A stretch of DNA of 64,000 nt from Kordia sp. TARA_039_SRF. GTDB lineage: Bacteria; Bacteroidota; Bacteroidia; Flavobacteriales; Flavobacteriaceae. Below are positions 1 to 64,000 of this stretch, piece after piece (position 1 is the first letter of the stretch; each line of letters opens with the position of its first letter). Where the stretch lies: assembly GCA_006383075.2 (NCBI GenBank), contig SMNH02000003.1:550496-614495 (forward strand). Direction: 5' to 3'. Made by a program: the position numbers and the translations under genes. Under the pieces are notes generated by a model. It worked only from the letters and a program-made list of their open reading frames with translations. It had not been told where the DNA came from and did no database searches.

Positions 1-531
1 GAAGTATATGGATTGGAATTAGAATTTAGAAAAAACCTTTTAAAAGATGCTGACGATAATAACTTATTAGGCTTTGGAATCAACACAACATTAATGCACA
101 CAGAGCAAGATTTATACGATGTTATTCAAGGAACGTATAGTGTAAGTTTTAACGAAAGTACAGAGCAATTACAAGGAGCATCGCCATTCATCATCAATGC
201 AGATGTAAGCTACTCACCTACCTTTGGAAACTACAAGCCAACTGGAAACTTAGTATTCTCATACTTCGCAGACCGTATTGACGCTTTAGGTTCTGGACAG
301 TTAGGAAACATCGTAGAAAAATCAGTACCAACGTTAGATTTCATCCTAAAAAACAACATCACAGAAAACTTTGAAATCAATCTTAGCGTACGAAACATAT
401 TAAATCCAGATGTCAAATTCATTCGTGAAACCTCAGGTGGAGATGTACTTGTTACTTCAACCAACGGAAAAGGAGTTTCAGGTTACGATAGAGGGCGAAA
501 TATTGGATTACAACTCAAATACAAATTTTAA
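1..531 (+). CDS. TonB-dependent receptor, C-terminal fragment (5' end lies outside window)
   Basis: Reading frame is open to base 1; beta-barrel C-terminus (NITENFEINLSVRNILNPDVKF...GYDRGRNIGLQLKYKF) ends in aromatic F. Confidence 0.8.
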   Translation, partial: EVYGLELEFRKNLLKDADDNNLLGFGINTTLMHTEQDLYDVIQGTYSVSFNESTEQLQGASPFIINADVSYSPTFGNYKPTGNLVFSYFADRIDALGSGQLGNIVEKSVPTLDFILKNNITENFEINLSVRNILNPDVKFIRETSGGDVLVTSTNGKGVSGYDRGRNIGLQLKYKF

Positions 532-572
532 CAAAAACAACTTTAAAGATTACTATTAAAAACACAAACACA

Positions 573-1778
573 ATGAAAAATCGTATATTATTTGGATTTG
601 CACTTTTAGGAGCTTTAGCTATGACTTCATGTGCATCAGACGACACTGCTGATATCAACATTACTGATAACAGTGTAGTGAACAACACAACAACAAACCC
701 AGGTGGCGGAAACACAGGTGGACAAACTATCTTCTTATCAGGAACATACACAGAAGATTTAGAATTAGACGCTAACAATACATACAAAGTAAACGGATCA
801 TTAATCATGGCTGCTGGAACTACATTACGTGTACCTGCAGGTATGACTGTAGAAGCTTTAGCTGCTGGATCTGACGTATATATTGCTATTTCTGTTGGAG
901 CTCAAATTGAAGCTATCGGTACTGCAGACAACCCAATTATCTTTACTTCTGATGCTTCTGCACCAGCTGCTGGAGACTGGGGAGGATTAATCTTATTAGG
1001 AGATGCACCTATCAACTCTGTATCGGGTACTGCAACTTCTACGTCTGAAATCGCTAGTTTACCTTACGGTGGAACTGATACTGCGGACAACTCTGGAACA
1101 TTACGTTATGTACGTGTACAGTACTCTGGTGGTTCTGCTGACGGACAATCTGAAAACAACGGTATCTCTTTCTACGGTGTAGGAAACGGAACTATTGTTG
1201 AGTACGTTCAAGTATTTGAAGGGAAAGATGACGGAATTGAGTTCTTTGGTGGAACTGTAGATGTTGATTTTGCTGCAGTAGTTGGCGCTCAAGATGATTC
1301 TATCGACTGGACAGAAGGATATACAGGAACAATTACAAACGCTTACGTACAACACGGAACAGATCACGATAAAGGAATCGAAGCTGACGGTTTCAACACT
1401 GATATCGGAAACAACTCAAACCCTATCTTCTTCTCTGCTCCAACAATCAACAACTTAACAATTATTGGTTTAGGTTCTGGAACTAGTAGTGAAGCTATTC
1501 GTTTAAGAGCTGGAACTAGAGCAACATTCAACAACGTTGTATTAGAAGGATACGGTGAAGGATTTGACTTAGATGGAAATGACACTGATAGCCCAACTGG
1601 AGCTGGTGTAACTAGCGGTGAAACTACTGTAACAGACATTACATTCAACGACATTACGTTAAAAGTTAAAAACGATACGGGAGTAATGTTTACAGAAGCT
1701 GACTTAATTTCTGGTGACGGAAACGGTACAGGAACTGACTTCGCTTCTTGGGGAGCTGGTTGGACTGTAGGAAACTAA
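573..1778 (+). CDS. Secreted lipoprotein with repetitive beta-helix-like body, hypothetical
   Basis: Lipobox-like signal (ALAMTSCASDD), Gly/Thr/Asn-rich repeats, start just downstream of the TonB-dependent receptor. Confidence 0.75.
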   Translation: MKNRILFGFALLGALAMTSCASDDTADINITDNSVVNNTTTNPGGGNTGGQTIFLSGTYTEDLELDANNTYKVNGSLIMAAGTTLRVPAGMTVEALAAGSDVYIAISVGAQIEAIGTADNPIIFTSDASAPAAGDWGGLILLGDAPINSVSGTATSTSEIASLPYGGTDTADNSGTLRYVRVQYSGGSADGQSENNGISFYGVGNGTIVEYVQVFEGKDDGIEFFGGTVDVDFAAVVGAQDDSIDWTEGYTGTITNAYVQHGTDHDKGIEADGFNTDIGNNSNPIFFSAPTINNLTIIGLGSGTSSEAIRLRAGTRATFNNVVLEGYGEGFDLDGNDTDSPTGAGVTSGETTVTDITFNDITLKVKNDTGVMFTEADLISGDGNGTGTDFASWGAGWTVGN

Positions 1779-1808
1779 TCGTACAACAATATCATAACAA
1801 TACAGAAA

Positions 1809-1836
1809 AACGTCTTCTCAATGAAGGCGTTTTTTT
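1809..1836 (+). terminator. Rho-independent terminator
   Basis: AACGTCTTC-TCAAT-GAAGGCGTT stem (9 pairs, one G-T) followed by T-run, downstream of CDS ending 1778. Confidence 0.8.
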
Positions 1837-1926
1837 GTTTACACTAGAATAATAATACTTTTGTTATCAAATGGTTAAAACAGCGTACAAATACGTAAGC
1901 TTGCTTCCATAGTTCGTCTTCTTTTG

Positions 1927-1934
1927 TATATTTG
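1927..1934 (+). promoter_or_regulatory. Bacteroidota-type -7 box TATATTTG
   Basis: Matches TAnnTTTG, 39 bp upstream of ATG at 1973. Confidence 0.5.
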
Positions 1935-1972
1935 TATCACATTATAATTATAAAAAGTTAAAACATTAACGT

Positions 1973-3595
1973 ATGAACAAAAATTACTTATTACTTATTG
2001 CGCTATTCATTTCATCTTTGTCTTTTGGACAAATTGTGACGAATGGAGGTTTTGAAAGTTGGACAGGAGGCGTAGTAGACTCTTGGACAAGTGAAGCTGG
2101 AACAACTGTAGAAGAAGAGACTACAATTGTCAATGGAGGAGCAAGTTCTGCAAAATTTACAGTAACAACACAAACACAAGGAAATACTGATTTCAGACAA
2201 ACAATAAATGTGGAAGCTGGAAAAATATATGATGTTAGTGTTTGGGTTTACCAAGCTGACAATGCAGCTAGAGCACGTGTCTTTTTTGATGGATACCAAG
2301 GATATTCTGATCCTGATGTATTGAACACATGGCAAGAAATTACGTATGAGTATACCGCTATGGCAACCGGACCAATTGATATCGGACTTCGTTTTTACGA
2401 TATTTCTAGTAACTGGGCAGGAAATGGAAGTATGTCTGTAATTTACATTGACGACTATACAGTAACAGAGCAAGTAACGACCACTCCTTCACTTACTATT
2501 ACTGCTCCAACAGCTAGTTCATTTGCACCAGGAACTTCAAGTGTAGATGTTGAGTACGTAACACAAAATGTAGACTTAATGCAAGCTGGTAACTATGTAA
2601 ACGTGACTGTAAACATGGATCCAACTGATGTTGATGTTACAAGTCCTTACACAGTAACTACTATGAATGGTGGCATGTATGATGTAACAGTGGAATTGTA
2701 CGAAAACAACATGGTAGTTGATACACAAATGGTTTCTTTCTCAGTTGGAAATGAAACACAAGTAGCAACAATTTCTGAACTACGTAACGGAACTATTGGT
2801 GAATTCTATGAGTTAACAGGTCAAGCCGTAATCTCATACATTGTTACAGAAGGAACTAGAAATCAAAAATATATTCAAGATGCTGGCGCTGGAATCTTAA
2901 TTGATGATGTTGCTGGAACTTTAAGCACACCTTTAAACATTGGTGATGGAATTGTTGGACTTAGAGGTCAATTAACTCAATTTAGTGGAGTATTACAATT
3001 TGTTCCATCTGAAAACTTACCTGGCGCAGCTACAACAGGAAACTCATTAACGCCACTTTATGTAACAGCAAACGAACTAGCTACAAACGGTGAAGTATAC
3101 GAAAGTAGATTAATCCGATTGTTAAATGTAACGTTTTCAGACATGGGAACATTTGCAGACAATACAAACTACACAGTAACTACTGATGGTGGAACAGACT
3201 CAACTGTATGTAGAGTATCTTTTGGTGACGAAGACATAATCGGAACAACGATTCCTTCTGTACCTGTTGACATTATCGGTTTAGGTAGTGAATTCAACGG
3301 AACATACCAAATTTTCCCTCGTTATGCGAGTGATGTTGACACTACATTAAGCAACGACGAATTTGATACAACTTCATTTAGCATGTATCCAAATCCAGCT
3401 AACGGAGCTACAGTAACCATTACTTCTGCTTCTAACAGCACGAAAGAAGTACAAGTATATAGCATCTTAGGAAAGCAAGTAATCAACACAACGATTACAA
3501 ACACACTTAATGTTGCTGAATTACAAACAGGAATCTATGTAGTAAAAATCACAGAAAATGGTAAATCTGCGACTAAGAAATTAGTTATCAAATAA
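1973..3595 (+). CDS. T9SS type A sorting domain-containing secreted protein with DUF5689-like region
   Basis: Signal peptide; central ISELRNGTIGEFYELTGQAVISY...; C-terminal FSMYPNPANG...LQTGIYVVKITENGKSATKKLVIK typical of T9SS CTD. Confidence 0.85.
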   Translation: MNKNYLLLIALFISSLSFGQIVTNGGFESWTGGVVDSWTSEAGTTVEEETTIVNGGASSAKFTVTTQTQGNTDFRQTINVEAGKIYDVSVWVYQADNAARARVFFDGYQGYSDPDVLNTWQEITYEYTAMATGPIDIGLRFYDISSNWAGNGSMSVIYIDDYTVTEQVTTTPSLTITAPTASSFAPGTSSVDVEYVTQNVDLMQAGNYVNVTVNMDPTDVDVTSPYTVTTMNGGMYDVTVELYENNMVVDTQMVSFSVGNETQVATISELRNGTIGEFYELTGQAVISYIVTEGTRNQKYIQDAGAGILIDDVAGTLSTPLNIGDGIVGLRGQLTQFSGVLQFVPSENLPGAATTGNSLTPLYVTANELATNGEVYESRLIRLLNVTFSDMGTFADNTNYTVTTDGGTDSTVCRVSFGDEDIIGTTIPSVPVDIIGLGSEFNGTYQIFPRYASDVDTTLSNDEFDTTSFSMYPNPANGATVTITSASNSTKEVQVYSILGKQVINTTITNTLNVAELQTGIYVVKITENGKSATKKLVIK

Positions 3596-3616
3596 GTTAC
3601 CTTTTTACAACATACC

Positions 3617-3650
3617 AAAAAGCATCTTGAGTTTTCAAGATGCTTTTTTT
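3617..3650 (+). terminator. Rho-independent terminator
   Basis: AAAAAGCATCTTGA-GTTT-TCAAGATGCTTTTTTT. Confidence 0.9.
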
Positions 3651-3702
3651 ATTGACGAAAAGATGTTTTTAAGTACTTTTGCTACAGAATTTGCAAACAC
3701 AA

Positions 3703-4680
3703 ATGGATACCCAAACAATTTTCAACATACAAGATGAAGCTTCTTTTAAAACCTTAGCGTTTCAAACGTTTCAGTATCAATTTGAAAACAATGCTGTCTA
3801 CCGTTCTTTTTGTGATTTACTATACGTACATCCAAGTGATGTGCAAAAAATAGAAGACATTCCATTCTTGCCTATTCAATTCTTTAAATCGCGCGAAATA
3901 GTGTCCAATCGCAATGCTACGCAAGAAATATTTACGAGTTCGGGCACTACAGGAAGTACGCCGAGCAAGCATCACGTCACTGATATTTCCATCTATGAAA
4001 AAAGTTACCGCAACGGATTTGCACATTTCTACGGAAACATTGAAGAATACGTCGTATTAGCGTTGTTACCGAATTATTTAGAGCGAAAAGGCTCTTCGTT
4101 AGTCTACATGGTAAACGACTTGATACAACGCAGCAAACAACCTGAAAGTGGTTTTTATTTGCACGATTTAAAAGCTTTGACCGAACAACTCATCCAACTT
4201 GACAGCTCTGGAAAAAAAGTGTTACTCATCGGAGTTTCGTTTGCTTTATTAGATTTGATTGAAACAACACAATTTCAACTCAAAAATACCATTGTCATGG
4301 AAACTGGTGGTATGAAAGGTCGCCGTAAAGAAATGATTCGAGAAGAATTGCATCAACAACTCTGTAAAGGGTTTGGTGTTTCAAAAATTCACTCAGAATA
4401 CGGAATGACCGAACTGCTCTCGCAAGGTTATTCCAAAGGAAATGGTATCTTTCAAACACCACCATGGATGAAGATTCTAACTCGCGATCCTGAAGATGCG
4501 CTCACCATTCAACCTAACGGGAAATCGGGTGGCATCAACGTTATTGATTTGGCGAATATCAACTCTTGCGCGTTCATTGCTACGCAAGATTTAGGCAAAG
4601 TACATACAGACAATACATTTGAAATCATCGGACGATTTGACCATTCTGACATCAGAGGTTGCAATTTGATGGTATTTTAA
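3703..4680 (+). CDS. LuxE-type acyl-protein synthetase / acyltransferase
   Basis: TSSGTTGSTPSKHHVTD adenylate-forming motif; family-like IEDIPFLPIQFFKSREI and SEYGMTELLSQGYS; ATG at 3703 preferred over TTG at 3679. Confidence 0.75.
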   Translation: MDTQTIFNIQDEASFKTLAFQTFQYQFENNAVYRSFCDLLYVHPSDVQKIEDIPFLPIQFFKSREIVSNRNATQEIFTSSGTTGSTPSKHHVTDISIYEKSYRNGFAHFYGNIEEYVVLALLPNYLERKGSSLVYMVNDLIQRSKQPESGFYLHDLKALTEQLIQLDSSGKKVLLIGVSFALLDLIETTQFQLKNTIVMETGGMKGRRKEMIREELHQQLCKGFGVSKIHSEYGMTELLSQGYSKGNGIFQTPPWMKILTRDPEDALTIQPNGKSGGINVIDLANINSCAFIATQDLGKVHTDNTFEIIGRFDHSDIRGCNLMVF

Positions 4681-4762
4681 CACTTCCATCTGAAAGGTTT
4701 TCTAAAAAAATTCGAACTAACACTCAGTTTAATATCTTATTAGTTTAGTTTTTAATACATCC

Positions 4763-4803
4763 ACTCCAAATAGGTCGCTACTCACGTATTTGGAGTTTTA
4801 TTT
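4763..4803 (+). terminator. Putative terminator
   Basis: ACTCCAAATA...TATTTGGAGT inverted repeat followed by TTTATTTTTT. Confidence 0.65.
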
Positions 4804-4850
4804 TTTCCCTCAAAAAATCCGTATCTTTATAGCAAAAGCCGCCAAACTAC

Positions 4851-6155
4851 ATGTTTGAAAAACTATATCGATACGTTAACAACGAAAAAGAAGAACGTGT
4901 CTGCACCGACATCACAGAAGACGCTTGCGAGCATGCTCCTAAAAATTACTTTTTAATCCTTATCAGCAACGTACTCACCAAACTAGGTGATACCATGAGT
5001 AATCCAAAAACCGTATTAACGTGGCTGATGAGTTATGTAAATTCGCCAGTATATCTTATCAGCATGATTGTTCCGATACGTGAATCGGGCTCCATGATTC
5101 CACAAATTGCGCTGGCTTCGTATGTCAACACCAAAGCCATCCGAAAGTGGATTTGGATTATAGGCGCAATTTTTCAATCTGTAGCCATTGCTTCTATCGG
5201 TTTTATTGCGCTATATTTTGAAGGTGCAACTGCAGGTTGGCTCATCATTATCGCCGTGATTATTTTTAGTATTTCCCGAAGTTTATCATCATTATCGTCT
5301 AAAGACATTACTGGAAAAGCCATTCCAAAAACACGTCGCGGACGCTTAAAAGGCTATACAACTTCCGTTTCTGGCATCTTGGTTTTAGCAGTTGGAATTT
5401 ACATTTTATACACTTCTAAAGAAGATGCAGACATTACGTTTTACAGCTATTTAATCTTTTTTGCGGCAGCGATGTGGTTGGTTGCCTCATTAGCCTATTC
5501 AAGAATCAAAGAATTTCCTGGTGAAACTACTAGCAAAAAAGAAGCTTCCAAAGAAAATGGTATCATCTCCAAGTTTAGCTTGCTCAAAACAGACACACAA
5601 TTTCGAAATTTTGTCATTGCACGTTCGTTGTTGCTTTGTTCCGCTTTAACAGCGCCGTATTATGTATTACTAGCGCAAAAATATGTCGGCAAAGAAAGTT
5701 ATCTCTTAGGATTGTTCATCATTGCAAAAGGAATTGCCTCCATTATAAGTTCACCCATTTGGGGAAAACTTGCCGATAAATCGAGTAAAAATGTCATGGC
5801 AATTGCGGTTTTGATTGCTTCCGGATTGGGAATTTTGATTTTTTGTATCATCACTTTCGTGGAAACGTTCCGCGATGTCAATTGGCTCTACCCGATTGCC
5901 TTTTTTATCTTAGGAATTGCGCATGAAGGTGTCCGCATGGGACGCAAAACCTACGTAGTAGACATGGCAACTGGAAACGATAGAACCAACTATGTATCGG
6001 TCAGCAACACCATTATCGGAATCATCTTAATCATCACAGGCGGATTGAGCGCGTTGGTTTCCCTAATTTCGATAGAAGGCATTATTTTAGTACTATCACT
6101 CTTCGGGCTATACGGCGCGTACAGAAGCTACCAACTTCCGAATGTAGAAAAATAG
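4851..6155 (+). CDS. MFS transporter
   Basis: About 12 hydrophobic segments, MFS-like topology, GKLADKSSKN loop. Confidence 0.8.
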   Translation: MFEKLYRYVNNEKEERVCTDITEDACEHAPKNYFLILISNVLTKLGDTMSNPKTVLTWLMSYVNSPVYLISMIVPIRESGSMIPQIALASYVNTKAIRKWIWIIGAIFQSVAIASIGFIALYFEGATAGWLIIIAVIIFSISRSLSSLSSKDITGKAIPKTRRGRLKGYTTSVSGILVLAVGIYILYTSKEDADITFYSYLIFFAAAMWLVASLAYSRIKEFPGETTSKKEASKENGIISKFSLLKTDTQFRNFVIARSLLLCSALTAPYYVLLAQKYVGKESYLLGLFIIAKGIASIISSPIWGKLADKSSKNVMAIAVLIASGLGILIFCIITFVETFRDVNWLYPIAFFILGIAHEGVRMGRKTYVVDMATGNDRTNYVSVSNTIIGIILIITGGLSALVSLISIEGIILVLSLFGLYGAYRSYQLPNVEK

Positions 6156-6158
6156 GTT

Positions 6159-6556
6159 TTTTAATGTGTCAATGTGATAATTTGAAAATGCACCAATGAC
6201 TTTTGAATCTCTTATAAAATATCGTCATTGTCAGATTGAGTGATTTTTCAAAGAAAAATTGTATCGAAATCTGCTAGGAAGCACTAATTTTTCAAAGCAC
6301 TTCTCGATACAGTTTTTCTCCGCTCCGCTAAAAAAAGCACTCGAAATGACGGCTATTTTAATGTGTAAATTTGAAAATGTACCAATGATTTTTATTTAAG
6401 ATTGAAAATGCACTTCGTCAAGCTGAACTTGATTCAGCTTCTCACAAATAGCTAAAATTCTAACAGCAAAGCAATCTAACCATCTAAGTGCAAAGCACCT
6501 CTAGAATCTAGCAGCAAAGCGGTCTAGCTTCTAACAGCGAAGCGAATCTAAAAAAC
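6159..6556. repeat. Intergenic mosaic of degenerate repeat modules (copy 1)
   Basis: Contains TTTTAATGTGTnAATTTGAAAATGTACCAATGA-like modules (6159-6199, 6356-6388), an inverted TCTCGATACA...TGAC pair (6227-6269 and 6302-6350), CAAAGCGGTCTA (6515-6526) and AGCGAAGCGAATCTA (6536-6550), all shared with 43823-44109. Confidence 0.8.
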
Positions 6557-7855
6557 CTAACGCACTATCAACAAAAATTGCTTCTTTTTACCACGCTGAA
6601 TTGTCACAAACTTATCGCTAATCAAGTCGTTTGTGGTAATGGTATAATCTTCTTTGACTTTGGTTTTATTCACCGAAACTGAATTTTCCTTTAATGCTCT
6701 TCGTGCTTCTCCGTTAGAGGCTAAAAAGTTTGTTTTTGCTGCCAATGCGGCAATCATATCCAAGCCTTCTTCAATATCAGCACGGTCAATTTCTGCCTGT
6801 GGCACACCTTCAAACACATCCAATAATGTTTGTTCGTCCAATGCTTTCAAATCGTCCGCAGTCGATTTTCCGAATAAAATTTGCGTCGCTTTCAATGCAT
6901 TTTGCAACGCATCTTCGCCATGCACTAAAATGGTCACTTCTTCTGCCAAACGCTTCTGTAATGTACGTGTATGTGGTGCTTCCTTATGCTCAGTAATTAA
7001 TCCATCAATCGTTTCCTTATCTAAAAACGTAAAGATTTTGATGTATTTTTCAGCATCTTCATCCGTAGTATTCATCCAAAATTGGTAAAACTTATATACC
7101 GATGTTTTATCCGCATCCAACCACACGTTTCCGCCAGCCGTTTTTCCAAATTTAGAACCGTCTGCTTTGGTGATTAACGGACACGTCATTGCGTATGCTT
7201 TGGTAGCTTCATCGTTCATTCTACGGACCAATTCGGTTCCTGTAGTAATATTTCCCCATTGGTCAGAACCGCCCATTTGCAACAAACAGTTGTATTCTTT
7301 GTGTAAATGGTAAAAATCGTATCCTTGAATGAGTTGGTAGGTGAATTCTGTAAACGACATTCCTGCGCCATCGCCAGCCACACGTTTCTTTACAGAATCT
7401 TTCGCCATCATGTAATTTACCGTAATTCGTTTTCCAACATCACGAGCAAAATCGATAAACGAAAAGTTTTTCATCCAATCGTAATTGTTCACTAAAATTG
7501 GTGCATTTTCTGCTTTCGAATCAAAATCTAAAAAGCGAGACAATACACGCTTGATTCCCGCTACGTTTTTGTTTAACACTTCTTCCGTTAACAAATTACG
7601 CTCGTCTGACTTCCCAGAAGGATCTCCAATCATTCCCGTAGCACCACCAATCAAAGCAATTGGTTTGTGTCCAGACTTATACAAATGCATCAACAAAATA
7701 ATAGGCACCAAACTTCCAATATGCAAGGAATCGGATGTTGGGTCAAACCCGATATACGCCGTCGTCATTTCTTTGGTCAATTGTTTTTCTGTTCCAGGCA
7801 TGATATCGTGTATCATTCCTCTCCAACGTAATTCTTCTACTAAATTGCTATTCAT
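6557..7855 (-). CDS. tyrS: Tyrosyl-tRNA synthetase
   Basis: [49 protein letters not shown] at 7855 ([13 protein letters not shown]). Confidence 0.96.
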
Positions 7856-7879
7856 TTGTATATTCTTTTTAAAGCTTCG

Positions 7880-7887
7880 CAAAGATA
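7880..7887 (-). promoter_or_regulatory. -7 box TATCTTTG for tyrS
   Basis: CAAAGATA on + strand, about 25 bp upstream of tyrS start. Confidence 0.5.
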
Positions 7888-7921
7888 TAAAAGTGAAAAG
7901 AAAAAAGTTTATTTTAGTAGC

Positions 7922-8935
7922 ATGATATTAGTCACAGGAGGAACAGGTTTGGTGGGCGCACATTTATTGGCGCATTTGGCACAAACAGAAACACGAATTC
8001 GAGCCATATATAGAACGAAAGAAAAGCTGGAAGTCGTAAAAAATGTGTTTGGCTATTATTTTGATGATGTCTCTCATTTTTTTGATAAGATTGAATGGCA
8101 CAAAGCCGATGTCACCGATGTGCCGTCGTTGGAAGAGTCGTTTCCCGATGTTACGCATGTGTATCATGTAGCGGCTTTGGTTACGTTTGATCCGCAATTG
8201 TTTGAAAAACTCCGCAAAGTAAATATTGAAGGAACTGCTAACATTGTGAATTTATGCGTGGCGTACGGCGTACAAAAACTCTGTTTTGTCAGCTCCATTG
8301 CAGCAATTGGCGAAACAGAAAATCCAAACATTCCTATTACGGAAGAAACACATTGGAATGCAGAAGCTGACAATAATGTGTATGCGATTTCAAAATACGG
8401 TTCGGAAATGGAAGTTTGGCGCGGTTCGCAAGAAGGTTTGGACATTGTAATTGTGAATCCTGGAATTATTTTGGGCGCAGGATTTTGGCGCGGCGGCGGA
8501 AGTGGTTCGCTGTTTCGAAAAATTGACAAAGGATTAAAATATTATACCAAAGGAATTTTAGCCTACGTTGATGTGAAAGATGTCGTTTCCGTGATGATTC
8601 AACTGATGAATAGTACTATTAAAAGTGAGCGTTTTATTTTGGTAGCTGAGAATTGGACTGTAGAAAAATTCTCCAAAACCACCGCAAAAGCACTGAATGT
8701 ATTACCACCGCAAAAAGAAGCCAGTGCATTTTTATTAGGAATTGCATGGCGATTGGATTGGTGGCGACAATTATTTACAGGAAAACGCCGTCGCTTGACA
8801 CGCTTGACCGCAAAATCGATTCAGTCGCAAATGGTATATGATAGTAGTAAAGTCAAAACACAACTCAATTTTGAATTTACACCGTTAGAAGAAACTATAG
8901 TGCGCGTGAGTGAGCGCTATAAAAAGGAATCGTAG
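7922..8935 (+). CDS. NAD-dependent epimerase/dehydratase (extended SDR)
   Basis: [19 protein letters not shown] Rossmann motif; YAISKYGSE catalytic YxxxK; ATG at 7922. Confidence 0.85.
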
Positions 8936-8942
8936 AATTTGC

Positions 8943-9407
8943 TTACTTATCATCGCGAACTCTAATTAACTTAGGCTTTTTCTTTATTAAAGAGTCTTTA
9001 TTTTTATTGGAACGCTGTATTTTTTTGGAATCTTGAATAGAATCGCGTCGTTTTTGTTCTGCTTCGAGTGCTTCTCCTACTCTTTTTCGTTCTTTGGAAA
9101 GTTTAGCTTGTACAATGCTGTAAATCTCAAAATATTCTGTTGGATTTGCCGCATAATAATTGTTGCTTCTCTTAAATTGTAAACTGTCTATTTCATGCTT
9201 TGCATACAAATACGTGTCTAAATGTAAATAGCCATCTTCTAGTTTTTGCTTGTTCACTCCTTTGATGGAGTTTACCAATGTTACATCGTATAAAATAGCT
9301 GCCATTCGCTCTTTAGAGAGTAAATCGTCTGGTTTTGGCACGGCTTCTTCTCTACAAGAAACGACCAAAATTAGGAGAACTACTATGCTGAGAATGTATT
9401 TTTTCAT
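8943..9407 (-). CDS. DUF4296-like lipoprotein
   Basis: Lipobox VVSCREE; KPDDLLSKERMAAILYDVTLVNS pattern; ATGA overlap with pyrC stop. Confidence 0.7.
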   Translation of the reverse strand: MKKYILSIVVLLILVVSCREEAVPKPDDLLSKERMAAILYDVTLVNSIKGVNKQKLEDGYLHLDTYLYAKHEIDSLQFKRSNNYYAANPTEYFEIYSIVQAKLSKERKRVGEALEAEQKRRDSIQDSKKIQRSNKNKDSLIKKKPKLIRVRDDK

Positions 9408-10738
9408 CTGTTGAATTCTAATTGTTTTACGTGGCGTTTTTCAGAGAATTTCCCTTCGTGATACGCCAAATTTCCATTGATAAATGTATGCGTTACGACA
9501 GAATCTAACGTCGTTCCTTCAAACGGTGACCAACCGCATTTGTACAATACGTTTTCTTTTGAAACTGTATAGGATTCTTCCAAATCAACTACAACCAAAT
9601 CGGCGTAAAAACCTTCTTTGATAAAACCTCTGTCTTTTACTTGAAACAATCGCGCCGGATTGTGACACATTTTTTGCACCATCTTTTCTAAGGAAATTTT
9701 TCCTTGCTTGTGCGCTTGAATCATCGCGTTTAACGCATGTTGCACCAACGGTCCGCCAGAAGGTGCACTTGTGTATGGATTTGCTTTTTCTTCTAAGGTA
9801 TGTGGCGCATGGTCAGTTGCTATTACGTCAATTCGGTCATCGAGTAATGCTTTCCACAATTCTGCTCGGTCAGATGCTTTTTTCACCGCAGGATTCCACT
9901 TGATATGTGTGCCTTTTTCTTTGTAATCTTCATCCGAAAACCATAAATGATGAATACAAACTTCCGAAGTAATTTTCTTTTCTTCTAACGGAATGGAATT
10001 GTCAAACAAATGCGTTTCTTTTCCTGTAGATAAGTGAAATACATGCAAACGTGCACCTGTTTTCTTCGCCAACGCAATTGCGGTAGAAGACGATAAAAAA
10101 CACGCTTCTTCACTTCTGATAATTGGATGATATTCAATTGGAATATCGTCGCCATATTTCTCTTTGTATTCCGCTAAATTTCTTCGAATCGTGTCTTCAT
10201 CTTCACAGTGTACTGAAATGACCATATCCGTGCTTGAAAATATTTTTTCCAACACTGATTCGTCATCCACCAACATATTTCCTGTAGAAGAACCCAAGAA
10301 CAGTTTTAAACCAGCAACTTGCGTCGTGTCTACTTTTAAAATTTCGTCTAAATTATCATTCGTTCCACCAAACATAAACGAATAATTTGCAAACGAGGTG
10401 TTTTTTGCAATATCCAACTTCTCTTGAAGCTTTTCAATTGTCGTCGTTTGCGGATTCGTATTTGGCATTTCCACAAAAGAAGTAATTCCACCAGCAATAG
10501 CCGCACGCGATTCCGTTGCAATATTCGCTTTGTACGTTAATCCAGGTTCTCTAAAATGCACTTGGTCGTCAATCACGCCAGGAAACACGTGTTTTCCAGC
10601 AACATCAATTACTTCAGCACTTTCGTCAGAAAGATTGGTGCCGATTTTGGCAATGCGTTCGCCTTCTATGAGAATATCTGCCGTTTTTATTTCAGTTTCG
10701 CTGACTATTTGTGCGTTTTTGAGTAGTATTTTATGCAT
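9404..10738 (-). CDS. pyrC: Dihydroorotase
   Basis: FPGVIDDQVHFREPGLTYK, GLKLFLGSSTGNM, ATDHAPHTLEEK amidohydrolase motifs. Confidence 0.92.
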   Translation of the reverse strand: MHKILLKNAQIVSETEIKTADILIEGERIAKIGTNLSDESAEVIDVAGKHVFPGVIDDQVHFREPGLTYKANIATESRAAIAGGITSFVEMPNTNPQTTTIEKLQEKLDIAKNTSFANYSFMFGGTNDNLDEILKVDTTQVAGLKLFLGSSTGNMLVDDESVLEKIFSSTDMVISVHCEDEDTIRRNLAEYKEKYGDDIPIEYHPIIRSEEACFLSSSTAIALAKKTGARLHVFHLSTGKETHLFDNSIPLEEKKITSEVCIHHLWFSDEDYKEKGTHIKWNPAVKKASDRAELWKALLDDRIDVIATDHAPHTLEEKANPYTSAPSGGPLVQHALNAMIQAHKQGKISLEKMVQKMCHNPARLFQVKDRGFIKEGFYADLVVVDLEESYTVSKENVLYKCGWSPFEGTTLDSVVTHTFINGNLAYHEGKFSEKRHVKQLEFNR

Positions 10739-11468
10739 GACGTTTGGTTTTGGTAAACATACTTCTGATTTTCATTTTGATGATTCCGAAAAAAGCTTCC
10801 GAAAATATCGAACTGTCCATTTTAGAAACTCCTTTAGTTCTATCGGTAAAAATAACGGAAACTTCTTTGATGTTGAAACCGAGTTTCCACGCTTTGAATT
10901 TTAATTCTATTTGAAACGCATATCCTACAAAGCGAATGTTATCCAATCCTATAGTTTCCAGTACTTTTCGACGATAACAAACAAATCCTGCCGTAGTATC
11001 GTGAATTGGAATTCGGGTAATGAAACGCACATATTTTGACGCAAAATACGACATCAACACGCGATTCATTGGCCAATTGACCACATTCACACCTTTTACA
11101 TAACGCGAACCAATTGCAACATCAGCGCCTTCATTTTCGCAAGCCGCAAGCAGTTTTTTCAAATCTTCAGGATTGTGTGAAAAGTCAGCATCCATTTCAA
11201 AAATATATTCATAATCGCGCGCCAATGCCCAGCGAAAACCGTGAATATACGCTGTTCCCAATCCTGTTTTGGCGTTTCGAACTTCTAAAAATAACCGCGA
11301 TGGATATTTTTGTTGCAGTTCCTGCACTTTTGTATGCGTTCCGTCAGGAGAATTGTCGTCCACAACCAAAATATCAAATGCCTTTTCTTGCGCAAAAACA
11401 GCTTCTATAATGGCTTCAATATTTTCAATTTCGTTATACGTGGGTATGACTACAATTGCGTCGGACAT
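10731..11468 (-). CDS. Polyprenol monophosphomannose synthase-like family 2 glycosyltransferase
   Basis: VVIPTYNEIENIEAII, VVDDNSPDGT, EMDADFSHNPEDL, RYVKG; DPM1-like. Confidence 0.88.
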   Translation of the reverse strand: MSDAIVVIPTYNEIENIEAIIEAVFAQEKAFDILVVDDNSPDGTHTKVQELQQKYPSRLFLEVRNAKTGLGTAYIHGFRWALARDYEYIFEMDADFSHNPEDLKKLLAACENEGADVAIGSRYVKGVNVVNWPMNRVLMSYFASKYVRFITRIPIHDTTAGFVCYRRKVLETIGLDNIRFVGYAFQIELKFKAWKLGFNIKEVSVIFTDRTKGVSKMDSSIFSEAFFGIIKMKIRSMFTKTKRHA

Positions 11469-11742
11469 TTTCTAAAATTAAGCTTAATACCAAATAAACT
11501 TTAAAATAACTGATTAAATCTGTTTCTATTTCCTTTATATTTCAATATAAAAAATAAGCGTAACTACTGCTATGCTTATGTTTTCTATTTCATCTAAAGA
11601 AACTACAATTCAAATTTTGCATCAATCATTTTAAAGCTTATTTGATATAACAAAAGTACACAAATTATAGGTTTTGCCATTGTGTTCGGTATTTTGTGCT
11701 GAATTTTTATGTATTATTTAACATACTTGCTAATTTTACCAA

Positions 11743-12402
11743 ATGTTTACTGTTGTAGAACGTACCGTCATCTCTAACGATTGGCTTACATTGTTGTTCG
11801 TCACAACCTTGTGTTTGCTTGTAGTGACGCGTTTACTGTTTCGAAAAAAATTTACGCTTTTTTTGGGATTTCTTTTTTCGAATGAATATCAAAATCAAGC
11901 AATCGCAAAACAGGAAAAAACCATCAATATATTTACCTCATTATTGTTTTTGGTACAGGTAATTTCTTTTTCGATTTTTGGGTATGTAGCAGTTACTTTT
12001 TTCCGTCCGTATTTGGTCGACGCGCCGTTTTTGTTTGTGAAGATTAGTTCGTTCATCTTGTTTTTTGTGATAATTAGATATATTTTAGAGAAAATTATGG
12101 CGGTTATTTTGGAAATCGAACCGTATATTGACGCTTATAATTTCCACAAGATCAATGCTCGAAATCTATTTGGCTTAGTATTGATTCCTGTTAACTTAGT
12201 GCTAGTTTACTACGGTTATCAACATAAGATTGTATTTTTCTCAGTAATTATCTTTTTTCTATTCTATAATCTCATCGTATTATTTCTTCTATTAAAGAAT
12301 TATCAAAAATTGATAATCAGTAAGTTGTTTTATTTTATTTTGTATCTTTGCGCACTTGAAATTGCCCCTTATTTAGTTATCTATAAATTACTAATTGAAT
12401 AA
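11743..12402 (+). CDS. DUF4271-like integral membrane protein
   Basis: Multiple TM segments, located directly upstream of hemD. Confidence 0.65.
   Translation: MFTVVERTVISNDWLTLLFVTTLCLLVVTRLLFRKKFTLFLGFLFSNEYQNQAIAKQEKTINIFTSLLFLVQVISFSIFGYVAVTFFRPYLVDAPFLFVKISSFILFFVIIRYILEKIMAVILEIEPYIDAYNFHKINARNLFGLVLIPVNLVLVYYGYQHKIVFFSVIIFFLFYNLIVLFLLLKNYQKLIISKLFYFILYLCALEIAPYLVIYKLLIE
12343..12350 (+). promoter_or_regulatory. Internal -7 box TATCTTTG upstream of hemD
   Basis: Perfect TAnnTTTG match inside the 3' end of the upstream CDS. Confidence 0.4.
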
Positions 12403-12424
12403 CGCGACAAATAAAATAAAGGTT

Positions 12425-13171
12425 ATGAAAGTCAAAACCATTTTAGTTTCTCAACCGGAACCAAAAATTGAAAACTCACCTTACTCAAGGCTTATTGATA
12501 AGCAGAAAGTAAAGATTGATTTTAGACCATTCATACATGTTGAAGGTGTAAGTGCAAGAGAAGTACGTCACCAAAAGATAGACTTGTCGAAATTTACAGC
12601 TATCATTTTAACAAGTAGAAATGCGGTAGATCACTTTTTTAGAGTAGCTGAGGAAATGCGCTTTAAGGTGCCTGATACTATGAAGTATTTTTGCCAGTCG
12701 GAAGCTGTGGCTTATTATTTGCAAAAATACGTGGTATACAGAAAACGTAAGATTTATGTTGGAAAACGTACATTTCAAGAATTGTCTCCGTTAATTAAAA
12801 AATACAAAGACGAAACGTATTTGTTGCCGTCATCAGATGCATTGAAACCTGCTGTTCCTGAAACATTGAATTCTCTAAATATCACTTGGGAACGTGGAGT
12901 TTTTTACAAAACTGTGGTAAGTGACTTGTCAGATTTACGCGATGTGTATTATGACATTTTAGTGTTTTTTAGTCCTTCAGGAATCAAGTCATTATTGGCA
13001 AACTTCCCTGATTTTGAGCAAAACGACACACGCATAGCCGTATTTGGAAACTCTACCATCAAAGCAACTACCGAAGCCGGATTGCGCGTAGATATTAAAG
13101 CACCAACGCCTGAAACACCATCGATGACGATGGCTTTAGCAAAATATATTGATGAAGTAAACAAAAAATAA
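12425..13171 (+). CDS. hemD: Uroporphyrinogen-III synthase
   Basis: ILTSRNAVDHFF, FFSPSGIKSLL, AVFGNSTIKATTEAGL; ATG at 12425. Confidence 0.85.
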   Translation: MKVKTILVSQPEPKIENSPYSRLIDKQKVKIDFRPFIHVEGVSAREVRHQKIDLSKFTAIILTSRNAVDHFFRVAEEMRFKVPDTMKYFCQSEAVAYYLQKYVVYRKRKIYVGKRTFQELSPLIKKYKDETYLLPSSDALKPAVPETLNSLNITWERGVFYKTVVSDLSDLRDVYYDILVFFSPSGIKSLLANFPDFEQNDTRIAVFGNSTIKATTEAGLRVDIKAPTPETPSMTMALAKYIDEVNKK

Positions 13172-13194
13172 GTACTTCAGAATTTTCTTTACCA

Positions 13195-13227
13195 AGCAGT
13201 CATTTCGTTGAAATGACTGCTTTTTTT
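13195..13227 (+). terminator. Rho-independent terminator
   Basis: AGCAGTCATTTC-GTT-GAAATGACTGCT + TTTTTT. Confidence 0.9.
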
Positions 13228-13321
13228 ATTTCGTTAAGAAAAACATGTAAAGTCCTTTTCTAAAGACAGGAATTCTCTAGCTAATTTTTTACACACAACA
13301 CGGTTTACCATCGAAGTTTGT

Positions 13322-13329
13322 TATATTTG
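13322..13329 (+). promoter_or_regulatory. -7 box TATATTTG
   Basis: TAnnTTTG match 22 bp upstream of ATG at 13351. Confidence 0.45.
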
Positions 13330-13350
13330 TGTAACACTTACACACAATTC

Positions 13351-14136
13351 ATGAGAAAAAGTTTATACAGTATCTTAACAATGGTATTATTTTTGGTGAG
13401 CTGTTCCCAGAAAAGTACTGATAAAGTCAATCCAGCTATCAATTTCGAAGAAGGTTTTTCGCAAACCTTAGTCTTTGGCACCAAAACCAGCGCTAATAAA
13501 ATGGGCTTTTTTGAAGATAAAAACTTTATTCATTTTCAATTGGATGAAATTACAAGTGATAGTTCCTTTGTATTTACAGGAAAAGTAACGCGCATGCTGT
13601 ATACTTCTGATATGTTTGGTGAAAAAGAAAGTTTAGATACCGAAGTGATAAAATCGTTAAACAACACCAAAAGATTGAGCGCTATGGAATTGGAAATGTA
13701 CAACGATGTTAAACAGTACTTAGATAAAGAGTTTACGTTTACGCTTGATAAATACGGAAACATTATTCAATCAGCGCAATACAAAGATGCGGGCAGTTAT
13801 TTAGACACGTCGCTTATAGACCAATATTCTCCTGTTCCGATGGTGTTTCCAGCAGAAAAATTAGCCGTTGGCACTACTTGGAATTTTGAAACAAACAATC
13901 CGTTGATTGCATCGCAAAAAATAAAATACACCTATACGGTTGATGACATTACAGATGATAAAATTTTTGTCGCCGTTGAAATGACTATTGATGGATTAGG
14001 CGGATTATTAGATAAAAATACCGCTAAAGGGATTTATGAAATTGACCGAAAAACCAAACGATTTATCAAAGGTGAACGAACAATGAAAGTGCAAACTGGC
14101 GGTGGAAAAGCGACGTATGAAATTTATGAACTATAG
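13351..14136 (+). CDS. Hypothetical lipoprotein
   Basis: Lipobox FLVSCSQKS; ATG at 13351. Confidence 0.7.
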   Translation: MRKSLYSILTMVLFLVSCSQKSTDKVNPAINFEEGFSQTLVFGTKTSANKMGFFEDKNFIHFQLDEITSDSSFVFTGKVTRMLYTSDMFGEKESLDTEVIKSLNNTKRLSAMELEMYNDVKQYLDKEFTFTLDKYGNIIQSAQYKDAGSYLDTSLIDQYSPVPMVFPAEKLAVGTTWNFETNNPLIASQKIKYTYTVDDITDDKIFVAVEMTIDGLGGLLDKNTAKGIYEIDRKTKRFIKGERTMKVQTGGGKATYEIYEL

Positions 14137-14186
14137 CTAAGACTGAAAAACTAATCAACAAAAACCACGTGTTTTAACAGAATACC

Positions 14187-15644
14187 ATGCTTAAACAACA
14201 ACTGAATTTTAAACTATCTCAAAAACTATCTCCTCAACAAATTCAATTAATGAAGTTGATTCAATTGCCTACGCAAGCTTTTGAGCAACGATTGAAACAA
14301 GAACTAGAGGAAAACCCTGCATTGGATAGCGGAAAAGAGCAAACAGACGATTATGACGATGATTTTTCAAATGATTATGAAGATGATTTCGGAAACGAGT
14401 CAATTGCTGCAGAAGACATCAATGTAGACGAATATTTGAGTGATGATGAAATTCCAAGTTATCGTTTGCAAGCCAATAATTATAGCGCTGATGATGATGA
14501 AAAAAGTGTTCCGTATGCGTCGGGAACGTCTTTTAATCAGCATTTAAAGAATCAATTGAATACGTTTCGCCTTTCGGAAGAAGACCGTGAAGTTGCAGAA
14601 TTTTTGATTGGTAGTGTAGATGAAAGCGGTTATATCCGCAGGCCTTTGGAAGATATTGTGGACGATTTAGCCTTCACGCAAAATATTTTTACCTCTGTAG
14701 AACATATTGAAAAGATTTTAAATATTGTTCATGAACTTGATCCGGCTGGCGTTGGCGCACGAAATTTACAAGAATGCTTATTGATTCAATTACACAGAAA
14801 AGAGCCAACCGCTTCTATCGAAATGGCGATTGAAATTTTGGAAAAGTCGTTTGAGCATTTTACCAAAAAACATTATAAAAAACTTTTACAGAAGTTTGAT
14901 ATTACCGAAGTAGAACTGCGCGATGCTATTTTAGAAATTGAGCGTTTAAATCCAAAACCTGGCGGCTCATATGCAGGAAATACCAAAATCATAGAACATA
15001 TTGTTCCCGATTTTACCATTCGCATCGTAGATGGTGTGTTAGAATTGACCTTAAACGGACGAAATGCTCCCGAATTGCATGTTTCCAAAGAATATAACAA
15101 CATGCTCAAAGGCTACAAAGACGCGCGTCAGAAAACGAAATCGCAAAAAGATGCCGTATTGTTTATCAAGCAAAAGTTAGATGCTGCCAAATGGTTTATA
15201 GAAGCCATAAAGCAACGTCAGCAGACACTTTTAGTGACGATGAACGCCATTATGCATTATCAAGAAGAATACTTTCTTACAGGCGACGAGCGCAAGCTAA
15301 AACCTATGATTTTGAAAGATATTGCCGATATGATTCATATGGATGTTTCTACGGTTTCGCGTGTGGCAAATAGCAAATACGTGGATACGCCGTATGGAAC
15401 AAAGTTGATTAAGGAGTTTTTCTCGGAATCAATGAAAAATGAGCAAGGAGAAGACGTTTCTACGCGAGAAATTAAGAAGATTTTGGAAACTGTCATTGAA
15501 GAAGAAAACAAGAAAAAACCGTTGACCGATGAAAAGTTAGCCAAAATTTTAAAAGAAAAAGGCTATCCAATTGCCCGTAGAACTGTAGCAAAATATAGAG
15601 AACAGCTCGATATTCCTGTAGCTCGCTTACGAAAGAAAATCTAA
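14187..15644 (+). CDS. rpoN: RNA polymerase sigma-54 factor
   Basis: LSQKLSPQQIQLMKLIQLP, acidic region, MDVSTVSRVANSKYV, RPN box ARRTVAKYREQL. Confidence 0.96.
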   Translation: MLKQQLNFKLSQKLSPQQIQLMKLIQLPTQAFEQRLKQELEENPALDSGKEQTDDYDDDFSNDYEDDFGNESIAAEDINVDEYLSDDEIPSYRLQANNYSADDDEKSVPYASGTSFNQHLKNQLNTFRLSEEDREVAEFLIGSVDESGYIRRPLEDIVDDLAFTQNIFTSVEHIEKILNIVHELDPAGVGARNLQECLLIQLHRKEPTASIEMAIEILEKSFEHFTKKHYKKLLQKFDITEVELRDAILEIERLNPKPGGSYAGNTKIIEHIVPDFTIRIVDGVLELTLNGRNAPELHVSKEYNNMLKGYKDARQKTKSQKDAVLFIKQKLDAAKWFIEAIKQRQQTLLVTMNAIMHYQEEYFLTGDERKLKPMILKDIADMIHMDVSTVSRVANSKYVDTPYGTKLIKEFFSESMKNEQGEDVSTREIKKILETVIEEENKKKPLTDEKLAKILKEKGYPIARRTVAKYREQLDIPVARLRKKI

Positions 15645-16250
15645 ATGCGCACTTTTCTCAACGTTATATCGTACGTGTTTCATCCTATTTTTATTCCTTC
15701 AATGGCAACTGTTGGGTACTTTTTAGTAACGCCACGCATGTACGAATTCAACTTTAAAGTAGATGTCTCCATCACCATTGCGATTTTTACTGTATTCATT
15801 CCTATCTTGACATTTATTTTGTTGCGACGACTACGAATGATTGATACCGTTTTTGTAAAAGATGTACGGCAGCGGAAAATCCCGTTATACTTATACGTTT
15901 TATTACTGTTTTTAATCGTTACCAAAATCATTTCGAAATCTATTTTTGCAGAATTGTATGATTTTTTTGTCGCGACCTTGATTTCGGCTATACTGTGTTT
16001 GTTTTTTGTATTGATTCGCATCAAAGCAAGCATGCACATGATGGGAATTGCTGGCTTGGTGATGTTTTTGATAGTGTTGAGCATTAGCTATCAACTCAAC
16101 ATTACTTTTGCGTTAAGCATCTTGATTTTAATGATTGGAATTGTGGGAAGTTCGCGCTTGTACTTAAAAGCGCATACGATTAGCGAACTGATTCTTGGGT
16201 TAGCCATTGGCGTCATTCCTCAATTATTGGTGATGTACGATTGGTTATAA
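15645..16250 (+). CDS. Integral membrane protein (PAP2-like), hypothetical
   Basis: Hydrophobic, SSRLYLKAHTISELILGLAIGV resembles the C-terminal PAP2 region; start abuts rpoN stop. Confidence 0.6.
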   Translation: MRTFLNVISYVFHPIFIPSMATVGYFLVTPRMYEFNFKVDVSITIAIFTVFIPILTFILLRRLRMIDTVFVKDVRQRKIPLYLYVLLLFLIVTKIISKSIFAELYDFFVATLISAILCLFFVLIRIKASMHMMGIAGLVMFLIVLSISYQLNITFALSILILMIGIVGSSRLYLKAHTISELILGLAIGVIPQLLVMYDWL

Positions 16251-16940
16251 GATGTAAAACATCAAACCTACTTTAATGGTATTTATTTGAAATTGCTCGC
16301 CGTTTGTGGTAAAGGTATCGTCTTTAAAAAGTTTGTTCAATCCGTAATAGAGATGAAAATTCCACGTGTTGTATCCCGCACTCAGCGTCAATCCGTATTG
16401 AAAGCGTTTCAAGTCGTCGTTTTGAAATTTCAGCTTTTCCGCATCACTGATAAATTTAGAAATTCCTGAAAAAATATATCCTACTTTAAATCCTCCGTAA
16501 ATACGCCAAAATTTATATGTTTCTGCTGTAGACGTTCGCCAACGAAACTCGATAGGCAGTTCTAGTTCGTGTGTTCGGTATTTATTTCGCTTAAAACTCA
16601 CATCACTTCCAATAGCTTCGTAAGCAATTCCATTACCCGTTTCTACCGCTTTTAGGTTGTGAAAGTATGAATTATAAGAATAGCCTAAGCCAATTCCAAT
16701 AGCCTTGTTGCGTTTTTTATTGATGGGAAAATCGCGAATAACACCAATATGCAATCCGTTTGACAAATTATTTTGAGAAATGCCGCTAGGACGATTTTGA
16801 AGTATGTTATAGGTGAATCCGATATAAAACTGGTCTTCACGGTATTTATCATCAAGAATTGTGTCTTGAGCGACTTCTTCTTGCGCAAAACCTGTTTGCA
16901 TTCCTAGCAAAATTAAAATTCCAATAACAATATGCTTCAT
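16245..16940 (-). CDS. Outer-membrane beta-barrel porin family protein
   Basis: Signal peptide MKHIVIGILILLGMQTGFAQ, alternating beta-strand pattern; ATG at 16940. Confidence 0.7.
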   Translation of the reverse strand: MKHIVIGILILLGMQTGFAQEEVAQDTILDDKYREDQFYIGFTYNILQNRPSGISQNNLSNGLHIGVIRDFPINKKRNKAIGIGLGYSYNSYFHNLKAVETGNGIAYEAIGSDVSFKRNKYRTHELELPIEFRWRTSTAETYKFWRIYGGFKVGYIFSGISKFISDAEKLKFQNDDLKRFQYGLTLSAGYNTWNFHLYYGLNKLFKDDTFTTNGEQFQINTIKVGLMFYIL

Positions 16941-16992
16941 TTGCGATGTATTTAAAAACGATTGTTTTGTGGATTCTATGACAAGATAGCAT

Positions 16993-17020
16993 AAAAAAAG
17001 CACTCTGAGTAGAGTGCTTT
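16993..17020 (-). terminator. Rho-independent terminator of the exb cluster
   Basis: AAAGCACTCT-GAGT-AGAGTGCTTT with A-run (T-run on minus) immediately downstream of CDS 17042-17527. Confidence 0.85.
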
Positions 17021-17041
17021 TCTATAAAAATTTAAGATTTT

Positions 17042-17527
17042 CTATTTGTAATTTTGACCAGCTTCACCTTTTCTAGTGGTGTAGTTAATCTTTAATGCGT
17101 TGATTTCACGAAGCTGTTGTTTGATATCTGCTACCAATCCCATATTTGTTTCTCCATCAACTTTTAAAGCCGTAATGGCTACATATCTGAACTCTTGACC
17201 AACATCATTGTTCAGCGTGTTGAACCAATAATCTTTGATTTCGTCAACACTTGCAAATTTATCATTTAACTGAATTTTTGCTTGTGTCCCTACATCACTT
17301 TGATATCGTTCGTGCGGCTTTCCTGCATAAATATAAATGATTGGATCATTTTTATCTAGTTTCTGCACTTGATCTGCATACGGAAAGTCCTGCGCTACTT
17401 TGTAATCATCTTTCTTAAACGTTGTTACCGTCATAAAGAAAAATAATAACATGAATACAATATCTGGTAATGCTGCTGTAGAAACAGGTGGCAATTCACC
17501 ACTTTTTTTCTTTTTAAATTTAGACAT
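17042..17527 (-). CDS. ExbD/TolR family biopolymer transporter (second copy)
   Basis: Single N-terminal TM preceded by PPVSTAALPDIVFMLLFFFMTVTTF. Confidence 0.88.
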   Translation of the reverse strand: MSKFKKKKSGELPPVSTAALPDIVFMLLFFFMTVTTFKKDDYKVAQDFPYADQVQKLDKNDPIIYIYAGKPHERYQSDVGTQAKIQLNDKFASVDEIKDYWFNTLNNDVGQEFRYVAITALKVDGETNMGLVADIKQQLREINALKINYTTRKGEAGQNYK

Positions 17528-17540
17528 AGTAACTACGTTT

Positions 17541-18158
17541 TTAATTATTAGTTTCTGCTTCAGATATTTTTAAAGGAAATAAATCTTTAATTACTTCCAT
17601 TTTCTCTTTTAAGTCGTCTTTAACTGATTCATCGACTTGAGGATCAGCCACGACGCTTTCCATTTCTGTATAATCTCTTTGATACAAACGTTGTGCTTCA
17701 CGGTTTCTCAACTCGTTATACGCACCTACAAGTTCATTTTGTACAGACATGAACGTTTTATAGTTTGTTTCTCTATCGTTTCGTACAGAAATAATCGCTT
17801 TGTTGGGATGATCTGAAGATTCTGGATCTTTCTTACCTTTACAATATGTACAAGGCTCACCTTTTTCGTTAGTCCCGCCACCGTTATCAAGAAATTCTCT
17901 TGCTGCTTTGCGCAAGTCTTTGATATCCATAATTTCTTCCTCAACCAAAAGTTCATTGTTTTTATTTACCAATACCGTAAATAAGTTCTTCTGCTTGATG
18001 ATTGGTGGTGTTACTCCAGGAGGCGGCATCGGAGGCAACTTACGGTTGATTCCTGTATCCTCTTGGAATGTGGTTGTTACTAAGAAAAAGATAAGAAGTA
18101 AGAATGCAATATCGGCCATCGAACCTGCGTTCACTTCTGGTATGTTTCTTCTTCCCAT
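17541..18158 (-). CDS. ExbD/TolR family biopolymer transporter (first copy, with periplasmic CxxC)
   Basis: RRNIPEVNAGSMADIAFLLLIFFLVTTTF; CTYC motif in periplasmic domain. Confidence 0.9.
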   Translation of the reverse strand: MGRRNIPEVNAGSMADIAFLLLIFFLVTTTFQEDTGINRKLPPMPPPGVTPPIIKQKNLFTVLVNKNNELLVEEEIMDIKDLRKAAREFLDNGGGTNEKGEPCTYCKGKKDPESSDHPNKAIISVRNDRETNYKTFMSVQNELVGAYNELRNREAQRLYQRDYTEMESVVADPQVDESVKDDLKEKMEVIKDLFPLKISEAETNN

Positions 18159-18160
18159 AA

Positions 18161-18577
18161 TTATTTGTTAAGTGTTTTCTTGATTCCAAATCCAATCATA
18201 GACAAAATTGCTATGGCTGCTAAAAAGTAGAACATGTAAATACCTGTTCCAACATATTTAGATTCTGTCGCGGTTACTTGTATATCGTCTCCAAGATTTT
18301 TCGGAATTGCATCACTTGCAGCTACGTAAGACAGAATAGCGATAATCGCGAATACTGCCAAAGAAATCAAGGTTTTCTTTAACGCTTGAGGATTTGTAGC
18401 CAAGTTTTTAATTCCAAAGAACAATGCAATTGCCGAAGTAACAATAACCAATACTTCTCCAGCAATAATCATTCCATTTCCTGTTGAATTGTCCGTAAGT
18501 ATCATAATATAGAGAATTAACCCTATCAATGCTATTACGGCAATCAAAATAGTTAGTATTAATTTTAAAGTTTTCAT
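18161..18577 (-). CDS. Small integral membrane protein, hypothetical
   Basis: Four hydrophobic segments, sits between exbB and exbD. Confidence 0.75.
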   Translation of the reverse strand: MKTLKLILTILIAVIALIGLILYIMILTDNSTGNGMIIAGEVLVIVTSAIALFFGIKNLATNPQALKKTLISLAVFAIIAILSYVAASDAIPKNLGDDIQVTATESKYVGTGIYMFYFLAAIAILSMIGFGIKKTLNK

Positions 18578-18607
18578 ATTATATTGTATTGTATAAAGTT
18601 GATAGTA

Positions 18608-19339
18608 TTATCTTTTGTAACGAACTAATAAATCTATTAAAGAAATAGATGAATCTTCCATGTCGTTCACGATACTATCAATTTTAGCAATAATATAGTT
18701 GTAGAAAATTTGAAGAATAATACCTACAATCAAACCGAATACAGTTGTCAATAAGGCTACCTGAATAGAACTCGCAATTAACGAAGCATCTAACGAACCT
18801 ACTGCTGCAATTTTATCGAAGGCTTGAATCATACCAATTACCGTTCCCATGAATCCTAACATCGGTGCAATGGCAATAAATAAAGAAATCCAAGATACGT
18901 TTCTTTCTAATTGTCCCATTTGAACTCCACCATAAGCAACTACTGCCTTTTCAGCGTTTTCAACACCTTCATCCATACGGTCTAATCCTTGATAAAAGAT
19001 AGATGCCACAGGACCTTTTGTGTTTCTAGCTACTTCTTTCGCTGCTTCTACTCCACCACTCGCTAAAGCATTTTCAACATTTGCTAATAACTTCTTATTA
19101 TTAGTAGACGCCATATTAAGGTAGATGATTCTTTCAATACAAATTGCCAATCCTAAGATAAGACATAATAGTACAATTCCCATGAACCCAGGTCCACCTT
19201 TAATAAAGTAATCTTTTAATATTTGGTGAATCCCTTGCTCAGCACCGGCTGTTGCTTCAGCTGCATCTTGTGCTGTTGCTACACCTACATTTAAAATCGT
19301 TAACATGGCCATAGCCATAATAGAAAATCCTTTTTTCAT
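18608..19339 (-). CDS. exbB: MotA/TolQ/ExbB proton channel family protein
   Basis: ISLFIAIAPMLGFMGTVIGMIQAF, SIQVALLTTVFGLIVGII. Confidence 0.92.
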   Translation of the reverse strand: MKKGFSIMAMAMLTILNVGVATAQDAAEATAGAEQGIHQILKDYFIKGGPGFMGIVLLCLILGLAICIERIIYLNMASTNNKKLLANVENALASGGVEAAKEVARNTKGPVASIFYQGLDRMDEGVENAEKAVVAYGGVQMGQLERNVSWISLFIAIAPMLGFMGTVIGMIQAFDKIAAVGSLDASLIASSIQVALLTTVFGLIVGIILQIFYNYIIAKIDSIVNDMEDSSISLIDLLVRYKR

Positions 19340-19417
19340 TTCTTTTGAACTTAAATTTTGTTAGTTAATCGGGTTAAAGATATAAAAATTTTAATAATAA
19401 TATACGATATTTTTATG

Positions 19418-19505
19418 CAGAGAGGAAGGGATTCGAACCCTCGATACGGTTGTGCCGTATACACACTTTCCAGGCGTGCGCCTTCGACCACTCGGCCACC
19501 TCTCT
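19418..19505 (-). tRNA. tRNA-Ser(GGA)
   Basis: Minus strand AGAGAGGTGGCCGAGTGGTCGAAGGCGCACGCCTGGAAAGTGTG...variable arm...GGTTCGAATCCCTTCCTCTCT; 7-bp acceptor stem AGAGAGG/CCTCTCT, loop CTGGAAA. Confidence 0.96.
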
Positions 19506-19563
19506 AAAATGGACGGGCAAATAACAAAAAATATTTTAGTTTTTGAAATATATCTAGTTATTT

Positions 19564-20592
19564 TTAAGACATTTCACCCCTAATTTGTGTTTCAAAGACC
19601 GTTTTGAAGGTTGACACGTCCATTTTTCTACCAAGAAGATACATGAGCTTGGCGATAGCTGCTTCTGTAGTAATGTCTTTTCCACTAACAATTTCAAGCT
19701 TTTTTAAGGCAACACTGGTTTCGTATTGTCCCATAATGACGTTTCCACCTGAACATTGTGTTACGTTGATTAGCAAGATACCTTTTTGTTTTATTTCTGA
19801 TAAAAATTCTAAAAACCAAGACGTTGTAGGCGCATTTCCAGCTCCGTAAGTCTCTAAAATAATGGCTTTAATAGTGTTTGACGCTAAAAAACCTTCCAAA
19901 CTTGCCTTGGTAATACCTGGAAATAGTTTGATTAAGGCAATATTGTTATCTACTTGCTTGTGCACTTTGAAAGTTTTCCCTGGAATTGGACGCCACAAGT
20001 TTTCTTTAAATATTTTTAAATGCACACCCGATTCTGCCAATGGCGGATAGTTGAGCGATGCAAAGGCTTCAAAATGTTCCGCGTTTATTTTGGTGGTTCT
20101 ATTGGCTCTGTAGAGTTTGTATTCAAAGTACAGTCCGACTTCTTGTATTGCTGGATTTCCGTCAGCATCACGCAAGGAAGCTATTTGAATAGACGTAATG
20201 AGGTTTTCTTTGGCATCCGTACGTAAATCTCCAATAGGCAATTGCGAACCTGTGAAAATGACAGGTTTTGCCAAGTTTTCCAGCATAAAACTCAACGCCG
20301 AACCAGAATAACTCATTGTATCACTTCCATGCAACACCACAAAACCATCAAATATTGCATAGTTTTCCTCTATAATCTCCGCTATTTTAATCCAATTTTC
20401 CGGATTCATATCTGAAGAATCAATCGGCGTATCAAAGGCAACCGTTTCTATAAAACAATCCAAATGAATAAGCTCTGGAATGCGCTCTAGCAATTTACTA
20501 AAGTTAAAAGCACGCAGCGCTCCCGTTTCATAATCTTTAATCATTCCAATGGTTCCACCTGTGTATATGAGTAGTATTCTGGGTTGAGTCAT
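19564..20592 (-). CDS. ansA: Type I L-asparaginase
   Basis: ILLIYTGGTIGMIKD, VLHGSDTMSYSGSAL, ILETYGAGNAP. Confidence 0.93.
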   Translation of the reverse strand: MTQPRILLIYTGGTIGMIKDYETGALRAFNFSKLLERIPELIHLDCFIETVAFDTPIDSSDMNPENWIKIAEIIEENYAIFDGFVVLHGSDTMSYSGSALSFMLENLAKPVIFTGSQLPIGDLRTDAKENLITSIQIASLRDADGNPAIQEVGLYFEYKLYRANRTTKINAEHFEAFASLNYPPLAESGVHLKIFKENLWRPIPGKTFKVHKQVDNNIALIKLFPGITKASLEGFLASNTIKAIILETYGAGNAPTTSWFLEFLSEIKQKGILLINVTQCSGGNVIMGQYETSVALKKLEIVSGKDITTEAAIAKLMYLLGRKMDVSTFKTVFETQIRGEMS

Positions 20593-20856
20593 TTTTTTTG
20601 GGTGTTGGGTTTGGGGTTTGGGGTTTTGGGTTTTAGGTCGCTTTGCTTTTTTTGTTATTCGTTTTTTGTTATTTGTTTTTTGTTATTTGTTTTTTGTCGA
20701 TTCGTTTTTACTCATGACTTTTCACTTATAACTTGTTTTTTTAGTTTTTTGTCGATTTGTTGTTTGCTGTCTTAGTTAGATATTGATTGTTTCGTTAGAA
20801 TTGTTCTTCGAAATATACCAAAACCTAACACCTAAAACCAAAAAGCATACATAAAA
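20593..20856. repeat. Low-complexity G/T-rich intergenic region with short tandem TTTTTTGTTATT(C/T)G units and a shared 18-mer
   Basis: GTTATTCGTTTTTTGTTATTTGTTTTTTGTTATTTGTTTTTTGTC; CCAAAACCTAACACCTAA at 20818-20835 is the reverse complement of 44023-44040. Confidence 0.7.
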
Positions 20857-21624
20857 TTATATTCCGAAAACAGCTTTTGAGTTTTCTGTGGTGATTTGTG
20901 CCACTTTTTCTGTGTCTAATTGATATATTTCTGCTACTTTTTCCAATACGTTGGTGACATAACTACTTTCGTTTCGCTTTCCTCTATATGGTGTTGGCGC
21001 TAAATACGGCGCGTCCGTTTCTAAAACAATATTTTCTAACGGTATTTCATGAAGAAATTTATCAATCTTACCATTTTTAAAGGTTACGACGCCACCAATA
21101 CCGAGTTTCATATGATAACTAATTGCTTTTTCAGCTTGTTCTTTCGTACCCGTAAAACAGTGAAAAATCCCGAAAAGAGCATCATCCTTTTCTTTTTCCA
21201 ACACTTCAAACACTTCGTCAAATGCGTCGCGACAGTGAATGACGATGGGAAGTTCATACTTTTTTGCTAGTTGAATTTGATACTGAAATGCTTCTTGTTG
21301 TTGACTTAAAAATGTGGTATCCCAATACAAATCAATGCCAATTTCACCTACTGCATAAAATTTTCGTTCGGCTAGTAATGCTTCTACATGCGCAATTTCT
21401 TCTTTGTAATTTTCTTTTACATGCGTTGGATGCAATCCCGACATTAAAAAAACTTCATTAGGATAATTTTTTTCGAGCTGAAACATACGTTCTGTATAGG
21501 TAGAATCGATTGCAGGCACAAAAAAACGCTGTACACCTTGTTGCATGGCGCGCTGCATCATTTCATCTCTATCATCGTCAAAAGCTTCGCTGTATAAATG
21601 TGTGTGAGTGTCTGTAAGTATCAT
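20857..21624 (-). CDS. TatD family hydrolase
   Basis: LTDTHTHLYSEAF, GEIGIDLYWD, PIVIHCRDAFDE, ETDAPYLAP. Confidence 0.93.
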   Translation of the reverse strand: MILTDTHTHLYSEAFDDDRDEMMQRAMQQGVQRFFVPAIDSTYTERMFQLEKNYPNEVFLMSGLHPTHVKENYKEEIAHVEALLAERKFYAVGEIGIDLYWDTTFLSQQQEAFQYQIQLAKKYELPIVIHCRDAFDEVFEVLEKEKDDALFGIFHCFTGTKEQAEKAISYHMKLGIGGVVTFKNGKIDKFLHEIPLENIVLETDAPYLAPTPYRGKRNESSYVTNVLEKVAEIYQLDTEKVAQITTENSKAVFGI

Positions 21625-21752
21625 GCCGCAAAAATAGTGTTTTCCGCAAAATTTATACGATACTTCTTTTTAAAAGGTTTTCGCTTTTTTTATAGCGTAT
21701 CTTTTGTTTTGATTTGTATTTTTGTGAAGAATCGAATTAGACATTTTTACAG

Positions 21753-22193
21753 ATGAGAAAGAGTTTGCGAAAGTTTTTGCTCGACAAAGGATATACACGT
21801 GTGAAGTTGAATCGAATTAACACGAATCATTACGAAGTAAAGGCAAAGATTAATGGTGTAGAAGGAAGTTTTATTTTAGACACAGGTGCTTCTACTTCGT
21901 GCGTCGGTTTTGAAGCTGTAAAGATTTTTAAGCTGAAAGCGAAAGATTCTACGATTAAAGCTGCGGGTGCTGGCGCTGTAAATATGGAAACCCAAATCGC
22001 GAAAAGCAATAAAATCCGCATTGGAAAGTGGAAAAAACAACGCGTTGCTTTGGTGCTTTTTAATTTAGACCACGTAAACACTGCGCTAACACAGCATGAA
22101 GCCGAACCTGTACACGGAATTATTGGCGCGGATATTTTACGCAAGGGAAAAGCCGTGATTGATTACGATAAGAATTGTTTGTATTTGAAGTAA
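21753..22193 (+). CDS. Retropepsin-like (clan AA) aspartic protease family protein
   Basis: GSFILDTGASTSCV (D-T/S-G motif) and HGIIGADILRKGKAVIDY. Confidence 0.85.
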   Translation: MRKSLRKFLLDKGYTRVKLNRINTNHYEVKAKINGVEGSFILDTGASTSCVGFEAVKIFKLKAKDSTIKAAGAGAVNMETQIAKSNKIRIGKWKKQRVALVLFNLDHVNTALTQHEAEPVHGIIGADILRKGKAVIDYDKNCLYLK

Positions 22194-22329
22194 GCATTAT
22201 TTCGCACTACATAAAAATTTACGAAATACCTAAAAACCAATACTTGACAAAAAATCAGGTAATTTTACGTATTGTTTGAAGTTCTTTTTTTGGGGACATT
22301 TACACCATTATTCATCAAAGCTATTGATC

Positions 22330-22434
22330 ATGACGTCCCTAACGCATAACAATAAACGATTTACCATACTTTTTACCATACAAGTTATTTTGTTGATTGC
22401 CGCTTTTTGCATTAATATTTATGAGTTGTTGTAA
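22330..22434 (+). CDS. Putative 34-aa single-TM small protein
   Basis: ATG...TAA translates MTSLTHNNKRFTILFTIQVILLIAAFCINIYELL; below track cutoff. Confidence 0.35.
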   Translation: MTSLTHNNKRFTILFTIQVILLIAAFCINIYELL

Positions 22435-22603
22435 GGATTTCCTCTTTGTTATATTTAAGAATAACTCCTGATTGAAATTTAGATTTATGTAGATAAATTT
22501 GGTTTCTCACGTTTATTTTCCGCGCTCGCTCGTTGAATACTCCATAAATCGTATACAAATAAAGAGATCAACCAACATTTAGATGCTTACAAAATAACTC
22601 CAT

Positions 22604-22637
22604 AAAAAAAAGTCATTGCGTTTCCACAATGACTTTT
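22604..22637 (-). terminator. Rho-independent terminator downstream of odhB
   Basis: AAAAGTCATTG-CGTTTCCA-CAATGACTTTT with A-run (minus-strand T-run). Confidence 0.85.
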
Positions 22638-22658
22638 ATGACATATTACGTCGGTTTT

Positions 22659-23927
22659 TTATAATTCTAATGCTTTTTTCACATTGTTGTCCATCAATAA
22701 TTCTTCAGGATTTTCCAACGCTTCTTTTACGGCTACTAAGAATCCAACAGATTCTTTTCCGTCAATGATTCTGTGATCATACGACAACGCTACATACATG
22801 ATTGGACGAATAACCACTTGTCCATCAACAGCAACTGGTCGTTCCACAATATTGTGCATTCCTAAAATTCCAGATTGCGGCGGATTGATAATTGGCGTGG
22901 ATAACATACTTCCAAACACACCTCCGTTAGAAATGGTGAATGTTCCTCCTGTCATTTCATCTACGGTAATTTGTCCGTCTCTCGCACGCAAAGCCAATCG
23001 TTTTACTTCTGCTTCAACACCTCTAAATGATAAGTTTTCTGCATTTCTAATTACAGGAACCATCAATCCTTTTGGTCCAGAAACTGCAATACTGATGTCA
23101 CAGAAATCATAGCTTATCATTTCTTTTCCATCAATCATAGAGTTTACGGCTGGATATAATTTTAACGCACGAACCACTGCCAATGTGAAGAACGACATAA
23201 ATCCTAAACTTACACCGTGCTTCGCTTTGAAGATTTCTTTGTATTCTTTACGTAAGGCGAAAATTGGCGACATGTCTACTTCGTTAAACGTTGTTAACAT
23301 TGCCGTTTCGTTTTTAGCAGATACCAAACGCTCAGCTACTTTTCTACGCAACATTGAGAGTTTTTTACGCTCTGTACCGCGCGAGCCACCTGTTGGTGTT
23401 CCCATGCTTGGTTGTGCTTTTACAGCGTCATCTTTAGTAACACGACCATCTTTTCCGGTTCCTTGTACTTCGTTAGCACTCATTCCTTTTTCAGCCAATA
23501 CTTTTTTAGCTGCTGGAGAAGCCGTTCCTGTAGCATACGTTTTTTTTGTATTCTCACCTGTTACATTAAGACCTGCATCTACAAGTTGTTTAGCTTCTGG
23601 AGAAAGCTCTTTAGGATTAGGAACAAAATTGAATCCATCTTTCTTTTCTTCTTTTTCCTTTTTTGGAGCATCACCACCACTTGGCGCTTCCGCACTTGTA
23701 TCAATTAAACAAACTACTTGTCCAACTTCTACCGCATCGCCTTCTTCTGCTTTTAAGGTGATTGTTCCACTAGCTTCCGCTGGCAACTCTAAGGTTGCTT
23801 TATCAGAATCAACCTCAGCAATTGCTTGGTCTTTTTCTACATAATCGCCGTCTTGTACTAACCATTCTGCAATTTCTACTTCAGTGATGGATTCTCCTGG
23901 CGAAGGAACTTTCATTTCTAAAATCAT
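22659..23927 (-). CDS. odhB: 2-oxoglutarate dehydrogenase E2 (dihydrolipoyllysine succinyltransferase)
   Basis: Lipoyl domain [15 protein letters not shown]3-binding region; catalytic [15 protein letters not shown]. Confidence 0.95.
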
Positions 23928-24059
23928 CGTGTTCTATATTTTAGTTTTTATTTTGTTTGTTTTGGGCGTTCACCTCAGTTCATTTTGACTAAGCTCAATG
24001 ACCTCGTTGACCGCTGTTATAGTTTTGAATTATATTTTGAACGAGTCAAAATACAATTC

Positions 24060-26834
24060 TTAACGCATGTTATTTTTTGTTTTATCAAAAACATACGCAA
24101 TGACTTCTTCGTGGCGACGTTTAGAACGAACGGCACTTCCTGCAGCTGGCGCTCCATAAAATCTTCTTGAAGCTACTCTGAAGTTTCGAACTTCTTCCAT
24201 GTGCATGAGTAAATGACCATACGCCCCCATGTTTCGAGGCTCTTCTTGTGCCCAAACTACATCGTCTGCGTTTTTATATTTTGCTAATATGTCTTTAATT
24301 TTTGTTTTTGGTAATGGGAACAATTGCTCCAATCGTACCAAAGCTACATCTGCTTCTCTACCTTGCTTTTCGCGCTCTTCTAGTAAGTCGTAATAGAATT
24401 TACCCGTACAAAATACTAAGGTTTTTACTTTTTTAGCATCTGCATTGACATCATCAATGAGTGTTTGGAAGCTTCCTGTAGCGAATTCTTCACGAGTAGA
24501 TACTGCTTTTGGATGACGCAATAAACTTTTTGGCGTAAATACAATCAATGGCTTTCTAAAACCTGCTTTCATCTGACGACGCAATAAGTGATAAAAGTTT
24601 GCTGGCGTTGTACAATCGGCAACAAACATATTGTCTTTTGCACATAATTGTAAATAACGTTCCATACGCGCTGAAGAGTGCTCTGCTCCTTGTCCTTCAT
24701 ATCCGTGTGGCAACAACATTACCAAGCCATTTTGCGTTTTCCATTTGTCTTCTGCGGAAGAAATGTATTGGTCAATCATGATTTGCGCTCCGTTACTAAA
24801 GTCTCCAAATTGCGCTTCCCAAATGGTTAAGGTATTTGGACTCGCCATCGCGTAGCCATAATCAAATCCTACAACTCCATATTCTGATAATAATGAATTA
24901 TAAATGTAGAAGTTTCCTTGATTTTCCGCTACATGGTTTAGCAACTTGATTTCTTCTTCCGATTCTTCTACCTTTACAACTGCGTGACGATGCGAAAACG
25001 TTCCTCGTTCTACATCTTGTCCTGTGATGCGAACGTCAAATCCTTCTTGCAATAACGAACCGTACGCAAGTGTTTCTCCCATTCCCCAATCGATTTCATT
25101 CTTTTCAAAGAACATTTTGTGACGATCAGAAACGATACGGTTTATTTTTCGTAAGAATTTTTTATCTGACGGAAGTTTTGACACCACTTCAGCAATTTGT
25201 GCCAGTTTATCTTCTGGATACGTTGTGTCAATATCTTTTTCCATCACACCTTCGTCTACACGCTCCAAACCTAAGTCTTTCCAAGCGTCTTGCATGAATG
25301 GTGTAATGACTGTTTTTTCTTCTTTACGAGAATCTTCTAGATTTTCTTCTAACGATTCTTTGTATTTTTTCTCCAATTCTCGCACATAGTTATCATCAAT
25401 CACACCTTGCTTCAATAATTTTTCCGCGTAAATGTCTCTTGGATTGCTATGTTTTGAAATGGCTTTGTATAATTTTGGCTGTGTAAAACGTGGTTCGTCA
25501 CCTTCGTTGTGTCCGTATTTACGATATCCTAACAAGTCGATAAATACATCGCGTTGGAATGTCATACGGTATTCTAAAGCGAATAGTGTTGCGTGTACTA
25601 CCGCTTCAGCAGCATCTGCATTTACGTGTAATACAGGCGATAAGGTTACTTTTCCAACATCGGTACAATAGGTAGATGAACGTGCATCTAAATAATTTGT
25701 TGTAAATCCAACCTGATTGTTAATGACAATATGAATGGTTCCGCCAGTTTTGTAACCGTCAAGTTGTGACATTTGAACGATTTCATATACCAAACCTTGT
25801 CCCGCAATTGCCGCATCACCGTGAATAACGATTGGCAATACTTCTGAGAAGTTGTCTGCGTGATTTCTATCTTGTTTTGCTCTGGCAATTCCTTCCACAA
25901 CAGCTCCAACCGTTTCTAAGTGTGACGGATTTGGCGCAATGTTCATGCTGATTTTTTTACCAGAATCTGTTTCTCTATCAGAGGTTAATCCCAAGTGATA
26001 TTTTACATCACCATCAAAAATAGCTTCGGCATAGTCTTTTCCATCAAATTCACTAAAGATATTTTTAGGCGATTTCCCAAAGATATTTGTCAATACATTT
26101 AAACGACCTCTGTGTGCCATTCCCAAGACAAATTCTTTGACACCAGCATCTGCGGCAGCTTCTACCAACGCATCTAACGCAGGAATAAGTGATTCTCCAC
26201 CTTCAAGCGAGAAACGTTTTTGTCCGACATATTTGGTATGTAAAAAGTTTTCAAAGGAAACTGCTTCGTTTAGTTTTTTAAGAATTTGTTTCTTTTGATC
26301 CGGAGAAAACTTTGGGTGATTGTCGTTGACATTCAATTTTTCCTGAATCCACTTTATTTGTTCAGGCTTTCTGATGTACATATATTCTACACCAATTGAT
26401 TCGCAATAAATGCGTTCTAGGTGTTCCACAATTTTACGAAGTGTGGTTTTACCAATCCCTAAAATTTCACCTGCTTCAAAGGTTTTGTCTAAGTCATTTT
26501 CGCTTAAACCGAAATTTTCCAACGCTAATGTTGGCGCGTATTTTCTACGTTCGCGCACTGGATTGGTACGTGTAAATAAATGTCCGCGTGTGCGATATCC
26601 ATTGATGAGTTTTACCACATCAAATTCTTTTTTAACATTTTCAGGAATAACTTCTTTCGTGATGACTTGCGTTGTTTCTGAAATTTCTTCGCCATTGCTT
26701 TCCATTCCGAAGTCGAAGCCTTGAAAAAAGGCGCGCCAACTCGGCTCTATGCTATCGGGATTTTGTAAATATTGGTCATATAATTCAGCAAAGTATGCTG
26801 TATGTGCTGCATTTAAAAAGGAAAATCTATCCAT
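24060..26834 (-). CDS. sucA: 2-oxoglutarate dehydrogenase E1
   Basis: FLNAAHTAYFAELYDQYLQNPDSIEPSWRAFFQGF, GMAHRGRLNVL, HGDAAIAGQG, VWAQEEPRNMGAY. Confidence 0.97.
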   Translation of the reverse strand: MDRFSFLNAAHTAYFAELYDQYLQNPDSIEPSWRAFFQGFDFGMESNGEEISETTQVITKEVIPENVKKEFDVVKLINGYRTRGHLFTRTNPVRERRKYAPTLALENFGLSENDLDKTFEAGEILGIGKTTLRKIVEHLERIYCESIGVEYMYIRKPEQIKWIQEKLNVNDNHPKFSPDQKKQILKKLNEAVSFENFLHTKYVGQKRFSLEGGESLIPALDALVEAAADAGVKEFVLGMAHRGRLNVLTNIFGKSPKNIFSEFDGKDYAEAIFDGDVKYHLGLTSDRETDSGKKISMNIAPNPSHLETVGAVVEGIARAKQDRNHADNFSEVLPIVIHGDAAIAGQGLVYEIVQMSQLDGYKTGGTIHIVINNQVGFTTNYLDARSSTYCTDVGKVTLSPVLHVNADAAEAVVHATLFALEYRMTFQRDVFIDLLGYRKYGHNEGDEPRFTQPKLYKAISKHSNPRDIYAEKLLKQGVIDDNYVRELEKKYKESLEENLEDSRKEEKTVITPFMQDAWKDLGLERVDEGVMEKDIDTTYPEDKLAQIAEVVSKLPSDKKFLRKINRIVSDRHKMFFEKNEIDWGMGETLAYGSLLQEGFDVRITGQDVERGTFSHRHAVVKVEESEEEIKLLNHVAENQGNFYIYNSLLSEYGVVGFDYGYAMASPNTLTIWEAQFGDFSNGAQIMIDQYISSAEDKWKTQNGLVMLLPHGYEGQGAEHSSARMERYLQLCAKDNMFVADCTTPANFYHLLRRQMKAGFRKPLIVFTPKSLLRHPKAVSTREEFATGSFQTLIDDVNADAKKVKTLVFCTGKFYYDLLEEREKQGREADVALVRLEQLFPLPKTKIKDILAKYKNADDVVWAQEEPRNMGAYGHLLMHMEEVRNFRVASRRFYGAPAAGSAVRSKRRHEEVIAYVFDKTKNNMR

Positions 26835-26950
26835 GTGTTTTCTTTCTCGTCTTGTTTCGACAAAATTTTATCAAAAATACAACTTTTGGTAGAAACACAT
26901 CACAAGTTTTGTATATATTTATAGGAATAATCCATAAGCTTTTCCCAGAA

Positions 26951-27493
26951 ATGAAAAAATTTGTTTTTTACTACTTCAAAACTCCTTTTTTACTCTTTTT
27001 TATGTTGTTATTTTCCGTTTCAGCACTTTCGCAAAATAATACTTCCAATTCGCAAGGAAGTGATTTTTGGAAACGTGTTCGGTATGGTGGCGGATTGGGT
27101 TTGAGTTTTGGAAATGGTATTTTTAGTGCTACGGTAGCACCAAGTGCAATTTACGATTTTAACACACAGTTTTCGGCGGGTATCGCGTTGAATTACACCT
27201 ATTTTAACGATGATGATTTTTTTAAATCTACGATTGTAGGTGGAAGTCTTATTGGATTGTACAGTCCGTTGCGTGAAATTCAATTGTCTACTGAATTTGA
27301 GTATATGAACGTGAACCGCGATTTTGACGATCCTATTTTTGAGGATGATAATTACTGGCAACCTGCCGTATTTTTCGGAATTGGCTACACGTCAAATAAT
27401 TTTACCGTTGGCGTTCGCTATAATGTGCTACACGATGATGAAAAAAGCATTTATGCAGATGCCTTAGTGCCTTTTGTTAGAGTTTATTTTTAA
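26951..27493 (+). CDS. Outer-membrane beta-barrel protein, hypothetical
   Basis: Signal peptide from ATG 26951; barrel-like strands ending ...LVPFVRVYF. Confidence 0.75.
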   Translation: MKKFVFYYFKTPFLLFFMLLFSVSALSQNNTSNSQGSDFWKRVRYGGGLGLSFGNGIFSATVAPSAIYDFNTQFSAGIALNYTYFNDDDFFKSTIVGGSLIGLYSPLREIQLSTEFEYMNVNRDFDDPIFEDDNYWQPAVFFGIGYTSNNFTVGVRYNVLHDDEKSIYADALVPFVRVYF

Positions 27494-27833
27494 ACCACAC
27501 TTTTTGCCACTCACGTTTGAGGATTAGAAACGCTACTTGTTCGGAAAGCTGTACCATGTCTGAACCATCAAGTGCCTTTATTTTAGCTTCTGAAACATCG
27601 ATGATGTAAAGCAAATTCAAGTATTCTGAAAATTTTTCTTGGATGAGTTGAAAAACAATTCCGTGTAATTCTCTTTTCAAGGATTCGGGAGAAATGCTGG
27701 CAGCAAACGTTTCTTCAATATTTGCTAAGGCAAAGTCTTTGTTAAGTTGCGCTATCAGTTTTTCGTATAATGCTTCTTTTTGGGCATCATTTAAGAGTTC
27801 TTGGATTTTATGGTATTTTGGAAGCATGTGCAA
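27477..27833 (-). CDS. Hypothetical protein
   Basis: Convergent ORF with plausible helical composition; overlaps the 3' end of the upstream CDS by 17 bp. Confidence 0.6.
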   Translation of the reverse strand: MHMLPKYHKIQELLNDAQKEALYEKLIAQLNKDFALANIEETFAASISPESLKRELHGIVFQLIQEKFSEYLNLLYIIDVSEAKIKALDGSDMVQLSEQVAFLILKREWQKVWFKNKL

Positions 27834-27911
27834 ATTTACATATTCTTTTTACAGTTTTTTATGAAAAATTGTATCTTGACGCTAAATCATATAACCAAAA
27901 TATTACCTTAC

Positions 27912-28901
27912 ATGCGTATCATCTATACTCTTCTTTTAGTTGTTTTGTTGACTTCCTGTAGTCAAACCACAGAATTTAGCTCTTTAGTGCAAAGAAATGG
28001 TAAGTTTTATCAGGTAAATTCTCAAACACCCTATTCTGGAACTTTTGTTAAATCGTCACCAAATAAAAAAGCCACTACTGTTTTAATGGAAGGCGCTATA
28101 AAAGATGGCTATTTTGATGGTGAAATTAAGGAGTATTATCCTAATGGTCAATTGAAAAAAAGTACAACGTATAAAAATCAAAAGCTTCACGGAAAAAATT
28201 CAAAATACTACTCCAACGGACAATTGGAATTGGTAGAACATTACAATGCCAATGTATTGAATGGTGAACGAAAATCATTCAAAAATAATGGAACGCCTGT
28301 CGTAGACGAATATTATGAAAATGGTGTTCGAGACAGAGGTTTTGTGAAGTATGACGCTTACGGGAAGGTCATTGAACTTGGTAACTACACAAAAGGTATC
28401 AAAGTTGGAAGTTGGAGTTATGTGAAAAACAATCAAAAAATAACGGAAACTTATGATGAAAAGGGGCAATTACATGGAGCATTTTCACAAACATATAAAA
28501 GTGCAGCTCTTCCAGCGTGGATTGACGGACAACAAAGAACGAAAGCCTATGTTATGAAAGGAAATTATGCAAAAGGAAATAAAGATGGAGTTTGGGAGAT
28601 TTCTGAAAAAGGTGGTCGTGTAGTACAACAACTCACCTATAAAAATGGAAAACCTATGTTTTTTGAAGGTGAATGGTTTGTACACGACACAAAAAATAAT
28701 TCAAAATATTTTTTAAAATATGATAATGGAAACTTGTATAGCAAAACCAATAAAACAGATGCTTATAAAATGATAGGCAACTATAAGATAGATGACGGAA
28801 GAAATTATTTAACTATTGGGCGTATTAGTTACCGTTATGGACTTTTGAAGAAAGATGAATATCGGGTGTCGAGTAATCGATATATTGCCAAAAAAATTTA
28901 A
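27912..28901 (+). CDS. MORN-repeat/YwqK-like lipoprotein
   Basis: Lipobox LLTSCSQTT; repeats G.IKEYYPNGQLKKSTTYKNQKLHGKNSKYYSNGQLE. Confidence 0.85.
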   Translation: MRIIYTLLLVVLLTSCSQTTEFSSLVQRNGKFYQVNSQTPYSGTFVKSSPNKKATTVLMEGAIKDGYFDGEIKEYYPNGQLKKSTTYKNQKLHGKNSKYYSNGQLELVEHYNANVLNGERKSFKNNGTPVVDEYYENGVRDRGFVKYDAYGKVIELGNYTKGIKVGSWSYVKNNQKITETYDEKGQLHGAFSQTYKSAALPAWIDGQQRTKAYVMKGNYAKGNKDGVWEISEKGGRVVQQLTYKNGKPMFFEGEWFVHDTKNNSKYFLKYDNGNLYSKTNKTDAYKMIGNYKIDDGRNYLTIGRISYRYGLLKKDEYRVSSNRYIAKKI

Positions 28902-28954
28902 TCACTTTTTAGAATTACACAACTTATCTTTACTGTTAATACAAGAAACCAATA

Positions 28955-30268
28955 ATGCTAAACCTAATTTATCTTTTTAAAAAAGCACGCGACAGTTTTT
29001 GGTTTGTCCCAACGCTTATTATTGTGTGTAGCATTGTTTCTGCGATTGTTTTGCTATATATAGACCGTACTTTTCCCTTTGAACCCGAAGGTGTTTTGCG
29101 ATTGATTTTCTCCGAAAACTCCGATTCTGGAAGAAATGTGCTTACCGTAATTGCAGGTTCTATGGTTGGTATTGCTGGAACTGTATTTTCGATTACGATT
29201 GTAGTGTTACAATTGGCGTCTTCGCAATTAGGACCGAGATTGCTGCGAAATTTTATGTACAAACGACTCAATCAAGTGGTGTTGGGACAGTATGTTGGTG
29301 TGTTTTTGTATTCCATCATTGTTATCAATGCGATAAAAGACAATAGTGAATATGCTTTTATTCCGAATATTTCTATCCTTTTTGCCATTTTTCTCGCGAT
29401 TTTTAATGTGTTTTTACTGGTGATTTTTATTCACAGTATCAGCATGAGCATTCAGCCAAGCAAGATAATCAACGAACTTCGTGTCAGAATTGAGAAAAAC
29501 ATTCAAGATTTGTATCCTGAACAAGTGGAAAAAGAAGTAACGTTGATTCCGAAAGATGATATTAATAATCAACTCGAAAGTATTAAAAAGTTTGAAGCAA
29601 CAGCAAGTGGTTATATTCAATATTTTGATTTGGATGCGTTGGTAAATATTGCAAGAAAACGTGAAATTATCATCAAAATACTGCACAGACCTGGAAGTTA
29701 TATTGTAAAAGGACAAGAAGTTTTTGAGCTTTTTAAAAATAATTCGGAAGCTGAATTTTCAGAAGAAGATTCTCTATCGCTCGAAAAATCGTATAAAGTT
29801 GCCACAAAAAAGAGCTTTTTTCAAGATGTTGAATTTGGAATTCATCAAATAGCAGAAATTGCTTCCAAAGCGTTGTCACCTGGCATCAACAATCCGTATA
29901 CGGCGGCAATTTGTATTGACAATTTGACTTCTGTGTTGTGTAAATTGGTCGTAGCAAAAATTCCCGATGCTGCCATAAAAGATGATACCGATGTGCTCCG
30001 ATTGATTGTGATGCAAAATTCCTTTGAAAGCTATTTAGATACGGCTTTCAACCTAATTCGCCAATACGGAAAAACGAGTCCATTTATCATAATCGCGTTG
30101 ATGGAAGCGTTAAAAACTATTCTTGACGCGGATAGAAATAACACACATACCGAAACACTTTCAAACTATGCAGCAATTGTGATGGAAACTGGAAAAAAAT
30201 CATTTCAATTACAAACTGATATAGACGATTTGGAACATCGATATACACTTTTTAAGACAACTATATAA
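28955..30268 (+). CDS. DUF2254-like membrane protein
   Basis: N-terminal TM segments, VFSITIVVLQLASSQLGPRLLRNFM, KALSPGINNPYTAAICIDNL. Confidence 0.85.
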   Translation: MLNLIYLFKKARDSFWFVPTLIIVCSIVSAIVLLYIDRTFPFEPEGVLRLIFSENSDSGRNVLTVIAGSMVGIAGTVFSITIVVLQLASSQLGPRLLRNFMYKRLNQVVLGQYVGVFLYSIIVINAIKDNSEYAFIPNISILFAIFLAIFNVFLLVIFIHSISMSIQPSKIINELRVRIEKNIQDLYPEQVEKEVTLIPKDDINNQLESIKKFEATASGYIQYFDLDALVNIARKREIIIKILHRPGSYIVKGQEVFELFKNNSEAEFSEEDSLSLEKSYKVATKKSFFQDVEFGIHQIAEIASKALSPGINNPYTAAICIDNLTSVLCKLVVAKIPDAAIKDDTDVLRLIVMQNSFESYLDTAFNLIRQYGKTSPFIIIALMEALKTILDADRNNTHTETLSNYAAIVMETGKKSFQLQTDIDDLEHRYTLFKTTI

Positions 30269-30447
30269 TCCTAAAAGGTATATTATAAAGCACACAAAAA
30301 CCCTTAAATCAGCAACCACGACCAGATCAACGCATAAAAAATGAAAGATTGCCAATAGCATTTCGACTACTTCAAAATAATTGACAAAAGTTATAAAAAA
30401 CCAAACCCTTACATTTGCAAATTCTTAAAACGAACTAAAAGAGATTT

Positions 30448-31134
30448 ATGATTATAAAAGTCATCATTCCTGCCTATAATGAAGAAGATTCTATTGCGAA
30501 TGTCATTCAGGAAATCCCCGAGATGGTTACGGAAGTGATTGTGGTGAGCAATAATTCCACTGATGCTACCGAAAAAAATGCTGCTGCTGCTGGCGCAACA
30601 GTTTTAAAAGAACCACAAAAAGGCTACGGGTATGCGTGTTTAAAAGGAATGGACTACATTGCACAACAAGAGGTAAAACCTGATATTTTGGTGTTTTTGG
30701 ATGGCGATTATTCGGATTATCCTGAAGAATTGACTAAAATTGTGGCACCAATTATAGAGCAAGATATTGATTTTGTGGTTGGTGCGCGTGTAAAATCGCT
30801 TCGTGAAGATGGCTCTATGACGCCGCAACAAGTATTTGGAAATTGGCTTGCTACGTTTTTAATGAAGTTGTTTTTTGGTGCAAAATTTACAGATTTAGGC
30901 CCTTTTAGAGCGATTAAATACGAAAAGTTATTACAATTAAATATGGAAGATAAAACCTATGGATGGACGGTTGAAATGCAGCTCAAAGCATTGAAACGGA
31001 AACTTTCATACGTAGAAATTCCTGTACGATATAAAAAGAGAATTGGTGTCTCAAAAGTTTCAGGAACCGTAAAAGGTACTATATTTGCGGGCGTGAAAAT
31101 TTTAGGTTGGATTTTTAAATATAGTTTTAAATAG
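30448..31134 (+). CDS. Glycosyltransferase family 2
   Basis: IIPAYNEEDSIANVI, VSNNSTDAT, FLDGDYSDYPEEL; adjoins next gene without spacing. Confidence 0.88.
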   Translation: MIIKVIIPAYNEEDSIANVIQEIPEMVTEVIVVSNNSTDATEKNAAAAGATVLKEPQKGYGYACLKGMDYIAQQEVKPDILVFLDGDYSDYPEELTKIVAPIIEQDIDFVVGARVKSLREDGSMTPQQVFGNWLATFLMKLFFGAKFTDLGPFRAIKYEKLLQLNMEDKTYGWTVEMQLKALKRKLSYVEIPVRYKKRIGVSKVSGTVKGTIFAGVKILGWIFKYSFK

Positions 31135-32640
31135 ATGGGATTTGATGCAGAATTTTTCAAACTGGCACTGTCGTTTGTCGTCATGGCGATTTACGGAATT
31201 GCGCTGATTTTGATTTTAATGTATAGCTTGGCACAGTTAAACTTGTTGATTAATTATCTACGAGCAAAAAAAGAAGAAGACAACGCGCCACGCTTCAATT
31301 TGAACAATCCCGATGAGGTTCCGTATGTGACCATTCAGCTTCCTGTGTACAATGAATTGTATGTAATGGAGCGCTTGTTGGACAATATTGCACTACTAGA
31401 ATACCCGAAAGATAAACTTGAAATTCAGGTGTTAGACGATTCTACGGATGAATCTGTCATTTCTACCGCCGAAAAAATTAAAGAACTTCAACAACTTGGC
31501 TTGGATATTTCACACATTCGCCGCAAAAATCGTGTAGGTTTTAAAGCTGGTGCACTCAAAGAAGGCTTAGAAGACGCCAAAGGTGAATTTATCGCAATTT
31601 TTGATGCCGATTTTCTACCGAAAAAAGACTGGCTTCAACAAACAATCCCATTTTTTAAAGATGAAAAAATTGGCGTCGTACAAACACGTTGGGGACATTT
31701 GAACCGCGATTATTCTTTACTTACCAAAATTCAAGCATTCGCGCTCGACGCACATTTTACGTTGGAACAAGTGGGTCGAAATTCCAAAGGGCATTTTATC
31801 AACTTTAACGGAACCGCTGGAGTTTGGCGAAAAACCTGCATTATTGATGCTGGAAATTGGGAAGGCGACACACTCACTGAAGATTTGGATTTGAGCTATC
31901 GCGCACAGTTGAAAAACTGGAAATTCAAATATTTGGAAGATGTAGAAACACCTGCCGAATTGCCTGTGGTGATTAGTGCTGCACGCTCACAACAATTCCG
32001 CTGGAATAAAGGCGGCGCAGAGAATTTCCGCAAAATGGTCAAACGTGTCATTCGCTCTAAAAATATATCGTTCAAAACCAAAGTGCATGGTATTTTGCAC
32101 TTACTAAACAGTACCATGTTTTTAAACGTATTAATCGTGGGAATTTTGAGTATTCCAATGTTATACATTAAAAATACCTACGGACATTTAGAAATTTATT
32201 TCACCGTTTCAAGCTTTTTTATCATCAGTACAATTATCTTTTTTATCTGCTTTTGGTTTCCATTTAAACGCGTGCAAGGTGGCGGATTTTTAAAATTTGT
32301 CGAATACATTCAGATGTTTTTCACCTTCTTTTCCGTCGCGATGGGATTTTCGGTACACAACTCAGTCGCTGTGTTGGAAGGTCACATGGGTAAACGCAGT
32401 GAATTTGTCCGTACGCCAAAATTCAACATTAAAAGTTTGAAGGATTCGTGGAAAAACAACAAATATATTCGCAAAAAAATATCAGCAAATACCGTTATTG
32501 AAGCCTTGTTAATGGTGTATTTTTTGTTTGGAATGTATAGCGCATATCCATTAAATGACTTCGGATTGTTTCCGTTTCACTTAATGTTATTCTTAGGTTT
32601 TGCCTTTGTCTTTTTTAATTCCATTCGCTCCAAAGTGTGA
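31135..32640 (+). CDS. Cellulose synthase-like family 2 glycosyltransferase
   Basis: VTIQLPVYNELYVMERLLD, LDDSTDES, AIFDADFLP, GTLTEDLDLSYRAQ-like (GDTLTEDLDLSYRA), QQFRWNKGG (QxxRW). Confidence 0.9.
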   Translation: MGFDAEFFKLALSFVVMAIYGIALILILMYSLAQLNLLINYLRAKKEEDNAPRFNLNNPDEVPYVTIQLPVYNELYVMERLLDNIALLEYPKDKLEIQVLDDSTDESVISTAEKIKELQQLGLDISHIRRKNRVGFKAGALKEGLEDAKGEFIAIFDADFLPKKDWLQQTIPFFKDEKIGVVQTRWGHLNRDYSLLTKIQAFALDAHFTLEQVGRNSKGHFINFNGTAGVWRKTCIIDAGNWEGDTLTEDLDLSYRAQLKNWKFKYLEDVETPAELPVVISAARSQQFRWNKGGAENFRKMVKRVIRSKNISFKTKVHGILHLLNSTMFLNVLIVGILSIPMLYIKNTYGHLEIYFTVSSFFIISTIIFFICFWFPFKRVQGGGFLKFVEYIQMFFTFFSVAMGFSVHNSVAVLEGHMGKRSEFVRTPKFNIKSLKDSWKNNKYIRKKISANTVIEALLMVYFLFGMYSAYPLNDFGLFPFHLMLFLGFAFVFFNSIRSKV

Positions 32641-34040
32641 TGCCAGCTGCCGCGAAATATCGTAGCGTTTCCATCGTATTGGTGCTGTTGAGCACTTTTG
32701 TCTATTATTATGTTGGCTATCCGCTCGTACGTACGGAAGTTACCTTGTTGATTTCCTTGCACGCGCTCGGTTTTGCGTGTTTTTTAGGATTGATCAAACT
32801 TGAGAAAAATAATTTCTTTTTCCTTGCGGGAATTGCCATTGTATTTCGATTGGTTTTTGTGGGAAGCATTCCGAATTTGTCGCAAGATTTTTACCGTTTT
32901 ATTTGGGACGGACGCATGTTGCTAGAAGGCTGGAATCCGTATTTGTACTTACCCAATAATTTGATGACTTCGGGAACTGCGCCAATCGCTGAAGCACAGG
33001 AATTGTGGCACGGTATGGGCGATTTGAGTGCGTCACATTACACTAACTATCCGCCAATCAATCAGTTGTGTTTTGCTATTGCAGGATTGCTCGCAGGCAA
33101 AAGTATCTTGGGTTCTGTAATTGTGTTGCGCTTGTTGATTATTCTCGCGGATATTGGCACGCTGTATTTTGGAAAAAAATTGTTGGCGCGACTCGGTTTG
33201 CCAGTGCATCATATTTGGTTGTACATGCTCAATCCGTTTATTATTATTGAGCTTACAGGAAATTTACATTTTGAAGGCGTGATGATTTTCTTCCTTGTTT
33301 GGAGTTTCTATTTGCTACACAAAGGTTCGTGGAAATTAGCGGCGATTGTCTTCGCGTTGTCCGTTTCTGTAAAGTTGATTCCGTTGATTTTTCTTCCGAT
33401 TTTGTTTCAATGGTTTACCAAGCACAAAGCTTCTGAAGTATCTAAAAAGACATTTACTACTATGCGGAAAGGCATCTTAAAACTTTTGGCTTTTTACGGA
33501 ATTGTCATTGCGACTATTGTATTGCTCTTTTTACCATTCGTATCGAAAGATTTTATAGCAAACTACCAAGAAACGGTCGGATTGTGGTTTCAAAATTTTG
33601 AGTTCAATGCTAGTTTTTACTACATCGCACGCTGGATTGGCTATGAAACCGTTGGCTGGAATTTGATTAAAGAAATTGGAAGTATCACACCAATTATCGT
33701 ATTTATTTTTGTGGCGTCAATTAGTCTTTTCAGAAATAATAACAACTTCCAAAAAACCATCACGGCGTGTTTGTTTGGGTTGTCTTTTTACTTTTTTACA
33801 ACCACGACCATGCATCCTTGGTATTTGGCTACGTTGTTGCTGCTAAGCATTTTTACACGCTACAGATTTCCTGTTGTTTGGTCTTTTGTAATTATGTTTA
33901 GTTATTCTGCGTATCAAAATGAAGGATATGTAGAAAATTTGGCTTTTGTTACGTTGGAGTATATACTCGTGTATTGGTTTTTAGCGTATGAATTGTTTTT
34001 CTATCCCACAGAAAAAAAGAAAATTCAAGTAACTTCGTAA
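32640..34040 (+). CDS. GT-C type membrane mannosyltransferase-like protein
   Basis: Multi-TM; DFYRFIWDGRMLLEGWNPYLYLP; TGATG overlap with upstream stop. Confidence 0.75.
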   Translation: MPAAAKYRSVSIVLVLLSTFVYYYVGYPLVRTEVTLLISLHALGFACFLGLIKLEKNNFFFLAGIAIVFRLVFVGSIPNLSQDFYRFIWDGRMLLEGWNPYLYLPNNLMTSGTAPIAEAQELWHGMGDLSASHYTNYPPINQLCFAIAGLLAGKSILGSVIVLRLLIILADIGTLYFGKKLLARLGLPVHHIWLYMLNPFIIIELTGNLHFEGVMIFFLVWSFYLLHKGSWKLAAIVFALSVSVKLIPLIFLPILFQWFTKHKASEVSKKTFTTMRKGILKLLAFYGIVIATIVLLFLPFVSKDFIANYQETVGLWFQNFEFNASFYYIARWIGYETVGWNLIKEIGSITPIIVFIFVASISLFRNNNNFQKTITACLFGLSFYFFTTTTMHPWYLATLLLLSIFTRYRFPVVWSFVIMFSYSAYQNEGYVENLAFVTLEYILVYWFLAYELFFYPTEKKKIQVTS

Positions 34041-34129
34041 TTCACACAAAATAGATTCCTTACCAAAGAAGGCTTTCTTTTCCACATTTTTCCGTATTTT
34101 TAAAGATATAACCCATGTATTTACTGATT

Positions 34130-34867
34130 ATGAAAACGTTACGCCTATTACCCATTGCCTTTTTATTCCTTTTTAGCAGTTCCTTATTAGCGCAAGTTAG
34201 TGGTTCGCCAAGAGAGTTTGAAACGACTACTGAAATGTACAATCAGATACGTAGAATGTTAAATACTAAAGAAAAAGTTCCATATGAAATTGATTGGGAT
34301 AATGTAAAAGGAAGTCCGTATTTGAATGAAAAATATAAATTGGCAAAGTTTTATATTGGAGACAAATCGTACGGAAATATTATGATGCGATTTAACACCT
34401 ATACAAGTGAAATTGAATTGCTACCAGAAGAAGGAGAAGAAATTGGCGCGTTGATGAAACTTGACGGTTCTAGAATTCTATTTGAAAATAAAACGCTAGC
34501 ATTATTCAATTACACCAATGAAGATGGCGAAGCTACAAAGGGATACTTTTTGGTGCTTAACAAGGCAGATAATATCAAGTTATTGCTCAGAAAAAAGTGT
34601 GTGTTTTCTCCAAATGAAAAAGCTTTAACGGCTAATCAGGCAGATAGAGCCGCTAAGTTTACGCAATACGATTATTTTTATATTGTAAAAGACGGTGAAT
34701 TTTTTGAGGTAAATCCTAAAAAGAAAGATGTTATGAAGGTCTTTCCTGATAAGAAAAACGAAATTAAAGCGTATATCAAGTCTGAAAGATTAAAACTTAA
34801 AAATCAACAAGATTTTGCCAAACTAGTAGATTATATTGCGAGTATTTCTACTGAGGAATCCAACTAA
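34130..34867 (+). CDS. Hypothetical secreted protein
   Basis: Signal peptide MKTLRLLPIAFLFLFSSSLLAQ; ATG at 34130. Confidence 0.7.
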   Translation: MKTLRLLPIAFLFLFSSSLLAQVSGSPREFETTTEMYNQIRRMLNTKEKVPYEIDWDNVKGSPYLNEKYKLAKFYIGDKSYGNIMMRFNTYTSEIELLPEEGEEIGALMKLDGSRILFENKTLALFNYTNEDGEATKGYFLVLNKADNIKLLLRKKCVFSPNEKALTANQADRAAKFTQYDYFYIVKDGEFFEVNPKKKDVMKVFPDKKNEIKAYIKSERLKLKNQQDFAKLVDYIASISTEESN

Positions 34868-34880
34868 TAGTCTGTTTTTT

Positions 34881-35546
34881 TTAAATTAATCCTAAATCTT
34901 TTGCGTTGGCAATAAGATGAATGGCATTATTCGCTTTGAAGTAAATTTTAAGCTTGCTCAATCGTTTTTCAATGGAACTCAAACTGTTGGGAGAAACACT
35001 TCGCGCTTTTAAGTCTTTCGCAATTTCATCTTGACTCAATCCTTTCGACAATAACTTCAACAATCCGATGTCATAATCGTCAATTTCCATATCATTTTTG
35101 GGACTCAACGCATTATTCACTTTTTGCGATAAGTGTTGTTCTCCATTGTATACTTTTTTGATGGCAGTAGTCAATTCTTGCAGACTTTTTCTGCCTTTGC
35201 ATACATACGCATCAATTCCGTGCTCGTTGACTAATCTGCGAACGCGTTGCAATTTATCTTCTACAGAATACACAATCACTTTTAAGTTGGGCTGTCTTGA
35301 TTTTAACTTTACAATCAATTCTTCCCCCGAGCTTAATTTTTGTTCTCTGTGGTCTTTCACAAAAGACAAATCGGTAATCAACAAATCGTATGGTTTTTGA
35401 TCTTTGAGTGCTTTTTTCGCTTTTAAATCTGCATCATCACAATATTGCGCGTGATGTATGGTGTCTATTTCCAATGTGGAAAGTACAGTTAGGACGCCTG
35501 TGTTGATATCGTCCATATCTTCGGCAATTAAAACTTTCGTAAACAT
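34881..35546 (-). CDS. Response regulator with C-terminal LuxR-like HTH
   Basis: KVLIAEDMDDINTGV, LLITDLSF, LLSKGLSQDEIAKDL...SLSSIEKRLSKLKIYF. Confidence 0.85.
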   Translation of the reverse strand: MFTKVLIAEDMDDINTGVLTVLSTLEIDTIHHAQYCDDADLKAKKALKDQKPYDLLITDLSFVKDHREQKLSSGEELIVKLKSRQPNLKVIVYSVEDKLQRVRRLVNEHGIDAYVCKGRKSLQELTTAIKKVYNGEQHLSQKVNNALSPKNDMEIDDYDIGLLKLLSKGLSQDEIAKDLKARSVSPNSLSSIEKRLSKLKIYFKANNAIHLIANAKDLGLI

Positions 35547-35557
35547 AAGCTATTCTA

Positions 35558-37576
35558 TCATACTGGTACATTAATACTAAACTTACAACCCTTGTCAAGT
35601 TCTGTATCAAAAGTAAGTTTTCCTTTAATGGCACGAATACGGTTTTCCGCATTTAGCAAACCATTTTTGGAAGTTTTGGTTGTAAAGCCTTTCCCATTAT
35701 CAATATATTGAATGAACAATTGCTTGTTTTGTTTTTCGATAGAAACCACTACTAGCGCGGCATTGCTGTGTTTTTTCATATTGGTTAAAAATTCCTGCAA
35801 CACACGATACACGGTGACTTTGATGTGAGATGAAATTCCTTTCCAGATATCAGTATCGTAACGTTTCAGCAACACGTTTACCTCATCAGATTGGTAACTT
35901 CGGAATAAATTATTGAGTTCTTCTGGAAATCTATGATCTGTTTCAACAGTTTGAATTTGTTTGGAAATATCGCGTGCCTGATTGTAAATGGTATCCAGTT
36001 TATCCAACACCGTTTCTTTTTCTGGATTGGCAGTTTCCAATTGCGTCATCAGTTCGTACAAATCGTTTGCCAATTCGTCGTGTACTTTAGAAGAAATCCG
36101 CGCTTCCGTAACATGTACTGTTTTTACTTTTTCTATTTTGTGACGTCGTTTGATGCGTTGGTAGATGAGGAAGGTGAGGACGATTAAAAGTATTAAAAAA
36201 AGCGATAATGATAAAAGTTGTGTCGTTCTTTCAGAAGTTTTTTTATCCGCTAAAAATCTAGCATTTTCTGCTTTTATTTTTTGTTGTTCTTCATCTTCGT
36301 AATTGAATCTATTATGAATATAAAAGTAGTCTAAATCTTCTTTTTTACTTTTTAATTTATCATCTAACACTAAAAATCTATTTAATTCTTCTGTATTCGT
36401 TGACACTGTTATTTTTAATCGCAGTACTTCGTGTATTGCTTTTTCCCTTTTACGTTTTTCTGCTGATTGTAATGCTTTATTGATATAAGCTAATGTTCTT
36501 TCTTCATCAACATCTTTATATAACACAGCTAATTTCAATAATGTAGAAAAAATTTCTTGATTTTTATCTTCTTGAACATAAAATTCGTACGAATCATTCA
36601 ATAAAGAATCTGACTGACTTGTGTAACCATTTTTAAGAAAAAGTGTATGTGCTAAATTAAATTGTGTTCGCTTGGCTTCCAGCAAATTATTAGTATAATA
36701 TTCAGTAGCTAGTTTGTAATAAGCAATTGCTTTTTCATACTTTTTTAAATCTCTTAATACATTTGCTTTCCCATTAAGTAGCATTCCTACGACATTTCTA
36801 TGAACTTTTTTGACAACTGTTGTATCGATTGACTCTTTGATATTTGCAGCATTATAAAAATTTTCACCTTGATTTTGTTGACTTTTACGAGAATTAATTA
36901 AAATATCAATCCCTTTATTTGCATAGTCATTAGCGGCTTTAATACGATTTAGTTCTCTTGAATCTGTAATTAATACTAAATATAGTCCGACAATAGATTT
37001 TAATTCTTTAGAATCTTCTAAATATTTGAGTCCTTTCGTTGCTGCTAATTCAGAAGCTCCAAAGTTTTCTGATTTTTTTAATACGTTGGCAATTTCTAAT
37101 AAGCTTTTTCCTGCTTGAATAGTATCACCAATTTTTAAATTAAGTTCATTAACTTCTGTGAAGTTTTTTACGGAGAGTTTTGTGCTATCCATTTGCTTAT
37201 ACAAGAATCCGAAAGATTTCCTAGCCTCAATTATTTTCAAAGTATCATTGATTCTTTCAGCCAATCCAAGAAACTTATCATTATAATATTTAGCTGAATC
37301 ATAACTAAGATTCTTTCTATGATATAGTCCAAGCCTGTAATAAGAAGCTATTTTACCATATTCAGATTTCTCTTCAATAGCTTGCTTCAGCATTTTTTGT
37401 GAAAAGAAAATAGCACTATCATATTGCTGCTTTTTCCATTTTTCAAATGCTAAAAGTTCATATTCATATACTTTCTTGGGTATTTTTCTCTTTTGCTCTT
37501 CTTTGGTTTTACAGCCAAAAAAAAGAAATAATAGAATCACAAATAAAAAGGAGGATGTAGCTGGTAGTAGTTTCAT
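35558..37576 (-). CDS. TPR-containing sensor histidine kinase (DegS/NarX type)
   Basis: N-terminal lipobox FFGCKTKE and TPR-like repeats, TM, KVHDELANDLYELM (His), DNGKGF, NAENRIRAIKGKL. Confidence 0.88.
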   Translation of the reverse strand: MKLLPATSSFLFVILLFLFFGCKTKEEQKRKIPKKVYEYELLAFEKWKKQQYDSAIFFSQKMLKQAIEEKSEYGKIASYYRLGLYHRKNLSYDSAKYYNDKFLGLAERINDTLKIIEARKSFGFLYKQMDSTKLSVKNFTEVNELNLKIGDTIQAGKSLLEIANVLKKSENFGASELAATKGLKYLEDSKELKSIVGLYLVLITDSRELNRIKAANDYANKGIDILINSRKSQQNQGENFYNAANIKESIDTTVVKKVHRNVVGMLLNGKANVLRDLKKYEKAIAYYKLATEYYTNNLLEAKRTQFNLAHTLFLKNGYTSQSDSLLNDSYEFYVQEDKNQEIFSTLLKLAVLYKDVDEERTLAYINKALQSAEKRKREKAIHEVLRLKITVSTNTEELNRFLVLDDKLKSKKEDLDYFYIHNRFNYEDEEQQKIKAENARFLADKKTSERTTQLLSLSLFLILLIVLTFLIYQRIKRRHKIEKVKTVHVTEARISSKVHDELANDLYELMTQLETANPEKETVLDKLDTIYNQARDISKQIQTVETDHRFPEELNNLFRSYQSDEVNVLLKRYDTDIWKGISSHIKVTVYRVLQEFLTNMKKHSNAALVVVSIEKQNKQLFIQYIDNGKGFTTKTSKNGLLNAENRIRAIKGKLTFDTELDKGCKFSINVPV

Positions 37577-37611
37577 CCTCCTAAAATAGTAAAAATATGA
37601 TTATAGGAATA

Positions 37612-37782
37612 CTAATTTCCTGTCGGTTTTTCATTTGACCCGTCATCGGATACTTCTCCCTCATCACCTTCCGTAGCTAGTTGTTCAAATTGTACTTCTT
37701 CTTCGGCAATTGAGGTTGGCGTACAAGAAAATAATGCGCAATTGAGGAAAACCGTAAGTATTATTAAGCTGAATTTTTTCAT
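37612..37782 (-). CDS. Small acidic lipoprotein (56 aa)
   Basis: MKKFSLIILTVFLNCALFSCTPTS signal/lipobox; same strand and 36 bp upstream of HK. Confidence 0.65.
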   Translation of the reverse strand: MKKFSLIILTVFLNCALFSCTPTSIAEEEVQFEQLATEGDEGEVSDDGSNEKPTGN

Positions 37783-37810
37783 TTTGTTAGTGTTTAAAAA
37801 TTGGACATAG

Positions 37811-37942
37811 GTGTTGCCGTCCGAGGAGTACTCAGCGTAGTCATTGTTCAGCAACACAGCGAAATAGAAATGGCGCCGATTTCTTGTGTTTTTGGGAAGT
37901 GAAGAGACAATCACATGCAGTTTGGCTACTTCCGGGAGCCAA
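37811..37942 (-). promoter_or_regulatory. Putative structured 5' leader of the lipoprotein-HK-RR operon
   Basis: Three inverted repeats: GTGTTGC/GCAACAC (37811-37817, 37851-37857), GAAAT-GGCGCC-ATTTC (37867-37883), TTGGCT/AGCCAA (37922-37942); about 48% G+C by hand count over 37801-37950. Confidence 0.4.
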
Positions 37943-38171
37943 CCCAAATGCTTCTTATCTCAAAAATGAACCGAGCTACATGCAGGAGATCAAATTGCTA
38001 TATCTCAGTGTTTAGAAATAATTTCTGTAACAAATAAACTGAGGTTTTGAATGAAAAAATGGAAAGTTTGGGGAAGTGTTTTGGAAAGTTTAGAGAAACT
38101 TTTTTCTCAGATTTCTACTACAATTTTTAAACGCTTTTAACAACGATAAAAGAAACCTAAAACGAGAAGTA

Positions 38172-38723
38172 ATGCATAGAGAGTTAGTGTTAAGTGCTTT
38201 TAAGAAAGCTAGAAAAGAAGTAAAAGAAGCCACAGGTGTCACGATGTCCACTACCGGACTTTCAAAGAAAATTTCCGATTACCTAATGGACCGATTCCAC
38301 TTCCAATACCATGAAAAAAGTCTGCGGAATAAGTACAATATGGCAGTAAAAGAAGAAACGGTAGAACTGAAAAGTTCTGTAGCAAATTATTTATGTCGCT
38401 ATCTTGGCTATGAAAATTATGCCAATTTTATTTTGGAAAAAGATAAAGAAGCAAATCCGATTGAAACTGCCAATGCCGAAGTAGTAGAAACAGGAAACAT
38501 AAAGAAAGAACCCACAATGGGAGAAAAACTGAAAATTATCATTCAGAAAAATAAAGTCACACTGATTTTCAGCGGATTGACCTTCATGATTTTTTTCGGA
38601 TTGTACGCTATGAATAAACAGCTGTTTTTAGAGTGTGAAGAGGTATATTGTGCAACAGAGCAGTTAGAAGCGAAGAAAAAATCTTTGAGAAGAATTCAGC
38701 AGACTAAGAAGTTATACGCATAG
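38172..38723 (+). CDS. Hypothetical protein with helical N-terminus and single TM
   Basis: MHRELVLSAFKKARKEVKEATGVTMSTTGLSKKISDYL..., TM VTLIFSGLTFMIFFGLYAM. Confidence 0.7.
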   Translation: MHRELVLSAFKKARKEVKEATGVTMSTTGLSKKISDYLMDRFHFQYHEKSLRNKYNMAVKEETVELKSSVANYLCRYLGYENYANFILEKDKEANPIETANAEVVETGNIKKEPTMGEKLKIIIQKNKVTLIFSGLTFMIFFGLYAMNKQLFLECEEVYCATEQLEAKKKSLRRIQQTKKLYA

Positions 38724-38742
38724 TTTCGAAATTCCCCAAAAC

Positions 38743-38769
38743 AAAAAAACCTCCCAAAATGAGAGGTTT
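38743..38769 (-). terminator. Terminator for the downstream minus-strand pseudouridine synthase
   Basis: AAACCTC...GAGGTTT with A-run on + strand (T-run on minus). Confidence 0.7.
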
Positions 38770-38793
38770 CGTATGCGATATGTTTTTGTAACG

Positions 38794-39654
38794 TTATAAA
38801 TGCTTCAAGTTAATTACTTCTTGAGCTGTGAGTTCTCGCCAGTGACTTCTTGGTAAGTCTTTTTTCGTCAATCCTGCGAAAACTACTCTGTCCAAACGTG
38901 AAACGGTATACGATAAATGCTCAAAAATAGCTTTCACCATTCCATTGCTTCCTGTACTTACTTTAATGCCTACTTCGCGTTTTGTAGCTCCGTGAATCCA
39001 CGAAATTTCATCAACTTCATGCTTTGTACCACGAATATTAATACCGTCTTTGATTTTGTTAAAGTCTGCCTGATTCAGATTTCTGTCTAGCTCTACATGA
39101 TAGATTTTACGAACTTTTTGATTCGGATCTGTTAATTTTCGCGCCAACTGTCCATCATTAGTAAACAATAACAATCCAGTTGTTTGTCGCTCCAAGCGTC
39201 CTACCGGAACTACTCTCGCTTTGGTTGCGCTAGCCACTAAATCCATCACTGTTTTTCTACCTTTTTCATCTTTAGTCGTTACCAAAAATCCTTTCGGTTT
39301 GTTCAACAAAATATACGTTGGTTTTTCAGGATTGATAATACGACCATCAAAACGAACTTCATCTGTTAATTGTACTTTATAACCCATTTCGGTCACAACC
39401 TTACCATTCACCGTCACACTTCCGATAGAAATATGCATGTCAGCTTCACGTCGTGAACAAATGCCTGAGTTCGAAATATATTTATTTAAGCGAATTTCGT
39501 TTGAATTGCTTTTAGAAGTCTGTTTTGGCGTTGTTTTTTTCTTGTAATTCGGCTTTTTTCCTTCAAAAGATTTCTTTCCTTGATACGGTTTTTTTCCTCC
39601 TTTATCATTTCCTTTTGACGAAACTTTACTTTTGCCTTGTCGTTCTTTTGCCAT
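38794..39654 (-). CDS. RsuA/RluB-type pseudouridine synthase
   Basis: S4 domain IRLNKYISNSGICSRREAD; VPVGRLERQTTGLLLFTNDG. Confidence 0.9.
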   Translation of the reverse strand: MAKERQGKSKVSSKGNDKGGKKPYQGKKSFEGKKPNYKKKTTPKQTSKSNSNEIRLNKYISNSGICSRREADMHISIGSVTVNGKVVTEMGYKVQLTDEVRFDGRIINPEKPTYILLNKPKGFLVTTKDEKGRKTVMDLVASATKARVVPVGRLERQTTGLLLFTNDGQLARKLTDPNQKVRKIYHVELDRNLNQADFNKIKDGINIRGTKHEVDEISWIHGATKREVGIKVSTGSNGMVKAIFEHLSYTVSRLDRVVFAGLTKKDLPRSHWRELTAQEVINLKHL

Positions 39655-39676
39655 TATATATGCTCTAAATTTTTTG

Positions 39677-39684
39677 CAAAGATA
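39677..39684 (-). promoter_or_regulatory. -7 box TATCTTTG
   Basis: CAAAGATA on +, 23 bp upstream of CDS start. Confidence 0.5.
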
Positions 39685-39765
39685 CTCTTTAATTATTCAC
39701 AAACGAATATCCGCTTGATTATTCGTTTATTGTTGTTGAAATTGATAATGCGCTCAAAATCAATT

Positions 39766-40728
39766 TTATAAATCATCGTTTATTTTAATCGTACTCTGAC
39801 GCTCTCTATTAACCGTTAGTTGTGTAACATCGGGACGCGAATAATGCCCAACTGCATCAAAGTTTTGACGCTCTTCCAACACACGATTGAAATCGAGTGT
39901 AGCAATAATTAATCCTTCTTTTTGTAAGACTGGTGGAATTAACCACTCACCATCCGGACTCGCCACACACGAGCCGCCATTTGCCAATTCATCTGGAACG
40001 TTTGCTAAAATTTCGTCTACATGTGGAATGTTTGTGGGAATGTCTGACTTCCGCATCAAACTAGACACTGAAATCACATACGAACGTGATTCGCGTGCAA
40101 TGAAACGGGTAATATCTTTCGTATTTACTTCACTTCCTGGCCAAACTGCAATGTGGACATTTTCGCCCATTCCGTACAAAGCTGCTCTTGGTAACGGCAT
40201 CCAGTTTTCCCAACAATTCAATCCACCAAGTGTAAAATCTTTTAATGGATGTACTTTCAAACCATTTCCATCACCACTCGCCCACGTTAATCGTTCTTCA
40301 TAGGTTGGCATGAGTTTTCGGTGCATGGATTTAATACTTCCTTCTTCATTTATATATGCCAACGAACAGTAAATACTATGTCCGCCACGGTCACTTGCAC
40401 GCTCTATCAAACCTAAATAGATGGCGATTTGATTTTCTTTTGCCAACGCACAAATTTCATCCAAATCTCTTTTTTCTACTTGCACGGCATTTTGCACATA
40501 ATGTCTATGAATTTCTTTTTGAAGTGTCGAATTAAACTCTGCACCATTCGTATTGGCAACCCAAAACGGATAACCTGGCAACAATGCTTCGCCAAAAACA
40601 ATCAGTTCACAGTTTTGCTGTGCAGCTTCTAAGATTTGTTGCTTTATTTTTTGAAGTGTTTTCCATTTGTCCAACCAAACTGGCGCTATTTGCGCGAGTG
40701 CAACTTTTAATTCGTGAGAAGAAGACAT
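39766..40728 (-). CDS. Nitrilase-type carbon-nitrogen hydrolase
   Basis: LIVFGEALLPGYPFW (Glu), HRKLMPTYEERLTW (Lys), GGLNCWENWMPLPR (Cys). Confidence 0.9.
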   Translation of the reverse strand: MSSSHELKVALAQIAPVWLDKWKTLQKIKQQILEAAQQNCELIVFGEALLPGYPFWVANTNGAEFNSTLQKEIHRHYVQNAVQVEKRDLDEICALAKENQIAIYLGLIERASDRGGHSIYCSLAYINEEGSIKSMHRKLMPTYEERLTWASGDGNGLKVHPLKDFTLGGLNCWENWMPLPRAALYGMGENVHIAVWPGSEVNTKDITRFIARESRSYVISVSSLMRKSDIPTNIPHVDEILANVPDELANGGSCVASPDGEWLIPPVLQKEGLIIATLDFNRVLEERQNFDAVGHYSRPDVTQLTVNRERQSTIKINDDL

Positions 40729-40811
40729 AGTTTTTTGTTTAATCGTTTATATGTTTCTGTCGAATAAAAATACGGAAACTTAAAGTGTGTTTGAAGTTTG
40801 ACATCTTCAAA

Positions 40812-41726
40812 TCACAAAACCCTAGTGATTTTATCCAAAATTGCTTCAATATTTAGTAAAGGAATGCTAAAAACGCCCGAAACAATGATGAATTTTAAAA
40901 TGTTGTGAAGTAGTAAATATTGCGATTTTGTTTTAGAGCGATATAAAATTAATACGGAAATTAGCAAAAGCGCCATGCTTCCATAAAAATAATAACGCAT
41001 ATAACCTGTATCGTAATGTGAGAGAAGAAAAATAGTAACCGATATGGCAATGATTGTCGCCAATGTAATGAGTGCTTTGGATTTTTGTTCACCATACATG
41101 ACTGGAATGGTTTGGTAATTTTGCGCCAAATCTCCTTTGATATTTTCCAAATCTTTGATGAATTCACGAATGAGAATTAAAAGAAATAAAAATGTAGCAT
41201 GTACAAAAATGACGCTGTTTAAGTTGCCATAATAAATAAACACCGCAAAAAAAGGCGTAATGGCTAACATCGCAGAGGTCAAATTTCCCAAAAAAGGAAT
41301 CTTCTTCATTTTGTGTGAGTAGAACCAAATTCCGAAAATGTAAGCGGAGAAGAAAAGAAATGCGTTAAACGATACCAAACTCGCAATCCCGACAGAAATA
41401 AAATTTAAGATAAAATAGGTTGTCAATTTTGTGCGTTGACTTACCAAACGATCTAACATCGATTTTTTTGGTCGGTTGATTAAGTCTTTTTCCGCATCGT
41501 AGAAGTTGTTGATGATATATCCTGCCGCAATAGCAACTGCAGAAGCTAAGATTAACGCATGCAAATGTCCGTCTAGCAAAATTTCCATAAACCCTTCATT
41601 TGGCGCCAAAATAAATTTTGCTGCCAAATATTGTGCAATGACGATAATGAGAATATTATAGCCTCTTACGACAGAAAATAAGCTGAAGAGTTTATAATAA
41701 AATAGCTTTCGTTTTCTGGATAACAT
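40812..41726 (-). CDS. UbiA family prenyltransferase (geranylgeranylglycerol-phosphate geranylgeranyltransferase-like)
   Basis: NNFYDAEKDLINRPKKS Asp-rich motif; multi-TM; adjacent to mevalonate genes. Confidence 0.85.
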   Translation of the reverse strand: MLSRKRKLFYYKLFSLFSVVRGYNILIIVIAQYLAAKFILAPNEGFMEILLDGHLHALILASAVAIAAGYIINNFYDAEKDLINRPKKSMLDRLVSQRTKLTTYFILNFISVGIASLVSFNAFLFFSAYIFGIWFYSHKMKKIPFLGNLTSAMLAITPFFAVFIYYGNLNSVIFVHATFLFLLILIREFIKDLENIKGDLAQNYQTIPVMYGEQKSKALITLATIIAISVTIFLLSHYDTGYMRYYFYGSMALLLISVLILYRSKTKSQYLLLHNILKFIIVSGVFSIPLLNIEAILDKITRVL

Positions 41727-41740
41727 GCGTGACCAAACTT

Positions 41741-42670
41741 TTAGAAGTTATATACTACTTCAAGCTTGTAGTCTTTCAGAGTTTCTTTTGTTTTTTCAAT
41801 ATTTTGAGTAAATCCAAGAATGTATCCGCCACCACCAGATCCACAAAGTTTTAAGTAGTAATCGTTGGTTTCAATTCCTTGCTTCCACAGTGAGTGAAAT
41901 TGCTTCGGAATCATAGGTTTGAAGTTGTTAAACACAACTTTTGAAAGTGATTTTAAGTTTCCAAACAAGGATTTTATGTCTCCTTTTAAGAAATCTTCTA
42001 CGCAAGAATCGGTGTGTTTTATAAATTGGTCTTTAAGCATTTTACGGAAACCTTCTTGCTTCATGTTTTCCATAAAAATATTCACCATCGGTGCCGTTTC
42101 ACCCATAATTCCACTATCTAATAAAAATACTGCACCAGTTCCAACTTCGTTTTGAGAAGGAATTCCTGTAGGTTCAATATTATCTTTAGAGTTGATTAAA
42201 ATTGGAATGCTCAAATAGCTATTCAACGGATCGAGACCAGAACTTTTTCCGTGAAAGAATGATTCCATCACGCCGAAAATATCTTTAAGTTTTAAGAGTT
42301 TATCTCTGGTTAAATTTTCTAAAACCGTGATTTTGTTGTGTGCGTATTTATCATAAATAGAAGCCACTAACGCACCTGAACTTCCGACACCATAGCCTTG
42401 CGGAATAGATGAATCAAAATACATTCCTTTGTCCAAATCACTTTTTAAAGCTTCAATATCAAACGTAACTAAATTCGCATCTAATGCTTCCAGATAGTCT
42501 GCAAAACCTTTGAGACTGTTGTTGGATTTTATAGCTTCTTCAGATGGATTTTCGTCAATTTTTAACGCGCCTTTGTAAAAATTATACGGAATCGATAATC
42601 CTTTTGAATCTTTAATGATTCCGTATTCTCCGAAGAGTAATATTTTTGAATAAAACAGCGGACCTTTCAT
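41741..42670 (-). CDS. Mevalonate kinase-like GHMP kinase
   Basis: KILLFGEYGIIK, PQGYGVGSSGALVASIYDK, KLCGSGGGGYILGF. Confidence 0.85.
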   Translation of the reverse strand: MKGPLFYSKILLFGEYGIIKDSKGLSIPYNFYKGALKIDENPSEEAIKSNNSLKGFADYLEALDANLVTFDIEALKSDLDKGMYFDSSIPQGYGVGSSGALVASIYDKYAHNKITVLENLTRDKLLKLKDIFGVMESFFHGKSSGLDPLNSYLSIPILINSKDNIEPTGIPSQNEVGTGAVFLLDSGIMGETAPMVNIFMENMKQEGFRKMLKDQFIKHTDSCVEDFLKGDIKSLFGNLKSLSKVVFNNFKPMIPKQFHSLWKQGIETNDYYLKLCGSGGGGYILGFTQNIEKTKETLKDYKLEVVYNF

Positions 42671-42706
42671 AATTGCTTTTTAAATGGGGCTTTTGATAGT
42701 GTAAAA

Positions 42707-43789
42707 TTACAACTTTTTTGCTCCAAAACCTATTCTGTCGCAAATGTGATGCTCATTTTGACAAAATTTTAGTAATTCTTTTTGAATAAATGGATACACG
42801 GTATCTTTTTCATTTTCAGGATACAACACATGTACATTTGCACCAGCATCTAAGGTGAAACAAACATGCGTTCCCGAAGTTTCTCTAAATTTCCAAATTC
42901 GATGTATGATTTCTAGCGTGTTTGGTTTCATCAAAATGAAATACGGCATGGAAGTCATCATCATAGCATGCAAAGTGAGTGCTTCACTTTCTACAATGGC
43001 GATGAATTCTTCTAAATTTCCTTCGTCTAAGACCGATTGTATGTTGGTTAAATTTTCATGAGCCTGCAAAAAACGTTGTTGTGCAAACGGATGATTGTGC
43101 ATTAAATCGTGTCCAACAGTACTGCTGACTTGCTTTTCGCCTTTGTCTACCAACAAAATGGTATCATGATAATTTTTAAACACTTCGTGAACGCCGTACG
43201 GATATTTGATTCCGAACAAATCCGAGCTTCCAATAGTGTCTTTGTGATGTCCCCAAACTATCAAATCGCCTTCAATACTTCTGCTAGCACTTCCAGAGCC
43301 TAAACGCGCTAAAAAGGAAGCTTTACAGTTAAATTTTTCATCTGAAAGTGACGGATTGAGTTCTTTTTCCAAACTCATCAAACACAACGCCAACGCGCTC
43401 ATTCCCGAAGCTGAAGAAGCAATTCCGCTACTGTGCGGAAAGGAATTGGACGTTTCTATCGTAAAATGATAGTCTTTTAAAAATGGCAGGTATTTCTCAA
43501 CACGCTCAAAAAAGGTGATGATTTTTGGTTTAAAATCGTCTTTCTGTTTTCTTTCAAAAAATAAATCAAAAGAAAAATCTTCGCCTTTCTGTTCAAGCTT
43601 TTCGTAAGACAACGTTGTCGTGGTAGCGCAGGCTTCCAATGTAAAGCTGATAGAAGGGTTTTGCGGAATTTGATCTTCTTTTTTTCCCCAATATTTAATC
43701 AGTGCAATATTACTCGGCGATTTCCAAGTAACGCTTCCTGATGCAACATTTTCAGTATATTTTTCGGGTAGAAAGTCAGCTATTTTCAT
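42707..43789 (-). CDS. mvaD: Diphosphomevalonate decarboxylase
   Basis: SNIALIKYWGKK, SSGIASSASGMSALAL, ARLGSGSASRSIEG; ATG at 43789. Confidence 0.95.
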   Translation of the reverse strand: MKIADFLPEKYTENVASGSVTWKSPSNIALIKYWGKKEDQIPQNPSISFTLEACATTTTLSYEKLEQKGEDFSFDLFFERKQKDDFKPKIITFFERVEKYLPFLKDYHFTIETSNSFPHSSGIASSASGMSALALCLMSLEKELNPSLSDEKFNCKASFLARLGSGSASRSIEGDLIVWGHHKDTIGSSDLFGIKYPYGVHEVFKNYHDTILLVDKGEKQVSSTVGHDLMHNHPFAQQRFLQAHENLTNIQSVLDEGNLEEFIAIVESEALTLHAMMMTSMPYFILMKPNTLEIIHRIWKFRETSGTHVCFTLDAGANVHVLYPENEKDTVYPFIQKELLKFCQNEHHICDRIGFGAKKL

Positions 43790-43808
43790 AGACAATTGTA
43801 AATTTTTG

Positions 43809-43816
43809 CAAAGATA
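43809..43816 (-). promoter_or_regulatory. -7 box TATCTTTG for mvaD
   Basis: CAAAGATA on +, 20 bp upstream of mvaD ATG. Confidence 0.5.
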
Positions 43817-43822
43817 CGTTTT

Positions 43823-44109
43823 TTTTAATGTGTCAATTTGAAAATGTACCAATGAAGCAATGGCTTCTTTTTTTTAGAAACTACAATTAGTTTATCAAAG
43901 TATATCTCGATACAATTTTTCTCTGAAAAATCACTCGATATGACATTTTGGTTAGACATCTTAGATTTTTAGACTGACTTAGATTTTCTTCTAATAAGTC
44001 TAAAAGCCAAAGCGGTCTAAAATTAGGTGTTAGGTTTTGGGAATTAGGCATTAGTCAAGTTCAAAAAACTTAATTTTTAAATTGAGCGAAGCGAATCTAC
44101 TATCTCAAT
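43823..44109. repeat. Intergenic mosaic of degenerate repeat modules (copy 2)
   Basis: Modules at 43823-43855, 43905-43947, 44008-44019, 44023-44040, 44095-44109 match those at 6159-6556 and 20818-20835. Confidence 0.8.
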
Positions 44110-44111
44110 AC

Positions 44112-45323
44112 TCACATCTCAATACTATTAGCAATCACAAAACTTCCCGTCCATGCATTTTGAAAGTTAAATCCGCCCGTAATGGCGTCAATATTTAGAA
44201 TTTCGCCTGCAAAATAGAGGTTTTTATGTTTTTTACTTTCGAAAGTTTTAAAATTGACTTCTTTCAAATCGATTCCGCCAGCCGTTACAAATTCTTCTTT
44301 GAAGGTACTTTTGCCTTTTACTTGAAAAATAGCTGTTGTAAGTTGATTGGCTAATGCTTCTGTTTGTTGTTTGTTTACATCTGCCCAACGTGTAGTTTCA
44401 TCAATATTTGCAGCTTGTACAATGCGTTGCCACAAACGTTTTGGCAATTCGAACGGATTGTTTTTTTGAACTGTTTTTTTAGCCAATTGTAATTTATAAT
44501 CTTTCAAAAGTTCTATGCATTCTTGTCGTGAAACGTGGTCTAACCAATTGACTTCTATTTGAAAATCGTAATTTTTATCCGCTAAAATTCGTGCGCCCCA
44601 CGCGGAAAGTTTTAAAATACCTGGTCCGCTCATTCCCCAATGTGTGATGAGCAACGGACCGTTGGATTCCAATTTTGTATCAACCACTTTTACAGAGGCT
44701 GGTGTGGCAATTCCGAGTAAATCTTTGATACGTGCATCTTTGATATTGAACGTAAACAACGATGGAACCGCAGGAACAATGGTATGTCCGAGCGTTTCTA
44801 GTAGTTTCCACATTTTAGGATTACTGCCTGTCGCAAGTACTATTTTATTCGTTTTCAACATTCCTTGACTCGTCTCTACATGCCAAATATCATTTTCTTT
44901 CGAAATATGTTTGACTGCATGATTTTTTCTGAAATCGACTTGATATTTTTTTGCTTCACGCAGAAAACAATCAATAATCGTTTGCGAAGAATCGGAAACT
45001 GGAAAAATTCTGCCATCGTCTTCAATTTTCAATGGTACGTCGCGTTCTTCAAACCAGCCCATTGTATCGCCACAACAAAACTGATGAAAAGGACCGAGCA
45101 GTTCTTTTTCGCCACGCGGATAATGCTGAACCAATTCTTTCGGGTCAAAACAAGCATGCGTTACATTGCAACGTCCGCCGCCAGAAATTCTGACTTTCGT
45201 CAAAAATTCTTTTCCGCGCTCCACAACCACCACAGAGGCTGAAGGATGCTTTTCCGCAATGTTTATCGCTGTGAAAAATCCAGCTGCGCCGCCGCCAATT
45301 ATGAGAACGTCTATGGGTTGCAT
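44112..45323 (-). CDS. HI0933/BaiN-type NAD(P)/FAD-dependent oxidoreductase
   Basis: DVLIIGGGAAGFFTAINIAEKHP, RISGGGRCNVTHA, AGEILNIDAITGGFNFQNAWTGSF. Confidence 0.92.
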   Translation of the reverse strand: MQPIDVLIIGGGAAGFFTAINIAEKHPSASVVVVERGKEFLTKVRISGGGRCNVTHACFDPKELVQHYPRGEKELLGPFHQFCCGDTMGWFEERDVPLKIEDDGRIFPVSDSSQTIIDCFLREAKKYQVDFRKNHAVKHISKENDIWHVETSQGMLKTNKIVLATGSNPKMWKLLETLGHTIVPAVPSLFTFNIKDARIKDLLGIATPASVKVVDTKLESNGPLLITHWGMSGPGILKLSAWGARILADKNYDFQIEVNWLDHVSRQECIELLKDYKLQLAKKTVQKNNPFELPKRLWQRIVQAANIDETTRWADVNKQQTEALANQLTTAIFQVKGKSTFKEEFVTAGGIDLKEVNFKTFESKKHKNLYFAGEILNIDAITGGFNFQNAWTGSFVIANSIEM

Positions 45324-45429
45324 TGTTTTTTATTGAAAGATTAAATGATTGAACAATTGAAAAATACTATAATTCAAAACTTTGGCAAACTTATTAACTT
45401 TTGTGATGACTGACAACCATTGCTGGTCT

Positions 45430-45479
45430 CAGTTTTCAGTCGCCAGTTTTCAGTTAACAGAAGAAGTTACTGAAAACTG
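45430..45479. repeat. Direct/inverted CAGTTTTCAGT repeat cluster
   Basis: CAGTTTTCAGT at 45430-45440, CAGTTTTCAGTTAAC at 45444-45458, inverted GTTACTGAAAACTG at 45466-45479. Confidence 0.8.
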
Positions 45480-45570
45480 AAAACCGAAGAATTTCCTAAA
45501 CTTATCATAATTGAACTTTGAAATTTTCACTTCCCTCAAGAAAGCCGTATTTTTGAGAAAAAGCCCTTTT

Positions 45571-46428
45571 ATGAAGAATTTTCCCTTAAAATATATCTTT
45601 TTGTTAGTATTATGCACCAATTGCAACGTAAATTACGGACAGTTGAAATATGCTGGAAAGATTTCTGACGACTTGGAAGAAGTCTCTGGTATGGAATCGA
45701 TTCCTAATTTTAAAGGTTTTTGGATGATTAATGATGGTGGAAATGATGCCGAAGTGTATGAAGTAAATACCGAAGGAAAGATTTTCAGAACTTTGTATAT
45801 TGACGGGAAAAACCGCGATTGGGAAGATTTGACAAAGGATGCTAAAGGCAATTTATATATCGGCGATTTTGGTAACAATTCCAACGACCGAAAGAACTTG
45901 AAAGTATATAAATTGGACGCCAAAGACATGGCAGAAAAGAAAAGTATTGATCCTGAAAAGATTAAGTTTTCATTTCCAAATCAGAAGAAATTTCCACCGA
46001 AAAAGAAAGAACGCCATTTTGATGTAGAATCGTTTTTTTATCATAACGGACATTTGTATTTGTTTACCAAAAGCCGCACAAAAAAAGATTTTGGACGCAC
46101 TGATTTGTATAAAATTCCTGCCAAAGAAGGCGAATACGAGGCTGAATTTTTAGGCACATTCCACACATGCAGCGACGAACATTGCTGGGTTACCTCAGCA
46201 GCGATTAGTCCTGATGGAAAGAAAGTGGTTTTGTTGTCGCACAATGCGGTTTGGCAATTTACTGATTTTAAAGGTGATGATTTCCTTAACGGAACCGTAA
46301 AGAAATACGATTTGGGACATACTTCACAGAAAGAAAGTATCTGTTTTACAGACAATTCGACGGTATATATTTCGGACGAAGAATCGGGCAATAGTGGACG
46401 AAATTTGTATCAGTTTACGCTTGATTGA
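45571..46428 (+). CDS. Hypothetical secreted beta-propeller-like protein
   Basis: Signal sequence from ATG 45571; repeated blade-like GFWMINDGGNDAEVYEVN, KGNLYIGDFGNN, NSTVYISDEESGN. Confidence 0.7.
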   Translation: MKNFPLKYIFLLVLCTNCNVNYGQLKYAGKISDDLEEVSGMESIPNFKGFWMINDGGNDAEVYEVNTEGKIFRTLYIDGKNRDWEDLTKDAKGNLYIGDFGNNSNDRKNLKVYKLDAKDMAEKKSIDPEKIKFSFPNQKKFPPKKKERHFDVESFFYHNGHLYLFTKSRTKKDFGRTDLYKIPAKEGEYEAEFLGTFHTCSDEHCWVTSAAISPDGKKVVLLSHNAVWQFTDFKGDDFLNGTVKKYDLGHTSQKESICFTDNSTVYISDEESGNSGRNLYQFTLD

Positions 46429-46462
46429 AAATTTTTCAGCCTATTCAAATAAAAAATTACCA

Positions 46463-46470
46463 TAACTTTG
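46463..46470 (+). promoter_or_regulatory. -7 box TAACTTTG
   Basis: TAnnTTTG match 30 bp upstream of CDS 46501. Confidence 0.45.
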
Positions 46471-46500
46471 CACTTTGAATAAATTTCGAATACCATTTGC

Positions 46501-47235
46501 ATGAGCAATCCACAATTGACACGAATTAATAAGTTTTTGAGCGAAGCAGGTTATTGTTCGCGTAGAGCGGCAGATAAATTGATTGAGCAACGACGTGTAA
46601 CTATCAACGGGAAAGTGCCAGAAATGGGCACTAAAATTGCACCTGGCGATGAAGTTCGTGTGGATGGTGAATTGATTTCAAATTCAGAAGAGAAACCTGT
46701 GTATTTGGCGTTTAATAAACCTATCGGCATTGTGTGTACGACAGATACACGCGTGGAAAAGGATAATATTATTGATTATATCAATTATCCGACGCGAATT
46801 TTCCCAATTGGACGTTTGGATAAACCCAGCGAAGGCTTGATTTTCCTGACAAGTGATGGCGATATTGTGAACAAAATTTTACGCGCTCGCAACAATCATG
46901 AGAAGGAATATGAGGTAACGGTGAATCGTCCGATTACAAATGATTTTATCCAAAAAATGAGCAACGGTATTCCGATTTTAGGAACCGTGACGCGCAAGTG
47001 CAAGGTGGAACAATTGACAAAATACACCTTCAAAATTATTTTGACACAAGGATTGAATCGACAAATTCGTAGAATGTGCGAGTATTTGGATTATAACGTT
47101 GTAAAACTGAAACGCACACGCATCATGAATGTTTCGTTAGATGTTCCCGTGGGGAAATGGCGTCATTTGACAGAAAAAGAACTGCAAGGAATTCACAATT
47201 TAACAAGCGCTTCTTCCAAAACACATCGGAGCTAA
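46501..47235 (+). CDS. rluF: RluF-type 23S rRNA pseudouridine synthase
   Basis: S4 domain TRINKFLSEAGYCSRRAADKLIEQ; FPIGRLDKPSEGLIFLTSDGD; GLNRQIRRMCEYLDYNV. Confidence 0.9.
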   Translation: MSNPQLTRINKFLSEAGYCSRRAADKLIEQRRVTINGKVPEMGTKIAPGDEVRVDGELISNSEEKPVYLAFNKPIGIVCTTDTRVEKDNIIDYINYPTRIFPIGRLDKPSEGLIFLTSDGDIVNKILRARNNHEKEYEVTVNRPITNDFIQKMSNGIPILGTVTRKCKVEQLTKYTFKIILTQGLNRQIRRMCEYLDYNVVKLKRTRIMNVSLDVPVGKWRHLTEKELQGIHNLTSASSKTHRS

Positions 47236-47954
47236 AACCCTAATACTTCTTTAAATTTATATGATTGTCGGCGCGAAACTTCTATTTCTTGCTTCGAATT
47301 TTTCATCGTTATTTTCAACTTTCCATTAAACCACGGCACGACTTTATCCACATGATTGAGATTGATGATTTGCTGTCGGTTAGCTCTAAAAAAAGTTTCT
47401 TCGGGTAATTTTGCCTCTATTTGGTTGAGCGATTTGTAAATTAATGGTTTGTGTTCGTCAAAATATACACGTGTGTAATTTCCAACGATTTCGAAAATCG
47501 CAATTTCTGAAATTCGGATGAGCCAACAGTTTTCACCTTCTTTGATGAATATTTGACGATGCAGCTCAAACGGTGTATTTTCAGAAGCTTCTTTTTCAAT
47601 CGCTGTGATGACTTTTTCTATGGTTTTGGAAAATCGTTCTTGACTTATGGGTTTTAGCAAGTAATCGAACGCATTGTATTCAAAGGATTTTATCGCGTAT
47701 TCGTCGTAAGCAGTCGTGAAAATGGTCATCGGAACATTTTCTAGCATTTCCAGCAATTCAAAACCATTTTTTTCAGGCATGTTGATGTCCAAAAATAAGA
47801 TTCGCGGTTGTTTTTGATTGATGAGTTCGTACGCCTTATCTACATTTTCAGCTTCAGCTACTAACTCAATCTGCGGATGCTTTTTAAGAAGTTCCTTGAG
47901 TTCATTTCGCGCTAAGCGAGAGTCTTCGACGATTATAGCTGTGATGTTTTCCAT
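47232..47954 (-). CDS. LytTR family response regulator
   Basis: AIIVEDSRLARNELKELL, LFLDINMPEKNGFELL, LytTR region FEIVGNYTRVYF...FRANRQQIINLNHV. Confidence 0.92.
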   Translation of the reverse strand: MENITAIIVEDSRLARNELKELLKKHPQIELVAEAENVDKAYELINQKQPRILFLDINMPEKNGFELLEMLENVPMTIFTTAYDEYAIKSFEYNAFDYLLKPISQERFSKTIEKVITAIEKEASENTPFELHRQIFIKEGENCWLIRISEIAIFEIVGNYTRVYFDEHKPLIYKSLNQIEAKLPEETFFRANRQQIINLNHVDKVVPWFNGKLKITMKNSKQEIEVSRRQSYKFKEVLGF

Positions 47955-48010
47955 AAAAATTCTTTCTATTCAAAATTCATTCAAATATCAATTTCTTTAG
48001 TATTCAGCCT

Positions 48011-48085
48011 TGTGAGTTTCTCACAAAAATATTGTGTTACTTTCGTTTTCTTTGTTTGCCCAAAGAAAAGAAACAAAAGAAAGGG
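48011..48085. repeat. Intergenic inverted-repeat element between LytTR RR and its HK
   Basis: TGTGAG-TTT-CTCACA (48011-48025) and TTTTCTTTG-TTTGCC-CAAAGAAAA (48046-48069). Confidence 0.75.
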
Positions 48086-48284
48086 CACTTTTCTAGAGGT
48101 GTTTTTAATTTTTCTTTTAAGGAAAAACTAAAACCGCAATAATTTTTTGATATTTCAATTCATCATGCTCTATTTTTTTGTTAAAAGAAAAAAGGCAATC
48201 CTTATTGAAAGTTCGAATACATTTTAACAAAAAATTACTGCTACACTGCAGAAAAGAAAAACTTACGCAAACTTAACTAGTATA

Positions 48285-49346
48285 TTAACTAACAGGTATT
48301 TTGATAACTGCTTGTACTTCGTTTGCTGCTTCCTTGAGTGTAAAAGTAGCATTTTCTCCGTATAATAATTCCAAACGCTTTGAAATATTGTCAACACCTA
48401 TTTTGGTGGAATCGGTGGTTGATTTTAAACTTCCTGTGTTGTTGACTTGCAATATAATTTCTTGATTATTTGTAGAAACCATCAACTTAATTTTTCCACC
48501 TTTTTTCTGTTCAGAAATGCCGTGTTTGATAGCATTTTCAACCAACATTTGTAAAATCATTGGTGGAATTTTGACTTGCAATAACGATTCGTCTACTTCT
48601 TTTTCATAGGACAAACGATCTTCCAATTGTATTTTGGAAAGCGCAATGTAGTTTTCAACCGTTTCTAATTCTTGCGCAATTTGGATAGCGTCTACTTTGT
48701 TCATGTTGAGCGAATATCGCAGCATTTCCGACAATCGTGTTAGCATTTCTCTCGATTTATCCACATCTTCTAGCATCAATCCACGAATATTATTAAGACT
48801 GTTGAACATAAAGTGCGGATTGAGTTGTCCTTTTAGTGTATTGAGTTGTGATTCTTTAAGAGAAGTTTCTAATCGTAAGCGATCCATCTTATTGCGTTGC
48901 ATACGTGCAATAGATTTTATCGCCACATAAGAAACAATCCAGAAAAAGACATAAACACCGATATTTATTGAGGTCACCACAATCATATTGCCGTAGATTG
49001 GAAGCCTTTTTTCATGAATCGCCACAAATAACAGCGCACTAAAGCTAATGAGAATTACAACGAACAAAAACACAATAAGAATGTACAACCCAAAAACTTT
49101 TAAGTAATTTTTTCGATTTTGATTTTCGATAAAATTGATACGTTTTAGGTATAAACGCAACCACGTAGTTAAACTAATACCGAGAATTACAAATACAATT
49201 CCTTCAAGGATAAAATAAGCTGGCTGAATTTCTGTTTTGGAGCCCATAAAAATTTGTATCGCAACATTAATACTAATGAGCAATCCCCAACTTACAAATT
49301 GCAGTAGCCAGAAAAGGTATGTATTTGTTTTATTTAAAACTTTCAT
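48285..49346 (-). CDS. LytS-type sensor histidine kinase
   Basis: Four TM segments, LKGQLNPHFMFNSLNNIRGLM, ILQMLVENAIKHGI. Confidence 0.92.
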   Translation of the reverse strand: MKVLNKTNTYLFWLLQFVSWGLLISINVAIQIFMGSKTEIQPAYFILEGIVFVILGISLTTWLRLYLKRINFIENQNRKNYLKVFGLYILIVFLFVVILISFSALLFVAIHEKRLPIYGNMIVVTSINIGVYVFFWIVSYVAIKSIARMQRNKMDRLRLETSLKESQLNTLKGQLNPHFMFNSLNNIRGLMLEDVDKSREMLTRLSEMLRYSLNMNKVDAIQIAQELETVENYIALSKIQLEDRLSYEKEVDESLLQVKIPPMILQMLVENAIKHGISEQKKGGKIKLMVSTNNQEIILQVNNTGSLKSTTDSTKIGVDNISKRLELLYGENATFTLKEAANEVQAVIKIPVS

Positions 49347-49425
49347 GTGTTCAAATGATGTCTAAAGTAAGAAAAATGCACTTCTTTGATGGTAAAAAAA
49401 GTGCATTGTAAATTTGATTGATGAT

Positions 49426-50817
49426 TTAGAATCGTGCGTTTATCCAGTCAGAAACAAAGTTTAACGCAACAGGCGCAAATGTTTCTTCAATGTTTGCATA
49501 TTCACTAAATGCGCCTGTTTCTGAGGTTTGAAATAGGTGGTTTAGGTTCTTAAATTCTTTGATGGTTACGTCTTTATTGTGTTGCAAGCCTTTTTTGATA
49601 CCTTCTAAGTTCATTTTAGGCAATACTTGAAAATCTTTTTCTCCATTCACAGCCAATACCGGACAGTTTACTTTTTGTAATGACACTTTCGGATCGTAGC
49701 TCATAAAAGTACGCATCCATGGTGATGTAAAGGCTTCTACTTGCTGATTGATAACATCATCTGTGAGTTCTGCTTTTCCTTTTTCGGAAGTAATTTTTGT
49801 TTTTAAATCATGCAAGATGGCTTTCATTTCTTTTTTGGAAGTTTCTCCTTTGTAGTTGGCACTGATTGTATATAATTTGGCAGATGCTTCTTGCGATGCT
49901 GCTATGTCTTGTGCAGGATAGCCTTCCAATTCGGCAGCACGCTTTCCTTGCGTAAGCAATACTGTTTTTCCATCAACACCTGGTCCCGCTAGTAAAACAC
50001 AATATGCTACGTTGTTGTTTCTAGCTGCTACAATTGGTGCGATGAGTCCGCCTTCGCTATGACCAATCAATCCAATTTTATTTATATCTACAACATCGCT
50101 TCGTGTTTGTAAATACGCCATCGCAGCTTCTACATCGGTAGCAAAATCAAACGAAGTTGCTGATGAAAAGTCACCTTCTGACTTTGCAGTTCCTCTATCA
50201 TCATAACGCAAAACTGCAATTCCCTGACGCGTTAGATGATCTGCTAATACTAAAAATGGTTTGTGCCCTAATAATTCTTCATTCCTATCTTGCGGTCCAG
50301 AACCTGAAATTAATATTGCTACGGGCGGATTTTTAACGTCTTTTGGTAACGTTAACGTTCCTGCCAATTTGATATTTTCTGCTTTCGCATTTTCAAAAGT
50401 CACTTCTTCGGCAATGTATGGATATGGCTTTTTAGGTTCTTGTGGGCGAAGTTTTTCCTTTTTTTCGCCTTTGGTCATGTTTAAAGGAAAGGTTTGCCCT
50501 GATTGTTTGAACGTTCCTTGAAGCTTACCATTAGCAAATATAGCCGTGTATTCCATTCCTATTTGTGCATACGTAATGGTTAGTGTGCTTCCGTCTAATA
50601 CTGTTTTGTCGGTAGGCAAATCGTACGCACCTTGCTTTGGACTGTCTAAAGTAGTTGTGTATCCGTCATCACTTTGCGAAATGTTGAATACTATAGGAAG
50701 TTCCATTCCTTGCACACTCAAATTTCCTTTCCAAGTTCCAGAGATATCTTGTGCCGATGCGAACATCGCTCCTAAGAGAAAAGCTAGCTTAAAAATGAGT
50801 TTGATAAATGATTGCAT
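49426..50817 (-). CDS. Secreted alpha/beta hydrolase
   Basis: Signal peptide; GLIGHSEGGLIAP; ISGSGPQDRNEELLGHKPF; VNGEKDFQV. Confidence 0.88.
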   Translation of the reverse strand: MQSFIKLIFKLAFLLGAMFASAQDISGTWKGNLSVQGMELPIVFNISQSDDGYTTTLDSPKQGAYDLPTDKTVLDGSTLTITYAQIGMEYTAIFANGKLQGTFKQSGQTFPLNMTKGEKKEKLRPQEPKKPYPYIAEEVTFENAKAENIKLAGTLTLPKDVKNPPVAILISGSGPQDRNEELLGHKPFLVLADHLTRQGIAVLRYDDRGTAKSEGDFSSATSFDFATDVEAAMAYLQTRSDVVDINKIGLIGHSEGGLIAPIVAARNNNVAYCVLLAGPGVDGKTVLLTQGKRAAELEGYPAQDIAASQEASAKLYTISANYKGETSKKEMKAILHDLKTKITSEKGKAELTDDVINQQVEAFTSPWMRTFMSYDPKVSLQKVNCPVLAVNGEKDFQVLPKMNLEGIKKGLQHNKDVTIKEFKNLNHLFQTSETGAFSEYANIEETFAPVALNFVSDWINARF

Positions 50818-50991
50818 GTCTGTCGTTTTTTGATTACGATGTAAAAGTAAGACACTTTTGTGCTGCTGTAATCAAAATTATGACGAACGGAAAATAGATT
50901 GTGGCGAACGGTTTTATCTTGTTTGTTCTTTGTTTTCTGTTGTTTGTTTTTCGTTTACACTGAGCTTGTCGAAGTGTTTTTGTATACACTA

Positions 50992-51717
50992 TCAATCCCC
51001 TTTTTCGGCAATTCGCTTTTCTATTTCTTTCATAATTTTTTCCGCTCTTGTTTTGAAGAGTTTTAATTCAGGAAGAAAAACTTGATATGCCATGAAATGT
51101 GTCGTGGCTATTCTATTTTTGTAATCAGGATTGTTGAGTGCGTAGTCGATGAATTCTTTGGTAGGACGAAAATTGATAACACTTGACCACCATTCGTAGT
51201 TCTTCTTAAAATGCGAGTAGTTTTCTTTGATATCTTCCGAACGCATGTCGTCGTCTATTTTAATTTCTCGCAGTCGTTCTGTATAAAATTCTATAATTTG
51301 TGTTGGCAAACTGTCTTTAAACTTATCTGTATTGAAAGCTTCTAGCTGATTGTATCCGCGCTTATTAAAGGTAATTTCTGGAAAACCAATCATAATCGCA
51401 ATGTATTGCGGATTGAAAGCATAATCGACAGCTTTGATGGAATCTTTTAATATTTTATTGAACAAGGGTTCCGCAAGGTCATAATACGAAAACATTTTGT
51501 CAATTTCTTTGACATCATTTTTTAAATCATCTTTAACTATGGAATAAATATTTAATAATTTTGCTTTTTCTTTACGACGTTCATTCCAATTGTTTAGAGA
51601 AACTGCAATTAAGATTCCTATCACTACTAAAATGATTTCTCCAATCGCATACGCAATGTAACTTCCTATTTCTTTCTTTTTCAAAAGTTTGCTTCTTTTA
51701 TTTCTAAATAGTTTCAT
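50992..51717 (-). CDS. DUF6090-like membrane-anchored protein
   Basis: YIAYAIGEIILVVIGILIAVSLNNWNERRKEKAK N-terminal TM signature. Confidence 0.75.
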   Translation of the reverse strand: MKLFRNKRSKLLKKKEIGSYIAYAIGEIILVVIGILIAVSLNNWNERRKEKAKLLNIYSIVKDDLKNDVKEIDKMFSYYDLAEPLFNKILKDSIKAVDYAFNPQYIAIMIGFPEITFNKRGYNQLEAFNTDKFKDSLPTQIIEFYTERLREIKIDDDMRSEDIKENYSHFKKNYEWWSSVINFRPTKEFIDYALNNPDYKNRIATTHFMAYQVFLPELKLFKTRAEKIMKEIEKRIAEKGD

Positions 51718-51729
51718 AGTCCACTTTCA

Positions 51730-54700
51730 TTAAAACCCAAAACCAAAACCGAATGCAAAACGCAGTCCGTCATCAGAATTAAATAATGAAATGTTCGCGG
51801 AAATCATATCAGCACCGTTGAGCCAAATTCCGCCTCCAAGCGATGTGTTCCATTTTTCAGAAGTATCGCCGCTAATCCAAATTCTACCATAGTCAAATCC
51901 TCCAAAGACACCAATATTTAACGGCAATATTCCTGTTTTTACTTTTCTTAGGTTTACACGTAAATCAGTTGTTTGTACAAAGGCACGCTTTCCAGTAAAA
52001 CGCTCATGGCGGAATCCACGCAAACCTGTTCTGGCACCCAAACTTGCTCCTTGATAAAATTCAAATCCATCACCAAAGTTAATATGTCCACGAAATTTTG
52101 TTGCCAATACCAATTGTCCGCTCGAAATGAGTCGATGATTGATGGCAAGTTCAGGAATCAAGTAGGCAAAACCTCTTGTGGTACTTACATTGTTTTTGTA
52201 TCCTGATTCTACACTGATTTCCATTCCCATCGTTGGAAACGCCTCATTGTCTACATTTTTGTAATGGTATTTTGCACGGACTCCAAAGAAATCTTGCTTG
52301 TCAAATAGTCGTGAATCTGCTGGAAAGTTTTGTTCTAAGAAACGTCCTGGTGTACGTTCTATTTCGTTGCTTTCATAGGACAATCCTGCTTGGAAATTTC
52401 CGCCTAATTGACCTCGCCAAATGAGTGATGGTGTAAATCGAAATGTTCGTATTTTGACACGATTGTAATCCAAATCTACATCCAATCCATCATTTTCATC
52501 AGCTTCAGGATTTGGTGTATTGTTTCCAAAACCAAAAAAGTTGATGGCGTAATTTGGACTGTTAAAATCGACTCCGAGTAATAAATTCCAACGTCCGATG
52601 ATATTGCTAAATTCTCCCAAATACCCAAGATCAAAACCATTGGTTGCGAAGAAATATTCTGCTCTAATCGTGTGACGAGACGTAAACGGATTTCGCTCAA
52701 AACCAAAGTCGGTAATCGTTGTTGAAACGCCTATTTTTATACCATCATCTGGATTGAATCCTGCTGTTGGAAGTAATTGTGATGTTCCGTTTTTTAACTT
52801 TTTGTAATCGTATACATTTGTTTCGTAATTGTCCGTCAACACTCTGTTTCCTTTGTTGCTTAAAAAGGTATTTTTCTTGGATTTATAATCGTAATAGACA
52901 ATTTTTTTACCGTTTTTGATGTCGTATACATCGTTGTTTTGTCCACCAACCAAACGCACTTTTATATAATCATCGCCAGTTCCGTACACGTGAAACACAT
53001 CGTCATCGTCTAACGCATAAATCCAAATTTCTTTGGTATCATCTTCATCATACGTTCGCTCATGGAAAATATCTTTTTTCTCACCACCTTTGATGCGATA
53101 CGCAGTCACTTTGGTTTTTCCATTTGGCAAACGTTCAATATCAAACCAATCATCTTTATTGGTTCCTTTGATAACCGCAAGTTTATTGATGAGTTCGTAA
53201 TAACGGTCAGAAATGGCTTGTAAGTTTTCGCGTCTTCCTTTTAAGTTTTTCTTGATTTCAACAAGTGTTTCATCGCGGACTTCTTCTGGAAATTCCAAAA
53301 ATGCTTCCTCAATTACTTCATCCGTTACACCTTCTTGAATAATTTTCACTTGCGCATCCCAAACATCTTTGCCCGATTGCTGAATGATTTCCATATCTAA
53401 CGGATACGGTTCTACATTCACACCTTTTACATCTTCTAAATCTTCTTCATATTTACGCAATAATCGTGCTGACGGAATGATTTTTACCGCAGTTCCTAAC
53501 AAGAAACCGTCTGACATTTTAGAAAATGCTTGGTCGCGGTCACGTGGCAACGGACGAAATACGCGTTGTCCATTTTCTCTAAATTCAATCCAACGCCATT
53601 GGTCTTGATGTCTGTCCCAATCGCCAATAAGCATGTCAAACAAACGCGCACGAATGTAGGAAGCTTCATCGATGATGATGTCTTCGTCTTTGTGCAATTT
53701 TTTCATAAAATCGTCCGTACTTTCCAAATCATCTTGATACCCAAAACTTGCTTTATCGCTGTGACCTTCGGATGTGTGTTCTTCAATCATGTACAATTCA
53801 TCTCCAAAATCGACATTGTATTTGCCCAATGCTTTTTGTTTTGGGACGTAAAACAGAATCGGATTCGTGTGATATACTTGCGCTCCATCTGCCAGTTTTC
53901 CCACGGCAAATGGCGCGTACGGATGTGCTCCTGTAAAAATATCTAAGATTAAATCCTGTGTTGAGGTATCTTCAAATTGATTTTTTACATATTGATCTTT
54001 GAATAAAACGGCTTGTAAGTATTGTAGCGCTTGTTTTCGCAACGCACGCATTACGTATTCCGCACCATTTTTGTCTCTTAATCGTAAGGATTTTGATTGG
54101 TTTCCACCACCTTTTCGAACAGGTTCCAATCCGCCATACAACGTATCTAAATCTACTGTTGGTGCTTTTACAGGCGTGCTGAAAAGTTTACGGTAGCGAT
54201 TGCCCCATAAAAATTTATGAAAGCCTGATTTTTCTGTTTCTTCTTTGGTATACACAGACGCATACACGTGTTTTGGAAATGTTTCTGGATAAATAGTTTT
54301 TAATTCAGGCGCGTCTTCGCGAATGACCTCAGTTTCAAATACTAATTCGTTATCTTCTGCAGAATAGAATCGCACAAAAGAAGAACCATCTGTAAAAACA
54401 TCCAAGCGGGCAAAACCGTGTGTTCCATACGAGAATTTTCCGCCACCAACGTTGCGTGTACCAGATTTTTTGGCACCCGAGCCACTTACTATCTGACGTA
54501 AATTATCTTCTGTAATATATTGTAAGCTGTGCTCGTGACCAGACACAAAGATGACTTTATCGTTTTCTTGCGAAAGTGTGATGATTCGTTTTCTTAATTC
54601 GTTATAACGCTTATGCGATTGGTCTACATTCGCCGTTCCACTTGTAGAACGAAGTAAGTTTTTTAAGCTTCCTAAAATTGGAATAGGCGTCATGTGAGTT

Positions 54701-55419
54701 TTGAATGTGTATTGCGCATTGTGCGGTCCGTTGGTATACATCGGGTGATGCAATGCTACAATTGTTGTTTTTCCACGCGCTTTTTTGATGAGACTACTGT
54801 ATTCTTCTAAAAACTTGGTGCGTGTTTTAATTTCACATTCGTCGTTCATGGTAGGATGTCTGTCCCAGTTGGTGATATACCATTGCGTATCAACCATAAT
54901 GAGTTCAATATCTTCACTGACGTGGATTTTTTCAATCGGACAGCCGTCTTCAGGTAGAAACGTATTTTTTCCAACAATATCTTCTATATATTTTTCTTGT
55001 CGTTTTAAACCTTCCAGACCATCGCTATACCAATCATGATTTCCAGGAATAAAGATGGTGCGTCCTTTAAAATCTTTTACAATACTTGTTTGTGCATCTA
55101 ATTGGTGTGCGGCATATTCTCTCAGAATACTTGATTTTTTTGGCAATCCCGCAGGATAAATATTGTCTCCTAAAAAAATAGCCGTACTATTTTTAGAAGC
55201 TTTCTGCAGTTCTTTTTCCATCATTTGCAAGGCAACTGCTTTATCTCCCAACGGAGAATTTCCTGCGTCACCAATTAAATAGAAGGTATGTTTTATCGTT
55301 TTTTCTGCTGGAAATGGATGTACACTTTTTTTGCCCGCGTACTGTGCTTTGTAGGTTGCGCAAGCATTTAAAAAAAGTAATAGTACCAAGATTCCGGTAA
55401 AACGTAGCAATGTTGTCAT
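51730..55419 (-). CDS. Lipoprotein with calcineurin-like phosphoesterase, kinase-like central region and C-terminal Omp85/BamA-like barrel
   Basis: Lipobox LFLNACATY; GDAGNSPLGDKAV, GDNIYPAG, GNHDW, GHEHSLQ; central LIGDWDRHQDQWRW...PRDRDQAF; C-terminal barrel ending FGFGFGF. Confidence 0.85.
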   Translation of the reverse strand: MTTLLRFTGILVLLLFLNACATYKAQYAGKKSVHPFPAEKTIKHTFYLIGDAGNSPLGDKAVALQMMEKELQKASKNSTAIFLGDNIYPAGLPKKSSILREYAAHQLDAQTSIVKDFKGRTIFIPGNHDWYSDGLEGLKRQEKYIEDIVGKNTFLPEDGCPIEKIHVSEDIELIMVDTQWYITNWDRHPTMNDECEIKTRTKFLEEYSSLIKKARGKTTIVALHHPMYTNGPHNAQYTFKTHMTPIPILGSLKNLLRSTSGTANVDQSHKRYNELRKRIITLSQENDKVIFVSGHEHSLQYITEDNLRQIVSGSGAKKSGTRNVGGGKFSYGTHGFARLDVFTDGSSFVRFYSAEDNELVFETEVIREDAPELKTIYPETFPKHVYASVYTKEETEKSGFHKFLWGNRYRKLFSTPVKAPTVDLDTLYGGLEPVRKGGGNQSKSLRLRDKNGAEYVMRALRKQALQYLQAVLFKDQYVKNQFEDTSTQDLILDIFTGAHPYAPFAVGKLADGAQVYHTNPILFYVPKQKALGKYNVDFGDELYMIEEHTSEGHSDKASFGYQDDLESTDDFMKKLHKDEDIIIDEASYIRARLFDMLIGDWDRHQDQWRWIEFRENGQRVFRPLPRDRDQAFSKMSDGFLLGTAVKIIPSARLLRKYEEDLEDVKGVNVEPYPLDMEIIQQSGKDVWDAQVKIIQEGVTDEVIEEAFLEFPEEVRDETLVEIKKNLKGRRENLQAISDRYYELINKLAVIKGTNKDDWFDIERLPNGKTKVTAYRIKGGEKKDIFHERTYDEDDTKEIWIYALDDDDVFHVYGTGDDYIKVRLVGGQNNDVYDIKNGKKIVYYDYKSKKNTFLSNKGNRVLTDNYETNVYDYKKLKNGTSQLLPTAGFNPDDGIKIGVSTTITDFGFERNPFTSRHTIRAEYFFATNGFDLGYLGEFSNIIGRWNLLLGVDFNSPNYAINFFGFGNNTPNPEADENDGLDVDLDYNRVKIRTFRFTPSLIWRGQLGGNFQAGLSYESNEIERTPGRFLEQNFPADSRLFDKQDFFGVRAKYHYKNVDNEAFPTMGMEISVESGYKNNVSTTRGFAYLIPELAINHRLISSGQLVLATKFRGHINFGDGFEFYQGASLGARTGLRGFRHERFTGKRAFVQTTDLRVNLRKVKTGILPLNIGVFGGFDYGRIWISGDTSEKWNTSLGGGIWLNGADMISANISLFNSDDGLRFAFGFGFGF

Positions 55420-55464
55420 GGGTGTTTTTTTGTCTGTTTAAAGATAATCATTCATTCGCAAATG

Positions 55465-55719
55465 TTAACATATAAGTTCGTAGTTTTCTAAAAAGTGAAT
55501 AACCTTAGCCTCAGGCATTTCACAAGGCTTTAAAATTTCGCGTTGACGCGTGCAATAATAATTAAGACTGATAAAATCCTTTCCGCCCAATTTTGAAGCA
55601 AAGACTTTGAAGCTTTTTCCATTATTGAACACACTTTTGGTAACACCATATTTTGTATCATTATAGCATACTTCGGAATAACCGTTGGGAAGTTTTTGAA
55701 TGTGTTGTAGTAGTTTCAT
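55465..55719 (-). CDS. Hypothetical 84-aa protein
   Basis: Compact ORF KLPNGYSEVCYNDTKYGVTKSVFNNGKSFKVFASKLGGKDFISLNYY. Confidence 0.65.
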   Translation of the reverse strand: MKLLQHIQKLPNGYSEVCYNDTKYGVTKSVFNNGKSFKVFASKLGGKDFISLNYYCTRQREILKPCEMPEAKVIHFLENYELIC

Positions 55720-55961
55720 TTCACTTTAAAATTACTAAAAGAATAGATTACGTAAGTTTCAGAGGTTGTTTTGATAAAATATATATGGAACTCAAACGTT
55801 TTACACATCATTACGAAACATTGCTTAAAGTTTAGTATTTTTACTCGATAATCGAAATTTAAAATGCTTCGTGACTTGCTCTGAAGTAATTGACTAGATA
55901 TTCGAAATCTTGACGCTTTGGGTTTTTCTTGAAGTCGTTGACCTAATTTAAAAAAACCTTT

Positions 55962-57206
55962 ATGGAGACGCTTATTGTTGAAGTTGAAAAGTATGTAATT
56001 GACTTTCTGAATAAAAATGTTGACAAGTCGTATGTGTATCATAATTTAACACATACAAAAGCAGTTGTTGACAGCACGAAGGAGATTATTGAAGGTATGG
56101 AGATTGAGGAAAAACCTGCACAGCAACTTATTATTGCAGCGTGGTTTCACGATACAGGATATGCAAAAGGCGTAGAAAATCACGAAGAAGAAAGTGTCCG
56201 AATTGCTACCGAATTTTTAACACAATACAACATTTCTGAAGAAGATGTGAAGGTAATTACTGAGCTTATTTTGGCAACGAAAATGGGCAACAAGCCTAGT
56301 AATTTACTAGAGGAAGTTATTTGTGATGCCGATTGTGGACATATTGGAAGCAAGAATTTTCAAGCGTTAACAGAATTGCTCCGCAAAGAGATTGAATTGA
56401 CACAAGGCGAATCTATTTCAGAAGGCGAATGGTTGAAAGAGAATATCAACTTTTTATCAAAACAACATAAGTTTTACACAACGTACGCAGCAAAGAATTG
56501 GCAAAAACGCAAAGGAAAAAATCTTTCTAAATTACTAAAAACGCAGAATAAAGTTTCGCGTACCGTTACGAAATTAAAGCAGAAAAAAGCCGAGTTAAAG
56601 TTTAAAAAGCGTAAAATTGATTTGCCAGAACGCGGAATCGAAACTATGTTTCGCGTGGCACTTCGAAATCATATTACGTTGAGTGATATTGCCGATACAA
56701 AAGCCAATATTTTACTATCAGTAAATGCAATTATCATTTCCATGGTTTTGTCCAATTTGGTTTCTAAGCTCGATAATCCTTCCAATGATTATTTAATTTA
56801 TCCAACGATTATTTTTACGATTTTTACGGTAACATCGATGGTACTTTCTATTTTGGCGACACGTCCAAATGTAACTTCTGGAAAGTTTACGAAAGAAGAT
56901 GTAGCAAATAGAAAAGTGAATTTGTTATTCTTTGGAAATTTCCACAAAATGAAATTGGACGAATTTGAGTGGGCAATGGGCGAAATGATGCAAGACCGCG
57001 ATTATTTATACGGTTCACTCACTAAAGATTTGTACTTTTTAGGACTCGTTTTAAACCGAAAATATAGTTTATTGCGAACTACCTATACCGTTTTTATGAT
57101 TGGAATTGTAGTTAGCGTGTTGTCGTTCATCGTTGCGTTTTACACACGCGATCCTGAAGCTGGTAGAAGAGCGCATGAAGCAACAACCGCGTTGCTGCTT
57201 CAATAA
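55962..57206 (+). CDS. HD-domain phosphohydrolase fused to Pycsar-effector-like PycTM/DUF5706 transmembrane domain
   Basis: YVYHNLTHT, IIAAWFHDTGYAKG, VICDADCGHIGS; then RNHITLSDIADTKANILLSVNAIIISMVL, NLLFFGNFHKMKLDEFEWAM and C-terminal TM. Confidence 0.82.
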   Translation: METLIVEVEKYVIDFLNKNVDKSYVYHNLTHTKAVVDSTKEIIEGMEIEEKPAQQLIIAAWFHDTGYAKGVENHEEESVRIATEFLTQYNISEEDVKVITELILATKMGNKPSNLLEEVICDADCGHIGSKNFQALTELLRKEIELTQGESISEGEWLKENINFLSKQHKFYTTYAAKNWQKRKGKNLSKLLKTQNKVSRTVTKLKQKKAELKFKKRKIDLPERGIETMFRVALRNHITLSDIADTKANILLSVNAIIISMVLSNLVSKLDNPSNDYLIYPTIIFTIFTVTSMVLSILATRPNVTSGKFTKEDVANRKVNLLFFGNFHKMKLDEFEWAMGEMMQDRDYLYGSLTKDLYFLGLVLNRKYSLLRTTYTVFMIGIVVSVLSFIVAFYTRDPEAGRRAHEATTALLLQ

Positions 57207-57211
57207 ATCGC

Positions 57212-59584
57212 TTATTTCAATTCTTCCATCAATTGATCAATAGTCAATGCGGATTTTTCGTTAAAATCTTCTCTGTAAAGTACTTCTACTCGCAATGCTC
57301 TCAATCCAGAAACACCTTGCAAGTCTTCCAATTCAAGCTTTTCGAGTTTTCCAAAACAGTTTTTCGACTGCATGAATTTGATATACTTCATATATTCCAA
57401 TGCATCTTTGTCTTGCGAATATACAATGGCAATTTTTCCAGGAACCGTTAAACGTTCAGTCGTGTTTTTGATGTTGACTTTATCAATACGTTTTTTAATG
57501 ATTTCGTAACGAATATTGTACGCGCCATCCACGTCAAATTGCTTTTCATCCATGCGGAATTTAATTGCTAATGAACTGTTATGCACCAAAATAAGCGAAG
57601 CTACACGCAAGTCATGATCCATTTCTTTACGCGCATTATACGCTACTTGCTCCATTTCGTAGGTGTTTTGCAATTGCCACAAGCGCAAATTGTGCAAATA
57701 GAGTTTATGGAAGGCTCTATCACGCACTAACGATTGTCCGATATACATGTTGTATTCGACACCATCAGTTTTGTAACGCTCAAAATAATGCGGAAACATT
57801 TCTTGTGCTTCCTCTTGCTTTTTGTCTATATACTTTGCCAGCTTTACATTTAAAATATTCACGCTGTCTTCGTACGCTTTTCGCTTGTCGTACACCACTT
57901 TTAGATTTTTATCCAAACTGTTGATATATTCAGTTACCAACAACGCCAACGCTGGATTGGTTTCTTTTAAGTGATTGAAAACTGGATAAATATCTTTCTT
58001 TAAAAACTGTAAAATTCCGAGTTCGTCACCTGCTTTTAAACCTTCTTCTGTATCGTTTAAATAGGTTTCTACTCTAAAAATAAGCTCTTCGTAAATAGGC
58101 AAGTTTTCTTGATTGCTCGCTGCTTCCAAAACTTTAATTGCCAAATCCAATTGTGTAGTTAAATCTTCTTGAATGGCTTCATTTCGAGCAATGGATGAAC
58201 CTTTGATATCGCTTTGTCCGTACAACGGATACACATCGTCAAACACAATATTTTCAATTTCAGGATTTTCAACCTGATCTGCAATCTGCTTTTGATAATT
58301 TTCAGCTGCATCGTAAAAACGCCACTTTACCGATGGATGAATAGAAGTATATTGTTCTTGAATGGTAGCTTCTAAAGTATTTTGAAAATCTTCGGAAGCA
58401 CGTGAAACCGCTGCTTGAAACACAGGAATAATATCTTGAAGCTTTTGCTGATTTACAGAATTAAGCTCGTATGCGCGCGGAGACGCAATTTCCAATACTG
58501 CCAAATCTCGTCCTTGAGAAGCCACAATCGGAATCAAAATAATACTATTGATACCTTGTGATTTCAATCGCTTGTAAAAACTATTTTCACCAGAATGTTC
58601 TCGGTAACGTTCCAAATCTGAAATAGCAATTTCTTCTCTATTTATAAAGATTTTATCAATAATACCTCGACAGAAAAACTCATTACAAGACACAACATCT
58701 TCATCGTAAAATATCAAACTTTCCGAGCGTTTTATATGACTTTTGCAAGTTTTTTTATCCAAACCACCAAAGACAGAAAAACCAAGTTTTAAATCTTTGA
58801 TATTAAAAAATTCACTCAAGTTTTTACGTAAAGAAGCGACCATATTATCATCACTACGCAATAAATTTTCACGAATAGATGACAAGGTTTCATCAAAGGT
58901 AACATCGAATAAATTCATGATACCAAAGCCTTTGAAAATATAGCTTTCTAATGGAAATTTTTGCTTCCAAACTTCAATATTATCGTAATTATCCAATAAT
59001 AAGTGTACGTCTTCTTGGGTTATTTTCGGCGCATCTTCCGTTGGAATAACTTGGCAGAAATCACCATTAAACGCTACACGATAATGCTTGGTAATGCCTA
59101 AATTCTTGTCAGGGATGTCAAAATAAAATGGGCGTTTTAAATCAATCGTATATCCGTAACACACATTCAAAATCAACACACAAGCGTGCATGTATAACTC
59201 TCTTTCTGGAAGATTTCGCGCTGTAAAGCTATAATCGTCTCCCGCGTTTTTAAGAATATTTTGAAGTCGATTCGAATATTTGAACGATTGAAATGTAAAA
59301 GGAATGGTTGCTACCTTAATTTCATTATTTGTTAAAATTTCAGGGAACAATCCTTCCAATACTAAATCGATTTGTTCTTTGTACTCTTCTAATTTTGAAA
59401 AATCGGAAAACCCTTCTCGCAACTCTGGATAATTATCTAAATACTCCATAATTTCCACAGCCGACTTATGATACGGGTGATTTGTATCTTCTATATATTT
59501 ATCATAAAAAGAGATAACCTGGTCAAAACTTACAATAAGTTGCAACGGCAAATTAATTTCTTTATTTATATTTCTCTCTTTCAT
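57212..59584 (-). CDS. Large GAF-like domain protein, hypothetical (790 aa)
   Basis: Central SGENSFYKRLKSQGINSIILIPIVASQGRDLAVLEIASPRAYELN resembles GAF; remainder unassigned. Confidence 0.7.
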   Translation of the reverse strand: MKERNINKEINLPLQLIVSFDQVISFYDKYIEDTNHPYHKSAVEIMEYLDNYPELREGFSDFSKLEEYKEQIDLVLEGLFPEILTNNEIKVATIPFTFQSFKYSNRLQNILKNAGDDYSFTARNLPERELYMHACVLILNVCYGYTIDLKRPFYFDIPDKNLGITKHYRVAFNGDFCQVIPTEDAPKITQEDVHLLLDNYDNIEVWKQKFPLESYIFKGFGIMNLFDVTFDETLSSIRENLLRSDDNMVASLRKNLSEFFNIKDLKLGFSVFGGLDKKTCKSHIKRSESLIFYDEDVVSCNEFFCRGIIDKIFINREEIAISDLERYREHSGENSFYKRLKSQGINSIILIPIVASQGRDLAVLEIASPRAYELNSVNQQKLQDIIPVFQAAVSRASEDFQNTLEATIQEQYTSIHPSVKWRFYDAAENYQKQIADQVENPEIENIVFDDVYPLYGQSDIKGSSIARNEAIQEDLTTQLDLAIKVLEAASNQENLPIYEELIFRVETYLNDTEEGLKAGDELGILQFLKKDIYPVFNHLKETNPALALLVTEYINSLDKNLKVVYDKRKAYEDSVNILNVKLAKYIDKKQEEAQEMFPHYFERYKTDGVEYNMYIGQSLVRDRAFHKLYLHNLRLWQLQNTYEMEQVAYNARKEMDHDLRVASLILVHNSSLAIKFRMDEKQFDVDGAYNIRYEIIKKRIDKVNIKNTTERLTVPGKIAIVYSQDKDALEYMKYIKFMQSKNCFGKLEKLELEDLQGVSGLRALRVEVLYREDFNEKSALTIDQLMEELK

Positions 59585-59602
59585 GGTTTTCGGTTTAATT
59601 TA

Positions 59603-59610
59603 CAAAGATA
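59603..59610 (-). promoter_or_regulatory. -7 box TATCTTTG
   Basis: CAAAGATA on +, 19 bp upstream of CDS start. Confidence 0.5.
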
Positions 59611-59862
59611 CGAAATCCTTGCTTAGCTGTGATTTTTAGACGTTTGTTTTTGGGTTTCATTACAAATCACTAAATAATTGAGTATTAGTTAAGTTACGTT
59701 AATATTTTGAATAAAAAAAACTGAGCCGATAAACTTCAAAGTTTTTACATTTTTTATGTATTATTTGTGCTTACTTCTGCAAGTTTCTCTATCCTTTCGA
59801 CTAAAAAGCTTCTTTTCCTGCAAAAATTAAAATATTTTTGATTGGAATTAGTTTAGTTGTAG

Positions 59863-62800
59863 ATGAAGTCACGCTTTCTATTTTTTTGTATCGGATTGTT
59901 TTTCACTGTGCACATGCAGGGACAAACAAAGAATCGTCATACAAAAAAAGTGGCTGTTAAAGATTCTATCGTGCTCGATTCCGTCAGCATCAACCCTTTT
60001 AAATTTACACTTACCGATAAACGCAACAAAAAAATTGACTCAACGGCTTACCGAGTAGATTTTACAAAAGCTATTTTATATCTCGATGTCTCAAAAATTA
60101 CAACGGATTCCATCAATGTGAATTATACGAAATACCCAAAATTTCTCACCAAAAAATACAAAGGTTTTAATAAAGATTTGATTGTAGAAAACCCGATTGA
60201 TATTGATAAAATTGTCGCGCTTAGCACGAATAAAGAACCAAGCAACACGCGACTTTTTGATGGTTTGAATACCTCTGGAAGCATTTCTCGTGGCGTTACG
60301 ATTGGAAACAATCAAAATTCGGTACTGAATTCCGAACTAGATTTACAAATTTCAGGGAAAATTTCCCAAAATATCACGCTTCGCGCTTCTATTCAAGATG
60401 CTAACATTCCGATTCAGGAAAGTGGCTATTCGCAACGGTTGGACGAATTTGACCAAGTATTTATTGAACTGGAAAGCAAACGCTGGAAAATTCGTGCGGG
60501 TGATGTGAATTTGGAAAATACAACAACCGATTTTATGCGCTTTCAGAAAAAAGTACAAGGTGTTGGCATTACGGCAAATTTACCTGGCGAAAATAGCAAT
60601 ACGACCTTATTTGCTTCCGGAGCTTTGGTGCGCGGACGCTATACACAAAGCCGTTTTCAAGGACAAGAAGGAAATCAAGGACCGTACAAATTGACTGGAC
60701 CTAATGAAGAGTTATTTATTTTGATTATTTCTGGAAGTGAAACAGTTTATGTAAACGGCTTGCCTGTTGAACGCGGCGAAAATAACGATTATGTGATTGA
60801 TTACAATGCAGGAGAAATTACGTTTACGTCTCGTTTTCCAATTACTTCCGAAATGCGAATTACGGTGGAATATCAGTTTACAGACAATAATTACACGCGA
60901 TTTGTAGCTTACGGCGGCGCGCAATACGAACGAGAAAAGTTTAAAATTGCTGGCTATATTTATTCAGAAAATGATTCTAAAAATCAGCCGATTCAGCAAA
61001 ATTTATCAGAAGAGCAAGTGCAAATTTTACGTGATGCGGGTGATAATCAACAATTGATGAATGCGCCTTCTGCTGTGGAGCAGCCGTTTTCGGAAAATCG
61101 TATTTTGTATCGCAAAGAAATCATTGATGGTATGGAAGTGTTTGTGTTTTCCAACAATCCTGATGACACGTTGTTTGATGTGCGTTTTTCGCTCGTGGGC
61201 GACAATCAAGGGAATTATGTACTGTCCAACACAGCTTCCAATGGACGTATTTACGAATATATTTCACCGATTGCAGGCGTTCCGCAAGGAAATTATGAAC
61301 CAATTATTCAACTGGTGGCACCTACGAAAATTCAGGTTGCTGTTGTGAATGGCGCGTATACGCCAAGTGAAAAAACGGACGTGCAATTTGAAGTCGGTTT
61401 TAGCAGTAATGACCAGAATTTATTTTCGTCTTTGGACGATGATGACAATCAAGGATTGGCAGCTAAAATCAGCGTGCAACAGCAATTACTCGATAAAAAA
61501 TGGAAGATTCGCAGTTTTGCCAATTTTAATCATATTGATGAGAAGTTTCAAACTATTGAGCGATTGTATTCTATTGAATTTAGTCGCGATTGGAATTTGG
61601 AAAATAATTTCAGCGCGGGAAATCAGCAGTTTTTGTCTACTGGATTGAATTTTTCCAACGAAAAAAACGGCACAGCGCAATATCGTTTTGAATATTTAGA
61701 TTTTGACAATAATGCTACAGGAAATCGTCACGTATTACAATCTGATTTGAAGTTTGGCAAACTGCAATTGCAATCTAGCGGAAGCTTTTTAACAAACGAA
61801 ACCGTGACTACAACTTCTGACTTTTTACGTTTGTTTGCACGTGCGGCGTATAGTTTTGATAAAAGTTGGATTGGTGCACGCGTTGATTTGGAAAGTAACG
61901 AACAACAAGAAATCGCCACCCAAAATTTTACGCCATTGAGTCAACGATTTAAAGCATATACAGGTTTTATCGGTGTCGGTGATAGTTTAAAAATTCATGC
62001 GGAAGTTGGCTATACCTATCGTGTAAATGATAGTTTGCGGAACAATTTGTTGCAACGTGTAAATACCTCAAACACCTACTTTTTAAAGTCGCGCTTGATT
62101 CAAAATAAAAACACACAGTTGTCACTGTTTGTAAATTACAGAACGTTAGACCAAGAAGATGAAACGATTGAAGACGAAACTTCATTGAACTCGCGTTTGG
62201 TGTATCAGCAGCGATTGTTTGATAATATTGTGACCTTGAATACAGTGTACGAAACCAATTCGGGAACGTTGCCACAACAGGAATTTACCTATGTCCAAGT
62301 CGATCCTGGACAAGGTGTGTACACATGGAATGATTATAACGATAATGGCATACAAGAATTGAACGAATTTGAGTTGGCACAGTTTCCCGATGAAGCCATT
62401 TATGTACGTGTGTTGTTGCCAAATCAGGTGTTTATCAAAACGCATCAAAACAAATTTAGTCAAGTAGTGACGCTCAATCCGTCGCGGTGGAATACGAGTA
62501 ATACCAAAGGTGTAAAGAAGTTTTTATCGCATTTTTACAATCAAGCATCATTTTTAATAGATAGAAAGATTCGTCGCGAAAATGATAATTTCAGTTTTAA
62601 TCCGTTTGACGATTCCGAAGATGAGAATGTTTTGGGATTGAATCAAACCTTACGAAATGCCCTATTTTTTAATCGCGGAAAGCAAAAATACACCACTTCG
62701 TACACGTATTTGAATGCCAAATCGAAAAACTTATTGTCTATCGGTTCGCAGGAAAATATCAATACGTCTCATCAACTGCAATTTACACATAAAATTGGCA

Positions 62801-63282
62801 AATTTTGGCTCACCGATTTGATTAGTAGCACTGGGAAAACCGAGAGTATTTCTGAGAACTTTATCAATAAAAACTTTGAGATTAATTTATTTAAAGTAGA
62901 ACCTACTTTGTCGTATTTATTTAGTAGAAACAGTCGTTTTAGCGTATTTTACAAGTATGAAAACAAGGAAAATCTCGCTGGCGATTTGGAACAACTGACA
63001 CAACAAAAATTCGGTGTTTCCTTTGCGTATAACAATCAGCAGAAAATTGCCTTAAATGGAGAGTTCAATTATTTTCAAAATGATTTTTCTGGAAATGCAT
63101 TTTCGCCAGTAGGCTATCAAATGTTGGAAGGTTTGCAGCCTGGCACCAATTTTACATGGAATATTTTAATTCAGAAAAAATTGACTAAGTTTTTAGATTT
63201 GAATCTTTCCTATTTTGGCAGAAAAAGTGAGGCTTCACAAACCATTCATACAGGAAATGTGCAGTTGAGAGCCTTCTTCTAA
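59863..63282 (+). CDS. Large predicted outer-membrane protein (1139 aa), hypothetical
   Basis: Signal peptide; ETVYVNGLPVERGENNDYVIDYNAGEITF; long beta-strand-rich C-terminus ending VQLRAFF. Confidence 0.75.
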   Translation: MKSRFLFFCIGLFFTVHMQGQTKNRHTKKVAVKDSIVLDSVSINPFKFTLTDKRNKKIDSTAYRVDFTKAILYLDVSKITTDSINVNYTKYPKFLTKKYKGFNKDLIVENPIDIDKIVALSTNKEPSNTRLFDGLNTSGSISRGVTIGNNQNSVLNSELDLQISGKISQNITLRASIQDANIPIQESGYSQRLDEFDQVFIELESKRWKIRAGDVNLENTTTDFMRFQKKVQGVGITANLPGENSNTTLFASGALVRGRYTQSRFQGQEGNQGPYKLTGPNEELFILIISGSETVYVNGLPVERGENNDYVIDYNAGEITFTSRFPITSEMRITVEYQFTDNNYTRFVAYGGAQYEREKFKIAGYIYSENDSKNQPIQQNLSEEQVQILRDAGDNQQLMNAPSAVEQPFSENRILYRKEIIDGMEVFVFSNNPDDTLFDVRFSLVGDNQGNYVLSNTASNGRIYEYISPIAGVPQGNYEPIIQLVAPTKIQVAVVNGAYTPSEKTDVQFEVGFSSNDQNLFSSLDDDDNQGLAAKISVQQQLLDKKWKIRSFANFNHIDEKFQTIERLYSIEFSRDWNLENNFSAGNQQFLSTGLNFSNEKNGTAQYRFEYLDFDNNATGNRHVLQSDLKFGKLQLQSSGSFLTNETVTTTSDFLRLFARAAYSFDKSWIGARVDLESNEQQEIATQNFTPLSQRFKAYTGFIGVGDSLKIHAEVGYTYRVNDSLRNNLLQRVNTSNTYFLKSRLIQNKNTQLSLFVNYRTLDQEDETIEDETSLNSRLVYQQRLFDNIVTLNTVYETNSGTLPQQEFTYVQVDPGQGVYTWNDYNDNGIQELNEFELAQFPDEAIYVRVLLPNQVFIKTHQNKFSQVVTLNPSRWNTSNTKGVKKFLSHFYNQASFLIDRKIRRENDNFSFNPFDDSEDENVLGLNQTLRNALFFNRGKQKYTTSYTYLNAKSKNLLSIGSQENINTSHQLQFTHKIGKFWLTDLISSTGKTESISENFINKNFEINLFKVEPTLSYLFSRNSRFSVFYKYENKENLAGDLEQLTQQKFGVSFAYNNQQKIALNGEFNYFQNDFSGNAFSPVGYQMLEGLQPGTNFTWNILIQKKLTKFLDLNLSYFGRKSEASQTIHTGNVQLRAFF

Positions 63283-63429
63283 ACCACAACCTTTTTTTAA
63301 ACATTTCCACCAATACGCAACCATTTTTACATTTCCACATCTATTAGTGGTGTAACACCAATTCAACTATAAATTGGTATACTTCTTGTTAAGACAAAAC
63401 GACATATAACAACAAAACCGTAAATTATT

Positions 63430-63984
63430 ATGAAAAACAATTTTTCTACAACAGTATTTGCATTATTTCTTTTTTTAGGATTTGCTGTACAAGCGCAAGA
63501 CGACACTAGCTCCACGACAGATCCTTATGGCGTAGGCAATCGTGCCAATGAAATTCGTTTAGACGTTTTTGACGCTGCTTTTTTCTCCGCCCTTGATGTT
63601 AGTTACGAGCGTGTGAACGATTCAGCTATCGGATATGGAGTTTCTGTTTTTGCAAATTTGAGAGATACTGAAGATAATGTGGCATACTACGAAAAATTTG
63701 CTGTTACACCATTTTTTAGATTTTACTTCTTCAACAAGCAAGATTTTGGAGCCAAAGGATTGTACGCGGAAGTATTTTCAAAATTTGCTTCAGGAGACAA
63801 TCCTGATAACTTAAATGAAGATTATTTTGACGCGGCTTTAGGATTGTCTATCGGACAAAAGTGGGTAAACAAAAGAGGTTTTATGTTAGAAATTTCTTTT
63901 GGTGGTGGACGAAACATCGGATTGGATGACAATTCACCTGACTTAACTTTTAGAGGCGGAATTTCCTTAGGGTATCGATTTTAA
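63430..63984 (+). CDS. Outer-membrane beta-barrel protein, hypothetical
   Basis: Signal peptide MKNNFSTTVFALFLFLGFAVQAQ; strands ending FRGGISLGYRF. Confidence 0.75.
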   Translation: MKNNFSTTVFALFLFLGFAVQAQDDTSSTTDPYGVGNRANEIRLDVFDAAFFSALDVSYERVNDSAIGYGVSVFANLRDTEDNVAYYEKFAVTPFFRFYFFNKQDFGAKGLYAEVFSKFASGDNPDNLNEDYFDAALGLSIGQKWVNKRGFMLEISFGGGRNIGLDDNSPDLTFRGGISLGYRF

Positions 63985-64000
63985 AATACATTAACATTAT

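Follow-up and report, generated by a model that had tools for sequence, protein, structure and literature searches.

The window analysed here, a stretch of 64,000 nucleotides from Kordia sp. TARA_039_SRF, encodes on its reverse strand (51730..55419) a 1229-aa lipoprotein that raises the question of what lies between the phosphoesterase domain near its N-terminus and the barrel at its C-terminus. Pfam matched the protein with Metallophos (residues 46-297) and, weakly, with a barrel, and residues 370-880 had zero coverage in Pfam, NCBIfam and PDB sequence searches. A preliminary description of this DNA had read a kinase-like core into that stretch, at residues 430-632, from the peptides RKGGGNQSKSLRLRDKNGAEYVMRALRK, YMIEEHTSEGH, LIGDWDRHQDQWRW and PLPRDRDQAF, each of which was found where it had been placed (the last one ending at residue 632, position 53524).

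Layout of the 1229-aa lipoprotein

The reading frame, the Pfam/NCBIfam matches and a full-length AF2 model (pLDDT 87.6, pTM 0.83) gave the order metallophosphoesterase (MPE) domain, kinase-like domain, beta segment and 16-strand barrel. The N-terminus carries a lipobox in its sequence, L17-N-A-C20 (55360..55371, on the reverse strand like all features of this protein), and the residues after Cys20 are ATYKAQ, an acidic cluster being absent; 47 of the 53 lipobox-bearing homologues likewise have no acidic residue at the five positions after the Cys. In Bacteroidota lipoproteins the LES-type surface export signal is an acidic cluster after the Cys, and since no acidic residues follow Cys20 this signal is apparently absent from the 1229-aa protein. 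From these sequence features the MPE and kinase domains are predicted to face the periplasm.

The MPE domain (residues 42-366; 54322..55296), which had earlier been placed at residues about 45-300, is borne out by a PF00149 match over residues 46-297 (E 1.2e-7; 32.8 bits, cut-off 21.5). Its metal ligands (D51, D85, N127, H225, H295 and H297) are kept, with conservation in 28-32 of the 32 full-length proteins of the same architecture, and its nearest fold is that of GAP50/purple acid phosphatase, GAP50 being the best PDB match. A beta-strand-rich linker (residues 747-861; 52837..53181), recognised from strands in the full-length model and from the C-termini of other forms of the protein, leads from the kinase-like domain towards the barrel.

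The C-terminal part (residues 879-1229; 51733..52785) is an Omp85-type outer-membrane barrel, as had been proposed: it has 16 strands in the model, Foldseek matches to BamA/TamA/Sam50 at about 1e-9, a sub-threshold match to NCBIfam Omp85_fam, and an L6-like motif GLRGFRHERF, in which the arginine of the loop 6 RG motif (R1134) is conserved in 32 of 32 proteins. No POTRA domain was found in the 1229-aa protein by Pfam or by the domain order of the model, and some known Omp85 subfamilies are likewise without it (PMC4104836). The 'Metallo' subfamily of Omp85 proteins was defined by PF00149 together with an Omp85 barrel (Heinz and Lithgow 2014, PMC4104836), and the 1229-aa protein very likely belongs to it; in that study PF00149 was called a metalloprotease, and no kinase was mentioned in this subfamily. 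The arrangement also resembles PlpD-type patatin-Omp85 proteins, in which an enzyme domain is N-terminal to the Omp85 barrel; PlpD, however, has a POTRA domain and its enzyme is released, whereas the N-terminus of the window's protein is lipid-anchored. In the open literature, subscription papers and preprints lying outside the search, no description was found of the kinase part of MPE-Omp85 proteins. We rate the kinase-like module as a new PKL family within an Omp85 protein whose MPE-barrel part has been known since 2014, and it offers a likely function for an overlooked part of the 'Metallo' proteins.

Fold and motifs of the kinase-like domain

An AF2 model of residues 400-768, computed from an alignment of 64 homologous segments (pLDDT 90.6, pTM 0.90), has the two-lobed kinase fold of the PKL superfamily, and the 31 highest-ranked Foldseek matches in the PDB were all PKL proteins, with a probability near 1. 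The fold read earlier is thus upheld and its extent has to be widened, the domain running from about residue 399 to about 745 (53185..54225). The ranking was led by CtkA of Helicobacter pylori (3akl, 7.3e-5), followed by PI4KIIalpha (3.1e-4), CotH (5jd9, 3.5e-4) and HipT (8ezr, 8.9e-4), with COQ8A, HipA and Rio2 among the further matches and FAM20C (4kqa) lower, at 0.015; TM-scores to known kinases were modest, at most 0.42 by query and 0.54 by target. The secondary structure of the model follows the kinase plan, with beta1, a loop and beta2 around GGG, beta3 with YVMRA, helix C with D493, beta5 and a hinge with E546, helix E ending in LIGDWDRHQDQW, two strands, and PRDRD.

Sequence comparison alone gave no significant match of the segment in Pfam, NCBIfam or PDB sequences, and no consistent Pfam family emerged when 64 module sequences were scanned. 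The best PDB sequence-profile match was again CtkA (E 0.044, not significant alone), with both catalytic motifs aligned. The HipA_C profile left the window's segment unmatched and reached 2 of the 64 module members at best E 0.19, the CotH profile (PF08757) gave no significant match to the module, and the Fam20C family was absent among the Pfam matches listed for the segment. In profile-profile comparison (hhalign), alignments of HipA_C and CotH drawn from sequences of the same bacterial family scored 15.5 and 15.0 respectively, which is not significant against 12-17 for unrelated controls; at these scores the best-aligned pieces fell on the catalytic motif in both cases. Membership of HipA_C or CotH is not claimed, since these scores lie within those of the controls. 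The earlier assignment to CotH/FAM20-type kinases was therefore right in kind, and it does not extend to membership: CtkA/HipT and PI4KII are nearer, CotH comes next and FAM20C lower.

The likeness to CtkA, HipT and HipA_C consists of the best PDB fold matches and a weak sequence match on LLGNFDRHNGNW and APIFDCG of CtkA. HipA and HipT are cytoplasmic toxin kinases, whereas the module of the window is exported and fused to an MPE domain and a barrel. With CotH kinases it shares the fold class and the order of an Asp-bearing catalytic loop followed by a D-x-D-x-x-F loop, although neither the Pfam nor the profile-profile comparison joins the two; a separate CotH gene is present elsewhere in the window's genome.

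Conservation of the motifs was scored in 43 distant homologues, which are spread phylum-wide and mostly 30-43% identical to the query. The Gly-rich loop KGGGNQSK (436-443; 54091..54114) lies between beta1 and beta2 of the model (strands 432-437 and 444-448), as in PKL proteins, with G438 and Q441 each conserved in 42/43 and GGGxQ in 36-42 of 43. In the beta3 motif YVMRALRK (455-462; 54034..54057; strand 454-459), R458 and K462 are both kept in 42/43; R458 appears to occupy the position of the VAIK lysine, and the nearby K462 could serve as the beta3 lysine. D493 (53941..53943) is invariant (43/43) in an alphaC-like helix (486-495) and is the putative acidic partner there, and E546 (42/43) belongs to the hinge-like LYMIEEHTS (542-550; 53770..53796) at the end of strand 541-547.

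The catalytic-loop-like GDWDRHQDQWRW (599-610; 53590..53625), which aligns with LLGNFDRHNGNW of CtkA, is conserved at D600 (43/43), D602 (39/43), R603 (42/43), H604 (39/43), Q607 (42/43) and both W608 and W610 (43/43). In the DFG-like metal loop PLPRDRDQAF (623-632; 53524..53553), aligned with APIFDCG of CtkA, D627 and R628 are found in 43/43 and D629 in 42/43. D602 is predicted to be the catalytic Asp and D627 a metal ligand, so that both the catalytic and the DFG-position metal-binding Asp of PKL proteins have a counterpart; Q607 would stand at the metal-binding Asn position by motif alignment. D602-R-H, D627-R-D and the other scored kinase motif residues are present in 32/32 full-length proteins of the same architecture, and the DRH triplet in 79/79 additional matches from a scan of genome contigs of which the best 80 loci were kept, each of them Flavobacteriaceae-type. 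The GDWDRH and PRDRD residues singled out by the preliminary description are therefore conserved among homologues. Because R458 and Q607 appear to replace the canonical Lys and Asn, we infer catalysis rather than assert it. One kinase-barrel homologue on a very long branch (L078:3058-5631) has degenerate motifs, being without GGG and reading GDWNET, and by sequence is likely a second, independent pseudoenzyme.

Distribution, architectures and the SRR/DRH pair

The kinase-like module is present in 110 of 151 genomes of the family and 142 of 396 genomes of the phylum (Bacteroidota), and it occurs with or without MPE domain and barrel. Four architectures were distinguished: (I) lipoprotein-MPE-kinase-beta segment-barrel, as in the window; (II) signal peptide-kinase-beta segment-barrel; (III) lipoprotein kinase-beta segment; and (IV) N-terminal membrane anchor-kinase. 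By eye and by the lipobox pattern, all four have N-termini that look like either an export signal or a membrane anchor, and since every form has one, the kinase-like domain is predicted to lie outside the cytoplasm. On the tree six changes of architecture are needed, compared to 23.4 with shuffled labels, and architecture IV forms one supported clade. The linker (52837-53181) shows repeated GxDxDxF / GGxxxDxY-like patterns and is found in forms I-III and absent from form IV. For the lone kinase forms of ~425 aa no common neighbourhood was found beyond near relatives. Plasmid matches to the module were all from Bacteroidota and annotated as 'hypothetical protein' or not at all; a phage origin was considered and dropped, phages giving no match.

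In two related genomes the parts of the fusion are split into three consecutive genes (L232:5051-9097 and L233:2838-6793), one for a lipoprotein with the kinase-like module, one for a lipoprotein with the MPE domain (PF00149, 2e-8) and one for an Omp85 barrel (PF01103, 8e-13; 3e-25 to the barrel of the window's protein), an arrangement which indicates that the parts belong together. Three further Omp85 proteins of 693-879 aa (L236, L237 and L238:3476-6115) show only distant similarity, to the portion of the module that makes up the C-lobe, and are a possible remote outgroup of the family.

In one genus (L241-L270, also L067, L068 and L069), probably Hymenobacter-like as judged by Hymenobacter plasmid matches, architecture III is also found as two divergently arranged genes. 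One member of the pair reads GDWSRR in 30/30 loci, both D602 and H604 being lost, and its partner reads GDWDRH in 29/29 loci where it was seen; the loci were retrieved with the SRR copy as query, so these counts show pairing and not SRR frequency. The SRR and DRH copies form separate supported clades in the tree. Judged by its motif, the SRR clade is likely a pseudoenzyme. The joint selective loss of D602 and H604 makes sense if both residues are catalytic, and their loss in one paralogue with retention in the partner suggests that the remaining copies are active. In FAM20B the substrate sugar is contacted by the counterparts of these two residues, the catalytic Asp and a His two positions further along, and FAM20C is activated by the pseudokinase FAM20A (PMC4421793, PMC5865150). 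The SRR/DRH pair resembles the FAM20A/FAM20C partnership and would represent an independent bacterial case of a pseudokinase working with a kinase. The module as a whole shares with FAM20 secretory kinases the DRH catalytic triplet, a non-cytoplasmic secretory setting and kinase/pseudokinase partners (PMC5865150, PMC4421793), but its fold match is weak (4kqa, 0.015), there is no family match, and the sequences are too distant for membership.

Proposed function and gene neighbourhood

We consider it fairly probable that Bacteroidota have a hitherto undescribed family of exported PKL phosphotransferases, that the segment forms its core, and that it works at the outer membrane alongside a phosphatase. 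In the mechanism that we propose, the lipid anchor would hold the N-terminus of the 1229-aa protein, and the kinase-like domain and the metal-dependent phosphatase would hang from the Omp85-type barrel into the periplasm. D602 would be the catalytic Asp, and the metal would be bound by D627 together with D629 and Q607; the kinase-like domain may phosphorylate an envelope molecule close to the barrel, be it a protein, a glycan or a lipid, and the phosphatase domain may remove or process the same phosphate. Gram-negative kinases outside the cytoplasm are, to our knowledge, hardly known, because ATP is thought to be unavailable there. With a conserved exported module whose active site looks intact and which, across Bacteroidota, is joined to a phosphatase and an Omp85 barrel, envelope phosphorylation becomes directly testable. 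More speculatively, these proteins might be outer-membrane-tethered kinases of envelope molecules that work without cytoplasmic ATP, with a matching phosphatase and a BamA-type barrel and, in some lineages, under pseudokinase regulation; if so, a phylum-wide kinase family would be the bacterial counterpart of the FAM20 secretory kinases.

The periplasm is poor in ATP, which counts against the preferred reading, as do the apparent Arg and Gln at the beta3 and metal-binding positions, the modest TM-scores and the profile-profile scores no higher than those of the controls. PKL folds may carry other chemistry, as in SelO (AMP transfer) and SidJ (glutamylation), and a transferase of this kind, or one using polyphosphate or a phospholipid as donor, would agree with the export of all four architectures to an ATP-poor compartment, with the non-canonical R458 and Q607, and with the PPK1 and SixA-like genes that adjoin a few kinase-barrel genes. 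PPK1 is, however, adjacent in only 4 scanned loci and lies away from the module in the window's genome, which set back a polyphosphate donor as the main reading; we regard such a transferase as rather unlikely and keep it as a rival. Unlikelier still would be a non-catalytic pseudokinase, serving as a binding or scaffold module in the assembly of the phosphatase-barrel protein: the non-canonical beta3 position, the degenerate motifs on the long L078 branch and the SRR clade are in line with it, but the near-complete conservation of DRH and DRD in the distant homologues, that of DRH in all 79 nearer ones, and the fact that one paralogue has selectively lost D and H where its partner retains them argue against it. 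That the fold is another one and the motifs are chance or convergent has the missing Pfam, NCBIfam and PDB sequence matches in its favour, and is made very improbable by the confidence of the model, the uniformly kinase top fold matches, and the order, spacing and secondary-structure placement of the motifs, which are those of the PKL plan.

The divergent neighbour of the 1229-aa gene encodes an HD domain + PycTM protein (55962..57206, forward strand; PF18967, 6e-38, and PF01966) and is the sole PycTM gene of the window's genome; across many families of the phylum, barrel-containing homologues likewise have such a gene at their side (52/80 loci in Flavobacteriaceae, 13/20 in the diverse set and 3/8 for form II). 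A phytase-like lipoprotein gene is located in the window about 5 kb from the 1229-aa gene (45511..46428, forward strand), its homologue adjoins the MPE-kinase-barrel gene in 58/80 Flavobacteriaceae loci, and an SdiA-regulated lipoprotein gene is found beside barrel-containing forms in 10/20 diverse and 5/8 form II loci. All of these counts are lower bounds because flank lengths differ, and the orientation of the neighbours varies. These conserved neighbours point to a pathway shared with the barrel-containing forms. A 280-aa gene upstream of a kinase-barrel form was initially taken as a split MPE, which proved wrong, as it encodes an SdiA-regulated/phytase-like lipoprotein.

At two loci (L230:8150-11997 and L231:8144-11982) PPK1, SixA-like phosphatase and HD-PycTM genes stand in a row beside the kinase-barrel gene, a possible link to polyphosphate metabolism. 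Finally, a 790-aa protein with a weak GAF match (57212-59584 of the window) is encoded convergently with the HD-PycTM gene, and the two are kept together in 45/80 Flavobacteriaceae loci.
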